NCBI GenBank assembly: GCA_013365365.1
Contig: JABVXU010000191.1
Span: forward strand, 1 to 64,000
Reading direction: 5' to 3'
Origin: Cruorifilaria tuberocauda
Taxonomy: Eukaryota; Nematoda; Chromadorea; Rhabditida; Onchocercidae
Length of the DNA: 64,000 nucleotides
Under the pieces are notes generated by a model. That model worked only from the letters and a program-made list of their open reading frames with translations, had not been told where the DNA came from and did not search any database. Made by a program: the position numbers and the translations under genes. Shown here piece by piece: positions 1 through 64,000 of this stretch; the stretch's first letter is position 1, and every line of letters begins with the position of its first letter.

Positions 1-10
1 ATCATTGTTG

Positions 11-57
<47 letters not shown>

Positions 58-182
58 GTTATTATCATTATTATTGTTATTATTATTGCTATTACTATTA
101 TTATTATTATTAATATTACCATTATTTATATTATTATTATTATTATTGCTATTACTATTATTATTATTATTATTATCATTTG
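1..182. repeat. (ATT)n-type trinucleotide array
   Basis: Nearly pure ATT/TTA triplets with scattered ATC, GTT and GCT interruptions run to about base 182. The long poly-leucine reading frame here is an artefact of the repeat. The array continues off the left edge, so its full length is unknown. Confidence 0.95.
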
Positions 183-217
183 TTAAAAAGAATTTATTCA
201 ATTTCAATCAACTAACT

Positions 218-305
218 GATAACGACGACGACGAGACGACGACAACGACAAGACGATGACGGTGATGATGACGACGATGATGACGACGACGACGACGACG
301 GCGAC
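218..305. repeat. (GAC/ACG)n trinucleotide tract
   Basis: A GAC/ACG/ATG-rich tract with period 3 directly follows the ATT array and a short unique spacer. It is locally much richer in GC than its surroundings. No gene is proposed; the frames through it are low-complexity. Confidence 0.85.
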
Positions 306-384
306 AAACTATTGGAGAGAGAGAGGCAATCCTTTCTCCGACACAATCACCACCTCTTCCTTACCTGTCGCTTCGTTGACGCCT

Positions 385-872
385 ACTAATACTACGACCA
401 CTACGACTACTGCTACTATTACTATTATTACTACTACTGCTACTTTTGCTACTACTACTATTATTACTACTACTGCTACTTTTGCTACCACTACTATTAT
501 TACTACTACTGCTATTTTTGCTATTACTAATATTACTGCTATTACTATAGTACTAATGTTATTGCTACTATTGGTATTATAACTGCTGAAAATTACTATT
601 ACTACTATGATTTTTACTACCACTGCTGCTACTACTACTGCTGCTATTACTACTACTATTACTGCTGTGCTGCTCTAATACTATTACCATTGCTATATCA
701 CTACTGCTATTGCTATTATTACTGTTACAACTGCTACTTCTACTACTATTACTGCTCCTACTACTAGTACTACTACTGCTACTTCTGCTACTTCTACTAC
801 TACTGCTACTACCACTGCTGCTACTACTACTACTGCTACTATTATCACTGCTGCTGCTACTACTATCATCCC
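385..872. repeat. Degenerate (ACT)n trinucleotide array
   Basis: About 490 bases of ACT/ATT/GCT triplets with many point changes. Within it a longer unit (TTTGCTAC-CACTACTATTATTACTACTACTGC type, near 445-530) is repeated about three times, which suggests higher-order duplication. The poly-Ser and poly-Leu frames on either strand reflect the repeat and not genes. Confidence 0.9.
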
Positions 873-1189
873 CCAATACCATTCTCAATATCGGTAACAT
901 TGTGGTATGAAGAAATTGATGTTTGAAGGCAAGACGAGAGAAGGAAAAAAAGACGGCGCAAATTGAATAGAAACGGAAATGAAGAGAAAAGAAAAAAAGA
1001 AGAAATTAATGAATACATTGATGAAAGGACAAATTTCCCAAATTAAATTCAAAAGAAAATTACTCAATTAGGAAAAGCGAGAAATAGGAGAAAAGATAAA
1101 AAGATTACCAAATTAACAATTTTACAGTTATCGTCAAATTTGGGAGAGTTTTCTTTTCTTTGTAAAAAATGAATTATTTTTGATGAAAA

Positions 1190-1263
1190 TGATAAATGAT
1201 AAGGTGATAAGTGATAAATGATAAAATGATAAACGATAAGGTGATAAGTGATAAATGATAAAA
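1190..1263. repeat. Two 37-bp units packed with TGATAA sites
   Basis: Two nearly identical 37-bp units (1190-1226 and 1227-1263, one visible difference) carry nine exact TGATAA hexamers and one CGATAA in 72 bases. TGATAA matches the WGATAR site of GATA transcription factors and, in nematodes, the ELT-2 gut site. A regulatory role is inference; it could equally be a small minisatellite. Confidence 0.8.
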
Positions 1264-1449
1264 TGATCAAAATGTTGTAATTTACAATTTACAAAAATAG
1301 AAATATCACATTTATTTATTTATGTTTCAATTTGGTAAACATTAAATTTTATAATTCATTTTGGATTTATCATTTTATCATAAGTTATCATTTTAATTTA
1401 TCGTTTTGTCATTTCAAAATTTATTATTTTAATTTGAAAAATATAATTT

Positions 1450-1665
1450 TTTTTTGCTTAATAAATAAATAAATAAATACGTAAACGAATATAAGAAAAT
1501 AAATAATAAATATATCTAAAATAAAGATTGGAAAAATTAATAAACAATAAATAAATAAATAATAAATACATTTAATAAATACGTGAATAAATATAAGAAA
1601 ATAAATAAATAATAAACAAGTGAGTAATAAATATATTTAATAAGTAAATAAATAAATATACAACT
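1450..1665. repeat. AATA/AAAT microsatellite-like region
   Basis: Repeated AATAAATA units are interspersed with two related longer segments (AATACGTRAA-TRAATATAAGAAAATAAATAA type near 1476 and 1578). This indicates a short internal duplication. No coding potential is visible. Confidence 0.75.
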
Positions 1666-2610
1666 TAATAAATCAGGTTTACTTGTAGCAGAAAACAATT
1701 ACCTAAATATGAAAAGCAAAAATTCATTCATTCATTCATAAATATCTAAACAGTAGTGAGGAACAAAATGATAATTAAAACAAGAAGATAGGATGATATT
1801 ACTATATTTGTTTACTGTTACTGTATATATCGTATCAAATGAAATTGATTTTCTGTACAAAATATATACAAATACAATTTTACTGTCGTTGAGAGAAATT
1901 GAATTTCCAATAAATTTCATACAGTATCTATTCATCTATCTATCTGTTTCTCCCCGAAAAATTCCTTCATCGTTCATTTTTAGTTTATAACAGTTTATCG
2001 TTTCTAGTTTGATTGTAAAATGATAATCATTTTGTAAAGTTTTAGTAACAATTATTATGTTTACTTTGATAAGAAGAGAAAAGAGGAGAGGGAGAGAGAA
2101 AAGGAGAGAGGGAGAGAGAGCGAGAATGTGTATATGTATAAGTATATGAGGGATACTTGATATTCCAGCAACTATCCCAGACAATTTATTTATTTCATTT
2201 TCCCTTCTTCTTCCTCTCTCCCTCTCTCTCTCTCTCTCTCTGTCTCTCTTTCTCTTTTGTTTACAAGAAATTTAATCGGAATATTTCATTATGGTCAGAA
2301 AAATGATAAAACGTTTAAATGAATGATAGAGTGATATATATGCATGTATATATCATATATATATGTTGTATTCGTAGGAATTTTATCATGATATTACCGG
2401 TTAGGAAAAGGAGTCGTCAAGTGATTATTTCTGTGTACAAAGAAAGGATAGATTAATTGACGAAAAATTTTTAATCAGGTCAATGGGATGTATGAATCAT
2501 TATTATCTTACAATCTTCATACTCTCATTCATTTTATATATTTGAAATTAATTTGAAGAAAAAAAAAGAAGGGAAAAGCTTTTTTTTCGAGCGATAACGA
2601 TGATAATGAT

Positions 2611-2733
2611 AATAAAATAATAATAATAATAATGATAATAGTGATGACAATAATGATAATAATAATAATGATGATAATGATAATAATAATAATGATGATG
2701 ATAATGATGACGATAATGATGACAATAATGATG

Positions 2734-2764
<31 letters not shown>

Positions 2765-2768
2765 TTAA
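2611..2768. repeat. (AAT/GAT)n trinucleotide array
   Basis: About 160 bases of AATAAT, GATGAT and GATAAT triplets. The long Ser/Leu and His/Tyr frames on the minus strand come from this array and are not considered genes. Confidence 0.9.
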
Positions 2769-3989
2769 TGATAAAATTAAAAAATTCGAATGAAAATGTT
2801 TTCAAATGATTATTTATAAATACATGCTGTCGTTCGTTCGATTCGATAATAGAAAAATGAAAGCATGAAATTTTTGAAATATAAAAAAAATTATTTTATT
2901 ACACTGAAAAATGATGGGAATAGAATGAGAATGAAGATTGATAATTATATTTAAAATAGAAAATAAAGAAAAGAAGAAATGTTAAAATGATGATAAGTAA
3001 ACCGGAAGTAGCAATATTTTCTACATTTCAATTTCCTTTTACTGACCATTTCATTGACCATTATCATTTTCCCTTGTTACTCTCTCTCTCTCTCTCTCAC
3101 TCTTCCTCTCTCTCTCCCTCTCTTTCTGTCTGTCTTTCGTTTTCTCTCACTTATTTACGTTTAAATGAAATAAACTTTTTCATGTAAATAATCTTCTCCT
3201 ACTTAACAATTTAGTCTTAATGAGGAGACATTCATAGTTTACTCTAATCATACCTGTTTGTATAATTACTCACTTAAAAAAGTTACTCACTCACTAGCTG
3301 ATGAAAATGATTATCATTCTAAATTTTTTTTCCTTATCACAATGATTACTTTAAGTAAGATCAGTTAATGATTAAACTGATAATTACCCATTTTAATTTG
3401 AATATGAAAAAAGAAAATGATAGGAATGATAAGAATGATAATAGACTAAGTTGATAGTATATTTAGAAATGAAAAACTAACGAATATAAGTTATACCTGT
3501 TTAAAATGATAAAATTAGTATAATACTATAACTGATCAATCTAAAAAGGCCAGACAGAAAATCAATGAAGGGTTTAGTTTAATGCGAATTCGTAAATTGC
3601 TGAAATTTGAAATTTCGTATTCCATTTGTCGTGAAATGTGTAAAAGGTCAACGACACTGTCCCAGTAAATGATAATGCGTCTCATCACTTCCCCCTTCTA
3701 GTTATCATTTCAATCATTAATCATTTATATGATAAAATTGATTAAAGCAAATTGACCCAATAGAAATTTATAATTGTCAAAGAAACAATCCCTTATTTCA
3801 TTTCAGATATCATTTTTATCATATTATATGATAATTAAAATTTAATCAATGCAAATTTTATCAATGATAAATATTGATCCTTCGTCTTATTATCATTCGC
3901 AAAATTTTGAAATTGATTTTATCAAGTTAAGTCACTAAAATTATACGATAAATGATCACTGATTTTCAATTCAATTCAATGATCTATAA

Positions 3990-4200
3990 TAACTATCATA
4001 GCCTATCATAATCAATAACCTGTCATAATTATCATAAGCCTATCATAATCAATAACCTGTCATAATTATCATAAGCCTATCATAATCAATAACCTATCAT
4101 AATTATCATAGCCTATCATAATCAATAACCTATCATAATTATCATAGCCTATCATAATCAATAACCTATCATAATTATCATAAGCCTATCATAATCAATT
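3990..4200. repeat. 36/37-bp tandem repeat, about 6 copies
   Basis: A unit of the form CCTATCATAATCAATAACCT followed by RTCATAATTATCATA(A)G repeats about six times with few changes. Units alternate between 36 and 37 bp through loss of one A before the final G. It is rich in ATCAT/ATGAT, like the GATA-type repeat near 1.2 kb. Confidence 0.92.
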
Positions 4201-4786
4201 ATCTAAAACTAACAAAATCATAATTTACAAAATAATATTAATTATCATTATCAATCAATTGGGTTATATCTATTATGTAATATCAACTGCTTACTCTATT
4301 ATAAGTAAATTGATAAAGACAAATATAAAAGTTACGAATATAATTTTTGATTGCAAACCAATAATGTTAGGGAATAAAATAAATGTTTATTTGCACTGTG
4401 CCATTAAAGCCTCATTCATTATAAGCAGAAAAAAACAAAAAAAAACTGAAAGTATTGGCACTGTTTCTCAAAATTGTCTTAGCACATTATTTAATAAAAA
4501 TAAATTTGAATATTTTTGCTCTCTTCAACTTATCATATACTGATAACACATATAGAAAAAAGCATTGCTAATAATAATAGCTGGAAGAAAAGCGAGCAAA
4601 CTGCTAAGCTTTAAGCTTACAATACTCTCCCATACTTACAGTGAATAATGAGAAAATTAACAGTTATGTATATCAAACATTTCCTCTCACATTCCATTTC
4701 TCTCCTCATCCAAAAAGATTTCAAATCCAATACTTCGATAAATTTATTGCATAATAACTCGTTTACCTTTAAATGCATTTTTAATT

Positions 4787-4908
4787 TGACCTGATATAAA
4801 TGATAATTTTGATATAAACGACATTTGGGTTGACCTGATATAAATGACAATCTTGATATAAACGACATTTGGGTTGACCTGATATAAATGATAATTTTGA
4901 TATAAATT
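4787..4908. repeat. 44-bp tandem repeat, about 2.7 copies
   Basis: A 44-bp unit containing TTGACCTGATATAAATGA and GATATAAACGACATTTGGG is present almost three times with one or two substitutions per copy. A minus-strand frame of 105 aa runs across it but is repetitive and not considered coding. Confidence 0.9.
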
Positions 4909-6916
4909 ATGACTTCAGCATAAAATTCTATCAAATAATATCAAGTATGATCGATAATTGAGAAGCTATTTAAAAGAGACTGCTGTTTTGTTGAAAAGAA
5001 TTGAAAAGGAGAAAAGCAAGGAGAAAAAAATCTTTTTAATTTTTATTTTATCCAAATGACGAATTTTCCCTCTGTTTTTTTTTTCTTTTCTTCTTTTTCT
5101 TTGTTTCTTCGTCTTTCTCTCTATTTTAGGCTAAATCGAAACTAATATGTACTTTTAAATGAGGCAAACAATGATATCATTTTTAATTAAATTTTAAAAT
5201 TATTTAATGCTAACGGATATTAATCGAAACAGTTTCATTGTAATATTTAATGATTTATAAACTTTTCGTTTTTTGTTTTAAAAGTTTTTGTTTTTTTTTG
5301 AACATTCTAATTCATTAATTTATTTAATTCAATAAATGAATGCTTTGAAGATAATTTGTAGAAAAAAAAAGAAATTTCTGGAATTTTTTTTAGCAAACAT
5401 ATATTTTCTTATTTACGATTTTAAAAATTGATCGATAATACTTTTAAACTATTTACATATCTGATCCGATATTTGATAATTTACTATTGATATTTTTTTC
5501 ATGACCTAATTTGTTTTTTTTTTGTTGTCTTTTGTTAACAATTAAGAGATAGAATAGATAAAAGAGAAGTAATTTGTTCACTCATAAAATTGATGTTATC
5601 AGTTCAGAAAATTGACAAGTATTCAGGCCTACGATTGTTAAGTAGAAAAAAGAAAAAAAACGCAAATAAAGTTAGTTTCATAGTTTGAGATATTTAAATG
5701 AAAATTAATTCAATGTTGTAAAGTATTTCTAAAAGTTTTTTTAATGTAAAGTTAAATTCTACTGAAATTAACAATTAGCATATTAAAATATCGGTGCTGA
5801 AATGTAAGTAAAGTTATAAACAGATAGATTTCAATAAAAGTTATATTTAATTTTTCTTGAAGTTTATTTAGAACGATATAACAAAGTTTTGTCTGTTGTT
5901 TTTTTTTTCAAATTAACAAATAATAAACAATAAAATAATAAATAGAATTTTATGCAAAACCTTAAATTTTAAATTCCTTAAAGAAATAGAAGATAAGAAA
6001 ATATTCTTCCATTTCAATTTTATTATTTTAGAAAAATTTCTTACCGTAACAGGAAAATTTTTATTTTTATTATTTTTTCAATCCTTTAAAACCATTTTTT
6101 ACTTTAATATTGAAAATTTAAATTCTCACAATAAATTTGAATATTAATAAAATCAGCGGGGAAAAAATCCTATCTACAGTAGAAAAAAAACGTGAAAAAA
6201 TGCACGTTACACGTTGTGATAATGTTTGGATACGTACGTATATCGTCGTATAAAGCAGATATATCTATTGATACGTACGTTTTCTTTCCAAAACTTATTC
6301 CACTATAATAAATTTTCAGATTATTGAATGAATTGTTTACGTCAGAAAAGTTTTAGCAAAAATGCCAAAAAAAAAAAGGAAAGGGAAAAAGAAAAGGGAG
6401 AACGAAAAAAAAGAAGACGTAGGCAAAAATGCTTAAATATTTCCTTTAGCAAATCAAGATTGTTATTATAATATTATTGACGTGTAATTAATATGAAATA
6501 AAATGAAAGTAAGTCACCCACGCGTTAAAAAGTTGATAATGTGTTTTGCTATCTGCTATGGGCTACAAATGATATCATAGCTAAGCGATAGTTATTGCAA
6601 AGCCTTATTAGAGTAGGGTAAGCTATAAGCTAGGCTAAGCTAAGCATAAGCTAGGCTCATCAAATTGACTGGCTCTATCCTTCCTAATAAAGCATGCTCT
6701 AGAAAGAAAAAAAAGCCCTTCCATTCATTAAGAATAATGAAAACAGTGCTAGAAAATGTTCTATGATATCGAATGGAACGGAAAGAACGGCTTTCTAAAG
6801 CTATCTTTCATTTATTTTAAAAGAATAAAAATAAAAATGCAAAGTTTTCTAGGCTCTTTTATTCGGTGCTTCTTTTGGTTATTGTTGTTGTTATTTTTGC
6901 GATCATTGAAACGAAC

Positions 6917-7210
6917 TTTGACCTTTCATTGTTAAGCAAAAATTTGTCAAATGAATAAAAATTGAAAAATGGGTAATAAAATTTAATGACTAATGGAAAT
7001 TCATTATATTACTTCTGGCCTTTGACCTTTCATTGTTAAGCGAAACTTTATGAAATAGATAAAAATTGAAAATGTGTAATAAATTTCGGTCCTTTGACCG
7101 TTCATTGTTAAGCAAAAATTTGTCGAATAGATAAAAATTGAGAATGGATAATAAAATTTGTAATTAATGTGGCCATTCATCATATTATTTCGGTCCTTTG
7201 ACCTTTATGA
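6917..7210. repeat. Imperfect long tandem repeat (TTTGACCTTTCATTG family)
   Basis: Three to four units begin with a CCTTTGACCTTTCATTGTTA-like core, continue with GATAAAAATTGA and end in a variable ATAAAATTT tail. Unit length varies from about 65 to 120 bases. The cores are well conserved and the tails differ by indels. Confidence 0.8.
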
Positions 7211-8169
7211 CCTATTATTTACTATATATTATTTGTAATTACTGCAGAAAAGTTCAATTAAATACTTTTGATTAATTATATTATTTTTATTAAAAAAACA
7301 GAAGAGAGAAACTAATTTTCTGCTTAGCTTTATTGGATGAATTGAAAGAATTGTAAATGATTCAAACGATTTATTGATAATTTAAATTAGATAAACAAAA
7401 TATTGATTTAAACAAACTATTATATATTATATTTCAAAATTTTGTGTATGAAATTTTAGAAATGAAAAAATAATGAAAAGATAAATTTAAAATTATAAGT
7501 ATAGATAAAGAAATCTTTAGAATTACCTGAATTTTATCGTTTTTTTTGAAAATTTAAATTTAAAAAATAACAATTTTGTTGAAATTAATCGAAGTGGAAC
7601 GAAGGTTAATTTAATTTCAAACTAAAAATTCGCTAAATTTCTTTAAATCAATTCATGAACTATTCAAATTAAAAGTATATTTCATTTATAATTTTTAAAA
7701 ATGCTGAAGTGTTAAAAAAAAAAATTGTTAAAGCAAATTTCTCATTAGAAATAGAAAAAAAAAGTGAAGAAAGGGAAGGAGGAAAATTTGTCGAAAACAT
7801 TTTGTTTTAATTCTTCTTCAAAACCATTTCAATTCAGTTCATTTCATTCATAAACAAATGTTAGCAAACAAAATAAAAAGGGAAAGAAGCAGAATGATAA
7901 TTATGATTCAAATTAGTTGGAAAAAAAAGCCGTAAATATGAAATGATAGTGTGATAATGATAAAATGATGATCATGATTGAAGATGATGGAATAATGATA
8001 AAATATGAGTAAGTAAATAAAATAGTAAACAAATGATAAGCAGTGAAATAACAAATAGTGTTATTCAATGTAAAATTTTTTTAATTATATTTTTTTAACT
8101 AATAAAGGAAAGGAAGAACAAAATAAAATGATGGTATAGCGAATGAAAATGAAAATACAAACTTTATGA

Positions 8170-8292
8170 TAAAGTAAAGTAAAGTAAACTTTACTGCTTA
8201 AGATTAAATACGGTTTAAAAAAAAGCAGATTATTTGGAATACTATGTGATATTATTCAGTTTTCTATGATAAAGTAAAGTAAACTTTACTTA
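8170..8292. repeat. Duplicated AGTAAAG-hairpin element
   Basis: The segment TATGATAAAGTAAAGTAAAC followed by TTTACT occurs twice, near 8166 and 8267. Each copy contains the inverted repeat AGTAAAG-TAAA-CTTTACT, a 7-bp stem with a 4-base loop. Its function is unknown. Confidence 0.7.
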
Positions 8293-8375
8293 TTTTTTAA
8301 AATAAATTTAAGAATGATGAAAGAAGGAATTTGGATGAATTGAAAAGCTTAAAGGTGTAGAGATACACCTGTACC

Positions 8376-8438
8376 ATGGCACCGTTTATTTACCTCGAGG
8401 ATACTCTTGAGAAGAAGAGGATAGATGTTAAAGGAAAG
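8376..8438 (+). CDS. Candidate isolated first exon, function unknown
   Basis: An ATG opens a 21-codon frame reading MAPFIYLEDTLEKKRIDVKG plus K, ending at a strong donor, AAG followed by GTAAGA. Its base and amino-acid composition is protein-like, unlike the surrounding desert. A perfect 7-bp hairpin with a GAGA loop (8353-8370) sits five bases upstream of the ATG. I could not find a convincing next exon and recognise no homologue. It may be the start of a gene with very long introns, a relic exon, or chance. Confidence 0.3.
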
Positions 8439-10780
8439 GTAAGAGAGAAGAAGCATTTTAAACTTTAATTCATTAAAAAATATAACTTTTATAAATGTTG
8501 AGCAAATCTTTTAAGTATTTTATAAAATTTACAAATTTTTTTTTTGTTTTGAAATGATTATTTTTAACAGGTAAGTAAAAAGTTAGTTAATGAAATTTGC
8601 AATAAAATAATAATCGATGAGATAAAATGATATTAGAGAAGCGCAAAATGTATAAGAAATTTTGATTAACTTTGAAAATCACCTGCTAAGCTAATATTTG
8701 CAACATGTATTACTCTGATATAGCCAGAAACACCTGTTCAAGTTTACTAATTTCCTTTTGTTTTTTTCTTATTCTTAATTCTAAATGAAGTTGGTTAGTA
8801 AATCGATAGCAATTAATATAATAACATAATGTACTTCTAAATAACTTATCTATTTAGGTTATTGAAAAAAAAAAAACATAAGTGTAAAATAAACTTAAAA
8901 GCATAAAAGATTGTTAGAAGAATTAATAATTTCTAAAAAGAAAAAAAAAAGAAGAGAGTATTATCGGAGAAATAAAGTAAGTACCATTGAAATTGAAAGA
9001 ATTATTATATTAATGAGTACCACAAATTCATTGAAGTACTATAAGACGAATAGGTACCACTTCACTTACGGTACCACAGTTTCTTTTTTCCTATCCTTTC
9101 CATCTTTTTACTTTTTTTTTGTCTCTTTACTTTATTACCTTATCTTTTTTATTTTAATAATTTATGCAAATTCTTTCTGGGAGACACTTCTAGCTATGAA
9201 CTTTACTTTTAAATAGTGCAAATTTTATGTATTTTAATAATCTAAGAAAAAAGCATTCGAGAGAATATCCAATCGATTTTCAGCTAATATTTCATTTTAA
9301 ATTTTAATAATGTGCAAATGTTTCATTCGTTGTCAGTTATCATTGATTACATGAATGATAAATTATTTTATGAGAGAATTTCTTTAATTTGCAATTCAAA
9401 TTGTTTTGTATTTGAGAATTTTAAAATATTTTTTGTTTTTTTTCGTTTTTTAAATTTATGTTTTTTTTTTCAAATCGAAATTTGTTGCGTGACGTTTATC
9501 AAAAATACCTTTTTATTTACTTGAGTAATCAAAAATATTGTTAAATAATGATTGCATGAAAAGATGCAATTCGACAATTTTCATAATTTTCTTTTACTAA
9601 AAAAATAAAAATAAAAATCCTTCATGTTCTCATGAATCTCTTGTGAGAAATGAAAAAAAAGCTTTGAAATGATTTAATGAAAAAAATTATCCAATCGAGT
9701 AATTATTACTTTCAATAATTGAGAGAAATCAAAGATTATTGGACAAAAAGAAATAAATTAATAACAACGGGCAAATATTTTTCTATCTTAAAATTTCATT
9801 GACATAAAAGAGGAAAATGTAATTTCAAAAAAGCAAAAAGCAAGAAAAAAATGCATGAGAAAAAAAAACGGAAAGCTAAAAATTGACATAAAAGATGGAA
9901 ATGTAATTTCAAAAAGCAAGAAAAGAAAGAAATGCATGAAAAAAAGTTTGAAAATTCTGGAATGCGGAACTTTCAACGGAGAAAACGAATTACGGAATCA
10001 CTACAAAAGGGATTTTTTTTGTTTCTCTTTACCTGCAAAAATTTCCCCATCTGTTTTTTTTTCCTAAAAGTTAGAATGGAAAGCGATCGTTTAATATTGA
10101 AGAATTGTCTTTTTTCTTTTTGGGAAAAATGAATGATTATTGAGAAATGTTTGTTGTGATAAATTGATGAAATGAATTGAATTTAAATGATTATATCAAT
10201 TCGAGGAGGAGAATTTTTCCTTTTTCGTTTTTTTTTTAGCTTTTAATTTTTTTCTTTTTTAGAGTATTATTTATTTATTTATGGATATTATTATTTGAGG
10301 AGAAGGAAAAGATTTTGAAAAGGTAAAGGGGCGCAAAAATGATTGTACCGCCGCGAAAAAAATTTTATCTTATCATTTTTCATCGGATCATTTTCGTTAT
10401 CATCATTTTTGTTTGCATTCGTCTTTTCTTTCCTTTTTGTTTTATTATTATAATTTAAAAATGAAAAAATGTGATACCACGAAGTTTTCTTTCTTTCTTT
10501 TTTTTTCTTGCTAAATTTTATTTGTTAATTTATCCAGGAGAAGAAAGAATGGATGATTATTCTGATAAATATTGATAAAAATGATAAGCAAAATTATATT
10601 TTGTATAATATAAATTTTAATATATTTTTAGTTGGTTATTTAGAATGAAAATTGTTTAATATTGTGAAAAAAAAAGTTTTTTTTTCGTTTATTATCTTTT
10701 ATTTGTTTTTTCGTTTTTTTTTTCATTAAAAATAAAGTTTAAAAAATTTGTTATTGTAGAAAAAGATATTCAAAGAAAGA

Positions 10781-10816
<36 letters not shown>

Positions 10817-12879
10817 AGAAAAAAGAGAGGAGAGAGAATTGTAATTCATTCTAGAAACTAAATATGTTGCAAAAATCTTTCAGAAAATAATTTGATAGCA
10901 ATAAAAGTAGCATTTGAAAGTTTTAATTCGACAATTTCTCTTCCTATCTCTCTCTCTTTCTCTCTCTCTCTGGTCTCTTTTGAAACATATGTATTACATT
11001 AGAACAAATCAGGAAAACATTTAAAAATTATTTTTCAGAATATTTTTGAGAAAATCTTTACACTAAATCAAGAAATCATTCCAATCATTCCATGATCATC
11101 AAATAAATTAGGGGAAATTAAAGGAAATTTTAATTTAAATTTGATTTCAAAATGATGCAATACGTTTTGCTTCACTTAAAACTTTTTCGATTCAGAAAAA
11201 GGAACAACTGACAAAAGAAAATAATAGCAATGTACATGATAATACAAAATGTACGCCACCAATACGCACGTACACGTACACAACGTATACATCTACATCC
11301 AGTCATGATGAAACGGTTTAATGCGCACATTCTCAAATGAACAATTACCGCCCCAACGTCATCAAGTTTATACGAAGTTTTTTGACTTTACTCACTTTCA
11401 TTTTGTAATTGCATCAAATAGCTTTTTTTTCTATTCATAATAAGCTAAAATGATTGCAAACAAATATTTTAAAGCTAAAGTAAATTTCTTACTTAAATTT
11501 CATTTAAAAATTTAACTGAAAAATAATTCGTATAATCAAAAAATTTAAGCAAAAAAAAAAAACAAATGAGTCATTTTAGACATTTAAAACAAATTGAAAA
11601 AATCAATCGATATTAGTTACAAAAACAAAAATAAAAAGAAACTTTGTCATAACTTTATCATAAGAATTTTCTTCGTACAACAGAAAAAAGAAAATTCCAT
11701 AATAAGTTTTCTTGTTATCAATCAAAACTAAACAAAATGAATAGAATTCATCAAAAAAATTCTTTCCTTATCACAAATACCAATGAATTCAATCATTAAT
11801 ATTAATTTAGATTATTTTAAATTTTAATGCATAAGAAAAAGTTTAAGAAATTAAAAAGAGAGATATCGAGAGAAAAAATTTTATAGTATATTAATTTAAT
11901 ATGATTAAAGTAATAAATTAAAATGATTTATTACTTTTAATATATCAGAAAAAAGAATGAAATACCTTTTTTTTTTGATAACTTCACAAAATGACAAAAA
12001 TGTAGACAGTTTTAGTTTTTTTTTTCAATTCGTCCAAAAAAATTATTTATTTAAATTGTTGAAGTAGAATGAAATACGATTGAATAAAATAGAATTGATA
12101 AATTAAACAGAAAAGATTGAAGCTATCATGATGATAAGAGGTACATCTTATCATGTTTTATCACTACAATTCATGATCGATCCAAAAGAAACTAGAAAAA
12201 ATATCTATTCCAATTAGATTAATCAACTGTCATGTATGGATCGGTTAGATTGACCTTAAATGATATATCGATCTATTGTTGCTACTATATGAATGCAAAA
12301 AAAAATTACGTAAAGTTATGCCTATTTACAAATATTTACTTCATACTTTACCTATTCCATTTACTTCTTCCATATTATACTTAAAACTTCTCTTATCAAT
12401 TTATGTAAGCATTTTATTTGTTCGGTATTAACTTTGATATTATAATTTCAGATAAATACCTCAATATATCATTCTCTTTTTGAGAGTAGGAAAAAAGAAA
12501 GAGAGAGAGAGAGAGAGAGAAAATAAAAATTCATTTTAGTAAATTATAAAAAATTTTCGCTATTTACATGTTCCCTCTATAAATATTTAATATTGCTGGA
12601 AGAATTAGATTACGTTTTTTAATTTCCGGAAATTGATCAGATAAATTGCCATCTACCTTTTTCCTACCTTTTAAGTTTAATTCTTTTTTTAGTTAGAAAA
12701 GAAAAAAGTACAAATCGATGTGCTGTTATAATTTCATCAAAAATTTTTGGATGAAATTTTCTCGTTTTCTTTTTTTTTTTGCTAACGTTATAATTTCATA
12801 CGAATGAAACCTGAAATGCTTTCATTATCTCATAAAAATGATTATAAGTTAAGAATGTAATCATTTCTGAATATACTCT

Positions 12880-13058
12880 TGCTGATATGATAATTGGAGA
12901 GAGTAACCAACCACATACGTGTACTGAAATGATAGTTGGATAGAATAGCAATAACCTGTACTGATATAATAATTGGATAGAATATCTTATACCGATAGAA
13001 TAGTTGGATAGAATAGCAATATACCTATACTGATATGATAATTGGTAGAGTAGCAGTG
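12880..13058. repeat. Imperfect tandem repeat (TACTGATATAATAATTGG unit)
   Basis: Four units share TACTGATATGATAATTGGAT and GAATAGCAATA, with lengths from about 36 to 56 bases because of indels. It lies in non-coding DNA. Confidence 0.75.
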
Positions 13059-13374
13059 ATAATATAGCAAGGTTATAATAACAATTTCAAATGCTACAAT
13101 TATCGTTTCACATAATTCATTTCCTTATTTTATATTTCATTCAATGATAATAAAAACTTTTCAATTTTATTAATGTGCAACACAATTTTGTGAATTTTTC
13201 AATATTAAAATATGTTAATCGTATAATTGAAAACATTTTGCTGTGAAATTATTCATTCACAATTAGTTAATATTCAATTTTCATAATGAAAATTTCTTTT
13301 TTTTTTTGCAAATTCTTCCTAATTTTACTCTTTTTTCATTTTATTCTGCCTAATGGAAGTGTAAATATATTTTA

Positions 13375-13625
13375 ATTTCTTTCATTTGATAATAGAAATT
13401 AATCGAAATTATTGCTAGAAATTATTTATTGGCAGAATTTAATAGAAATTATTAACAGAAATTATTTATTAGAATTAATAGAAATTATTTGTCAATAGAA
13501 TTTGATAGAAATTATTTATTATTTAATAGAACTTAATCTTTGTCAATATTTTTTTGTTTAATTTTTTATTTTTGTAATTAATAGAGCTTAACAGAACTTT
13601 GATAGGACTTAATAGAAATTATTAA
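13375..13625. repeat. Degenerate AATAGAAATTATT repeat
   Basis: The motif AATAGAAATTATT and variants (GATAGAAATTATT, AACAGAAATTATT) recur at irregular 25-40 base spacing. No gene is visible. Confidence 0.65.
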
Positions 13626-13894
13626 TTTCACGGATGAAAAGTATTAGTACATTATAGTTGTCAGATATTATGATCAACCTGATTGATGATTAAAGTATCA
13701 ATTTCATGATTTATGAGATTATTGAAATGAAATTATTTCTAAAAATTGTTTGAAAATATTGAAAATATGATAAATTGACGGAATAAAAATTTTTGCATAA
13801 AAAAGAGAAAAGAAATTCGAATTAATTTTCATTTGAAGTGAGCGTTACAAATGATTGAAAATGAATTAAAGAAAAGTTGAGATGGAAAATTGAA

Positions 13895-16800
13895 TAGAAA
13901 TTGAATGGAAATTAAAATGAAAGCTCTTGTAAAAAGGAAAAAAAATACAAATGAAATTTCTCATAATACTGCGAATTTTTCATAGTAATTATTTTCATTT
14001 CAAAAGAAATGAAATTATAAATTGGAAAAGAAAACGAAGAAAAATAAAGTCAAAAAGGAAAAGCAATAAATTATTATAAATTAATTAATTTGAAATAAAA
14101 AAGTTGAAAGGATATGGTTGCTATGTTTTTAATAATATTTCAATCGAGTGAAACAGAATTTTTATTGAAATTTAACTTTACCTGACCAGATGTTTTTAAA
14201 ATCAAAACTTTCATTTTTATAAATGTTGAATTTTGATTCAAGAGTGAATCGGAAATGTTACATGAATGGTATTTAAAAAAAATATCAAAGTCGAGCTATC
14301 AGTTTGTGTTATCAATGTTAACTCATGATATGTGGAAATTGATAACGGTTGGCGCTTGAAAAAGTATCAGCTCAGTTATAATACTGTATCAGTTGGAAAT
14401 ATAAATTTAATTTTATCAGTAATAATTTAAAATAATTATAATTACTCGGTATTAATATTTAAATTTATTTAGTGTATTATATTATTAAACTGAAAATGGA
14501 ATTACTAATTTCGGAATATTTCATTTACATCGCTATCAACAAACCCAAAATAAAAATTTGAAGTAAAAAAAAAGTTGTCTGAGAGAATGTTTGAGAATTT
14601 CTAGCAGAATTTATCAATCACTTAAAAAGTTTAATTTATTTCATGCAAACATCGATTTTATACCATCAAACTGTTCAATTCTCTAAATGATAATTGATTA
14701 CTGGATTTAATAGAAAGTAATTTCGAAAAAAAAAAAACCAAAGCAATTCAATGAACCATACGAAATTCATTTGTCGTTTTAAGTTTTTGATTAAACAATT
14801 TCTTTAATATAAATAACAAAATATTTTAACTGTCTAGGTAATTTTACATCATAAAGTTATTTGGGTTCCCAACGCTACCATTAAGTTATTTTGGGTTTCC
14901 ATCACTTTTATTGTACCTTTGTCAAATTGATAAGACAAATGGAAATAATTCAATTTAACACGTGAAATCCGCTATTATCAGAATATACTATATCTTAAAT
15001 TTTTTATTATGCTTGCAATAGTTTATAATTCATGAAAAATGATCAATTACTATTTGACTTAGTTGAATAGCCTGGAAATCATTATCAGATCAAATGATGT
15101 CACTGATTCCGATTTAGATAAGACTCAAAGCATAACCAATAGCAATAAAAACTAAGTACCTAAGACAGATAATGCTTGAAATATCATTAAAAAAATTGAC
15201 GAACAATTTTAAATTTCCATGATTTATTGTCAAACAATAATTCTTTCCTCATTTAAATAAATACGGAATTATCGTCAAACAATGTTAATCTGATATCATG
15301 ATTATGTGATTACAAATGAAATAAATAACTTTTAATAAATATATATATTGAGAATAATAAATTTCAGAGTGCAAAATTATCAATTATCAATTAACAATTA
15401 TGTGATAACATTAATTAAATATTTTATATACAATTTTATACTTACTCTTTACTTTTATCAATTTTCTTTCTGTCTACTTTAAATTATATCTCTCTTTTTT
15501 TTTTGATGAAAATTAAATTCCATTGATATATTTCGAGATGAAATTAAAATGAATCATAAACTGACCAGTGACAACAAAATTGGTAAAGTTTAATCAGTTC
15601 CGCTCTTCCGTATTTCCTTCTCTAATCATAAAATAAAATTTACGGCCTCATTTCTAGAACAAGTTTTTCTGCTTCGTCGTTTCCTGAATTTTACACAACC
15701 ATTATTTCATCATAAAATTTATTCACAAAAACCGTTATGTTCCGGGAAAAGCGGGGGAGAGAAGAGGATGGAATGATTGCTATTCATTCAATCGATAATA
15801 GCTATCAATTAATTTTCTCAATGCTTTTTTTCATGGATAAATTGAATTTGTAGCACAACAAAAATTTTTTCCATTAACTTCAAATGCAAACATCACTCTT
15901 GCCATTTCTTTTTCTCCTGACTTTTAACTTTTGTTTCGATTGCTAGAAATTCTTTTGGAATAAAAGTAAAGCAAAAGCTAAAGGTGAAAATATTGAAAAT
16001 GTAATTTTTGCAAATTAATTTACAACATATATCGATCTAAGATAATGATTATTTGATTTAAATAGAGTAGTGATAAGAATTCATGAAAACAGCAAAAATA
16101 TCAAATTATTCCAGAAGATTCTTTAGAAGATTAATTTATTGATTTTTAAATTTTTGAAATTCGGTTTTACAAAAAGAAAAATTGTGCTAACGATGAGTGA
16201 TACCAACTGTTACAATGATAATCGTTCTGCATTAATGCATTCTATTAAAATCATAATGAAATGCTGACTTCCGCACTATCGTTTCTACCATGACGATCTA
16301 TGTATTATAACCTATGACCTATTTGTATACAAGATAGACTACAATAATGATATTAGAGGTTTATGATAGGAAATCAAAGTTTTTCCAATATACAATTCCA
16401 TTCGTATTAATCAATGATAAACTGATAAGGGCTAAAAATGTTAACGAATTAATTAATTAACTGATTTTAATTTTTTTTGAATTTTAAACGAAAGGAAGTT
16501 TCATTCCTATTATCAAATTTAAATATCATTAAGATATTTTTTTTAATCATTCACAGTCTTTTTTTTCTTTCTGAAAAAAGAAATAAATTTCTGTGATGCT
16601 ATAATGAGTGCTAATGGAAATGATTTTGGAAATTTGGGATTTTATAAATAGTCAAAAAAAATATCAGAATTAATCAAATATCATCTTCAAATTTTTTTTT
16701 CCTTCGTTAACTTTGAAGTTTAACATTTTATAAAAGTACATTTACTGATTAGATAAAAATGATTAGATATCAAATATACAAACAAGACAACATTGACGAA

Positions 16801-17896
16801 TAAGAATGAAATGAAAATGAAAGGAAATTGTTCATCACCGTAAACAACCAAAATGAACTCTGAAAAAAACTTTTGACCTTCAAAGTTCAACGTAGAAATA
16901 CTTCAATTACTTTAGCCTTTTTCTAAAATTGTTGAACAGTAAAGAAAATTATTCTTAAACAAGTTATTTCTCCAATTAGAAATATTATCAAGATTGGCAT
17001 AGATAATTTGATGTCACAAATAATTGAAGTAAATTTTTGAAAAAAAATTAAGATTTTAAGTTTATTTGCTAAAATACTATTAAAAACTTTATAATAAAAT
17101 TGAGCAAAAGAAGTGAATATACTCAAAAGTAAAAGTAAAATTAGGAAATGAGCAAAAAAAACTAATAGAAAGTAAGTAAAAGTAAAAGAAAGTAATTTTT
17201 TGTTTTAGGTTTAAATTTAGCACAAAAATTTTGAAAGTTAAGAAATTTTCATTTTTTTTTTAAAAAATAAAAATTTTTAAAAATAATTTGATGGTGATGA
17301 TAAAATTTGAAAATTTTCACTTTTGCAAGTGATCATTTCAAATTTTAATTCATAATTATTTAAATTTTTAAAAATTTTTTTATTTTTTCAATTTTTTTTA
17401 GTACTTAATTAAAATAAATTAGTTTGAATTATACTATAATAAATATTGACAATTTTTTTTTTCATATGCAAATTAGCATTTTAATCCATTTTTGATTTAT
17501 TAGAATTGATTAGTATTATTGATTGATGTTGTACAAAATTCATTTGATCGGTCGAACAGTGATAGCTACGTGAAATCGTCCTATTTTACAAAATGTACTA
17601 ATTTGGATATTACTTGTTTACGTTAACTTTCTTTTTACTTTCAAAGAACAAAGAAAGGGAGAGAGAGAGAGAGAGAGTAGTTGTTTACATCTTCAATTTT
17701 ACGACAATTGTTACTCATTTCTTACTTCACTATATATCTATCAATTAAGAATAATCTCGATAAAATTCCTAAACCGGAAACGTTAGCGATATCAGTTAAG
17801 GGACAATTTCACTGGAGAATAATTAATGAAGAAGCATGAATGAATGATTAATGAAGAAGCATAAATGAATGACTGATAAATTTCTCCTATCTAAAA
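13895..17896 (+). repeat. Segmental duplication, long copy (A)
   Basis: Four blocks here recur in the same order and orientation at 32,322-33,288. The first, 13,895-14,311, matches 32,322-32,750 and appears about 85-90% identical by eye, including a long AAAGAAATGAAATTATAAAT stretch. The others pair 15,205-15,300 with 32,800-32,900, 15,977-16,060 with 32,922-33,010, and 17,759-17,896 with 33,168-33,288. The 3.5 kb between blocks in this copy is mostly missing from the other. No transposon ends or coding capacity were recognised. Confidence 0.85.
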
Positions 17897-18487
17897 CTTT
17901 TATTGAAATATTTTTACTAGGATACGTGCGCGTATGCATGTGCTATAAAAGAATGATATACGGAACAAGGCTTAATTTACTTTCTATCACCTGGGTTGCA
18001 GTTGTTGACAGTGTGTGAACTATTCGTCTAAGTTACATTTCATTTGTTCAAGCTATAGCTTGCGTCACTTTTTACCGAATCATCTGAAAACGCGAAATCC
18101 GTAGAAATCACATTCTTGTCGTGATTGTTGATATGAGCTGTATGAGTGTGTATATGTGTATATGTATCATGTTATAATTTATCAACTAAATGAAATGGGA
18201 TTGTTTTTATTAGTTAATTAAATAAACCTATCGAATTCATATCCTTGTATGAAATCTGTTAAATATTAAATGAAATCTGTTCCCTTTCTGTTATTCAGAT
18301 ACTTTTCTTCAGTAATCAATTTCATTCATAACTACTATCAGAATAATTAAAGAAAGAAAAAAAGGCAATAATGGAATTTAAAAAAAGATGAAAAAGAAAT
18401 TTAAAGATGAGAAAAAGACTAACAGGTTTCTTTCTTCAAAAATTTGTCACTTATCCGGTATTATCTATGTAACGACAAAATTTGCAG
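17897..18487. other. Non-coding stretch, no gene defined
   Basis: Contains an ACGTGCGCGTATGCATGTGC purine-pyrimidine stretch near 17,922 and a moderately GC-rich region at 17,990-18,150. No reading frame is long enough to support an exon. It may hold untranslated or regulatory sequence of a neighbouring gene. Confidence 0.4.
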
Positions 18488-18635
18488 GACAGTAAATGTT
18501 GTGAAGGAGAATTCAGAAATTGTAATCGATAGAAAAGAAGAAGATTATGATTCGTATTCAACATCTGGTTCAATTAATCATAAACATTATGATGCAACCT
18601 ACTGCAATGTTCCACCGAATGCAATCATTTTGTAA
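18488..18635 (+). CDS. Candidate 3' terminal exon, unknown protein
   Basis: After an acceptor-like ATTTGCAG the frame reads TVNVVKENSEIVIDRKEEDY, continues DSYSTSGSINHKHYDATYCN and ends VPPNAIIL before TAA. The composition is acidic and polar, like a cytoplasmic tail, and unlike random AT-rich frames. No upstream exon of the same gene could be placed, and the family is not recognised. Possible explanations are the last exon of a gene with long introns spread over the desert to the left, or a relic. Confidence 0.35.
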
Positions 18636-19011
18636 ATTGCTATTTTGCTTCATTCAATCATGAAAGTATAAAAATAGGGTAGTTTGATATTAGTTCATTT
18701 GGAAATAATCTGAATATTCTTTTTTTTCCAAGTTACTTTATGTATTTTATAATTCGAGCGTTCATATATTTTCTAAATTATTTTTCATTTAAAAAAAGAC
18801 ATAAGCTGGTCTTTGAATTTATTTCTCAATGTAATTAATAAGATGGTTTTTATATAATTTTGGAAGATATTTCACTGATGGATTTATTCTATGCTGATGT
18901 TAGGATGATCATGCAGTATCAAAATAGATCGTTTTTGGTAACATGAAGTTTAAGATATCCTCAGCGAGAACCAAACATTTTTGAACAATTGGAACGGTGC
19001 CTGAGAACTGC

Positions 19012-21211
19012 ATGTTGCTGCAAGAAGCGAGTAATTGGACCGATGAAACTTTGTAGGCTTATTGGTTTGTTTGTTTATTTATCTTCTTCTTTCGATTGTC
19101 TTCTGTATTATTGTATAAAATATTTTTGTTAGCTTCGACAGCTTTGAGAACTTCATTGACAGTACAGTGAGTGCTCTATTACGATGGACTGAAACTGAGT
19201 TCATCTCAAATATTTATTATTTGCCTAGTTATTTCAGGTGAAGGGGATGTTGCGCTTTCCTTCAGTGGCTGCGGATTTCTCGGTGTTTATCATTTTGGAG
19301 TTCTTCAAGGGCTTAATCGTGATGGGAAGGTTGTTTTTATTGCGGTCAATAATTTCCATAATTAGATAAATTATTGACTAGAGAGGAGGTAGATTTTATT
19401 TAAATATAAATTTCAGGCTTTAATGAAGCGAGTAAAACGTTGTGCAGGTGCATCGGCAGGTTCTTTAGCAGCTGCTTTATGGACGTTTCAACCTAATGAT
19501 ACTGAGGTTATTTCAAGTATATCATCTTTATATTAGATCTAGTCTATGGTGGTGCTAAAGTTGTAGCAAAGTCGTTTTTTAGAGTTCCTTTGGGATGCTT
19601 TGAAGGTTGTTTAATAATGGAACGTGGAAGTGATGTGGAAAAATCATTACAATATAGTGAGCCGTTTTTGAGTCTTAGATTTCCAAAAATTATATACAGG
19701 TTGAAACAAATAGAAAAAATAGCATCTATTGATCTAAATTTGTTCTTGTTACGCATTCAGTTGCTGCATTTTTACAGAAGGGTTTTAACGATGTAATCAA
19801 AATGGCCACCGAAATCCATTCATTACGATTTGGTGCATTATCGCCAAATTTCGCACTCCATAAAAGTTTGCAAAAAATTATAGATCTCTATATTCCAGAG
19901 GATATTTCTAATGCACAAGATAGACTTTACATATCTCTTACTGATCAGAAGGTTAAATTTTTTCATCTTTCAAAATTCTTTATTTGTTCTGATCTCAAGT
20001 ATAAAATAATTCGACATAAAATAGATTTGTTATCATTTGTGTACTACTGCCAAATGTTGGTATGCAAGTAACATATTTTAGTCCAGATTAAAGTATTTAA
20101 AAATTTTTTCATTTATTTTCAATTTCTGGTTTTAGTGATCTCATTTCATTGTTTCCGCTAGAAATATAAATTAATTGTTTCAAATCCTTTGAGATATTAT
20201 TGTATTTGAAATGTCTGTCCTTTCCACTGGCTAAAAGGTAGATGTAAATGAAATATTAATAGTTCAACAGATATTTTTTTGTAGAGGAATGTTAACAAGC
20301 TGATTTCACGGTTCACTTCACGGAATCATTTAATAGATTCTTTGCTGGCTAGCTGTTATATACCTCTTTATTCCGGTTCTTCTCCCCCTATGATTGATGG
20401 TAACGTAAGTTTCACTAATTCTTCTTTTCATTAAGCTGCTTTGACTGACTTAATTAATATCCATTTTTAAGAGATCTTAGGAGCTGCAGTTTTTCTTTTA
20501 ATGTAATTCATTTTTTAATTTTATTTCATCTCTCTTTTTATTTTATTTTAGCTTCTGTTTTATTTTAATTTATTTTAGCAATACATAGATGGCGGATTTA
20601 CGAATAATTTGCCGATATTTGAAGAATTGCCAACAATTACCATTTCGCCATTTAGTGGAAGTGCTGTTATTGCCCCAAATGACTATGATTTAGTGAGACC
20701 CTTTCGTGAATGGCGCTTGAGGGTTGGAACACAAGAACTAAAGGTTTATATTTGTAATTACTTTCGTTGTAAATTAATTTTTTTACAAGTGTTACATTTT
20801 GTAGTTGTGGGTTGAGTTGCAAGAACTGGAAATCCTTCGAGGTTGTTTTGGTTATAATTCATATTTTCAGTGTTTAAGTATGCATACTTCACTTTTATGA
20901 TGAAATTTTAAGCCAAGATTTATCTTTTGAACCTGCTGGAATAACATGAATGCTAATAGGTCATAATTATAGCCTGAGATATTACTACTGTTAATGAATT
21001 TTTAGAATTAATTGCACAGTTGGTAGGTTCTCTCTTTTTTATATACTGGATCGTTCAGGTAAATGTTCAAAACATGATTCGAGGAGCGCACGCTCTATTC
21101 CCTCCAAATCTTGACATCCTGAAAAGTTATTATGAAATGGGCCAACGTGATGCGATGAAGTTTTTGTTAGATATTGGTATTTTTGAGCGACAGTTGGGTG
21201 ATGCCGTTTGA
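19012..21211 (+). CDS. Patatin-like phospholipase (ATGL/PNPLA type)
   Basis: Encodes the core patatin fold of the PNPLA family, which hydrolyses ester bonds of triacylglycerol or phospholipids at lipid droplets or membranes. Exons: 19238-19329, 19417-19506, 19778-19951, 20285-20404, 20579-20743 and 21059-21211. The first exon (ATG 19012, donor after 19030) is a guess that fits phase. The frame shows the oxyanion loop SGCGFLG, the nucleophile elbow GASAG (Ser about residue 50) and the catalytic Asp in IDGGFTN (about residue 169). It also shares ISPFSG and ALFPP motifs with human PNPLA1-5. At about 270 aa it has only the catalytic half and lacks the C-terminal lipid-droplet region of ATGL (504 aa). 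Several introns start with GTT. The family call is firm; exact substrate and start are not. Confidence 0.85.
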
Positions 21212-21857
21212 TTGAGCAGGAATAGGTTCTGAATATATAGGTTGTTTATGTAGAGTATTTTTCTCGTTTCATTTTTATAGTCGTGAATTCTCTTAATCAT
21301 ATTTTATTGTGATTATTTTGAATCTTGGTACTTTTTTCAAACGGATTTTATATAGTGGAGGAAAGCTTTACATAAATTTTAGTTTTTAATATATTCCTTT
21401 ATAACCTTGGTAATTGATTACCGATTTTTGGATTGGCACACTTTTTTCTTGCTTCGATTGTTATTATTTGAAATCGATATAATAAGCATTTCAAATATGT
21501 TTATTGTTCACATTTTCCCATATCTCTTTCAGATTTTTGTTGATATTATATTTGAAAGTCATTAATAAATGCTTTTGCACGTATGCTTGGTGTGCTACTT
21601 AGCAGTAAGGGATATTTTTCCTGATTGTCCAGCGTTATCAATGTTTAAGAGCATTGATTTCATGGTAATCGAATTATTTTGATCCAAATTTTCTCACTCA
21701 AATCAATAAAACTACGAAGTTTAGTTCGTCTTTTATTTATAACTATGGAATATGGATTTAATTCTTGATATGGTCGTGCGCTAAGCGATACCGATGTTAT
21801 ATTTCGCTCACTTTAGGTATGTGTTTTTATGTAATCGAAGATGTGAGGTAGTAGGTA

Positions 21858-23630
21858 ATGTCTATAATTCAAGCCCTCAAGAAAAGAGCTCTGTTTATAT
21901 TTCGACTCATTACTGCTATATTCAATAGATTATGTTGCTGCTTTAAGTGGAGAAAAAATATCGGCGAATTACCATATACAGTTGCTTATCAAAATCCTCA
22001 AACGTCTTGGAAATCAGGTTATCTTATTTTAAGATTTTAAGAAGTAAGTGAAAGAAAAAAGGAATAAGGTAGAGGACGTAAAAAAAAATCCATAAATTTT
22101 ACGATTTTAATATCATGTCACTATTAATAGCTTGTCTGAGAAATGTAGTTCAGATTTTTATATTATTAAATTTACTTAGTATATGTAGCATAGGTTTTTA
22201 ATTAATCTGATTTATTTCATATTTATTTTAGCATGAAATCGTTTTTTTTTTTGAATAAAATTTCTTCTTTTACCTAAGATTTACACGAGTTCCCTTCTTT
22301 TCTAGACATCGTTTTCAGTTTCAAATGACGAAAAATGGGAAGGATGGGGTGATAGTCCGTTTGTCACTTCAGTTGAAGAAAAAATTGTAGAATACCGTCA
22401 TAAAAAGGCAGAATCAGAAATTTTGGAAAGAAAGGAAATGGACTTTTTTAATGATATGCAACCAAAAGTTGTGCAAACTCAGAGGGTTGGATGCTTTTTA
22501 AATATTCCATAAATGTTGTGAACAATTTTGCAACAGAAGTATTACTTTTATATGGTCCATTCTATCACATCTATTATATCGATTATTAAAATTTACAACG
22601 AATATTTCTTTTATCATTTAGAATTTTTTATGTCTTCAAATTTTAGCAGGAATTTTCGGTCTTTTTTCAGGCTTACATTGATAATTGTCGTAATGCTCCA
22701 GTTGAAAATAGTAATTTATTTGCTGTGAAAACAAATGAAGTGCCGGCTTCCAGTGTAAGTATACAGTATGTTGTGAAATAATTTTTATTAAATACTTCTT
22801 ATCAAAATTCTCGACTTTACTGCAAAGATATGTAATTTTTTTTGTCCAATTTATACGTTTCTTTGTTCAGTTAGGCGAACTTGGTAACTTGGAAGATACA
22901 AATACAGGTGATGAAACTGAAGATTGGGACACTCAAATCGATATTGAGAGTGTTAACAATGCCTTGCGTGAAGTAAGAGAATTCAATTTAACAGAATTCA
23001 GATGCTTTATACTTTTTCCTGCTTTCATTGTAAAAGCTGGTTTTTTAGTTTTGATGAAATTCCCGTATTTTCGATCTTTTCCCTACTCCTAGAACAGTTT
23101 TAGAGAACAGTACTTCCATATCTTGTTTATTTACTCCATTTCTGAAGATCTGGTTTGCTTATTTCATTTTATAAATCAATAATAAAAATATCTTATATTT
23201 GTATAAAGAAAAAAAAATCTGTATTTTTGATGTATTTCTGAATATCTGAAGACACAACTTCCCGGCAAGATATATCTGAGTCATACACTTAATCTGTAAT
23301 AAATTTATGAGCCACATTAAGTTCCGGGCAGCTGTTATTTTGAATTTTGCGTTGGGTGTGTTTTCTTTTTTCGTTCAACTAAAAGTTACATAACTCAAAA
23401 AATTTTGGATTCATTTTTATTGCAGAAGTGATTATATTGCCATAATTTTATGATTATAGTCTTAGTTAGTTCACTTTGAGTAGAACGATTACGATTACAA
23501 GCTGATAATATAGAAATTGTTATACCTTCTAAACATCTGCTATTTTCAGCAAAAAGCTAAAGAAAGACAAGAACGCCGGCTGGCAAGACAAATGGAGCAT
23601 GCAAAGCGATTTGAACAAAGAAAAGAGTGA
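21858..23630 (+). CDS. EBAG9/RCAS1-like Golgi trafficking protein
   Basis: Five exons (21858-22017, 22319-22485, 22671-22754, 22871-22972, 23550-23630) join in phase to give 197 aa. The N-terminus is hydrophobic and basic, then carries a cysteine cluster (RLCCCFKW), as in vertebrate EBAG9, where this segment anchors the protein at the Golgi. The middle contains WEGWGDSPF and DFFNDMQP (human has DYFKDMTP) and LGELGNLED (human SSELGDLD). The C-terminus is a charged coiled coil (QKAKERQERRLARQMEHAKR). In mammals EBAG9 restrains regulated secretion; the same role here is inference. It lies 650 bases downstream of the lipase on the same strand, but there is no sign of cotranscription. Confidence 0.85.
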
Positions 23631-26600
23631 ACTTTTGTTGATAGTCTCGTATTGGATTTCTACGATCGTTTATTTTCCAATTCTTTTCATTGGAAAAATT
23701 CAAGATGATGAACAATGATAGGAAAGTGATTTTTTTTTTCTACATAACTAATCATATTCGGGTGGTATGCTTCGCTTAATCACTGATTGTGTATGTAACA
23801 TTTATTTCCTGTTTTCTGTAGGTTTTCGAATCTTTGCAGTCAATATCCTTATCAAACTTATTTTGAATTAGTTATGATATTAATTTATTTGTTTTTGCTG
23901 ATTTAATATTATAACACTTTGCTGCAAACTGTTGCTTTATTAGGAATTTATATAAATGAAAATAAATGGTGGATATGTTTATAGGATCATCATGTATAAT
24001 GTTTTATGGAATCCCGGGAGCATTCTACTGAAAATGCAATAGGAGTGAAACTGATTCTGTTAATAGCAATCGTATATAATTAATGATTTGAAAATTAATT
24101 TTATTAATATCATTAGGATCTATTCTATTATTCCTCACCCATATTTCACTAGGGAAAATTTATTTGTATAAACTGATGATTGTTAAGATCATTAATTCAT
24201 TTAATTTCACCTTAACATCAACCTCTATTTACGAAAATTGAATAAGTATTATACTTTTATAATTTGAAGCTTGTTTATCACTATTTTCAATTATCATTTA
24301 TTCATGGCATTTCAATGCTTATATTTACTGCCGATCAGCCATTTTTCTTTGTAATTATCTCTCCTTTCTTTGGCAACTTAAAAAGAAAACAAAGAAATAT
24401 TTCGTCATTTTTACTTGAAGAAGGACTTGAAGAATTTTGATATAATGCAAATATTGAATGCAAGATATACATAGGAATGTCAACCAATGGGAGAACTTAC
24501 TGGAGATAGATTGTAATTATAAAAACAAATATCAATGATATCATTGATAAACAGATAAGGATAATGAAGAAAATAGATATATTGAAAGTAAAGCAGTTAA
24601 CTTAGATGCTGAAACAAGAGGGAAATTTTTTCTTGCAATGAAAATATCTTTTCAAATTTTCAGTCATTTAATCATTTACTTTATCTGATGTAATAAATAA
24701 TTTTAAAAGCAGAAAAAAAAACAAATGCATCGTTACATTTCTTGCAAAATTTATATTATCACTTAAATACACACACACAAATAAACAAACAAACAAATAA
24801 ACAAGCAAACAAATAATAAATAAGAAATTCAGAATTTATGATCCCTGGATCTTATGAATCGAAGCTAGAAGTAGTTCTCGCGAAAATTTCACAGAATTAA
24901 ATACTATAATAAATATCTTTTAATGATTTTTACATGCGATTGAATTTTTTTTTGGTTGCCCTAGTAACGAATAGGAACATTTATGCTAATCACATTAAAA
25001 ATTTTTTTAAAAAAAAGTTTTAAGCTCGGAAATAAATTTTGAAATGTGAACGATAAACAGCTAAGTATAGCATTGCATATGGTTGAAATTGAATAAATGG
25101 ATAATTTTTAATTTTTTATCAATGAATATTACAAAGTTGTAGAATTGGAAAAGGACTTTTTTCATCCTCCTTTCATTTGTGAGCATTTTTTTTTTGTTTG
25201 GCTAATAATTTTGATAGACATAAGTGAATGTGTTGAAGTTTGTTAAATGATTTTCTAGTTATTTTGAGATAATTATAGCAAGCTTAAGACTAAAAGCTTT
25301 GAAGCTTATAGCTTAGTGTTTAGAACAAAGAGGATTTATACATACATATATACTTATGTAGAAGAAACATACACGCTTACGCATGTGCCTAAAATACATT
25401 TAAAAGCTTTTTCAATGAAAGAATTCCATCTTTCCCGATCTAAGTTTCGTTTTTATATACATTTTATTCAATTGCTTTTATCATTCTTTATCACTCTATC
25501 CTTCACTTTTCTCTTTATTCATTTGTACCGTTCAGAAGAGGGGTAGTAGTTAGGTCCTAGGGTTTAGGCTTCGAATTCGGCCTTTCTTAAAGTTCTGGCT
25601 TCATTCGCTTTCATATTCTGCTCCCTTTTATATTCTGCAAATAACAATAGCCTGATTTCTTCTTTTTCTGTTCGTCTCAAATTGAAATAAAAAAAAGATG
25701 ATGACACATTTAGAGTCGGAAAAGATGAGCAGTAGGAATTAGCTGTTATAATGCTAACAACTTCGCTTTACTGACTTCTTTTAACTTTCTCCAACTTCAA
25801 CATCAATTTCGAATTTTCTCAGATCCAAATATTTCTTTCAGTCTGAAATATATACTTTCGTTATGATAAAAATAAATTATGATAAATTAGCAAAAGTATT
25901 AAGTATGTAAATTTCTTTTTAAATTTATCAATTGTCTCAAATTAAATTACGATTTAATTAATTACATTTTTTTTAATAAAAATAATAATTATTTATTCCT
26001 TTAGATTGTTAGATTGAAAATAAATCAAATGGAAAATGAATTGAGAGGAAATGATTTGATTTTATCAAGATATTTTATAATGGATTAAACTAAATTAAAG
26101 AAAGTAAGAAATAAATCAGATTAGATTAAATAAAATTAAAAATCAATTAATTAATCTTTGTTGAAATTTTCTTCTAACGTAAGTTTTTTGAATTCATATA
26201 TTGGAAAAATCGATATTTGATAAATAATGTGGTATTTCCAAAATGAATTTATCACTGTTAACTTATAACTATATCATCATTCATAATTCAAATTTAAGAG
26301 GAAAACTGCTTGGATTTGAATTCATCAATTATCATTAATTACTTTTTATACTTATTTCATCCGTTTTAATTTCATGCAATTCATAAATAATTCAAATTTT
26401 TATTAGAATTCATGAAATCATCCATGAGATTCCGAGATTTATCATTTTGATAATATCGAATATGACTTTTAATTTCATTAATTTCCAATTTTGTTCCTTC
26501 CATTCAGTATTTTATTTTTAATTTAAATTACTTTTAGTATTGATATACGAAAAAGGAACTTATATCAAGTTTCCAATAATTGAAATTGAAATAGAAAATA

Positions 26601-27129
26601 CTCTTTGAGTAAATTCTTCAAGTCTTTAATCCATTTTCAATATCCATTAGTGCTAATTGCAAATTGATGCATGCTGACAGTTAATTACAGGATAGCATTT
26701 TCTGGAATGAAATGAAAATTTCTTCAGGATTCTCTCCTCTCATCCTTCTCATTTTTTCGCTTTCTTTCCATCGAATATAATTACAATTAATTAAGTCAAT
26801 CTCGAATGTTCTAAAATTCATTATTCCTTTTTGATTATAAAATTTATCGATTCATTTTTAAATTTTAGAATCATTCAAAAATCGTATAATAATTGATGGA
26901 ATAATAATAAATGAATTCAAAAAAAGCAAATGTGAAAAATTTTATGCTTGAAGATAAGCAAATTTAATTTTTTAATTAATTAAATTCACTCATTTCAGCA
27001 TTCTTATACTGATTTTAATTGGAAACTTTTATCGGTTAATTAGTAAAAGTGAAGAATTTGATTAAAACTTGTTGAAAATTTAACACTGTTACATTTACAG
27101 GAATATTTGAAAAGTTAATAAAGAATGAT
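23631..27129. other. Intergenic, AT-rich
   Basis: No gene recognised. There is a (CAAA/ACAA)n microsatellite near 24,770-24,815. A cluster of AAGCTT-containing palindromes lies at 25,278-25,320, before a low-quality frame of 76 aa (25316-25546) that I do not accept. The rest is AT-rich with TGATAA motifs. Confidence 0.5.
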
Positions 27130-28805
27130 ATGGGATGTCGGTTTTCGAGAACGAGTGATACAGAGCTTGAACCGGATTCCGATTTAACTGATTTGATACC
27201 TGATACTGCAACGCGACCATTATTGCGTACTACCGAATATCTCTTCAACTCCCAATCGATACTAAAATCAGATACAACAAAAGCACTAAATTCAATTGTA
27301 TTAACCAATAAAGGTAGTATTGGTGGTGATAATGGTGGTGATGGAGAAATGATAATCACTCCTATTCATTGCATTAAAAATGTCTATTCATTAGCACGTT
27401 TGGATAAATCATTTCGATCAACTTTCTGTAATCGAATTATGCATAAACCAAAGTAAAATTTTCAATTAATTTACAAATTTAATTTCAAACCATTAATTGA
27501 AATTAAATGTTGAATAACATTTTAAAGTTAGCTTTCATTATATGCTTAATTATACCTGAAGTTTTCATTTTAATCAGCTTGTTAACCTATTATTATTTCC
27601 TATCCTACAATTATGCTTCAGTAAGATCTATTTATATTCATAAAAAAACTTTTCATCAAAGTACTAATAATGTTTCCTTTTTTTAGAAGCAAATTGTTGT
27701 ACTTATACTTTATTATCTTAAACATCGAAGCTTATCGAAATAAACCTTATTAAATTCAGCTTGACAAGTAATAGAAAATTTTTGATTTAGAAAAATTTAA
27801 TTTGTTTTCAGCAACGACAGATAATCAATTTTAATGCTCTCGGATTATATGATATAAGTATCATTTATACCATTATATATTACAATCATTATATATCATC
27901 ATATAATATCATTATAAATTACAATTATAATTACACATTATAATATTATCATTATATATTATAAATTATAATATCATTGATTTAAATTTTTGAGTAAGCT
28001 ATTTGTATTCAATTTAGATTTCTTAATTTTTTCTTGACAGCTTTTGTTCCAATTATAAATAAAAGAATAACTTTAATAATTTGCTGCTAAAATATCAATT
28101 TCAGAGTATTATCAAATGCAGAAGTTAAGCAATCAAAAGCAATTTATGTCAATAAACCAATAAAGTAATTTTAAGTATTGTAATAAATTTTTTCCAATAA
28201 TTTTCAAAATCGAATTCTTGGAAAATTATATAATTAAATTTTCTAAATTTAATTTCAGTTTTTGCTTTAATTATTAATAAAATGCTAAGATAACAGCATT
28301 TTTAGGCAAATCAAAAGCACCAGTCAGATTGACTTTTTTCGAATGCTCGATGAAAAAATTGCTCAAGTAAAATTTCCTTATTTGAATTATAGAATTGTAA
28401 CTTCGTAGTTTGCCTATTTTGTATAAGCTAATAAGATAAAGAAATAAGATAATGCATAATAAACATTTAAACTTGAATGTGAAATTAGCATAAAGCATTC
28501 TAGAAGCTAAATCTCAGAACATGAAATGGTTAATATACTGTGAAAAGTTAAATAAATTACTTCACATTAGTGAAATTAAACATGTCACTTTTGTTAGTCA
28601 CAACTGTAAAAAAAAACGATTTGCTAAAAGTCAGATCAAAGAATTAATGAAGTAATTAATTAGCTTACTGTTTTGATTTAGTGCGCTATTTTGATAAGAG
28701 CAAGAATTTGAAATGATAAATTTCACTTGAAAATTTGGAATGTAAAAAAAAATTTTTTCATTTCAGGGACCTGGTGATTTAATCGATTCTGATGCTGAGA
28801 GATAA
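27130..28805 (+). CDS. C1orf21-like N-acylated small protein
   Basis: Four exons (27130-27452, 28105-28164, 28306-28366, 28767-28805) join in phase to 160 aa. It begins MGCRFS, a consensus for N-myristoylation at Gly2 with palmitoylation at Cys3, which predicts membrane attachment. The last two exons read STSQIDFFRMLDEKIAQG and then an acidic end (DLIDSDAER). Human C1orf21 has the same plan: an MGC start and a C-terminal QQEFFRMLDEKIEKG box followed by acidic residues. The middle (residues 10-110) is not similar and looks disordered, with a Gly-Gly-Asp repeat. An acceptor-like TTTACAG lies about 30 bases upstream of the ATG. The biochemical function of this family is unknown. The short exons are supported by phase agreement at all three junctions. 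Confidence 0.75.
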
Positions 28806-30944
28806 CATTCTTCGATAAATGATCCTTCTGAGAATATACGACGGAATGTTAAGTTTTAATTTCAGTCAGGTATCAAAATCAAGATTTCATTCTGGAAAAT
28901 AATTATATTCTTCGGCTGCTTCATTCGATTTGCAAGATTTATTACGGCTCTTCAGAATCAATAAAGTTGCAATTAATTTTTAATATATGTGAAAATCTCT
29001 TCCTGAAAAAATTTATAGTTTATTTTTTTCCTTAAAATCTATGGTATTTCAATAGATATTGAATTAAAAATTAGAAATACATCGATTAATTTCTCTCGCA
29101 GAAAGTTAATGTTGAAGAATGCGCGAATTATCAGTAATATACATTTTCACTTAAATCTTTGAATACTACTTTGGAATTTACTATTACTATTTTACCTTAA
29201 CCAGGGAACGTGTTTACCTTTTTTATCACTTTATTTCCACCATCATCTGCATGATAAATTTGATATTTCATTTAAAAATTTAATCTATAAATATCATGAA
29301 ATGCTGAAATACTTTTTGAAATGTATATCATATGCTTTTTGAAGATGACATTTGAACTTATCATAGAAGATAATACTATTCGCAACAAGGCATATTTTAT
29401 ACGAAAACATATGTCTTTTAAATTAATTCAACTGAATTCAGTAAGAAGCAAAATATTTATCAATCAGTTATTAAATGGAAAAGTGACTTAAAAAAATGAT
29501 TGCAAAGGAGATTTTACGAAAAAGGATAATAACGAATACATAAATAAAACTGATTGAATTTCAAATCGAGGTCAAATATCGATTGCACCAAATAAAAAGC
29601 CGGCAAAAAGTTTCAGCGGTTAAAAATTATCGATGACATTTGGATGAACAAATTAATGAAACAAAAAATTTAACAAGCTGAAAATTAGCAATAGAATTTA
29701 GAAGTGAATAAACCTCTACCTAATAGTCGAGAGTTTTTTGGCAAAATAAAAGTTGAAACAGCGGATTATATACAATAATGAAGGGATATAGCGAATCTAA
29801 ATTAAAAACAAAACTATTAAATTAATTCAAAGATATTTCCCAGTGTGATTGTCGTCGTTTGGTGAGATATGAATAGAGAATGAGATAAATAAACCAATAA
29901 TAAATCATATAATCATATAGAAGATAAAATCAATGCAATAGGATAAAGCCAATGATTAAACAACGATCATATTCTCTAAAAAGAATTTATGGGATTGTTT
30001 GATAGAAATAACATAGAATAACCTATAACCTCTGTTTGACCTATAGTTAACTTATAACATAGAATTTATTAGGACTAAAGCAATACTTGGCTATACAGTT
30101 TTACAAGGTATTTTGATAATTTTCGATAGATGGTAATCATAAACTAACGATTAAACATTAAGCCATGAAGTGACTAAATCAAACATTAAGCTATCAATTG
30201 ACCGATCAAGCATTAAACTTCCACAAGAAGCTAATGATGTCAGTAGTGAAATAGCTACAGTTGAATCATTATACTGTAGCATATTTAATAAAGCACTAAT
30301 GAACAGATAATAACAGAATCAAATAGTATCAGATCACCAGAGGTAAATCAACGTGTTAATTTGGAAGATCTTCAGCATTTTCCTGCAATGTGATAAGCTG
30401 TATAAATTGAAATGCGTGGTTTCACGTTTCATGCATTCATTACATTTCGTATAATCTCATTTTATTCAGCAAATCACTTTAGAAATTTCTTTCTATAAGC
30501 AATCTAACTATTCCCAATGCTTGAATAGCTTAATTGCAACTTTCTTTTCTTTTCAAAATAAAAAAACTTTCATTTTTATTCAATTTAGATTTTATAAATT
30601 TAAGCAAAATAACTTCGAAAATAACTTACGGCTTAAGTAATCTAGACTTACTAGAAATGAATAACGGATTCAAATAAAGTGGAAAATTTAGTGGAAAAGT
30701 TAACAGTATACTTAGACAGGGAGATGGAGAAGGGAATGAAGAATAAATAATGATGATTTGAAAACATTCAATTATTTTGCGATATTTTTTGAAATTTCAT
30801 CACTTAAAATTTGCCGTAATTTATAATTTTAAATATTAATCAGTAATTTATCACTCTAACAAATAAACTAATTTTTCCTTTAATTAAAAATTCTTTAAAC
30901 TTCCATTTCTTATCTGTAATTTTGAAATTATAAATAATTACCTC
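28806..30944. other. Intergenic, no gene recognised
   Basis: AT-rich with a short diverged direct repeat near 30,155-30,215 (AAACATTAAGC units). An 8-bp inverted repeat GCTACAGT/ACTGTAGC with an 11-base loop lies at 30,254-30,280. A 33-codon open frame ending at 30,390 was considered and not accepted. Confidence 0.45.
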
Positions 30945-31890
30945 TTAAGAATAGTGGTAAAAATACCGATTGAAAAGTGCGCACCATTTAAATGACATTA
31001 AAAAGCAAACTGCTGTTACATAAAGGTTTTCGTTCTTCAAACTTTCATGTGTTGAAATTTGACCAGCAAATATAAGACAAAGGACTAATCCAGTAAGAAA
31101 CAGTAGAGACATGATGATATCTGAAAAGAATCGAGATGTAATTTTGAATAAATATACTGACTGATAGATTTTAAGGTTAAAGCATTCCTGATATGATTAA
31201 TTTAAACTAATCTTTTCGTATAAATTAAAAAAACGTTATTTTTTTCACGCAATAATTTGAAATAATTGTATCTGCGCTTCTTTATTTTTAAATTACTACA
31301 AAATTAATATGAACGTAAGCAGCTTACTGAGAGTAAGAATTAATTTAAGTTTGAATAGTGATAACTTCGAAAACGTCCCCCTTATATGCATTCGATGCAG
31401 GAAAAAAAGACATGTGGCTGGTACAGAACTGATAAAAGCCGCTGTTGCTGCACTCCAATTCTGAACATATTCCAGGTGTTTAAATAGTAGTTTAACATAT
31501 GTCAATTAGTAGCTATTGATTAATTTAATTGGTGATTAATTTAAAAAGGAATTCGTTCAATGATATTTAGGAATTTGATGAAAGTTAGTGTGAGATTAAT
31601 GCGTGATTGCTGCACAACACTGCTTATTTTGAAGGCTTTTTATCACATCTTCATGTCTCTGTTCAGTTTACCTTTCCCAATAGACTTCCTATACATGCTT
31701 AATCTAAACCAAAGTTTAATAAATAAAATGGTTTCATAAATAGTTTTAATAGATAAAGTGAAGAATTTGAAATGTTACTAAAACTTACGTGGTAGAAAAT
31801 AGCGAAATAAAATCCTCCTATTATTCCAAGAACGACACCTAACACGGAATGAAACAACTGAACTTTCATTATGAATTCCATTTTATTCAT
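30945..31890 (-). CDS. hrg-1: HRG-1 family heme transporter (SLC48-like)
   Basis: Three exons (31890-31789, 31460-31328, 31120-30945) with GTAAG-type donors join in phase to 136 aa. There are four hydrophobic segments, at about residues 10-33, 38-55, 80-101 and 110-128. The best family signature is the end: THESLKNENLYV then FLMSFKWCALFNRYFYHY, matching human SLC48A1 (TRHQSLTDPTSYY, SFISFKWAFLLSLYAHRY). His56, within FFLHRMH at the end of membrane segment 2, sits where the human protein has its heme-binding His56. HRG-1 moves heme from endolysosomes to the cytosol. Nematodes lack heme biosynthesis, so this would be a nutritional gene. It is the only minus-strand gene within the central cluster. 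The orthology call is good; the exact paralogue (hrg-1 versus hrg-4 type) is not settled. Confidence 0.82.
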
Positions 31891-32321
31891 CTTGAAATTT
31901 TTATTAAGAGAATAAGCGGTAAGGGAAAAGTGAAATAATCCAACAGCATGGGATAGATGAAAAATGATAATTCAGGTCATTTCTTATTAAAAGGCCCAGA
32001 TGTGAGTGATCATGGAAATTATTTTCGCATACTTAGAGTAACGCAAGAAGGAATGGGAAGGATTCCTTGTAAGCAATTTATAACATTATAACTTTTTTCA
32101 TACTTCACGTTCTTTCATAAGTAAACATAGTGTATGTACAAGTAAACAAAACAATGTACTAGATGTTTCATTTGAGGACTTTTCGTAGAGTTACAATAAA
32201 ATAAATTTAGAAGTTTTTATTAAAAGCAGAAAGAGAAAACGAAAGAATTGGTGAGGTTATAAAATCTAGATCAGAGATCAGATGAATGAATGGATCACAA
32301 TGAGACGAAAATTTGAAAAAT

Positions 32322-33288
32322 TAAATGGATATTAAAACGAAAGCTTGTTGTGTATGAAAGCTATTGTAAAGAAGAAAGAAATGAAGTTTCCCATACACTT
32401 CGAATTTTTCATAATAATTATTCTCATTTCAAAAGAAATGAAATTATAAATTGGAAAAGAAAAAGAAGAAAAATAAAGTCAAAAAGGAAAAGCAATAAAA
32501 TTATATAAATTAATTAATTTGAAATAAAAGTTGAAAGGATATGGATGCTATGTTTTTAATATTTCAATCAAATAAAACATTCGTCGTAAAATTTTTATTG
32601 AAATTTAACTGTGCTTCAACTTTTCCTGACAAGTTACTTTTAAAATCAAAGCTTTCGCTTTTAAAAATGTTAAATTTTGATTCAAGAGTGAATTGGAAAT
32701 GTTACATGGATGGTATATGGAAGAACAGTAGAACTATCAGTTTGTGTTAAATATCTCGTCACTATATATAAGCATAGAAAAGAATTAAAGGATAATTATA
32801 AATTTCGATGATTCATTGTCAAATAATAATTCTTTTCTTATTTAGATAAATACAACAATCCATGCAATGATTCATCGTCAAAGAATATTAATCTGATATT
32901 AGTGAAAAGGAAATAAACCACAGATTAAAGGTGAAAATATTATACATGTAATTTTTACAAATACCTCACAAAACATGATATGTCGATCTAAAATGACGAC
33001 TATTTGATAATATAAAATAAAGGAACGATTAGAGAACGTGAAAAAAGGTAATTGCACGTGTAAGGAAACAAAGGTAACAAATGAAGGGAAGATAAGAGAG
33101 CAGTTGCTTACATCTTTAATCATAATAAGATAAAAGTAATTTTAAAACCTATTAATTAAAAATTTTAGTAAAATTGCTATGCGAGAAAGTTGGCAATATC
33201 AGTCAAGGAATAACTTTTCAAATACTTTCATTGGAAAACAAGTTCATGAAGAAGCATGAATGAATGGTTGGTAAATTTTTCCTAAAAT
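32322..33288 (+). repeat. Segmental duplication, short copy (B)
   Basis: This is the compact partner of 13,895-17,896: the same four blocks in the same order, about 1 kb instead of 4 kb. It contains a 69-codon open frame (32541-32750) that is interrupted by stops in the first copy, so I treat it as non-coding. The order of blocks without the intervening sequence suggests deletions here, or insertions into copy A. Confidence 0.85.
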
Positions 33289-33695
33289 CAGAATATTCAT
33301 CGCTCCTCAGCTATATGTTGGAAAAATAGTATGAACTCCTTTGAAAAAGGTTAACATTCATGAAGTCTAATATAACACATAGCAGGTCAAATGAAATATG
33401 TTAATAATAGTGTTATCCGAAAGAAAGATTGATATCACTCATGGATAAAAAAGATAAAATGTGACAAAGTTATAGGAAAAAGTATCAGAAGACTGAACTC
33501 TCATATATTCGTGGTAATGATGGGACCACCATAATTCCCAGATATTCACAAATCTTAGCAATAATACAAATCCAGTAATCTCTCATTTCCTCTTTCTCTT
33601 ATCAATAAAGAGAAAATACAGAAAGCCAAATAAGCAAATCATTCCACTTCGATTTCTTCCATATTACTCTTGCTCGGAGAGAAAATGGAATTCAG

Positions 33696-33803
33696 ACATT
33701 ACCCGATAATGATATCGACATATATTCATTACTCGATAGCGAAGATAAGATTAGATCTGTTTTTCCTGGTAATAGCAATCGCAGAATCCGTTCTTTAAGT
33801 TAG
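33696..33803 (+). CDS. Candidate orphan terminal exon, unknown
   Basis: After an ATTCAG acceptor-like site the frame reads TLPDNDIDIYSLLDSEDKIR then SVFPGNSNRRIRSLS and a TAG stop. Composition is protein-like (Asp/Ser/Arg rich) and unusual for this AT-rich DNA. No joining exon or homologue was recognised, and the frame also remains open some 60 bases upstream of the acceptor. Confidence 0.28.
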   Translation, partial: TLPDNDIDIYSLLDSEDKIRSVFPGNSNRRIRSLS

Positions 33804-34601
33804 CTAAAAATCTGGCGATAAGATATTAGCTTACATTGGCCAATATATTCCACTGTTTTTATATTTTCTAAGCTACTTTTCGTGTTTCTTCACACTGTTA
33901 AGTCAAGTTTCAACAATTATGTTGTTAATCCGCCTGCTTCACTTGTCATGATTCCCGGTTGATCCCGAATCCCCTGCATCCTTAACACTTTCATTCTTAC
34001 GTAGAAAACCAAAATCTATTGGAGAATCCATCATCGTGACGTAACAACAATTTGATACAGTGACGCGACGTGATATTCGGCGTACGCGGAATAACTGGTG
34101 ACAATGCATGTTATTATTGACTTGTGAGTCTCGGGTTGGGTTTTACTGAAATTAACTTTTTTCAAGAAAGTTCAAGTTCCTTTTCTAGCATATAGATAGT
34201 GGAGATGAGTAATACATTGGTCGTAATATTGATAGTTAATTGTAACGATGTGAGCAGAAATTTCACGTAATTCTTCAAATTCAACTCGATTTTTTGTATT
34301 TGTATTTCTTGATTTCTGCAGAATAATTCGAATGAATCATCTCATTTCTTTATATTACTGTTCTGCTAACTGAATTCAATATGAACGTCGACATCTCATA
34401 CGTTTATTCAATTATTTTTCTTCGTAAATGCTACTCATTTCACTGATATTTTCATTTTAGAACTGAGTTTCATCACGCAAACGATTTTACCCAGCGTTTG
34501 TTATTTGGTTCGAAACCGTAGTAGTTGTTTCATCGATATTAGGCGATCGATTTCTAGGTTCCATTGTCAGCTACGGTTCAGCAGCAACAAAAATATTCGT
34601 A

Positions 34602-34615
34602 AATTTTCTGTAGAA
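34602..34615 (+). promoter_or_regulatory. Probable spliced-leader acceptor of ThrRS gene
   Basis: TTTTCTGTAG lies two bases before the ThrRS start codon. A 3' splice site with no upstream coding exon, directly at the ATG, is typical of nematode trans-splicing. It also supports choosing this start. Confidence 0.55.
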
Positions 34616-37600
34616 ATGGCCGTCGATAAAATAAAAGGACCAACAAATGAAGTTTGAATTATTTCTGTTACGTTAGAAATAACTGTTTTGTATTTCCACT
34701 AAGTGAATAATTTAGTTATGATATAAAGGATTACGACCTTCTGAAAAAAAGATAGTGGAAGTCTGATGTTCAAGCTTTATAAGGTTAAAAACGAGAAATA
34801 GAAAATGGGAAATCATGTGGAGGGGATCGGTACTTTCGAAATCTTCGGTATTTGATAGTTTTTTCCCCATCGATATTTATGTTGTTTAAATTTTTCTCAT
34901 TATTATAAACTTTCTCCTTGATATTGTCACTATTAACTTTGTATTCTCTTACAGAAAATTACTAAGGCGTCAGTTGAATTGGGTTTTTGGCCCGATTTTA
35001 TAGAAGAGCGTATTGTTTTGTTCGATAAGCTTATGGCAAAGTACCTTGAAGAAATTGCTGCGAAGGCATTTTTTTTTCTTTCACTTATTTCTCTAGCGAA
35101 CTAACATGTTATTTGAATCACTTCATTATTGTTTTCTTTTTAGATTTCAGTCATTCTACCTCTCTGAAACCAAATAAGTCCTGAGCTCGACAAATTTTGC
35201 AGAAATCAGAAAAAATCAAAGTCACTTTACCGGATGGGAAAGAATTAGAGGGAGAATCATGGCGTACAACTCCATTGATGATCGCAGAACAGATCAGTCG
35301 TGGATTTGCGGACAATGCTGTTGTGGCGAAAGTTAATGGAGAAGTTTGTTTTCCTCGAATATTTTAAATCTCAGAGAAATTCTTGGTTGACCTATTCGAA
35401 GTTCTGCTTTTTTCATATAATTTCGACTCTGGATCACTTAGCACTGTTATATGAATGTTTAAGAGAGAAAGCTTACAGTTCTCATAAAGGAATTTCGATC
35501 AGTTTTGGTTTTTTTTCTTTTTTTTTTGCACAGTTTGAATTTTTGAATTTAAGATACGTTGTAAATTTGCGCGGATTTTTTCTTTTTAGAATCGAACAAT
35601 GTCTTTTTTCTTTATAGAAACTGCACGCTTCTATTATTAAAGATTCACACTTAGTTCAGATGTTTCTTTCAATTGCATTTCGCTTAATCGTAATTTATAG
35701 GTGTGGGATTTGGATAGACCATTCGAGTGTGATGCAACTCTACAGATTCTTAAGTTTGATGATGATGAGGGTAAACAAGTGAGTAAGCACTTAAAAATTT
35801 TTTGACTTTTGATTCTCTTTTACTTATAGCATTTTTATTCTCTCCTTTCTTTATGCCCCTTCAAAGAAATTTTGAATATTTAAAGGAATGATTGAGCAGA
35901 TTTTCCTTCATCTTTCTCAGGTAACCCTAATAAAAAAACATCTTCAAGTATTAGAAATCTTTCACTCCGAAAATAACGGTTTTAAAATTAGTCTCTCCAT
36001 TATGATTGCACCATCCAGATATTGCCAGAATTTCATATTTATTGATGTTTCTGCAATCACTGGTGCGAAAGCATATCTGTACAAACCGAGTAGGACCAAA
36101 GCTTGAAATTGGTCAAGGTTATGGCTGTTTTTCGGTTGAACAAAATATCTCTTTTAGCGATAGAACATCAAGAACAAATACGTAGTATTAGTACTCCGAA
36201 TTTTAGGTTTTTTGGCATAGTTCAGCTCATATCATGGGTGAAGCTATGGAGCGCTATTGTGGTGGTCATTTATGTTATGGTCCACCGATTTCCGAAGGAT
36301 TTTATTATGATATGTGGAAAGAGGTTGATCACAATTTTTTATTTTTCATTTCATTTCAATATTTCACATCTAGTTTCTCTTACTTATCTTAAATTCAAGC
36401 ACTTGGGAGAGACGACTTTTGGTTCTTCATTCATCATTTGTAAAGCCGTTACAAAAAGATGTTTCAGGGTACTGCAATTACTCCAGATGATTTCCCAAAA
36501 TTGGAACAAATTATTAAATGTATTGTTAAGGTTATTCCACAAATTTTTAGTTTTCCTTTATAGTTATTGTATGGTTATAAGTGTCGTTTGCCGATTATTA
36601 TTTTACACATAAATACTATATGTTTTTGTAATTCCTTGGCATCCTTGCTTGTAGGATAAACAACCGTTTGAGCGATTGGTTGTTTCAAAAGAAGATCTAC
36701 TGCAAATGTTCAAATACAATAAATTCAAGGTATTAATAGGTTTTTATATAGGAAGTGTATTATTCATTATTTATCGCTAATTTTATTTGAAATTATTTTT
36801 GTGTTTTAGGTCCGTATCATAAACGAGAAAATTACAACTCCTTTTACTACCGTATATCGTTGTGGCCCGTTGATTGATTTATGTCGAGGACCACATGTGC
36901 GTCATACTGGCAAAGTAAAGGTAGTCATGGGGTTTTTTCTTGATTTTTTATAAGGTTCTTATCATGTAATTAGATGATTTTAATGTTGCTGTTTGATTTC
37001 GCATTGCTCCATGTTTAGTTCATTTTTTTCATCGACGTGAATAATTTATTCGTCGAAAGGATGATAAGAATAATGATAGAGTCTGCTAAATTATTTAAAT
37101 TAATTTTAATATTTCCGTAGGTGCGATTTTAGATTTATTAATTGCAAGAGTACTTTATTTATCAACTATTGTTTAAGGCTTTAACTGTAACTAAAACTTC
37201 GAGTTCATATTGGGAAGGACGATCAGATGCGGAATCTTTAATCCGCATTTATGGAATGTCATTTCCTGACGCAAAGCAACTGAAAGAATGGCAAAAATTG
37301 CAAGTTAGTTTGGTTGTCTCTTTTCGGAAAACCTTGAATTAAATTAGAAAAGAAAGGAGTAGTTAATCTTCTTTATAAAGCGCAATCTCCTTTTCATGAA
37401 ACATCTATTTTCCTTTATAAAGCACATGTTTTCGCGTTTTCTCGAAATTAGCAGAGATGAACGTTCATAAATGTGCAAAAGTACTTGTTAAATCAATGAG
37501 AAATCTCGGTTTTAGCTCTGGCTTTCAAGGGCAGCAGCCAGCAGTAATAATGCTGAGATACATTTTGCTATTAATCTTCAACCTCACAATATGATTATTG

Positions 37601-40600
37601 TCCAAAATCCCAGCAACAGTATTTTTCAGAAACACTTTATGTTGTTTATTGAGATCTAAACTTTGATGTGATGATTAGATATCATCTTTAAAAGCTTCAA
37701 AAAAAGAATATTGCTTAAATAGTAGATATGGGGACACATCTTTTACGAAATATTGCTCTTTATTCCAATGATTTTGATAGTTATGATGTCAAGAAAGGAC
37801 TTGAACATACTTTATTATGAATGTTGTTACACTTCGATTTTTTCAAATGTTCAAAGGAAGAAGCAGCTAAACGAGATCATAGAAAAATCGGACGTGATCA
37901 GGAATTATATTTCTTCCATCCACTGAGTCCTGGTTCAGCTTTTTGGTATCCGAAAGGAACGCATATTTACAATACTCTGTGTAATTTCATACGGAAAGAA
38001 TATCGCAAACGTGGATTTACTGAGGTTTCATCATTTACTTCTGTTTATGTCACTAATGAAATATAAAGTTTTTCCTTTGTGGTACTAAATAAGAGCTTTG
38101 TATAAAGCGGTTTGATGAAATGAAATGGTTCGGCAGTTAATATCGTGAACCGGTTTCGAATAATACCTTTAGCATTTAGACCGGAAGATATGCTGGATTG
38201 AATACGTATACAGAGTTTTTGATTCCATTTATTAGTCGCTTATATTAGTTTTATTTTATTGCCAAAAAATCTTTTCAATATTTAGGTTATATCACCAAAT
38301 ATGTTCAATAGCAGATTATGGGAGCAATCGGGCCATTGGGAGCATTACTCGGATAATATGTTCAAGTAATTTTCCTCAATAATTAAATTGAAGTGTTATT
38401 TAAAGCAAGTTTTGAGCAGCGGAGTTTTTGTCGAGAAAGGTTCAAAATAATTTGCATTTCAGAATCGATATTGAAAAGGAAACATTTGGACTTAAGCCTA
38501 TGAACTGTCCGGGACATTGTTTGATGTATTCTCACATGCCGCGCACCCACAATGAGTTACCTTTACGATATGCTGATTTCGGTGTTTTACATCGGTAAGA
38601 TTTTTAAAAAAATTTTGAAAAACGTTGTATCATTTTAACGGTGGTTAAATTTCTAAAAAAGAGAGAAAAGAATCGGAGAGTTGATAATTTAAATATGGTT
38701 AACTTGAATGATGTAGCTAACTTCTTAATGGTTTTGAAGCTGGTATTTGTGAAAAATTTGGGTGAACTTGAATAGAGAAACGAATGAATGATTTTGAATG
38801 ATTTTTTCAAATAAGAGAAGTTGATTTTTTAAATAAAATCTGTAATTTTTTTTCTTTAAGCAATGAGATGAGCGGTGCACTGACCGGTCTAACTCGAGTG
38901 CGACGTTTCCAGCAAGATGATGCACATATTTTTTGTCGGCAAGATCAGGTTGTTGAAGAAATAATGGTGAGCCATGGAAGATTTTTTTCATTATCAGTGA
39001 CTCTTAGTTTGAGTTCCTTGAATTTTTTCGGATTTCAATTTTTATAAATTGTTAAATTTTCTTTATTGCTGTGTATTTTTTTGATTATAGGCGTTTTCTT
39101 TAGGGTTGTATCGATTTTCTCAAATATGCGTATATTGATGTATTTGGTTTTACATTCAAACTAAACTTAAGTACCAGACCGGAGGTGGGATATTTGGGTG
39201 ATATCGAAACATGGTAAGTAATTGGTCCAATTGTTATTCTCCATCATTCCCTTCAGTTCTGACTTCAAACAAAATCTTAAAATCGATTTCCTTTTTTATG
39301 CTGTACATGCTTCGTATCACTAATTCGTAGGTAGATTTAAACAGTCACTTTCAATAATGTTGCGAGAATGAGTGTTTAATCGTAGGAATGCTGCGGAACA
39401 CAAATTGATGGAGGCTCTGAATGCATCTGGACATGAGTGGGAGCTAAATCCTGGTGATGGTGCTTTTTATGGACCGAAGGTTGAATTAATTTAATGTTAA
39501 AGATTCCTAAGAAGATTTGCGGATTCTGTACAACGTTCAATCTTATTTCATATTTCAGATCGATATCACAATTCAGGATGCACTTCGAAGGCTCCATCAA
39601 TGTGCAACAATACAACTCGATTTTCAGCTACCTATTCGATTTGATTTGTCATATTTTGAGTGTGTTCTTTAACTTTATTTCAAAACGAAGAAGATTAGAA
39701 GAAGTAAAGAGTAGTTAGTCATTTAGCGAATTTTATCAGATTTGCTTTTTCTTGAAGCAATATTAAGAGTTTTTATTATACTTCGAAATATCATAATTTT
39801 GTAGTGAGAAGGAATACAATGATTTTACTACGTTCCAACTAAATTTTTAGTGAAAATAATGAGAGACAAAGACCAGTGATGATTCATCGCGCTCTGTTGG
39901 GCTCTATAGAGCGAATGACTGCTATTTTAGCGGAAAACTATGGTGGCAAATGGCCCTTTTGGTTATCACCACGACAGGTAAGTAAAATGTTTTCTCGTTG
40001 ATAAGATTCGTAATAAATTCGCAATATTATTTGTGGAAAATTTTGGTTAAAATTATCAGTGGCGGAGTTTTTTTTCATATCAATACAATGTATTTTCCAT
40101 TTCTACGGAAAATAATCATTAATGCTTTAAAACTACAAAATATGAATAATGGAAAATAAGTGTATTCAACATTATTGAAGTTGAATAAAATGATCAATCT
40201 AAATTTTTTAGGCAAAGGTTATCACGGTCCATGAATCACAAAATGCTTATGGTAGAATGGTGCAACAAAAAGTAAATGTTGATTTCTTTTTAAATTTGTT
40301 TATAATTGCAAAAATTAGATTTGTGCGAATATGATAATAGTTCTAACTAGTGCAAGGAAATATAAGAAGCAGTTAAGAGTTCAACCGTTTATCAAATGTT
40401 TCTCCACTATTTCATGAGAACGATAGAATTTAAATAACGTTTTTATCGCTTTATTGCTAGGCATGGAAAACTGTAATTTTCACCTATCGTAGATAATCAT
40501 TCAATGAAGATTTATTTCGGTATTTTTTGTGTTTCAAAATTTTATATTTTTAAAAAAATTTTGGGGTAAGGCATGGTTTTTGCTGTGAATGAAATAAGTT

Positions 40601-41273
40601 CAACCTTAGACTAAAAATTTATATGTTGAGATGTTTTTGAACATATTTTCGGATAATAATTAACGCTTTAAAACTACAAAATATGAATAATGGTAAGAAT
40701 TAGTCGTGTCGTAGTAGAGGATTCGTTAATTTTTATTTATAGATATATGAAGCAGGCTTCGAAGTTGAGTTCGATGAGGATTCATCAGACACATTAAATA
40801 AACAGATTCGCAATGCTCAGATTGCCCAATTCAATTTTATCCTGGTGGTCGGACCAACTGAAATACGAAATGGAACTGTAAATGTTCGTACACGTGATAA
40901 TGCAGTAAGTTCTTTTGTCTAATTCTTAATCAATTTACATTATTTTGTAGATAAAGAGAAAGTGATTAAACTATTCCGTCAGAGAGAATTGGTGTATTAA
41001 AGTCAATAAGAATTGCGTTTAATCACGAAATGTCGGTTGAATTTTAGAGTGGGAGGTAGACATGATACTACGTCAGAACAATGACGCGATTGTTTCAGTG
41101 AAACTAATGTACCATGTTTTTCTTGAATGTCGAATAAAAGAAAGTAAATCTTTTTCTATCAGTTTTATTTTTTGCAGGTAAGAGGAGAAGTGAAATTAGA
41201 AGATCTTATCGAAAAATTTAAACGTTTCCAAAAGGAATATATTCGTGATACAGAAAACGCAGAAGAGTTTTAA
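34616..41273 (+). CDS. tars-1: Threonyl-tRNA synthetase, cytosolic
   Basis: Charges tRNA-Thr with threonine. I can join twenty exons into about 697 aa (human TARS1 is 723). The order is: a short charged N-terminus; a TGS domain from about residue 53 ([13 protein letters not shown]); an editing domain with [11 protein letters not shown] (His126 and His130) and [11 protein letters not shown]; the class II catalytic core; and a C-terminal anticodon-binding domain ending EEF. Core zinc ligands are visible as Cys384 (MNCPGHC), His435 (DDAHIF) and His562 (MIHRALLGS). Motif 2 is [12 protein letters not shown] and motif 3 contains [13 protein letters not shown]. No mitochondrial presequence is evident at this start. 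The intron after exon 2 appears to begin with GC rather than GT (35066). Many other donors are GTT (for example 34652, 36325). All catalytic residues are intact and the gene looks functional. Confidence 0.96.
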
Positions 41274-42183
41274 AATCCATCTTCCATAAACAGCCGTTGC
41301 AGTTTATGATACAGTGATACTCTATCAAAACTGATTCAGAAGATTTAGAATTTTGCAAAAGTATGAATAAGTTGTAAAAAGTTATTTAGGGATTTATTCG
41401 AAGTTTTTTTCAAGAGTCCTAATGCAACACAAGTACTTATTTATTTGTAACTGTTCTATTGTTATTCATTGTCGTTGTGTAAAAGCTTTTATTTTGGAAA
41501 TAAATTGTTTTAGAAAATTAAAATTTTTGGTCACTGCTATAATGTGTTCAATTATGATCAGATTATCTTTTTCACATTGTTTGCTTCTTATTTTTCTAAC
41601 TTAGCAAAGTAATGAGATTCTTGAAATCTTCTGGTGCTAAATTTATTCATCAGTTGCAAATTTATTCATCGAATGAAATTTTACCTTGTTTACTTGGAAG
41701 TTGTACGGATTTTGTTTTTATTTCAGAAAATCCATCAAGTTGAGTCAGAATTTCCGTACAAATAATTTGACTTGAAGTTGTGATTATTAGTAAAACATCA
41801 TGGATTTAAAGATTTTCGGGTAAATGTAAGCGATAAGATTGCATATATTGCATATAATGATTGCATATATTGTATTGACTGATGTGTTATTAATCTTCTA
41901 ACTACTGCCTGAATGATCGATGAGTCATTATTTTTTTTTGCAATTATCAAGATTGAAATAAAAGTGTTCCAAGTCATTTACGGTTTCTTTATACCATAGC
42001 AGTTCTACAGCGATTACGAAAATTTTTGATAATATAGAAGACGCTAATGAGGAAAAAATGTGCTTTGTTTCCTTAGTAGATAAGAAAGATCTGTATACAA
42101 TCATTTTTGATCAGAGTGATGGAATTATCTGATACAAAATCGAAATGAAATGGTGTTTCAAATTTTGCTATAATTCCTTGAGG

Positions 42184-42193
42184 TATTGCAGGG
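42184..42193 (+). promoter_or_regulatory. Probable spliced-leader acceptor
   Basis: GTATTGCAG is followed by one G and then the ATG of the 290-aa gene. As at the ThrRS and EMC10 genes, an acceptor touching the start codon suggests trans-splicing. Confidence 0.45.
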
Positions 42194-44112
42194 ATGTTAA
42201 GAGTTCAGCCACTATCAAATGTATATCCGTCACCCTTGTTTGATCAGAAGAATAGAAATGGATTTCAATTAGGGCATTTTGATCGCTTTATTAATGGGTA
42301 TGGGGAAATTATATGCTCCGAGAGTGGTTCACGATATATTTTCGGACCAGAATCCATTGATCTTGGACCGTGCTGTAATCCGTGCGATGAAAATTGGATA
42401 AGAATTTTGAAAAATGGTAATTTTAGGCATATTTTTAATTTAATATTTTGGTTAAGGTTGCATTGCTGCCTTTTTATCTTTCTTCTTGCTGTAGTCGGTA
42501 CATGGCAAGTTATTTTTCATCAAATCATTGATAGATCTATCAAAGAAACTGAGCGCATGCAATAACGTTGCTTTCTATAATGTTTTCACTTAATATGATG
42601 CTTTCTGGGTTACATAAGTTCCTTCACAAAAGCGGTTTTATTTTTTAGTAAACTACTCATAAATGTTGATAACAAGTGACCGAGATGTAATTAATCAAAT
42701 TGAAATTCAAATGAAAATTTGGAGGCATTAGTTAATTATTTATCAGGGAATAAACAGAATTTTCCTAAATTCTTTTTAGAGGATGTTTTAGTCTTTTCTC
42801 GAGGATACTCCTATCCTTGTGGAAATGGATTTGTAGGAACCGCAAAGCAGGTCATAATCCCAGGAACACAGAATAATCATGTCAGTTTCTTTTTTATTAA
42901 TATCTTAACAAAGGATTTTGAATCTGAAATTCAAAATTACTGCCTGATTTTTCATCAGTTGTAATTGCAGTGTATGATAAAAAATTTTTATAGAGTTTTC
43001 TTGGTGTAGTTCTACGTGAGCGTCATCCCAGCTCAACTGAAGGTGCTACAGCTGCTTTTCTGTGTCCGCCCTTTGGTATTATCAAATTGCATAAATTCGC
43101 ATTTGATTGTGATTTTGATATTTCTTGGCCACCAGTGGTTGGTACACGATTCTGGGTCACGCTGGATGATGTAAGTTATTTAATATGGAATTTATCATTG
43201 TTACATTGTTTCGTTTCATGTGACAGGAATTTTTTATGATATAAGTTCGAAGTAAATTAGTTTTAATCAGTAGAGGCATCCGTCTTTAAATTTTGAAACG
43301 ATATTTTCTTGTCTTGAAAAAGTGATAAAATTGTTTGAGCAATTTTTATTATAACTTCTTCCAAGTTTAATGTGATCATTATTATACTACTTAAGATATG
43401 TAATCATCATTGTCATTATAGTATACATGGTAAATCTACAATGTATTAGCATTAGCGATTTCTGTGCAAGTAATACGCCGAACTGATCGGGATAGTGATA
43501 AAATTGAAATAAGTTTGCTTCTTGATTGTATAATATTTATTATTTTGCAGGGTAAATCTTCAACTAGAGTATGGAAAGTGGATGGTGCAGCGGATGACGT
43601 TGAATTTGGTCTTGGAAGTAAACTGATTGATATACCAAAGCTTTATTTGTGGCAATGGAACAAAACATTTAATCAGTCGGGTATATTCGCAATCAGTGAT
43701 ATTTTGAAGAGTCTGTTTTAAGATCCTTTTGGTTTCAAAGAATTTAATAATAGAAAGCAATTTTAATAAATAGTACTCAAGTTTTTGCAAAGTGACTAAA
43801 AATATTTGTTGCGGCCAAATTTCTATAAATCACCATTTTTTAAATAACACCTCAATTAACAAATTTTCAGCAGCTGAAAGTACGATCCCATCAAAAGAAT
43901 CTGAAAAGTATTACGAAGGTACTTCAAATATATCAACTTCAGGTGAGATATGGGATTGTCAGCGAAAGGAGGACAGCACGAATGTACAAAGTAACAGTGC
44001 TGCTATGAGTTTGTTACTAGAAATGCTCAATGATCAAAGCATAAGAGATTTGGTCATTGAAAGGCATCGAGAAGCTTTCGAGAAGTATATTGTTGAAATA
44101 TCCCATCTGTAG
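42194..44112 (+). CDS. Unrecognised 290-aa protein
   Basis: Five exons (42194-42416, 42780-42880, 42994-43170, 43551-43680, 43871-44112) join in phase at every junction, so the gene is probably real. I do not recognise the family. There is no clear signal peptide or membrane segment once the intron at 42417 is removed. The first half has CCNPCDENW and SYPCGNGF. The centre reads like a compact beta-rich domain, with paired Trp and Gly motifs (DISWPPVVGTRFWVTLDDG, KLYLWQWNK). The last 80 residues are acidic and polar, then end in a predicted helix (SLLLEMLNDQSIRDLVIERH). That end might be a small interaction helix. Neighbours are ThrRS (920 bases upstream) and a CLC-7 gene downstream, which say nothing clear about function. 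Confidence 0.7.
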
Positions 44113-44618
44113 AGAAATTCCAATTTTGAGGACTAATTTTTAATGTTATTTTTTTTGAGGACTAATGTGATTTTTGTATTCAATTCTGTTGCACTATTAA
44201 TTCTAACGTAGATCTTATTTAGGCAAGTTTTTGTGCTAGTCGCAATAAATCATTCATGCTTTATTATAAACTATCTATTTAGTGACGGCTTATCCTTACT
44301 ATATTCTAAAAATTCTACTTTTCGTTACCATAAAGACTATGTATCTATTATAAGAACTATATGAAATAGCATCAGCGTAACATTCCTGATGCTTGTTATT
44401 AAAAAAGGAAATATTGTATATAAATCAGATCATTTTGTCGATTAAATTTGTTGTTTGTTTTTCGTTCCGTTTCTTCCTTTCATCATTAATGCAGTGCTCA
44501 TATATTCGTTATCTTTTTGTTACGCTGTCATTGTTTAATTTAACTTTAACATAATTATTGCACATTAATTTTCCATAAAATCATCAAATTTATTTATGTT
44601 AATGTTCGTGTTCTATAA
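44113..44618. other. 3' flank, no gene
   Basis: AT-rich sequence with AATAAA-like signals (AATAAATC near 44,245); probably the 3' end of the preceding gene. Nothing else seen. Confidence 0.4.
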
Positions 44619-44822
44619 ATGTTTTTACATAAAATGATAAATTATTTCTTTCTATTATCCATTTTAAGCACGGAAAATCCTCTTGGAATATCATTGAAAC
44701 TGAAAGGATCAGTAATTTATTCATTACTCATCTCCTTCACTGTAGTACATTATTACTTTACGAAAAGAACGTTAGAATTTGTAACTCAGTTGAAGCAAGC
44801 TAGAAAAAAGAAAAATTATTAA
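44619..44822 (+). CDS. Possible small ER membrane protein with KKxx tail
   Basis: A single open frame of 67 codons. It has a hydrophobic start (MINYFFLLSILS after a short lead), a polar loop (TENPLGISLKLKG), a second hydrophobic segment (SVIYSLLISFTVVHYYF) and a basic end, KQARKKKNY. Lysines at -3 and -4 from the C-terminus fit the dilysine ER-retrieval signal. No homologue is recognised. A weak acceptor (TTTTAAG at 44,641-44,647) could mean only the second half is an exon. AT-rich DNA can produce hydrophobic frames by chance. Confidence 0.35.
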   Translation: MFLHKMINYFFLLSILSTENPLGISLKLKGSVIYSLLISFTVVHYYFTKRTLEFVTQLKQARKKKNY

Positions 44823-45887
44823 CATTTATCAATTATTGAAAATCGATTAAAATTGATGCGTTATAAGAAGTATTTCGATATTAATAACTGTTATCGATAC
44901 GTAAATATCTGCTGAACTTTCGAATTAGCTTATCAATATTACATCATAAATTTAGAAGGGAGGAGATAAAATTACTTTGAACTGATCGATTTTTATAAGT
45001 GATATATTACCTAGCAATTTATCATACGACAGAAAAGCCATCGATTAGTTTTATGATTATATTGTCATTATGAAATTTCATGTTATTGTTGTGGTTGTAT
45101 AAGTGAAATAATCATTTAGAATATTTCATGGCTTATTCAAAGGCTTTTGTTCCAGAAAAGTTTGATATCAATAATTCATGCAGTAATGTTTAATTTTATT
45201 TGTTTCTGGTTGCTATCTATAAAATATGATAGTGATTTAATACGTATAAAATGATCAATGCAAATGATTGAAATCATCAGTATTACTGGATGACTTTTTG
45301 AAATTTACACATGGTTGAAATTGGTGATACTGTTTGGTCTGAATTTTGATGAAAGTTAAAGGATAGAGAATTAATGGAGGAGTTGGAGTGAGAAAGTATG
45401 ATTGTTCATAATGAAATTATGGATTTGATGACGACGGTTGATACTTGTATAATCATAATTGGAATATTCATAATACAAATAGCCAAGCAAATAAAGGAAA
45501 TGGTGGTTTTGAAATATCGTCATATCAAATTAAAATGCTTAATTGTTTTGAGAGGGATAATCGATATGGATAATGTTAAAGCTAGGAGATTGAATCTGAA
45601 TTCTTTTTTTCTTTTGCCTCTCTGGTTCTAATTTCTGAGCTTTCATGTTTTATGTTATATTTCTATCATTGGTGCAGTTCATGTTAATCGCAATAACTTA
45701 AAATTAAATTTCGGATTATCTATCGCTGTACGTCATATTATCAATCGTATATCTGTTGACTGAATGAGTGATCAAACACGATTATTAACAGCGTTAGTTT
45801 AGCTTCTTTATTTTAAATTAGCCATTTTGATGTGCACTGTTTGACAATGAACTAAAATTAATGAGAAGTGTTATGATATAGAGTAGA
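44823..45887. other. Intergenic upstream of CLC-7 gene
   Basis: Contains one hydrophobic open frame of 77 codons (45398-45631) without splice support or recognised similarity; I do not call it a gene. Otherwise AT-rich, and the promoter of the CLC-7 gene should lie in the right part. Confidence 0.4.
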
Positions 45888-48800
45888 ATGGGAGGGTTAG
45901 TCAAAAATTTTATTAATGATTTTGATAGTTATGATAATACTTGATGGTTTTATTGCTTCTACTTCTAGTGAATTAATCTTTGACTAATTTAGACTGGATC
46001 CAAATGAAGACCCAGTGACGGGTCTGGAAAGAGTAACATCACTTACAAATAAAAATGCAGAAATGAGACGAAGATATCGCGAACAGCGCGAGTTAGAAGA
46101 ATCTCTCCAGTACAAGTTGAATAGAAATGAAGAAAAAGAAGGTGCTGTTTCTTCGCGATATGAAAGTCTAAATTATGAAATTGTCGAAAACAAGCTCTAT
46201 CAAGCTGAGGAAATGGAACCTGGTCATCAGGTATGCTTTCATTTTTCGGATGAAAATATTTACCCTTCGTCTACTTGTGTTTTTCGCTGCACAGATTTTT
46301 GTGATATTGGGAAGCTTCGAATTCTCGGTTCTACTAGACTGACAAGAAATATCATATTTGCTGCAATATTATTAGTCTTTTATCGTAAAGTTTTTTTGTG
46401 TGAAGTGGTTATAAATTACTTGATAACTTTTGTTAATTTAACCAAATTAACAAATCAAAGGTTAAAGGAAAATTCATCTCATGTTTTCAGCGGAAACTTT
46501 TTCGACAGTCAGTGAATCGATGGGTGGTCTGTTTTTTCATTGGAGTTCTTACTGCCATTGTTGCGGCTGCTATAGATATAACGATATACTATAGCAGTGT
46601 AATCAAATTTCGCTTAATTATCAGCAATCGTAAGTATCTTGCTGATTCAGTTTTTATGATTGTAAATTAAAGCGTCAGATAAACTGGATTTTAATTATTA
46701 ATCGATGCTGTTTGTTTGTTTGTTTCTGCTGATGTTATTTCTCTTTTTTTTCAGTATTAAATTTATGCGAAAAGCGAATGGAAGTTGGTGGCGGTTGCAT
46801 ATGGACTGTAGAATTTGCGTGGATTTGCTATAATTGCGTTCTGATCACAATTTCTGCTTGTTTAGTTTTATTTCTATCTCCTGTTGCTGCTGGTTCAGGT
46901 TTCTTTTTCCATAGCTTTTAAGAAACTTTTATAATCATAAATTTTATTTCTCATAACTAAATGATCGGCATTTAGGTATATCACAAGTCAAATGCTTTCT
47001 AAATGGTATAGAAATACCAGGTGTTGTACGATTGAAAACTTTATTTGCAAAAGCATTTGGTGTAGCATGTACAGTTGCTGGTGGTTTAAGCGCTGGGAAG
47101 GTAATATTGTTTTCTCTCTTCTATTAATTTTTATGCCATTGTTATTGAATAACTATTTATTAAACTTTCTAAATGGAACCATTTCCCACTATATATCAAT
47201 GATAAGTTTCATCTAGAGTAAATATAGGAAGGTCCGATGATTCATTCTGGAGCTGTGGTCGCAGCTGGTATTTCACAAGGCAAATGCGTCACTTTCTCAC
47301 TTGACTTTCATATTTTCGAACAATTCCGGAATGATCGGTAGAGTTTAATTTTTCGACATCGATATTTGAATTCAAATAGATTTTTTTTTGTTTGAAAAAA
47401 ATTTTTCAGTGAAAAGCGTGATTTTGTGAGTGCAGGTGCAGCAGCTGGAGTAGCTGCGGCTTTTGGCGCTCCAATTGGTGGAGTTTTGTTCAGTCTGGAA
47501 GAAGGAGCTAGCTTTTGGAATCAGAGTTTAACGTGGCGCATGGTTTATTTTCTTCTCATCCATTCTTTGTTTAAATACTTTCCTGATTTATGAAGTTATG
47601 ATTTTATGTTGATAACTGCATTATGATTTATTAGATGAAGTTTTTGATCACTTTCAGTTTTTTGCTGCGATGATGTCATCATTTACTCTGAATTGCATTC
47701 TCAGCGTATTTCATGGAGTTGGTGGTTTTTTATCATGGAATGGATTAGCAAATTTTGGCGTTTTCGAGGTGATGTTCACTTAATATCGGAACCGTTTTCT
47801 GTAGTATGTAATCTTTTTTGATATCGCTTTATATAAGTACAATGAGGCTAGCTTGATATTGACAAAATTTTTTTCAGAATCATAGCTACAATATTTGGGA
47901 AATACCGATCTTTCTTCTCATTGGTGTTCTTGGTGGCCTTTCTGGCGCTTTATTCAATTTCCTTAATTTGAAACTTTCACGATTCAGGAAAAAGTCAGTT
48001 ATGATTTCAAATATTACCAAAAATCATAATTTCGAAAATGGTTTCCAAATTATAGTTTTTACTAATGTTTTATCTTAGTGTTGTTTATAAAAGAGAAATG
48101 AGGCTGAAAATGTTTATAATATTTCAGTATTCTCTTTTATTGTTTTGGAATTTTTGATTTTATTTGAGATATATTCGAAGCAAATGCCAGAAACTGATGG
48201 AGTGTTTACTGGTAGCTGCAGCATCTGCATTTACTGGATTCATTACACTGTTTTTAGTAAATGATTGTGAGCCAGTTGGCCGTAATCCAAAACTAACAGA
48301 GGTTACAAAGGTAATCTCTATGACAATTTCATTTATATTCGTGAAGTTTGTGCAGTTTTAAAACTTTTAGGCAGTGTTTTTGAACAAAAGAACAACAGAA
48401 AAAAAAAGTTTCAAAAAAAGTCAGTATCTCATAATTCCTTTATAATTCTCATAATCTGACATGCATGAACAAATAAATTTGAGTTTTCAGTTGTGGTGCC
48501 GTAAGGGTGAGTATAGCGCTGTAGCAAATTTATTTTTCCAAAGTCCAGAAGAAAGTGTTAAAAGTCTTTTTCACAGTCCAGCAAGTAAGCTCATTAACTG
48601 ATGTTTCTAATGAAACATCATAAAACAAGAATTTATTTTCTTGTTTCCCTTTCATTAGAAAACTGTGTGAAGAAGGGCTTTATTATTTTGAAATGCCAAT
48701 ACAATTATTTTTGGTAATATGCTTTGAAGTCTATTTTTGTTAGATTCGTACGCAGTCAGTACACTATTGATATTTGCTGTCGAATATTACTTTTTATCGT

Positions 48801-50812
48801 TATGGACGTATGGGCTATCAGTACCGAGTGGTATTTTCATACCAACTTTGTTAACAGGCGCAGCATGGGGTCGTCTTATTGGAGTTATAGTGGAATACAT
48901 GTTTCCTGATGTTGTAAGTTATAAGTTCCACCAATCGGTTTTTCTCTCGATTTAACTTCATACTTTTTGGTATTGTGTTGCTGTTTTGTATTGATGGTAC
49001 TAAATATTTTTCCGAACAGACTGGTATACATCCTGGTAAATATGCTCTTGCTGGAGCTGCAGCTCAGCTGGGTGGCGTTGTACGGATGACAATTAGCTTA
49101 ACTGCTATTCTCGTTGAAGCAACCAGAGATATCACGTTTGGTTTGCCAATAATGCTTGTTCTTATGGTTACCAAATGGGTTGGCGACTTCTTTAATGAGG
49201 TAATTATTCTGTAAATGTAAAGAATGTGCTAGAGAAGGATTATCAGATGATATATGAAATGTTTATTATTCCAGGGTCTTTATGATGCGCATATTGAGTT
49301 AAATGAGGTGCCTATTTTGGGTTGGTGTGCACCGGAACTATCACGCAACATATTGGCAGGGTAGGTTGTGTCTCTGTAAATATTGTTCAAGAGACAGTCT
49401 ACAATATTACGAATATTCTATAGAAATGTATCAAATATTTTCATTCTTTTTAATGATCGTAAATGTTCATGTATGAAGAGTTATTCGCTATATTCTGATA
49501 TAAGTCTTAATGATTTTTGATATAATAAACCTCTTTCTCCCATTTCTTTATCTGATCGGGAGGACTTTGTAAATAATTTTCAAAAGTTTTATTACAACGA
49601 TAAAATTCGTCATTTCTTTACGTTTTGTCGGTGTTTTATTTTATGTATGATATATTGCTTACTTATTAGAAAGATAATATTTTTATCAAGTATTCATTTT
49701 ATTTCTTTGAATATTCCAAATAAGATTTTTAAGGAGTATAATGAGAAGAGATGTAGTAACAATGATGCCAAAAGAACGTGTTTCACGCGTAATTGAAGTA
49801 TTGCATGCTACATCACACCACGGTTTCCCGGTTATTGATGAAATCAATTCTCCATCAAGCGAAGAAGAAATACCTGAATATGGTCATCTGAAGGGTTTGA
49901 TTCTCAAATCGCAACTGATTATTCTCATTAAGAAACGGGCAAGCTAATATACTGGATATTGTTTTTGAGAGTTTTATTTTTAGTTTACTATTTGAAGTTT
50001 AGGGAATTTTTTTACTGTTCTTGTTCTTATTTACTTGTTTCTGTTAGTGATTTGAAAGTACCATCAAATACCCTCAGTTAGGAATGATACATTTTCCTCA
50101 TTACACGTTCTGACACGTCATGAATTTTTTCGAAGCATTGTAATGTTAAGCGCCATTACCGTGAGCAAAAGTCCTTCCTAGTTCAATTTATTTTAAAATT
50201 TATGATCATTTTTCTTTTCCGATTTTTAGGTTTTTTACAAGGATTCTGATTGTCGAATTGCGGTAGATGGAAGCGAATTGGTTCAACTTTCTGATTTTGC
50301 TGAAGAATATCCAAGTTAAGTTATTTTAGAGTTAGGTTATGAAGGTTATGAATTATTTTAGCATTTTAATATTTCTCAATAATATCTGTGTATCACAAAC
50401 ACTGTGCGTATTTTCAGGCATGACCAATATTTAACAAAGCTAAAGCTCTCTGAAGAAGATGGAAATTGCTGGCTCGATTTAACGCCATACATGCATTCAA
50501 ATCCTTATCGTGTACCTCTGAATGCTTCACTGCCATCGATATTTCATCTCTTTCGTGGACTGGGATTGCGACATGTAGTTGTCGTCGACGATGAAAATAA
50601 AGTGCTTTTTACGTTTTTTTTTTCAGCATCACAATTTCATTTGCAATTTTATATAAAGTTGGAATTTCTTACTTATTATATGTTTATTTTGATGGAAGTA
50701 TTTTTAGCTTCGTGGAATTATCACTCGGAAAGATCTCGCAAGATTCAAAGGACGCCGAACTTTTGGAAATTATGCGATATGGGAACTTTTTGTTTCGGAT
50801 TTCCAGACTTGA
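45888..50812 (+). CDS. CLC-7-type chloride/proton antiporter (with frame break)
   Basis: Eighteen exons give about 791 aa (human CLCN7: 805). Closest features are to CLC-7: [17 protein letters not shown] near the N-terminus, [19 protein letters not shown], and [11 protein letters not shown] at the end. The gating glutamate is in [10 protein letters not shown] (Glu219), the proton glutamate in [10 protein letters not shown] (Glu286) and the central tyrosine in GLYDAHI (about 573). Two CBS domains follow (about 600-665 and 725-790). CLC-7 exchanges two Cl- for one H+ in lysosomes. Oddities: the selectivity motif reads GSGIS, not GSGIP. The intron after 49938 starts with GC. At the junction 50314/50418 the phases disagree by one base, so the second CBS domain is out of frame as written. 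The first exon (45888-45895, MGG) is chosen only by phase and a GTTAGT donor. Confidence 0.9.
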
Positions 50813-51409
50813 AGCTTATTGTAATATTTTTTCATTTCTCTTTCGTTGCTGATGAGGACTTCCAAAATTTTGTATTGATAGTTTTGGCGGTGGAAACATC
50901 CATCGCCTTCAAGGATTACGAAATTTTCACTTTCAGCTTGTTTACTGAAATATTGTTATGAGTATTCTTAATTCTTGTACATATATTTGATGCCATTGTA
51001 ATACCTGTATTTTCAGTGGATGTAAAATTTATATAAATATTCAAATAAGATCTTAAGTTTCTCATATATTCTTACGATTCGGTTATTCGAGCATCATATG
51101 CTATATCTTATGATTTATTGCTTGAATTTTATGATGAAATAGTGGGTTTCATTTAACTTTTTTTGCTGTGTAAAATAATTTTATTTTTCACTAGACGAAT
51201 TTGGAGCGGCATCATAAAAAATCATAATTTTTAAAAATTTATAAGATGCTTCTAATTTTTAAAAATTTGTGGACTGTTTCACAAGACCATTTTTCATTAA
51301 TAACCCATTATGCTGCGAAATCAGAATAATTTTACCTATTTTCGAGAGAAATTCCCCGGACACCAATTGCATCCATAATCAATATTGAAATCGGAAGCTT
51401 AATTGCAGG
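50813..51409. other. Intergenic, 600 bases between CLC-7 and EMC10
   Basis: AT-rich 3' flank with poly-A-signal-like stretches and no exon. The spacing would permit, but does not show, cotranscription with EMC10. Confidence 0.4.
51402..51409 (+). promoter_or_regulatory. Probable spliced-leader acceptor of EMC10
   Basis: AATTGCAG lies one base before the EMC10 start codon, again suggesting trans-splicing. Confidence 0.45.
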
Positions 51410-52890
51410 ATGCTTATTTTATTATTTCTATGTTCAATTACGTTTCTACAGTATGGTCAAATAGTTGGTCATTGGGATATTAGTCTACAGTATTCGACTT
51501 CAGGTTTTATTTATTTCTCTGAACATATTACATATTTATTGAGAGAATAGATAATTGTTTTATAAGATTTGGAGCGGAAATGTACTAATTACTGAAATTG
51601 ACCAAGAATTTGGCTGGCTGCTAGACGCGAATTTATAAACAAATCATTTTAAATAAATGCAAATAGAACATATAGGCTGTTATCCAAATACTTTTGAAAT
51701 TTTGTTTTCGTTTAATATTTATTTTTTATTTATAGCTGTCGATGATTTCGTCTCGCTTGGTAGCATAACTGTGGATAGGACTTTTGATAATAATTATACA
51801 GCTCGTTTCCAATCTTCTGTCAATCCAAGTAAATGGCAGACTGATCTCTTGCAAGCTGCAAAGAATGGGTGGACTTACCGAGTTAAAGCCGATACTGATA
51901 AAGGAGATGTACAAGGTTATAATGAACCAGTGAGTCATTTTAGTCAAGTTTTTCTAATTAAAATCTATCGGAGTCAAGTTGGTAAATTTAGCATACAAAA
52001 AAATAGTGGCTAGATGGCCGATGTAAGGCAGTGCAGTAAAATTCCTATTAGATTTGTCTGCATGGCAGTAGATAACTAGAAAAGGATTTTTAAGTTTCAA
52101 AGCTATATTAATACTAATAGGCCAATTCCTCTATTAAAACATTTGCTCGTAACGAAAGCTATTTCCATATTCAAGTTTTGAAAAAACCTTTCTAGATTGG
52201 AGCAGTTATTTTCTCCAAATTTCAGTGTTTGATGTTGCAAGTTAACGGAGCTCATCATTTTCGGATATTATTGGACTCTGATCGCCAGGATTTACAATCT
52301 TTAGCCGTTTTTCCGGAGAATTTATTTTCTGTTGGAACAGATTACCATTTTTGTGAAACGTATGCTTTCCCAGAGAACAGCAAAATAAGAGGATCAGTTG
52401 TAGTGAACACAATCAGTGAATTACCCCTGTAATTTTTTTCTGATAATTTTTATAGAGGGTACCATTGATATCAATTGAATAACAGCTAATGAAGTATGTA
52501 AGATTTTGCTCATACTTGTAGACAAAAAAAATATCTTGATACACAAATCTTTTTAAGACCTGACACAGTTTCATACATTCGAAAGATGGAGAAGGAGCGA
52601 CAAGCTAGGCAACATGGAGCTCAGCAGGACAATCGATCGTTCATTCAGAAATATGTAAGTTGATAAAATTTTTAATTTTTTTAGTTGAAAGAAGATGTCT
52701 CAAGTTTTTGATCAATTTTTTGTATTGTTTCTATAAAGCTTGGACAACCTGCTGTCAAAAATAAATTAGCGACAATGGTCGTTTTCGTTCAAGTAATGAT
52801 CTTTCTCTTTTTCAGTGGATGTATATAGCTGCAGCATTAATTTTTATGGTTATTTCTAATGCTACAACTGCTGAACAAGGTGGAGAGTAG
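51410..52890 (+). CDS. emc10: ER membrane complex subunit 10
   Basis: Five exons (51410-51503, 51736-51929, 52226-52428, 52558-52654, 52816-52890) join in phase to 220 aa. A signal peptide (MLILLFLCSITFLQYGQIVG) is followed by a lumenal beta-sandwich region. A charged linker (SYIRKMEKERQARQHGAQQ) leads to one C-terminal membrane segment (KYWMYIAAALIFMVISNA). Human EMC10 has the same plan and the matching end (AAFIERLEMEQAQK, then KYWMYIIPVVLFLMMSGA). EMC10 is a lumenal/membrane subunit of the insertase that places tail-anchored and multipass proteins in the ER. The C-terminal tail is very short (TTAEQGGE) and lacks the long Gly run of one human isoform. The first exon was too short for simple ORF detection but is well supported by signal peptide and phase. 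Confidence 0.88.
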
Positions 52891-53061
52891 TTTTTTATGA
52901 AGCGCAGGAGATGGAATGTGAAATTCTGATTGATTATATTTCTTGTTATATTACATTGCGTTACATCTACTTGAATATCACCCTTTCTGTATAGTCGATC
53001 TTAAGTGTTATATATCACTGTACGGACATAAACGATGTTAGTATGTATGTTTTATCAAAGC

Positions 53062-53088
53062 ATTAAATATGCATAATGCATATTTAAT
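53062..53088. repeat. 13-bp inverted repeat with 1-base spacer
   Basis: ATTAAATATGCAT, one A, then ATGCATATTTAAT: the arms are perfectly complementary. It could be a cruciform or a binding site for a dimeric factor; it contains ATGCAT and ATTTAAT homeobox/POU-like cores. Its function is unknown. Confidence 0.85.
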
Positions 53089-53134
53089 AAGACCAGCGAT
53101 TTGAAAATTTGTTAACTTTTAAAAAATCTAAGCT

Positions 53135-53151
53135 GTCGGAATCGTTCCGAC
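53135..53151. repeat. GTCGGAA hairpin
   Basis: GTCGGAA-TCG-TTCCGAC, a perfect 7-bp stem with a 3-base loop. Its GC content is well above the surroundings. It lies 245 bases after the EMC10 stop codon. Confidence 0.75.
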
Positions 53152-53882
53152 GATGTTTAATTGTACTTCAATTTTCAATATTTGTGAAATTTAGAAATTA
53201 TTGCAGTGAATTTCACGAGAATCATATAATGAAGGTACAAACAACTTTGTTATTCAAATAAATTTTGTACGATAAAAGTGATATTAGAATGTACGTGACG
53301 TTTGATGTTTGCTCTACTCTTGATAACTCCTTAATCATATTCTAAAATCATTGGAGATCAAGTATGGTAGTAGTTCTTCAATAATCATGTCATTCTTATA
53401 TTTTTCAGTTTTGGATTTAAACAGATTTTGTATATCCGTTTTGCACTGATGTATTGGATAGCACTTAGCATTAGGTATTTTTAAATGTTCATTTTAATTA
53501 AGTTTTAGGCAAGTGGATACTCTAGACAATATGGCGAGTGTAAATCTATTTCTATGAATTTTTGAAAAGACTTATGTGGGTTGGTCCAGCCATTTCTTTC
53601 TTCGGTGATGGAAGGATTGTTTCATTCATGGGCTGCGTGAATGAGAAGTGTAATAGCGATGATTGTTTTCAATGCAGTTATTTTATTTACGTTAAGGTAG
53701 TGTGTGGAGGGGTGTTGTTGTATTTTGGAGTAGCAGTGATGATGTAAGAGTTAAGGATGTTATTGTTTTAAGATGTTTATTGTTACTTTATTAAGAGATT
53801 CAAGAATGCAAACTGCCCGTTGTTTTGCAATGGCAAATAAGTTGACAGCTATATGTTTGAAATTAAGTTTTGAAAGGACATA

Positions 53883-55656
53883 ATGAGCAGCCGTCAAAGT
53901 GACGTGTTGCCCTCTACGAGTACATCTATCCCTAGTACAGAAAACGTGAAGGAACAACCAGGTGCTTCTCCTCAGAAGGTATTATATATATCTATTAAAA
54001 TCATCAGTTTAAATTTGAAGCTTTTTTAATATATCGTTGTATTCTTTCGACATTGATTTTCCGATAAATTTAGGGCAAATGAAAAGGTTTATCAAGTAGT
54101 GTGTTTAACAAAACATTGGTAAGTGAAACTCTGTGCAGAGAGTCAAGCCAATTTTCTTGCACTGAAAAGTAGAAGTGAATTTGGACGGTTTATTCGAACA
54201 TTGATATTGGCTTCTCTATTGTGAAGAAAGAAAAATACTATTATATTTATGTTTCTTATATTTTAATAGGATAATTTGATGACAGAACAGAAAACTAATA
54301 ATAGTCTAATAGTCTTGCATTGTCAGGTCTCGGAAGTATTCTTGACTGCTGGACAAGCTTTTCAGAAGTTGAGTGGACTTATTGCAAATTTGCGTAATCC
54401 AAAAAATGGAGTTGAGAGGTTCTTTTTTTCTTCTAATTGATAAATACATTTTATCGATAAGATTTACTGCTCTCTTTTGCAATTTTTTGTTTTATTCGAA
54501 ATATGAAAAAGTGTAATCATACCTGGAGATTTCGCAATCTCAACCTTTGATTAAAAAATCAATAAATGAATGAAGTGGAAAGGTCAGAGCGAATCTGCGG
54601 TAAGCGAATGATGGATCGAATCATAAAGTTATAAGCAGTATTAGGCGAATAACTGTGATCGCATCTGGTGGCCTCTGCAATTTCAGTCATAAAATTGCAG
54701 CTAATATCGTTGTTTGTTTTTCCAATATTTTTCATATTCAGAGAGACATCTCGCACATTAATGGTAAATCAAAGAAAGGGAAGATGGTGCTTTAAGTTAC
54801 GAAATTCCAGGAAATGGATTAATTCTGATACCAATAGTTTGCATGACGCAGTTTCGCGTTTTGCAAGCGATTTGCAGCGGATTAGTGAAACAGTCCAGGG
54901 AAGACAAGTGTAAGTTGCAATTGTGCAGCAAAATTTGTATTGGGGCTGAGACTTTGAGAGTGATGGATCTTATAAAAGTTTAGGAAAATTGAAAAAAATA
55001 GATTGTAGAAGCGCAATTTGCTTATTTTAATTAATTATGTATTTAGTCGCTGTGAAGATTGAAATAGCAAGGAAAGTTGGAAGAATTTAAATTTATTGAA
55101 TTTAAACACTCAGCAGATCATATAGGTAAAATTTCATGGAAATTTCCTAAAATTCGGATCATGAAAACCTACTCATAAAAATTTACTGATTTTTCCCTTC
55201 TCTAAGAAACTTTTAACATTTCTTTTTCTGGAAATATAATGACGAATAAATTTATTTTACAGGCAACTTATAAAGGACGATATAATTAAAAGGTCTGCAA
55301 CTAGTCATTATATTAAATCGACACCTTCACGAACAAATGGTACTACCGTTAAGCCTACTGCTACTTCAAGATCTTTGGTAAAACGTACAAATAGTATGGC
55401 ACATCCATCAGTGGATGCCAATTTCAAACGCCGTATCATCAATACGACTCCTAGTGGTATTACGGTATCAGGCAGTACACGTTATGGTAATGTTGCTCAT
55501 GTACAATCGCTCAACATGAATTCGTCACCTATGTCAAGAATTAAAAATAATGTGCCATTGGGTGTGGTACCCTCAGCTCTTACGACAGTTACCGTTCAGT
55601 CTAGTATACCTTCAGTTGTATTACCTCCAGAACCCAAGACACATAATAATGGATAA
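53883..55656 (+). CDS. BAP18-like chromatin complex subunit
   Basis: Four exons (53883-53978, 54327-54418, 54811-54909, 55263-55656) join in phase to 226 aa. Residues about 33-97 form a compact SANT/Myb-like domain: VSEVFLTAGQAFQKLSGLIA, then KWINSDTNSLHDAVSRFASD, then LQRISETVQGRQVQLIKDD. Human BAP18 (C17orf49) has the parallel VGEIFSAAGAAFTKLGEL, KWTETEIEMLRAAVKRFGDD and LNHISCVIKERTVAQIKA. BAP18 associates with BPTF/NURF and MLL complexes and reads H3K4me3-marked promoters. The N-terminal 32 residues are Ser/Thr/Pro-rich. The C-terminal 130 residues are basic, Ser/Thr-rich and not conserved. All junction phases agree (the AG/G split gives Arg before KW). Nuclear function is inferred from the family. 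Confidence 0.82.
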
Positions 55657-58220
55657 GAGAATTTTAATGATAGTGATTGTAATGATTAAAAACTTTACAT
55701 AAGGTTTCTGGAACAGATGATAGCATATCTGAAAAGTTAATTCTATTTTTTGCTTATAAAGAAAATACTAGTTTTTATACCAGATTGTAGCTTCAATTTC
55801 TGTGTGTTTTTATTTGTTTTTATGCTTTGTACTGGTAGCCGGAGGAAAAAATTGAATATTTGTTTTAATGAATTGAGTTCTTGAAATTGGTTTAAGTTGC
55901 TCATTTTAATTGGATCATTTCTGTATAAGTACTTTCTCATTTTTCTCAACATGATGCACTTTGGTTAGTTAAAATATGGTTAATGCGATTTATATCACCA
56001 TGAAGGATGCAAGGAAGCATTAATTTAAGACAAATCAGTTTCTAGTCTTATGTCTATTTTGTCTTCCACCAATTTGATGAAACAACAATCTCGAGTGATC
56101 GCAAATGTATTATATGATTTTTAATTCTGTTGAGTGTTGAGCAAGAACTATTGAAACGAAACTTTGTTTATACTGGTTATATAAATAGCAACGTGTAGAT
56201 GTACAGACATTTACAGTATCATAGTTTTTAAAATTACGAATGCGTGTTGTAAGACAACGAACTTTTGAAAGAGACAGAACAGATTAATTTTCCTTCTTCT
56301 ATTTTAGAGATTTTGATGTTTCATTCCAAGTTTCTTAGCACTGAAGAGTATGCTAGTAACGTTCCGGCAGGGCTTCCACCGTTCGAATAGCATCTGATTT
56401 AAAAATACATAAATACTTCTGGATTTGAGGTAGTACTTGACATTTTTGAGTTTGTATGTTAGTATGTTCTACTTCTTATTTTGAAAGTTTGTTACTTTTT
56501 TTATTGCAACTGAGGTTTACTTTGTTTGCTGTGTTGGGCGGAAACTAAATCAGTGCTTTGTTGTCAAGTTTTTAATATACTTTATTCATAATTCAGGTAT
56601 TCTTGCTACGGTGTTGTTAAGAACCAAAGTCGTGCTATCAATTATCTGTCAGCATTAGTTTCAATTTCCCTGCAAAATATTACCTTTTCCTTCTCCGCTC
56701 AAAAAATGAATCTTAAGATCTGTAGGCGTTCTCTTGGCAACTAGAAAAAATATTATCTCGCTTTAAAAGTACGAAGTTTGAATTGGAATTCGTGGTTGAC
56801 CTCTTCAGAATTGTAACATCATACTTCTTTGGAGAACTCATTGTTGTAGTTATTATTGAAGTGAATGCTCTGCTTTTGAAATTTTATATTGTGTGAAAGA
56901 TAATGTTTAAAGAGAGTTATTGCATATCCAGTGGAAATTGAATTACCTATATTTTTCCTCCAAGTAAACACACGGGATCTTTTTTTTTCTATTTTTGAAT
57001 ACTTTGTCTTAGTTCGTTGTTTTCTGGTATTTGGTATTTTATTTTTATTTATTTTTGTACTGTATTATTGTTCATAAATATCTTAGTCGAAAAGTCATTA
57101 CCGTATTCGTTTTTTTTTGATTCCATTACTAGCTGTTACTAGCATTTTGAATTACAAATTGGTCTCAATTACTGGTGAAAAAAGATAATCTCGCACATAC
57201 TGCTACAAAGATGAATGGGGAAAGAAGATTGGGAGTAAGTTGCTTCATGTTCGTGAAATTATGCGACGGGAAGAGAGCTGAATTATAAATTATTTTTCAG
57301 CAAGAAGAGTAGATAACTAAAAGATTTGAAGATGAGTGGAAGAATTATCAGTCTAGAGTATTCGAAGCAGTTATCACTTCAGATCTGGAAATGTTATAAA
57401 TATTGCACTAAATCCAGGAATTTAAACAGTAACTAGCAACATCATTCCTTTACACATGATATTATGCAATACAATAACTACATCCTGCAATACAAAAAGT
57501 GAAAAACTTAATTCCACTGATAAGACATTAAACTCCATTTCATAATGGTATGGGTAGTATTAGCATGAAAGTAACATATCGATATTTGGTTTGTATTGAA
57601 TTGTCTATAAATTTGCTTGGAGTCGAATTTGATTATTATTGACGGTGTAGTTTTAGCATCAATATTTTCTCATTATACGCTCTTTACTTGGTAAAAAGTG
57701 GACATTCAAGGTTGAAAGACTTATAGAATAGGAATTAGCAGTCAATAGATATTGTAAACTTTTCCCTTCTCTTACTCATAGTAATTAATACAATACAATG
57801 TATATTTGAAGAGTAATGCATTTGTCAAGTTAAATATTCAATTAGCTATACTTTGTTACGAATTAGAATTGAAAGAAATTTCGTTTGATATCCATATAAT
57901 ACAACTTCAATTGATATATAACGAGTAAGTAAATCTGGTCTTAGCTGGTAGTAGTAATTTTGAATTTTATAAAGGTGCATGGTTATGTTGATAAATAGTA
58001 AAAGAAAAGCTCAGCTGAATTAGAATTTTTTGACATGAAAATTTATTGTATACCTTATTACTGTATACCTGTATACCTTATTTATCAGCGCTCTCACATG
58101 GAAATCCTAGGTCACAAATAACATAACTTTTTTTCACTTTCATTTGAGTGAGATGTTATAATATCTCTGCGCGTATTCTTCCTATTTATAACTTTTTTTG
58201 TTTACAGAGACGGTAAAGAA
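55657..58220. other. Intergenic region with one orphan coding-like segment
   Basis: Moderately AT-rich. The only protein-like frame is at 56,253-56,390, listed separately. A TTTT-rich stretch near 56,980-57,120 and AATAAA-like signals are present. No tRNA or repeat family recognised. Confidence 0.4.
56253..56390 (+). CDS. Orphan coding-like terminal segment, unknown
   Basis: A 45-codon frame reads DNELLKETEQINFPSSILEI, then LMFHSKFLSTEEYASNVPAG, LPPFE and TAG. The amino-acid mix and third-base pattern look like real protein, and a GTTGTAAG acceptor-like site lies at its left edge. I could not place an upstream exon or name a family. It might be an alternative 3' exon of the BAP18-like gene or a separate gene. 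Confidence 0.33.
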   Translation, partial: DNELLKETEQINFPSSILEILMFHSKFLSTEEYASNVPAGLPPFE

Positions 58221-59034
58221 ATGTTTTATCCGAAGAAGCTCGCAATCTGTGCTTTTAGAGTTCCTTCGAGTGCTCGATCTTTTCACCTCGGTCATGAATT
58301 TGCACCGCCAGCTCGATTTATAAGTCATCATGTTGGTTGATGCTTTTTTTTCTCATACTATTGTATTCAAATTAAAAATATGAAAATTTTATAAGTTCTA
58401 AATTTATTGTCTTATTTATTTAGAAATATTATTGCTATTTTCACTTTGTCATCTCGGATTATTCCAATACTGCTGTCTGATTGATTTCCTTTAAATATAT
58501 TTATTGATGTATTAATCATCGTACTTACATGTAATTAAACCTTGTATTTCGGATATTCGGCTCTATCTGTATTATCTATTTGATTTTTTGTGAGTGCTAA
58601 AGTGATTCTCTTAATAGTCAAATATGTGGTTTTACAGGCGAAATTTGGACTCGCATTACTAACGACAGCAATTCAGCTATCGAGTTTGGTACTTTTATAT
58701 CTCAATGCAGATAGACTTCGACCACCGCCACCGAGAAAACTTAATGAGGAGGTTAGTATCCATCAACTATAACATTTTTTACTTATTGTAATGTAAACAA
58801 GATAGGAAACTCTAGTAAGCTCTTAATGGAAATCTTTCATTTGAATCAAAATCAGAACTTAAGATTTTTCTATACTTTAACTCTTGCTCCCACTTTTGGT
58901 ACTTCCAAGAGGTTTGGGGAAAGGTTGTCTTTTTTTAAGAGCCATTGCATATTTTTACTTTTTAGGTTCAAGCCGAAATGGAAAGAAATGCCTCCCTGTT
59001 TAAAAACGGTACCATGGCAATCAAAGAATTTTAA
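58221..59034 (+). CDS. 97-aa probable mitochondrial single-pass protein
   Basis: Three exons (58221-58331, 58638-58751, 58966-59034) join in phase 0. The first 37 residues are basic, Ser/Ala-rich and without acids near the start (MFYPKKLAICAFRVPSSARS), resembling a mitochondrial targeting sequence. Residues 38-60 form one hydrophobic helix (AKFGLALLTTAIQLSSLVLL), followed by a proline/arginine turn (LRPPPPRK) and an acidic-then-polar tail ending MAIKEF. This architecture is common in small respiratory-chain subunits and assembly factors, but I do not recognise which one. An acceptor TTTGTTTACAG lies 13 bases upstream of the ATG. Mitochondrial location is inference from the N-terminus. Confidence 0.6.
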
Positions 59035-60061
59035 ATACTGATTGTAATTATTTCGATTTTTTATTTCTGTATTGTAGATAATGTAGACGATGGAAAGTGA
59101 AAGATAATGTATTTAATAAACGATAGAAGATGAAAGATTACTCACTGCATGCCGTTATAAAATGATATTTTGCTTCTGTACAGGAAATATACAAAACCTG
59201 AAAGCTGAAGTTTTCCGCTCTTCCTAAGTAGAGGATGAAAAAGTTTCTGCAATTGTACTTAGCTCTAATCTACGTCACAGTTATAGAAAAAGTTTCATCT
59301 TTACATCTTCATTCAATTGCAGATAGCGCTCTCGAAAAATTCTATGCTTTACGAGCTGCTCGGCATTTTTACTTTATTTTTTTATTATAGCGGAATATCC
59401 GTATTGCTTTATGAAAAAGAGTTCTTATATCCTTTCATTATTTTTTACTGCTGATAATCTTATTGGAATTCTAAAATTTATCAACACATTTCAAAGCAAG
59501 TGTGAAGAGTTCAGAAATAAATTAAATATATGCTCAGATGTAATTCATTGCGATAGACGAATTAATCGAAGGAAAAGTTGTTGACTGAATTTCACGCTAA
59601 TGTAAGAAATACGAGTGAGACATTGATAAATTTTGTAATGAATTAAAATGAAAGGAATTAGCCAGATCGTTGATTATATTGATAGATTCAGGATTGGAAA
59701 TTATCATAAGCTTCACAAAATTCAAGGATTTAAATTGAAACTGATTTAACAAAGGGTCATTTTAATTCCGAACGATTAATTAATTATTTGGAGAGGAATT
59801 TCAATTAATTGAAATTATTTCTGCTTCATTCTAAAACAAAAACAAAGCATAACAACAGGGTGGTATTAGGAACATCTCATACAAATCAAAAAATTTACCT
59901 ACATTTCATTTCATAACTTAGGAATGTATGCATACCTTGCAGTTAGGAAGATTTCGTCTTAACTGTAATATTTCAATATGGAAAAGTCCAAAATAATTAA
60001 GTGCAAATTAGTAATTAATTCGGATTCCCAAAAGTATATCATTCTGAATTAAAACTAAGAT
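59035..60061. other. Intergenic with one doubtful small frame
   Basis: Two overlapping short frames are open at 59,235-59,390 (starting MKKFLQLYLALIYVT, signal-peptide-like) and 59,323-59,454 (hydrophobic). Neither has convincing splice support. The remainder is AT-rich and shows nothing else. Confidence 0.4.
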
Positions 60062-63000
60062 TCAGTCCGGATGCACAAGAATCCATCGTAAGCCTAGTTT
60101 TTCTTTTAACCTAGATAGTTTCCGTATTTCAGTCATTTTAACCAGTGATATAAAAACGGTGCGCTTTGCAATCCATGATTCGCCTGTGAAGTTTACTCTG
60201 AATATGAAATGAAATCAGTTTAAGATTTGATTTGAGCAACTTTTTTTAGATGACGATTTCACTAAAAGATAATCGAAAAATTTTTCTTTATCTACGGATT
60301 TTGATTTAACTTTTCTTCCTTTACTTTATCTTATCAACTGATTCTGAATTTTCAAAAATATTTAATCACATTCGCTTTCAATGAAACTTTAACTTCAATT
60401 ATATCTGCCCTATCTACTATCTAGCGAAACCGCAGCCAAGGGAACGGGCTTGGCAAACACAGCGGGGAAAGAAGACCCTTTATAATTCTATCTGCCGATT
60501 AAATAGAACAACGCATTACCTTCGAGCGTATGCATCGGGTTTCGGTAAATCATAATTGATTACAACCATCGGTGATTTCAAATCAATCAAACCACGGACA
60601 TATCCCGTTGTTATCATAATACGTACTTGACGCAATTCGAATGCTTCTATAGCAGTGTGAATATCGCTCGATGACATTTCACTAGTCTATACGATATAGC
60701 TATACATTAAACAATCAAGTAACAAGTAAGGAATAAGTAAGTTAGACAAAGATTCCCGCTGTCGGTAAAAGCCGAAATTACATAAAAATAAGTGTTTTCT
60801 GTAGATGATAAAATTATAGGTGGGAAATCTTTGTCTAAATATGATCAATTGAAATAGATCTTATGCTTTTTCTATTTCAATTCATTGTCAGTTCATCATC
60901 CTCTTCAAAAGGTCAACTGTCATCGTCTTATCGCTGATTAGTTTCAACTTGTTCACATTATTATTAATGTGTTGTAAACATATGAGGCTTATTGAACACC
61001 ACGTCAGAACATCCTTGGGTAGGATTGGAGTAGGATTTCGTACCACTAGGATTGGATTGAGGAGGATTCCTGAATGAACCTTCTTACCGTGGAGCTGACC
61101 CGATTTCGATATGCTCATATCATCAGCTCATGAAGTTCTCTGAATCCATTATAACTGAGGTCAGGGACCAACTAAGGGATCCTACCGAAACGCATTTCCG
61201 ATCGTTTGAATTAACTATTATCATATCGCAATCGACTATCTTGACTTATTTGTTGTATCTTACAACCTTTGCGTCTCTCTAACTTTTCCGACACCCTCAA
61301 GTAATTAAAGATGAGAGATGATGATTTGAATATAATAACCTCTAAGATCTCATAATTAAAGTTAGAATTTCATCTAGCCATACTTTTCATCATAATAAAA
61401 CTATTTATTCTGGTTGTAAACTCGATCAAATTAATTTCAAATGGATAAATGAAACTTATTTTGAATAATATCATGAATAATATCTGAATATTTTTCATCG
61501 TGTTCAATCCATTATCATTCAATTTATCACTAAGATAATGATTTTAAGATGATAAAATGATAAGACAAACCAATGTAACTACTGGTAAATTTTGTGTTCT
61601 TAATATTTTCGCATTTGCTAAGGTAGTTCCTTGTATGTTACAGCAAATAAGAATCGGCACTGATGTGCTTATTCGACATAAATCGCCTAATACATCCATT
61701 TTTCGTAGCTAAAAAAGTGACAAGTAAAAAAATTGGTGATAAGCTAAATCAATGAATTGTTGAATGATTACGAAGAAATGTTGTAAAGTTTGCAACATGA
61801 ATTAGTGGATTGAAATTTATCATAAACCTTGGAAAACTTAAAAAAAAAACATAAATTCTCAAAGGTAAAATAAATTTTCCTTTCTGCCCTATCTAGTGGA
61901 ATCTATTTCAAGAATTGGAAAAGTTAATAAGGAAGAGCACAAAGCCAAATAGTGAACTTTTTTTTTCACTAATTTAAACAATCAATTGTTTGCATCTTAT
62001 GTCAATTTGATAAGTAATTCAAATTAATAAATTAAAATTTGTCACTAATACCTTTAATAAAATCCAGTTTTGTTTCAAAAAATTTTGAACCACGGAAATT
62101 ACAAATTTTGTTAATGTTAAGATGAAATATGCAATTAGTATAATTATAATGATAATTGATATTATTAATTATCAGATAATTATAGTTATCTTTTATCATC
62201 TATTTTTAATAGATTCTAGCGTTAATGTATTTTATATGATACTTAATTAATTGCTTTGCATGATATTATTCGGTAGCAAACCTCATCCGAGACATATAAA
62301 GCAAAGTGATTCACGTCAATGAGACCTGGATTTACGCTATAGCAAGTAACATTATCAATGAAATTTTTGATTTGACGTACAATTGGAACATTGGGTGGTA
62401 AATGCAACGTTACCTAAAATAAACTTGAATAACTCTAAGTAAGTTAATGTGAAATGTTATCTTCATCTATTGTGTGATACTTAATTTATCAATAAAGAAT
62501 TTAAGAATATTTCAACATTTATTCATTATCATATCATTTAAAGTGATGAATGATTGTATATCATGATGAAGAATTTTATAAACATTTTTAAATTTGCGAG
62601 AAATATTTTGTATGAAATTTTGAAATTAACATTATTTACATAAATACTTGTTGGTTCATATAAGCATATAGGTTAAAGTATACATGAATCTATCACATTC
62701 TAAATTTAAATGAATTTAATTGAACTGAAGTATGAGATATTTTTGAGAAGAGATACAAATCAATAAATGATCAAACAAAAGTATTTAATCTTGTTAATTA
62801 TAAATCTCTCGATGATTAATTATTACGTAAGATAATTTAATTTGCAATACTTCTTTACATGAATATGTCTTTGAATGAAGCCAAGCACTCGTTCTAATGA
62901 TCGTTTCAGTGGAAAATGGACCATTGCAACGGAATCGAGGATGAATAGTTCTTTGATAAACATTGGTTCTATGAAGAAGTTTCATTATATAATGATTTAA

Positions 63001-63824
63001 GATTTCAAATAAGACTAGAACAGAAGTAATTAAAGTTAAATTGTCATTTAAAATTATAATTTAACTTTAATAGTTTCAATAAGTTAAAAAATTTTTAGCT
63101 TTTTTTTTTGCTTACCAAATAAATCATTTGTACAAGAAATTAGGCGAACTTAAAGTATATTAAGTATTAAACATTTTAGAATTTTGATGATGAAGGATAA
63201 AAATGATACAAAAAACCGATATTGCTTAATTCTCAGATTTCCTGAAATTTTTGTTAAAATCAGATGATGACATGATATTGATCACTTTATTAGCAATTAA
63301 TTGTAATTATCGCTGAGATAATAGCTTGATTATGATAAATCACTCAATTGCGATAATTATATCTTCAAATGATACGAGTTTGTAAAAAAAATTTTTAAAT
63401 CAGACGATACCAATAAATTGTTTCATTATTTGGGAAAATATTCAATTTCAAAATAAAAACCATAAAAGCTTATCGATAAATCATTCAAATGATTAGTAGC
63501 GTTTAAAGATTTAATGAAATTAAAATCTTCAATAATCTTGGAAGTTACGTTATTGATTGATTACATTACTTGATAGATAATGTTTTAATCAAAAAAATGA
63601 TACGCTTAGCTTACTTAATACATTCCGATAAAGAAGTAAATCAACCCTTCCCACTGTACCAACCACAATAAAAGGGTTTTGTCGCCTTATCTCCTCCACC
63701 TGTTCTTCAAACCTTCGATCACTGATACACGCCAAACATTTCGTTTCTCCAACATCCTCATTTAACTGTCTTGTTACCTTCAATTTTGAGTATTTCAAAT
63801 TTTCAAATATTGCAAGAAAAGCAT
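60062..63824 (-). CDS. Degenerate DEAD-box (eIF4A-like) helicase paralogue, 5' part uncertain
   Basis: Exons on the minus strand: 63824?-63615, 62968-62859, 62413-62282, about 61094-60918 (left end uncertain), 60686-60520 and 60197-60062 (TGA). They align with eIF4A in order, from RQLNEDVGETKCLACI and IVVGTVGRVDLLLYR (eIF4A VGTPGRVxDML) through FIKELFILDSVAMV (FVLDEADEM) to ITTGYVRGLIDL and VVINYDLPKPDAYARR. Catalytic motifs are altered: DEAD is DSVA, SAT is HLP, ARGID is VRGLID, and HRIGRxGR is ARRVNFTGE. The frame is open and splice phases agree, so it may make an inactive fold protein. A young pseudogene is the alternative. Motifs I and Ia are not seen; the 5' end probably lies outside the window. 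Confidence 0.65.
60407..60479 (+). pseudogene. 28S rRNA gene fragment
   Basis: About 73 bases from CCCTATCTACTATCTAGCGA through CAGCCAAGGGAACGGGCTTG to GCGGGGAAAGAAGACCCT match the highly conserved large-subunit rRNA core just downstream of the R2 retrotransposon target region. Flanking sequence is not rRNA. The copy lies inside the last intron (60198-60519) of the minus-strand DEAD-box-like gene, in opposite orientation. It is too short to be functional and is best read as an inserted fragment. Confidence 0.9.
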
Positions 63825-64000
63825 CTTATATCATAAAACTATGAAATTATCGCATTACAAAATTAATTTCTTGAAGTGCAAATTTCATTTACGACGATTA
63901 TTACTTATTACTTCTTTTGATAATTTAGAAATTCAAAGGCATTTTTTGCTGATCGATAAAATAAAAGTAAAATAACATGAGAGGAGAGCAGTTAGCAAAA

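What the first reader, a model, noticed from the sequence alone, without database searches (positions are those of the whole stretch)
60062..63824. A DEAD-box protein without the DEAD box
Six minus-strand exons follow the eIF4A fold in order, but the motifs for ATP hydrolysis and RNA binding are replaced: DEAD to DSVA, SAT to HLP, TPGR to TVGR, ARGID to VRGLID, HRIGRxGR to ARRVNFTGE. Structural anchors such as VINYDLP, ITT and FILD are kept and the frame stays open through in-phase splices. A plain pseudogene should lose motifs and scaffold alike. Selective motif loss suggests an eIF4A-derived, catalytically dead protein, for example a decoy or scaffold in translation.
Basis: partly seen in the sequence, partly recalled or inferred. 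Interest (0 to 1): 0.8.

Follow-up and report, generated by a model that had tools for sequence, protein, structure and literature searches.

The report
Dead eIF4A copy kept by worms
A filarial worm gene is an old duplicate of the RNA-unwinding translation factor eIF4A that has lost the parts needed to use ATP, yet related worms have kept the altered protein, including its rebuilt former catalytic sites, so it probably does a new non-enzymatic job.

Summary
The gene has seven exons, the first just beyond the window edge, and encodes 315 aa. It starts where the P-loop should be: Q motif and Walker A are gone, and DEAD, SAT and the motif VI arginines are replaced. Eight other worms (seven filarioids, Thelazia) encode collinear orthologues, 63-78% identical, with the same losses. 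All six introns match this genome's eIF4A gene in position and phase; one of six matches eIF4AIII. So it is an intron-bearing duplicate of eIF4A. Protein-level tests argue against neutral decay: 140 of 315 columns invariant (87±7.5 simulated), about 25 nonsense changes expected and none seen, conservative substitutions. The former motif columns are the best conserved. No DNA of the other species was at hand, so dN/dS was not computed; there is no transcript evidence. Motif Ia and most of Ib are kept, so RNA contacts are only partly lost. Residues known for eIF4G binding are not kept, which weakly opposes an eIF4G decoy. Best reading: an ATP-independent pseudohelicase whose former cleft is a new binding surface, partner unknown.

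The parts
63615..63777 (-). Exon 2: degenerate GG motif (ISDRR), motif Ib TVGR. Exon 1 lies OUTSIDE the window at contig C212:64188-64087 (start codon, helix that follows the lost P-loop, motif Ia LTREL; acceptor-like TTTTTCTAG 22 nt before the ATG, in-frame TAA between them)
   Evidence: exon 2's acceptor (AATTGAAG) has no pyrimidine tract but gives the frame seen in the orthologues. Exon 1; the 8 orthologue models start at the same Met, apart from a 36-residue N-terminal extension in the Setaria model
62859..62968 (-). Exon 3: degenerate motif II (ILDSVAM for VLDEADEM) and the strongly conserved helix FPLKRSLERVLGFIQ
62282..62413 (-). Exon 4: degenerate motif III (LPP at SAT), end of the first RecA-like domain, linker
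61571..61708 (-). Exon 5: start of the second RecA-like domain, motif IV region ILICC, positions equivalent to the eIF4G contacts
60520..60686 (-). Exon 6: degenerate motif V (ITTGYVRGLID) and the best conserved stretch VINYDLPKPDAYARR
60062..60197 (-). Exon 7: degenerate motif VI (RRVNFTGE for HRIGRxGR, the second R split by the intron), C-terminal tail LGLRWIL, stop codon

Best explanation
A pseudohelicase born by DNA-level duplication of the canonical eIF4A gene before the split of Thelazioidea and Filarioidea. Shown: intron-for-intron descent from eIF4A; loss of the Q motif, Walker A, DEAD, SAT and the motif VI arginines; retention of the two-RecA layout at sequence level; conservation of the altered protein in nine species. 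Predicted only: the fold. Inferred: it cannot bind or hydrolyse ATP in the DEAD-box way; the residues that replaced the catalytic ones in motifs II, III, V and VI, and the helix after motif II, now form an ATP-independent surface that either locks the two domains together or binds a partner; RNA may still be touched through the retained Ia and Ib residues. It would then work as a scaffold or competitor in a ribonucleoprotein rather than as a motor.
Against: No transcript or protein evidence and no dN/dS. The orthologues are annotated proteins, which contain no stops by construction, so the nonsense count is biased except for this genome, read as DNA. The 8 BLOSUM comparisons share one genome and are not independent; Setaria did not pass. 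The motif columns were delimited after the alignment had been seen. With only orthologues in the alignment the model was poor (pLDDT 56.7; best TM 0.43 among listed PDB rows); the good model used eIF4A relatives and is biased towards their fold and perhaps their closed state, and its matches do not single out eIF4A: bacterial CshA ranks first in Foldseek and bacterial DbpA ties with eIF4A by Z (29.7). Loss of the P-loop strand should weaken the first RecA domain. No orthologue was listed for Onchocerca, Loa or Litomosoides. The tree cannot place the family: five AU tests rejected nothing, and in three of the five the constrained tree scored better than the free one. Conserved former motif columns could partly reflect core packing.
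Confidence: 0.72

Rival explanations
1. An RNA-binding cofactor: the retained Ia and Ib residues hold RNA without ATP and bring an active helicase or other enzyme to it, as proposed for Utp25.
For: Equivalents of T109, R110, T158, G160 and R161 kept in 9 of 9 and a motif V threonine, T242, invariant; that these contact RNA in DEAD-box proteins is recalled. Precedents: Utp25 (PMC9539457) and the DNA binding kept by D. radiodurans PriA (abstract of PMC4504706).
Against: The GG motif is lost; the first arginine of RSGSSR is E or Q in the five rows printed and the last one varies; the QKER of eIF4A aligns with SSDI here. DEAD-box RNA binding normally needs ATP-driven closure (established knowledge).
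Confidence: 0.25
2. Translation decoy: it competes with eIF4A for eIF4G or another MIF4G-domain protein and so damps cap-dependent translation.
For: It descends from eIF4A and keeps the second RecA-like domain, where most listed eIF4G contacts lie; competitive inhibition is one of four roles listed for pseudoenzymes in PMC9539457.
Against: T298 is P in 9 of 9; E268 is R in 8 and Q in 1; D296 is N in 9 of 9; D265 is D in 5 of 9; R45 would lie in the missing N-terminus (residues from PMC7470955 passages). Weak, since this worm's eIF4A also differs from human at E268 and D296.
Confidence: 0.12
3. A dying pseudogene whose frame is still open by chance or recency.
For: Catalytic motifs and 5' end lost; no transcript evidence at hand; it changes faster than eIF4A (63% own to Thelazia, against 89% for eIF4A).
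Against: Shared by nine species with the same losses; 315 codons open in DNA read directly although its introns carry 0.077-0.096 stops per codon by frame; rate heterogeneity and conservative substitutions; splice phases kept.
Confidence: 0.05
4. Derived from eIF4AIII or another DEAD-box gene rather than eIF4A.
For: The sequence tree does not exclude it: AU p 0.62 with eIF4AIII (constrained tree slightly better than free), 0.40 with other DEAD-box rows; eIF4AIII scores close behind eIF4A-I (80.8 against 86.6 bits).
Against: 6 of 6 introns shared with eIF4A against 1 of 6 with eIF4AIII; eight further DEAD-box-like loci of this genome, modelled automatically, share at most one of the six.
Confidence: 0.04

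Closest known systems
eIF4A (canonical; this genome's own gene at C378)
   Same: Collinear two-RecA layout, six of six intron positions and phases, motif Ia T-R and motif Ib T-x-G-R
   Different: eIF4A rows show about 20-22% identity to the P0001 orthologue in alignment A3; no Q motif, Walker A, DEAD, SAT or motif VI arginines; begins at the P-loop lysine
Utp25/Def, SSU processome pseudohelicase (PMC9539457; parts 1 and 2 of 4 of the text read)
   Same: DEAD-box-derived, vestigial motifs, eIF4A-like predicted fold, no DEAD sequence
   Different: Utp25 is larger, essential and known from yeast to human; the worm protein is a lineage-restricted copy of eIF4A, and no Pfam model other than DEAD and Helicase_C matched it
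Deinococcus radiodurans PriA pseudohelicase (PMC4504706, abstract read)
   Same: Helicase relative with poorly kept motifs, restricted to one clade, no ATPase
   Different: Bacterial DNA helicase; activity lost in the orthologue itself rather than in a duplicate
eIF4AIII / DDX48
   Same: Close in sequence and in predicted fold
   Different: Shares only one of six introns

Membership tests
DEAD-box RNA helicase (active enzyme) | Q motif and Walker A (GxGKT) | tested here: not met
   No contiguous GxGKT in three minus-strand frames of C212:60000-66299; tblastn with the eIF4A N-terminus finds there only the TREL exon (E 0.047) and chance-level pieces, but finds the positive control C378 at E 6e-27
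DEAD-box RNA helicase (active enzyme) | Motif II DEAD, motif III SAT, motif VI HRxGRxGR | tested here: not met
   LDS[VIAT] in 9 of 9, PP at the A-T positions in 9 of 9, RR[VI]NF at HRIGR in 9 of 9
DEAD-box fold (DEAD + Helicase_C domains) | Pfam PF00270 and PF00271 above curated cut-off | tested here: met
   27.5 against 26 bits and 31 against 23.5 bits; matched by 8 and 7 of 8 orthologues at E 0.01
eIF4A lineage | Intron positions and phases of the eIF4A gene | tested here: met
   6 of 6; one eIF4A intron was placed by reading the DNA because its donor is GC
eIF4A lineage | Groups with eIF4A in a tree | tested here: inconclusive
   94/99 support (not starred) beside Spirurina eIF4A in the free tree, but none of five alternatives rejected and three scored better
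Pseudohelicase (criteria of PMC9539457) | Vestigial or missing catalytic motifs | tested here: met
Pseudohelicase (criteria of PMC9539457) | Helicase-like structure | tested here: inconclusive
Pseudohelicase (criteria of PMC9539457) | No ATPase but a biological role | not testable with these tools
   Needs protein and knock-down
eIF4G-binding eIF4A | Residues R45, D265, E268, D296, T298 | tested here: not met
   E268, D296 and T298 replaced in 9 of 9; D265 is D in 5 of 9; R45 in the missing N-terminus (list). This worm's eIF4A keeps two of the four C-terminal-domain residues, so the feature itself is weak in worms

The most novel reading that the evidence does not exclude
A clade-restricted pseudohelicase made from eIF4A by loss of the P-loop, in which the former ATPase cleft has been rebuilt into a fixed, strongly conserved binding or domain-locking surface: a DEAD-box body turned into an ATP-independent RNP part in filarial and thelaziid worms.
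Probability: 0.4. Interest if true: 0.75.

Novelty: new variant of a known kind. Interest (0 to 1): 0.62.

Why it matters
Very few pseudohelicases are described: in the held library the words pseudohelicase or pseudo-helicase occur in 4 papers, and PMC9539457 called Utp25 only the second proposed one. This would be an eIF4A-derived case with its parent gene, its intron history and nine species in hand, so when and how catalysis was lost and what took its place can be followed directly. As far as the searches reached, it is confined to a group of parasitic worms, and it differs strongly from eIF4A.

Tried and rejected
Better gene model that restores the motifs: spliced alignment of own eIF4A to C212:60000-66299 scored 207, against 1254 with the Cercopithifilaria orthologue, and restored no motif.

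Upstream exons with Q motif or P-loop: tblastn gave only chance-level matches there.

Sequence tree to place the family: uninformative.

Structure from orthologues alone: low confidence; Foldseek still listed eIF4AIII and eIF4A chains first, at TM about 0.4.

CMS1 and UTP25 (other degenerate DEAD-box families, recalled): no such Pfam match at the thresholds used.

Literature, listings only: no paper on this protein with filarial + DEAD-box + catalytically inactive (none), nematode eIF4A pseudoenzyme (none), Bm8152 (none), inactive or degenerate eIF4A/DEAD-box phrases (9 papers on other subjects, none opened), Brugia + eIF4A (one unrelated review). on the eIF4G interface gave none and three papers, not opened.

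Rows dropped: P0009 (B. malayi Bm8152), P0010 and P0011 (Wuchereria) were left out of the statistics because their gene models skip or retain stretches at exon borders; they look like the same gene, and if those models are real isoforms they lack part of the protein. In the column counts the first seven residues were badly aligned, so 2 of the 38 'retained' columns (M1, L5) are not meaningful.

Full report
What is there. The window is the first 64 kb of a 99.8 kb contig (C212) of a 71.7 Mb assembly. That it is a filarial worm is my inference from the orthologues below. The six minus-strand exons are real, with GT-AG introns whose phases fit. The complete protein has 315 aa. Spliced alignments guided by two orthologues return the same start and the same six introns. 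No second close copy was found in the genome. Upstream on the same strand lies a family B DNA polymerase (REV3-like by my reading).

Gene start. Extended without gaps, the first Met aligns with the lysine of the GKT P-loop, and the structure alignments place model residue 1 at residue 82 of human eIF4A1 and 88 of eIF4AIII. The multiple alignments placed these first residues elsewhere, so this rests on the ungapped reading and the model. An acceptor-like TTTTTCTAG lies 22 nt before the ATG, and an in-frame TAA lies between them. I infer that this acceptor now takes a spliced leader and that the upstream exons were lost. No contiguous GxGKT, DEAD, DExD, SAT or HRxGR occurs in the three minus-strand frames of C212:60000-66299; one GKT lies at 65156 beside a stop.

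Orthologues. A search of 5.8 billion proteins found the same protein in Cercopithifilaria, Acanthocheilonema, Elaeophora, Wuchereria, Brugia timori, Setaria, Dirofilaria, Thelazia and B. malayi (P0001-P0009, E 3.3e-114 or better), against eIF4A-like proteins at 1.6e-14 or weaker. A profile search added no further species with this protein. Thelazia belongs to Thelazioidea and Setaria to Filarioidea; the placement of the other genera in Filarioidea is recalled. No orthologue was listed for Dracunculus, Gnathostoma or Ascaris, although their eIF4As are in the database, nor for Loa, Onchocerca or Litomosoides. Only proteins of 0.55 to 1.75 times the query length are candidates, so fused gene models would be missed.

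Motifs. In nine species (this one plus eight) motif II reads LDS[VIAT], the A-T of SAT is PP, motif VI reads RR[VI]NF, motif V TGY[VI]R[GS]L[IV]D, and GG [SN]D. Motif Ia keeps T-R and motif Ib keeps T-x-G-R in nine of nine. So the ATP motifs are gone, and RNA contacts (assignment recalled) are partly kept.

Origin. The six introns of this gene and the six in the matching part of the genome's own eIF4A gene (C378) fall in the same alignment columns with the same phases: 0, 1, 0, 0, 0, 2. The own eIF4AIII-like gene (C496) shares one of six, which is also what eIF4A and eIF4AIII share with each other. Eight other DEAD-box loci, modelled automatically, share at most one. One eIF4A intron has a GC donor and was placed by reading the DNA; the automatic model handled that stretch badly. 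Random placement would give six matches with a chance of roughly (6/873)^6, which is my arithmetic. A processed copy would have no introns, so the duplication was at DNA level. The sequence tree puts the family beside Spirurina eIF4A (94/99, not starred), but five AU tests rejected no alternative, and in three of the five the constrained tree scored better than the free one, so the tree carries no weight, as expected of a very long branch.

Selection. DNA of the other species was not available, so dN/dS was not computed. Protein-level tests: 140 of 315 columns invariant against 86.9 (sd 7.5; largest 102) in 200 equal-rate simulations; gamma shape 0.65 and a log-likelihood gain of 71.7; 402 parsimony changes, which at this gene's nonsense-to-missense ratio of 0.063 would bring about 25 stops under neutrality, against none. 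Annotated proteins contain no stops by construction, so that count is biased; the present genome was read as DNA and is open over 315 codons, while its introns carry 0.077-0.096 stops per codon by frame. Substitutions are more conservative than single random mutations of this gene's codons in eight of eight comparisons, beyond all 1000 simulations in seven; Setaria was the exception, and the eight share one genome.

Where the constraint sits. The 52 columns of the former motifs have mean entropy 0.269 against 0.653 elsewhere; one of 314 circular shifts is as low. For motifs II, III, V and VI alone (32 columns) it is four of 314. I delimited these columns after seeing the alignment. The best conserved stretches are VINYDLPKPDAYARRVNF (into motif VI), the helix FPLKRSLERVLGFIQ after motif II, and motif Ia. 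Of 196 columns invariant in five eIF4As, 38 are kept (two of them in the badly aligned N-terminus) and 61 are fixed for a different residue. A protein merely losing ATPase function should relax first at these columns; here they are rebuilt and held. This is the main ground for inferring a new surface at the old cleft; core packing could explain part of it.

Structure. With orthologues alone the model is poor (pLDDT 56.7). With 48 rows including eIF4A it is good (87.2, pTM 0.82). By Z the best rows are closed, RNA-bound eIF4AIII and eIF4A1, but bacterial DbpA ties with them (30.4 to 29.5), and Foldseek's first row is bacterial CshA. The fold is that of a DEAD-box protein in general; the alignment biases it, so the closed state is not evidence by itself.

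Function. The eIF4G contact residues listed in PMC7470955 (passages) are not kept, which speaks weakly against an eIF4G decoy; this worm's eIF4A differs from human there too. An RNA-holding cofactor or protein scaffold remains. The nearest precedent is Utp25 (PMC9539457, parts 1 and 2 of 4) and, for loss of ATPase, D. radiodurans PriA (PMC4504706, abstract). No paper on this gene was found.

Verdict. 'Catalytically dead and conserved' is well supported at sequence level; 'decoy or scaffold in translation' is not shown. The kind, pseudohelicase, is known but rare; this lineage-restricted eIF4A duplicate without a P-loop is a new variant.

Noticed in passing
G000:C378, locus L051, eIF4A gene: One intron of the canonical eIF4A gene appears to use a GC donor (GAAAGAA|GCACGG ... 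TTTTAG|GAG), or the assembly has an error there.
   Followed up: partly
G000:C444 and C355 (L001, L005, L018): Long intronless bacterial-type frames (a DEAD-box helicase beside a methionine aminopeptidase-like frame; a PriA-like helicase), probably Wolbachia endosymbiont contigs in the assembly (identity by my reading).
   Followed up: no
C212 upstream of 64188 (L009): A family B DNA polymerase gene, REV3-like, on the same strand, ending about 1.8 kb upstream by my reading of the frames; whether the pair is syntenic in other worms is unknown.
   Followed up: partly
577-1005 minus strand: A 142-aa open frame, largely serine, probably a simple-repeat stretch.
   Followed up: no
P0009 (B. malayi Bm8152) and P0011 (Wuchereria): Both models run on into an aspartate-rich stretch at the exon border after residue 169, which looks like a retained in-frame intron; either an annotation artefact or an isoform.
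   Followed up: no
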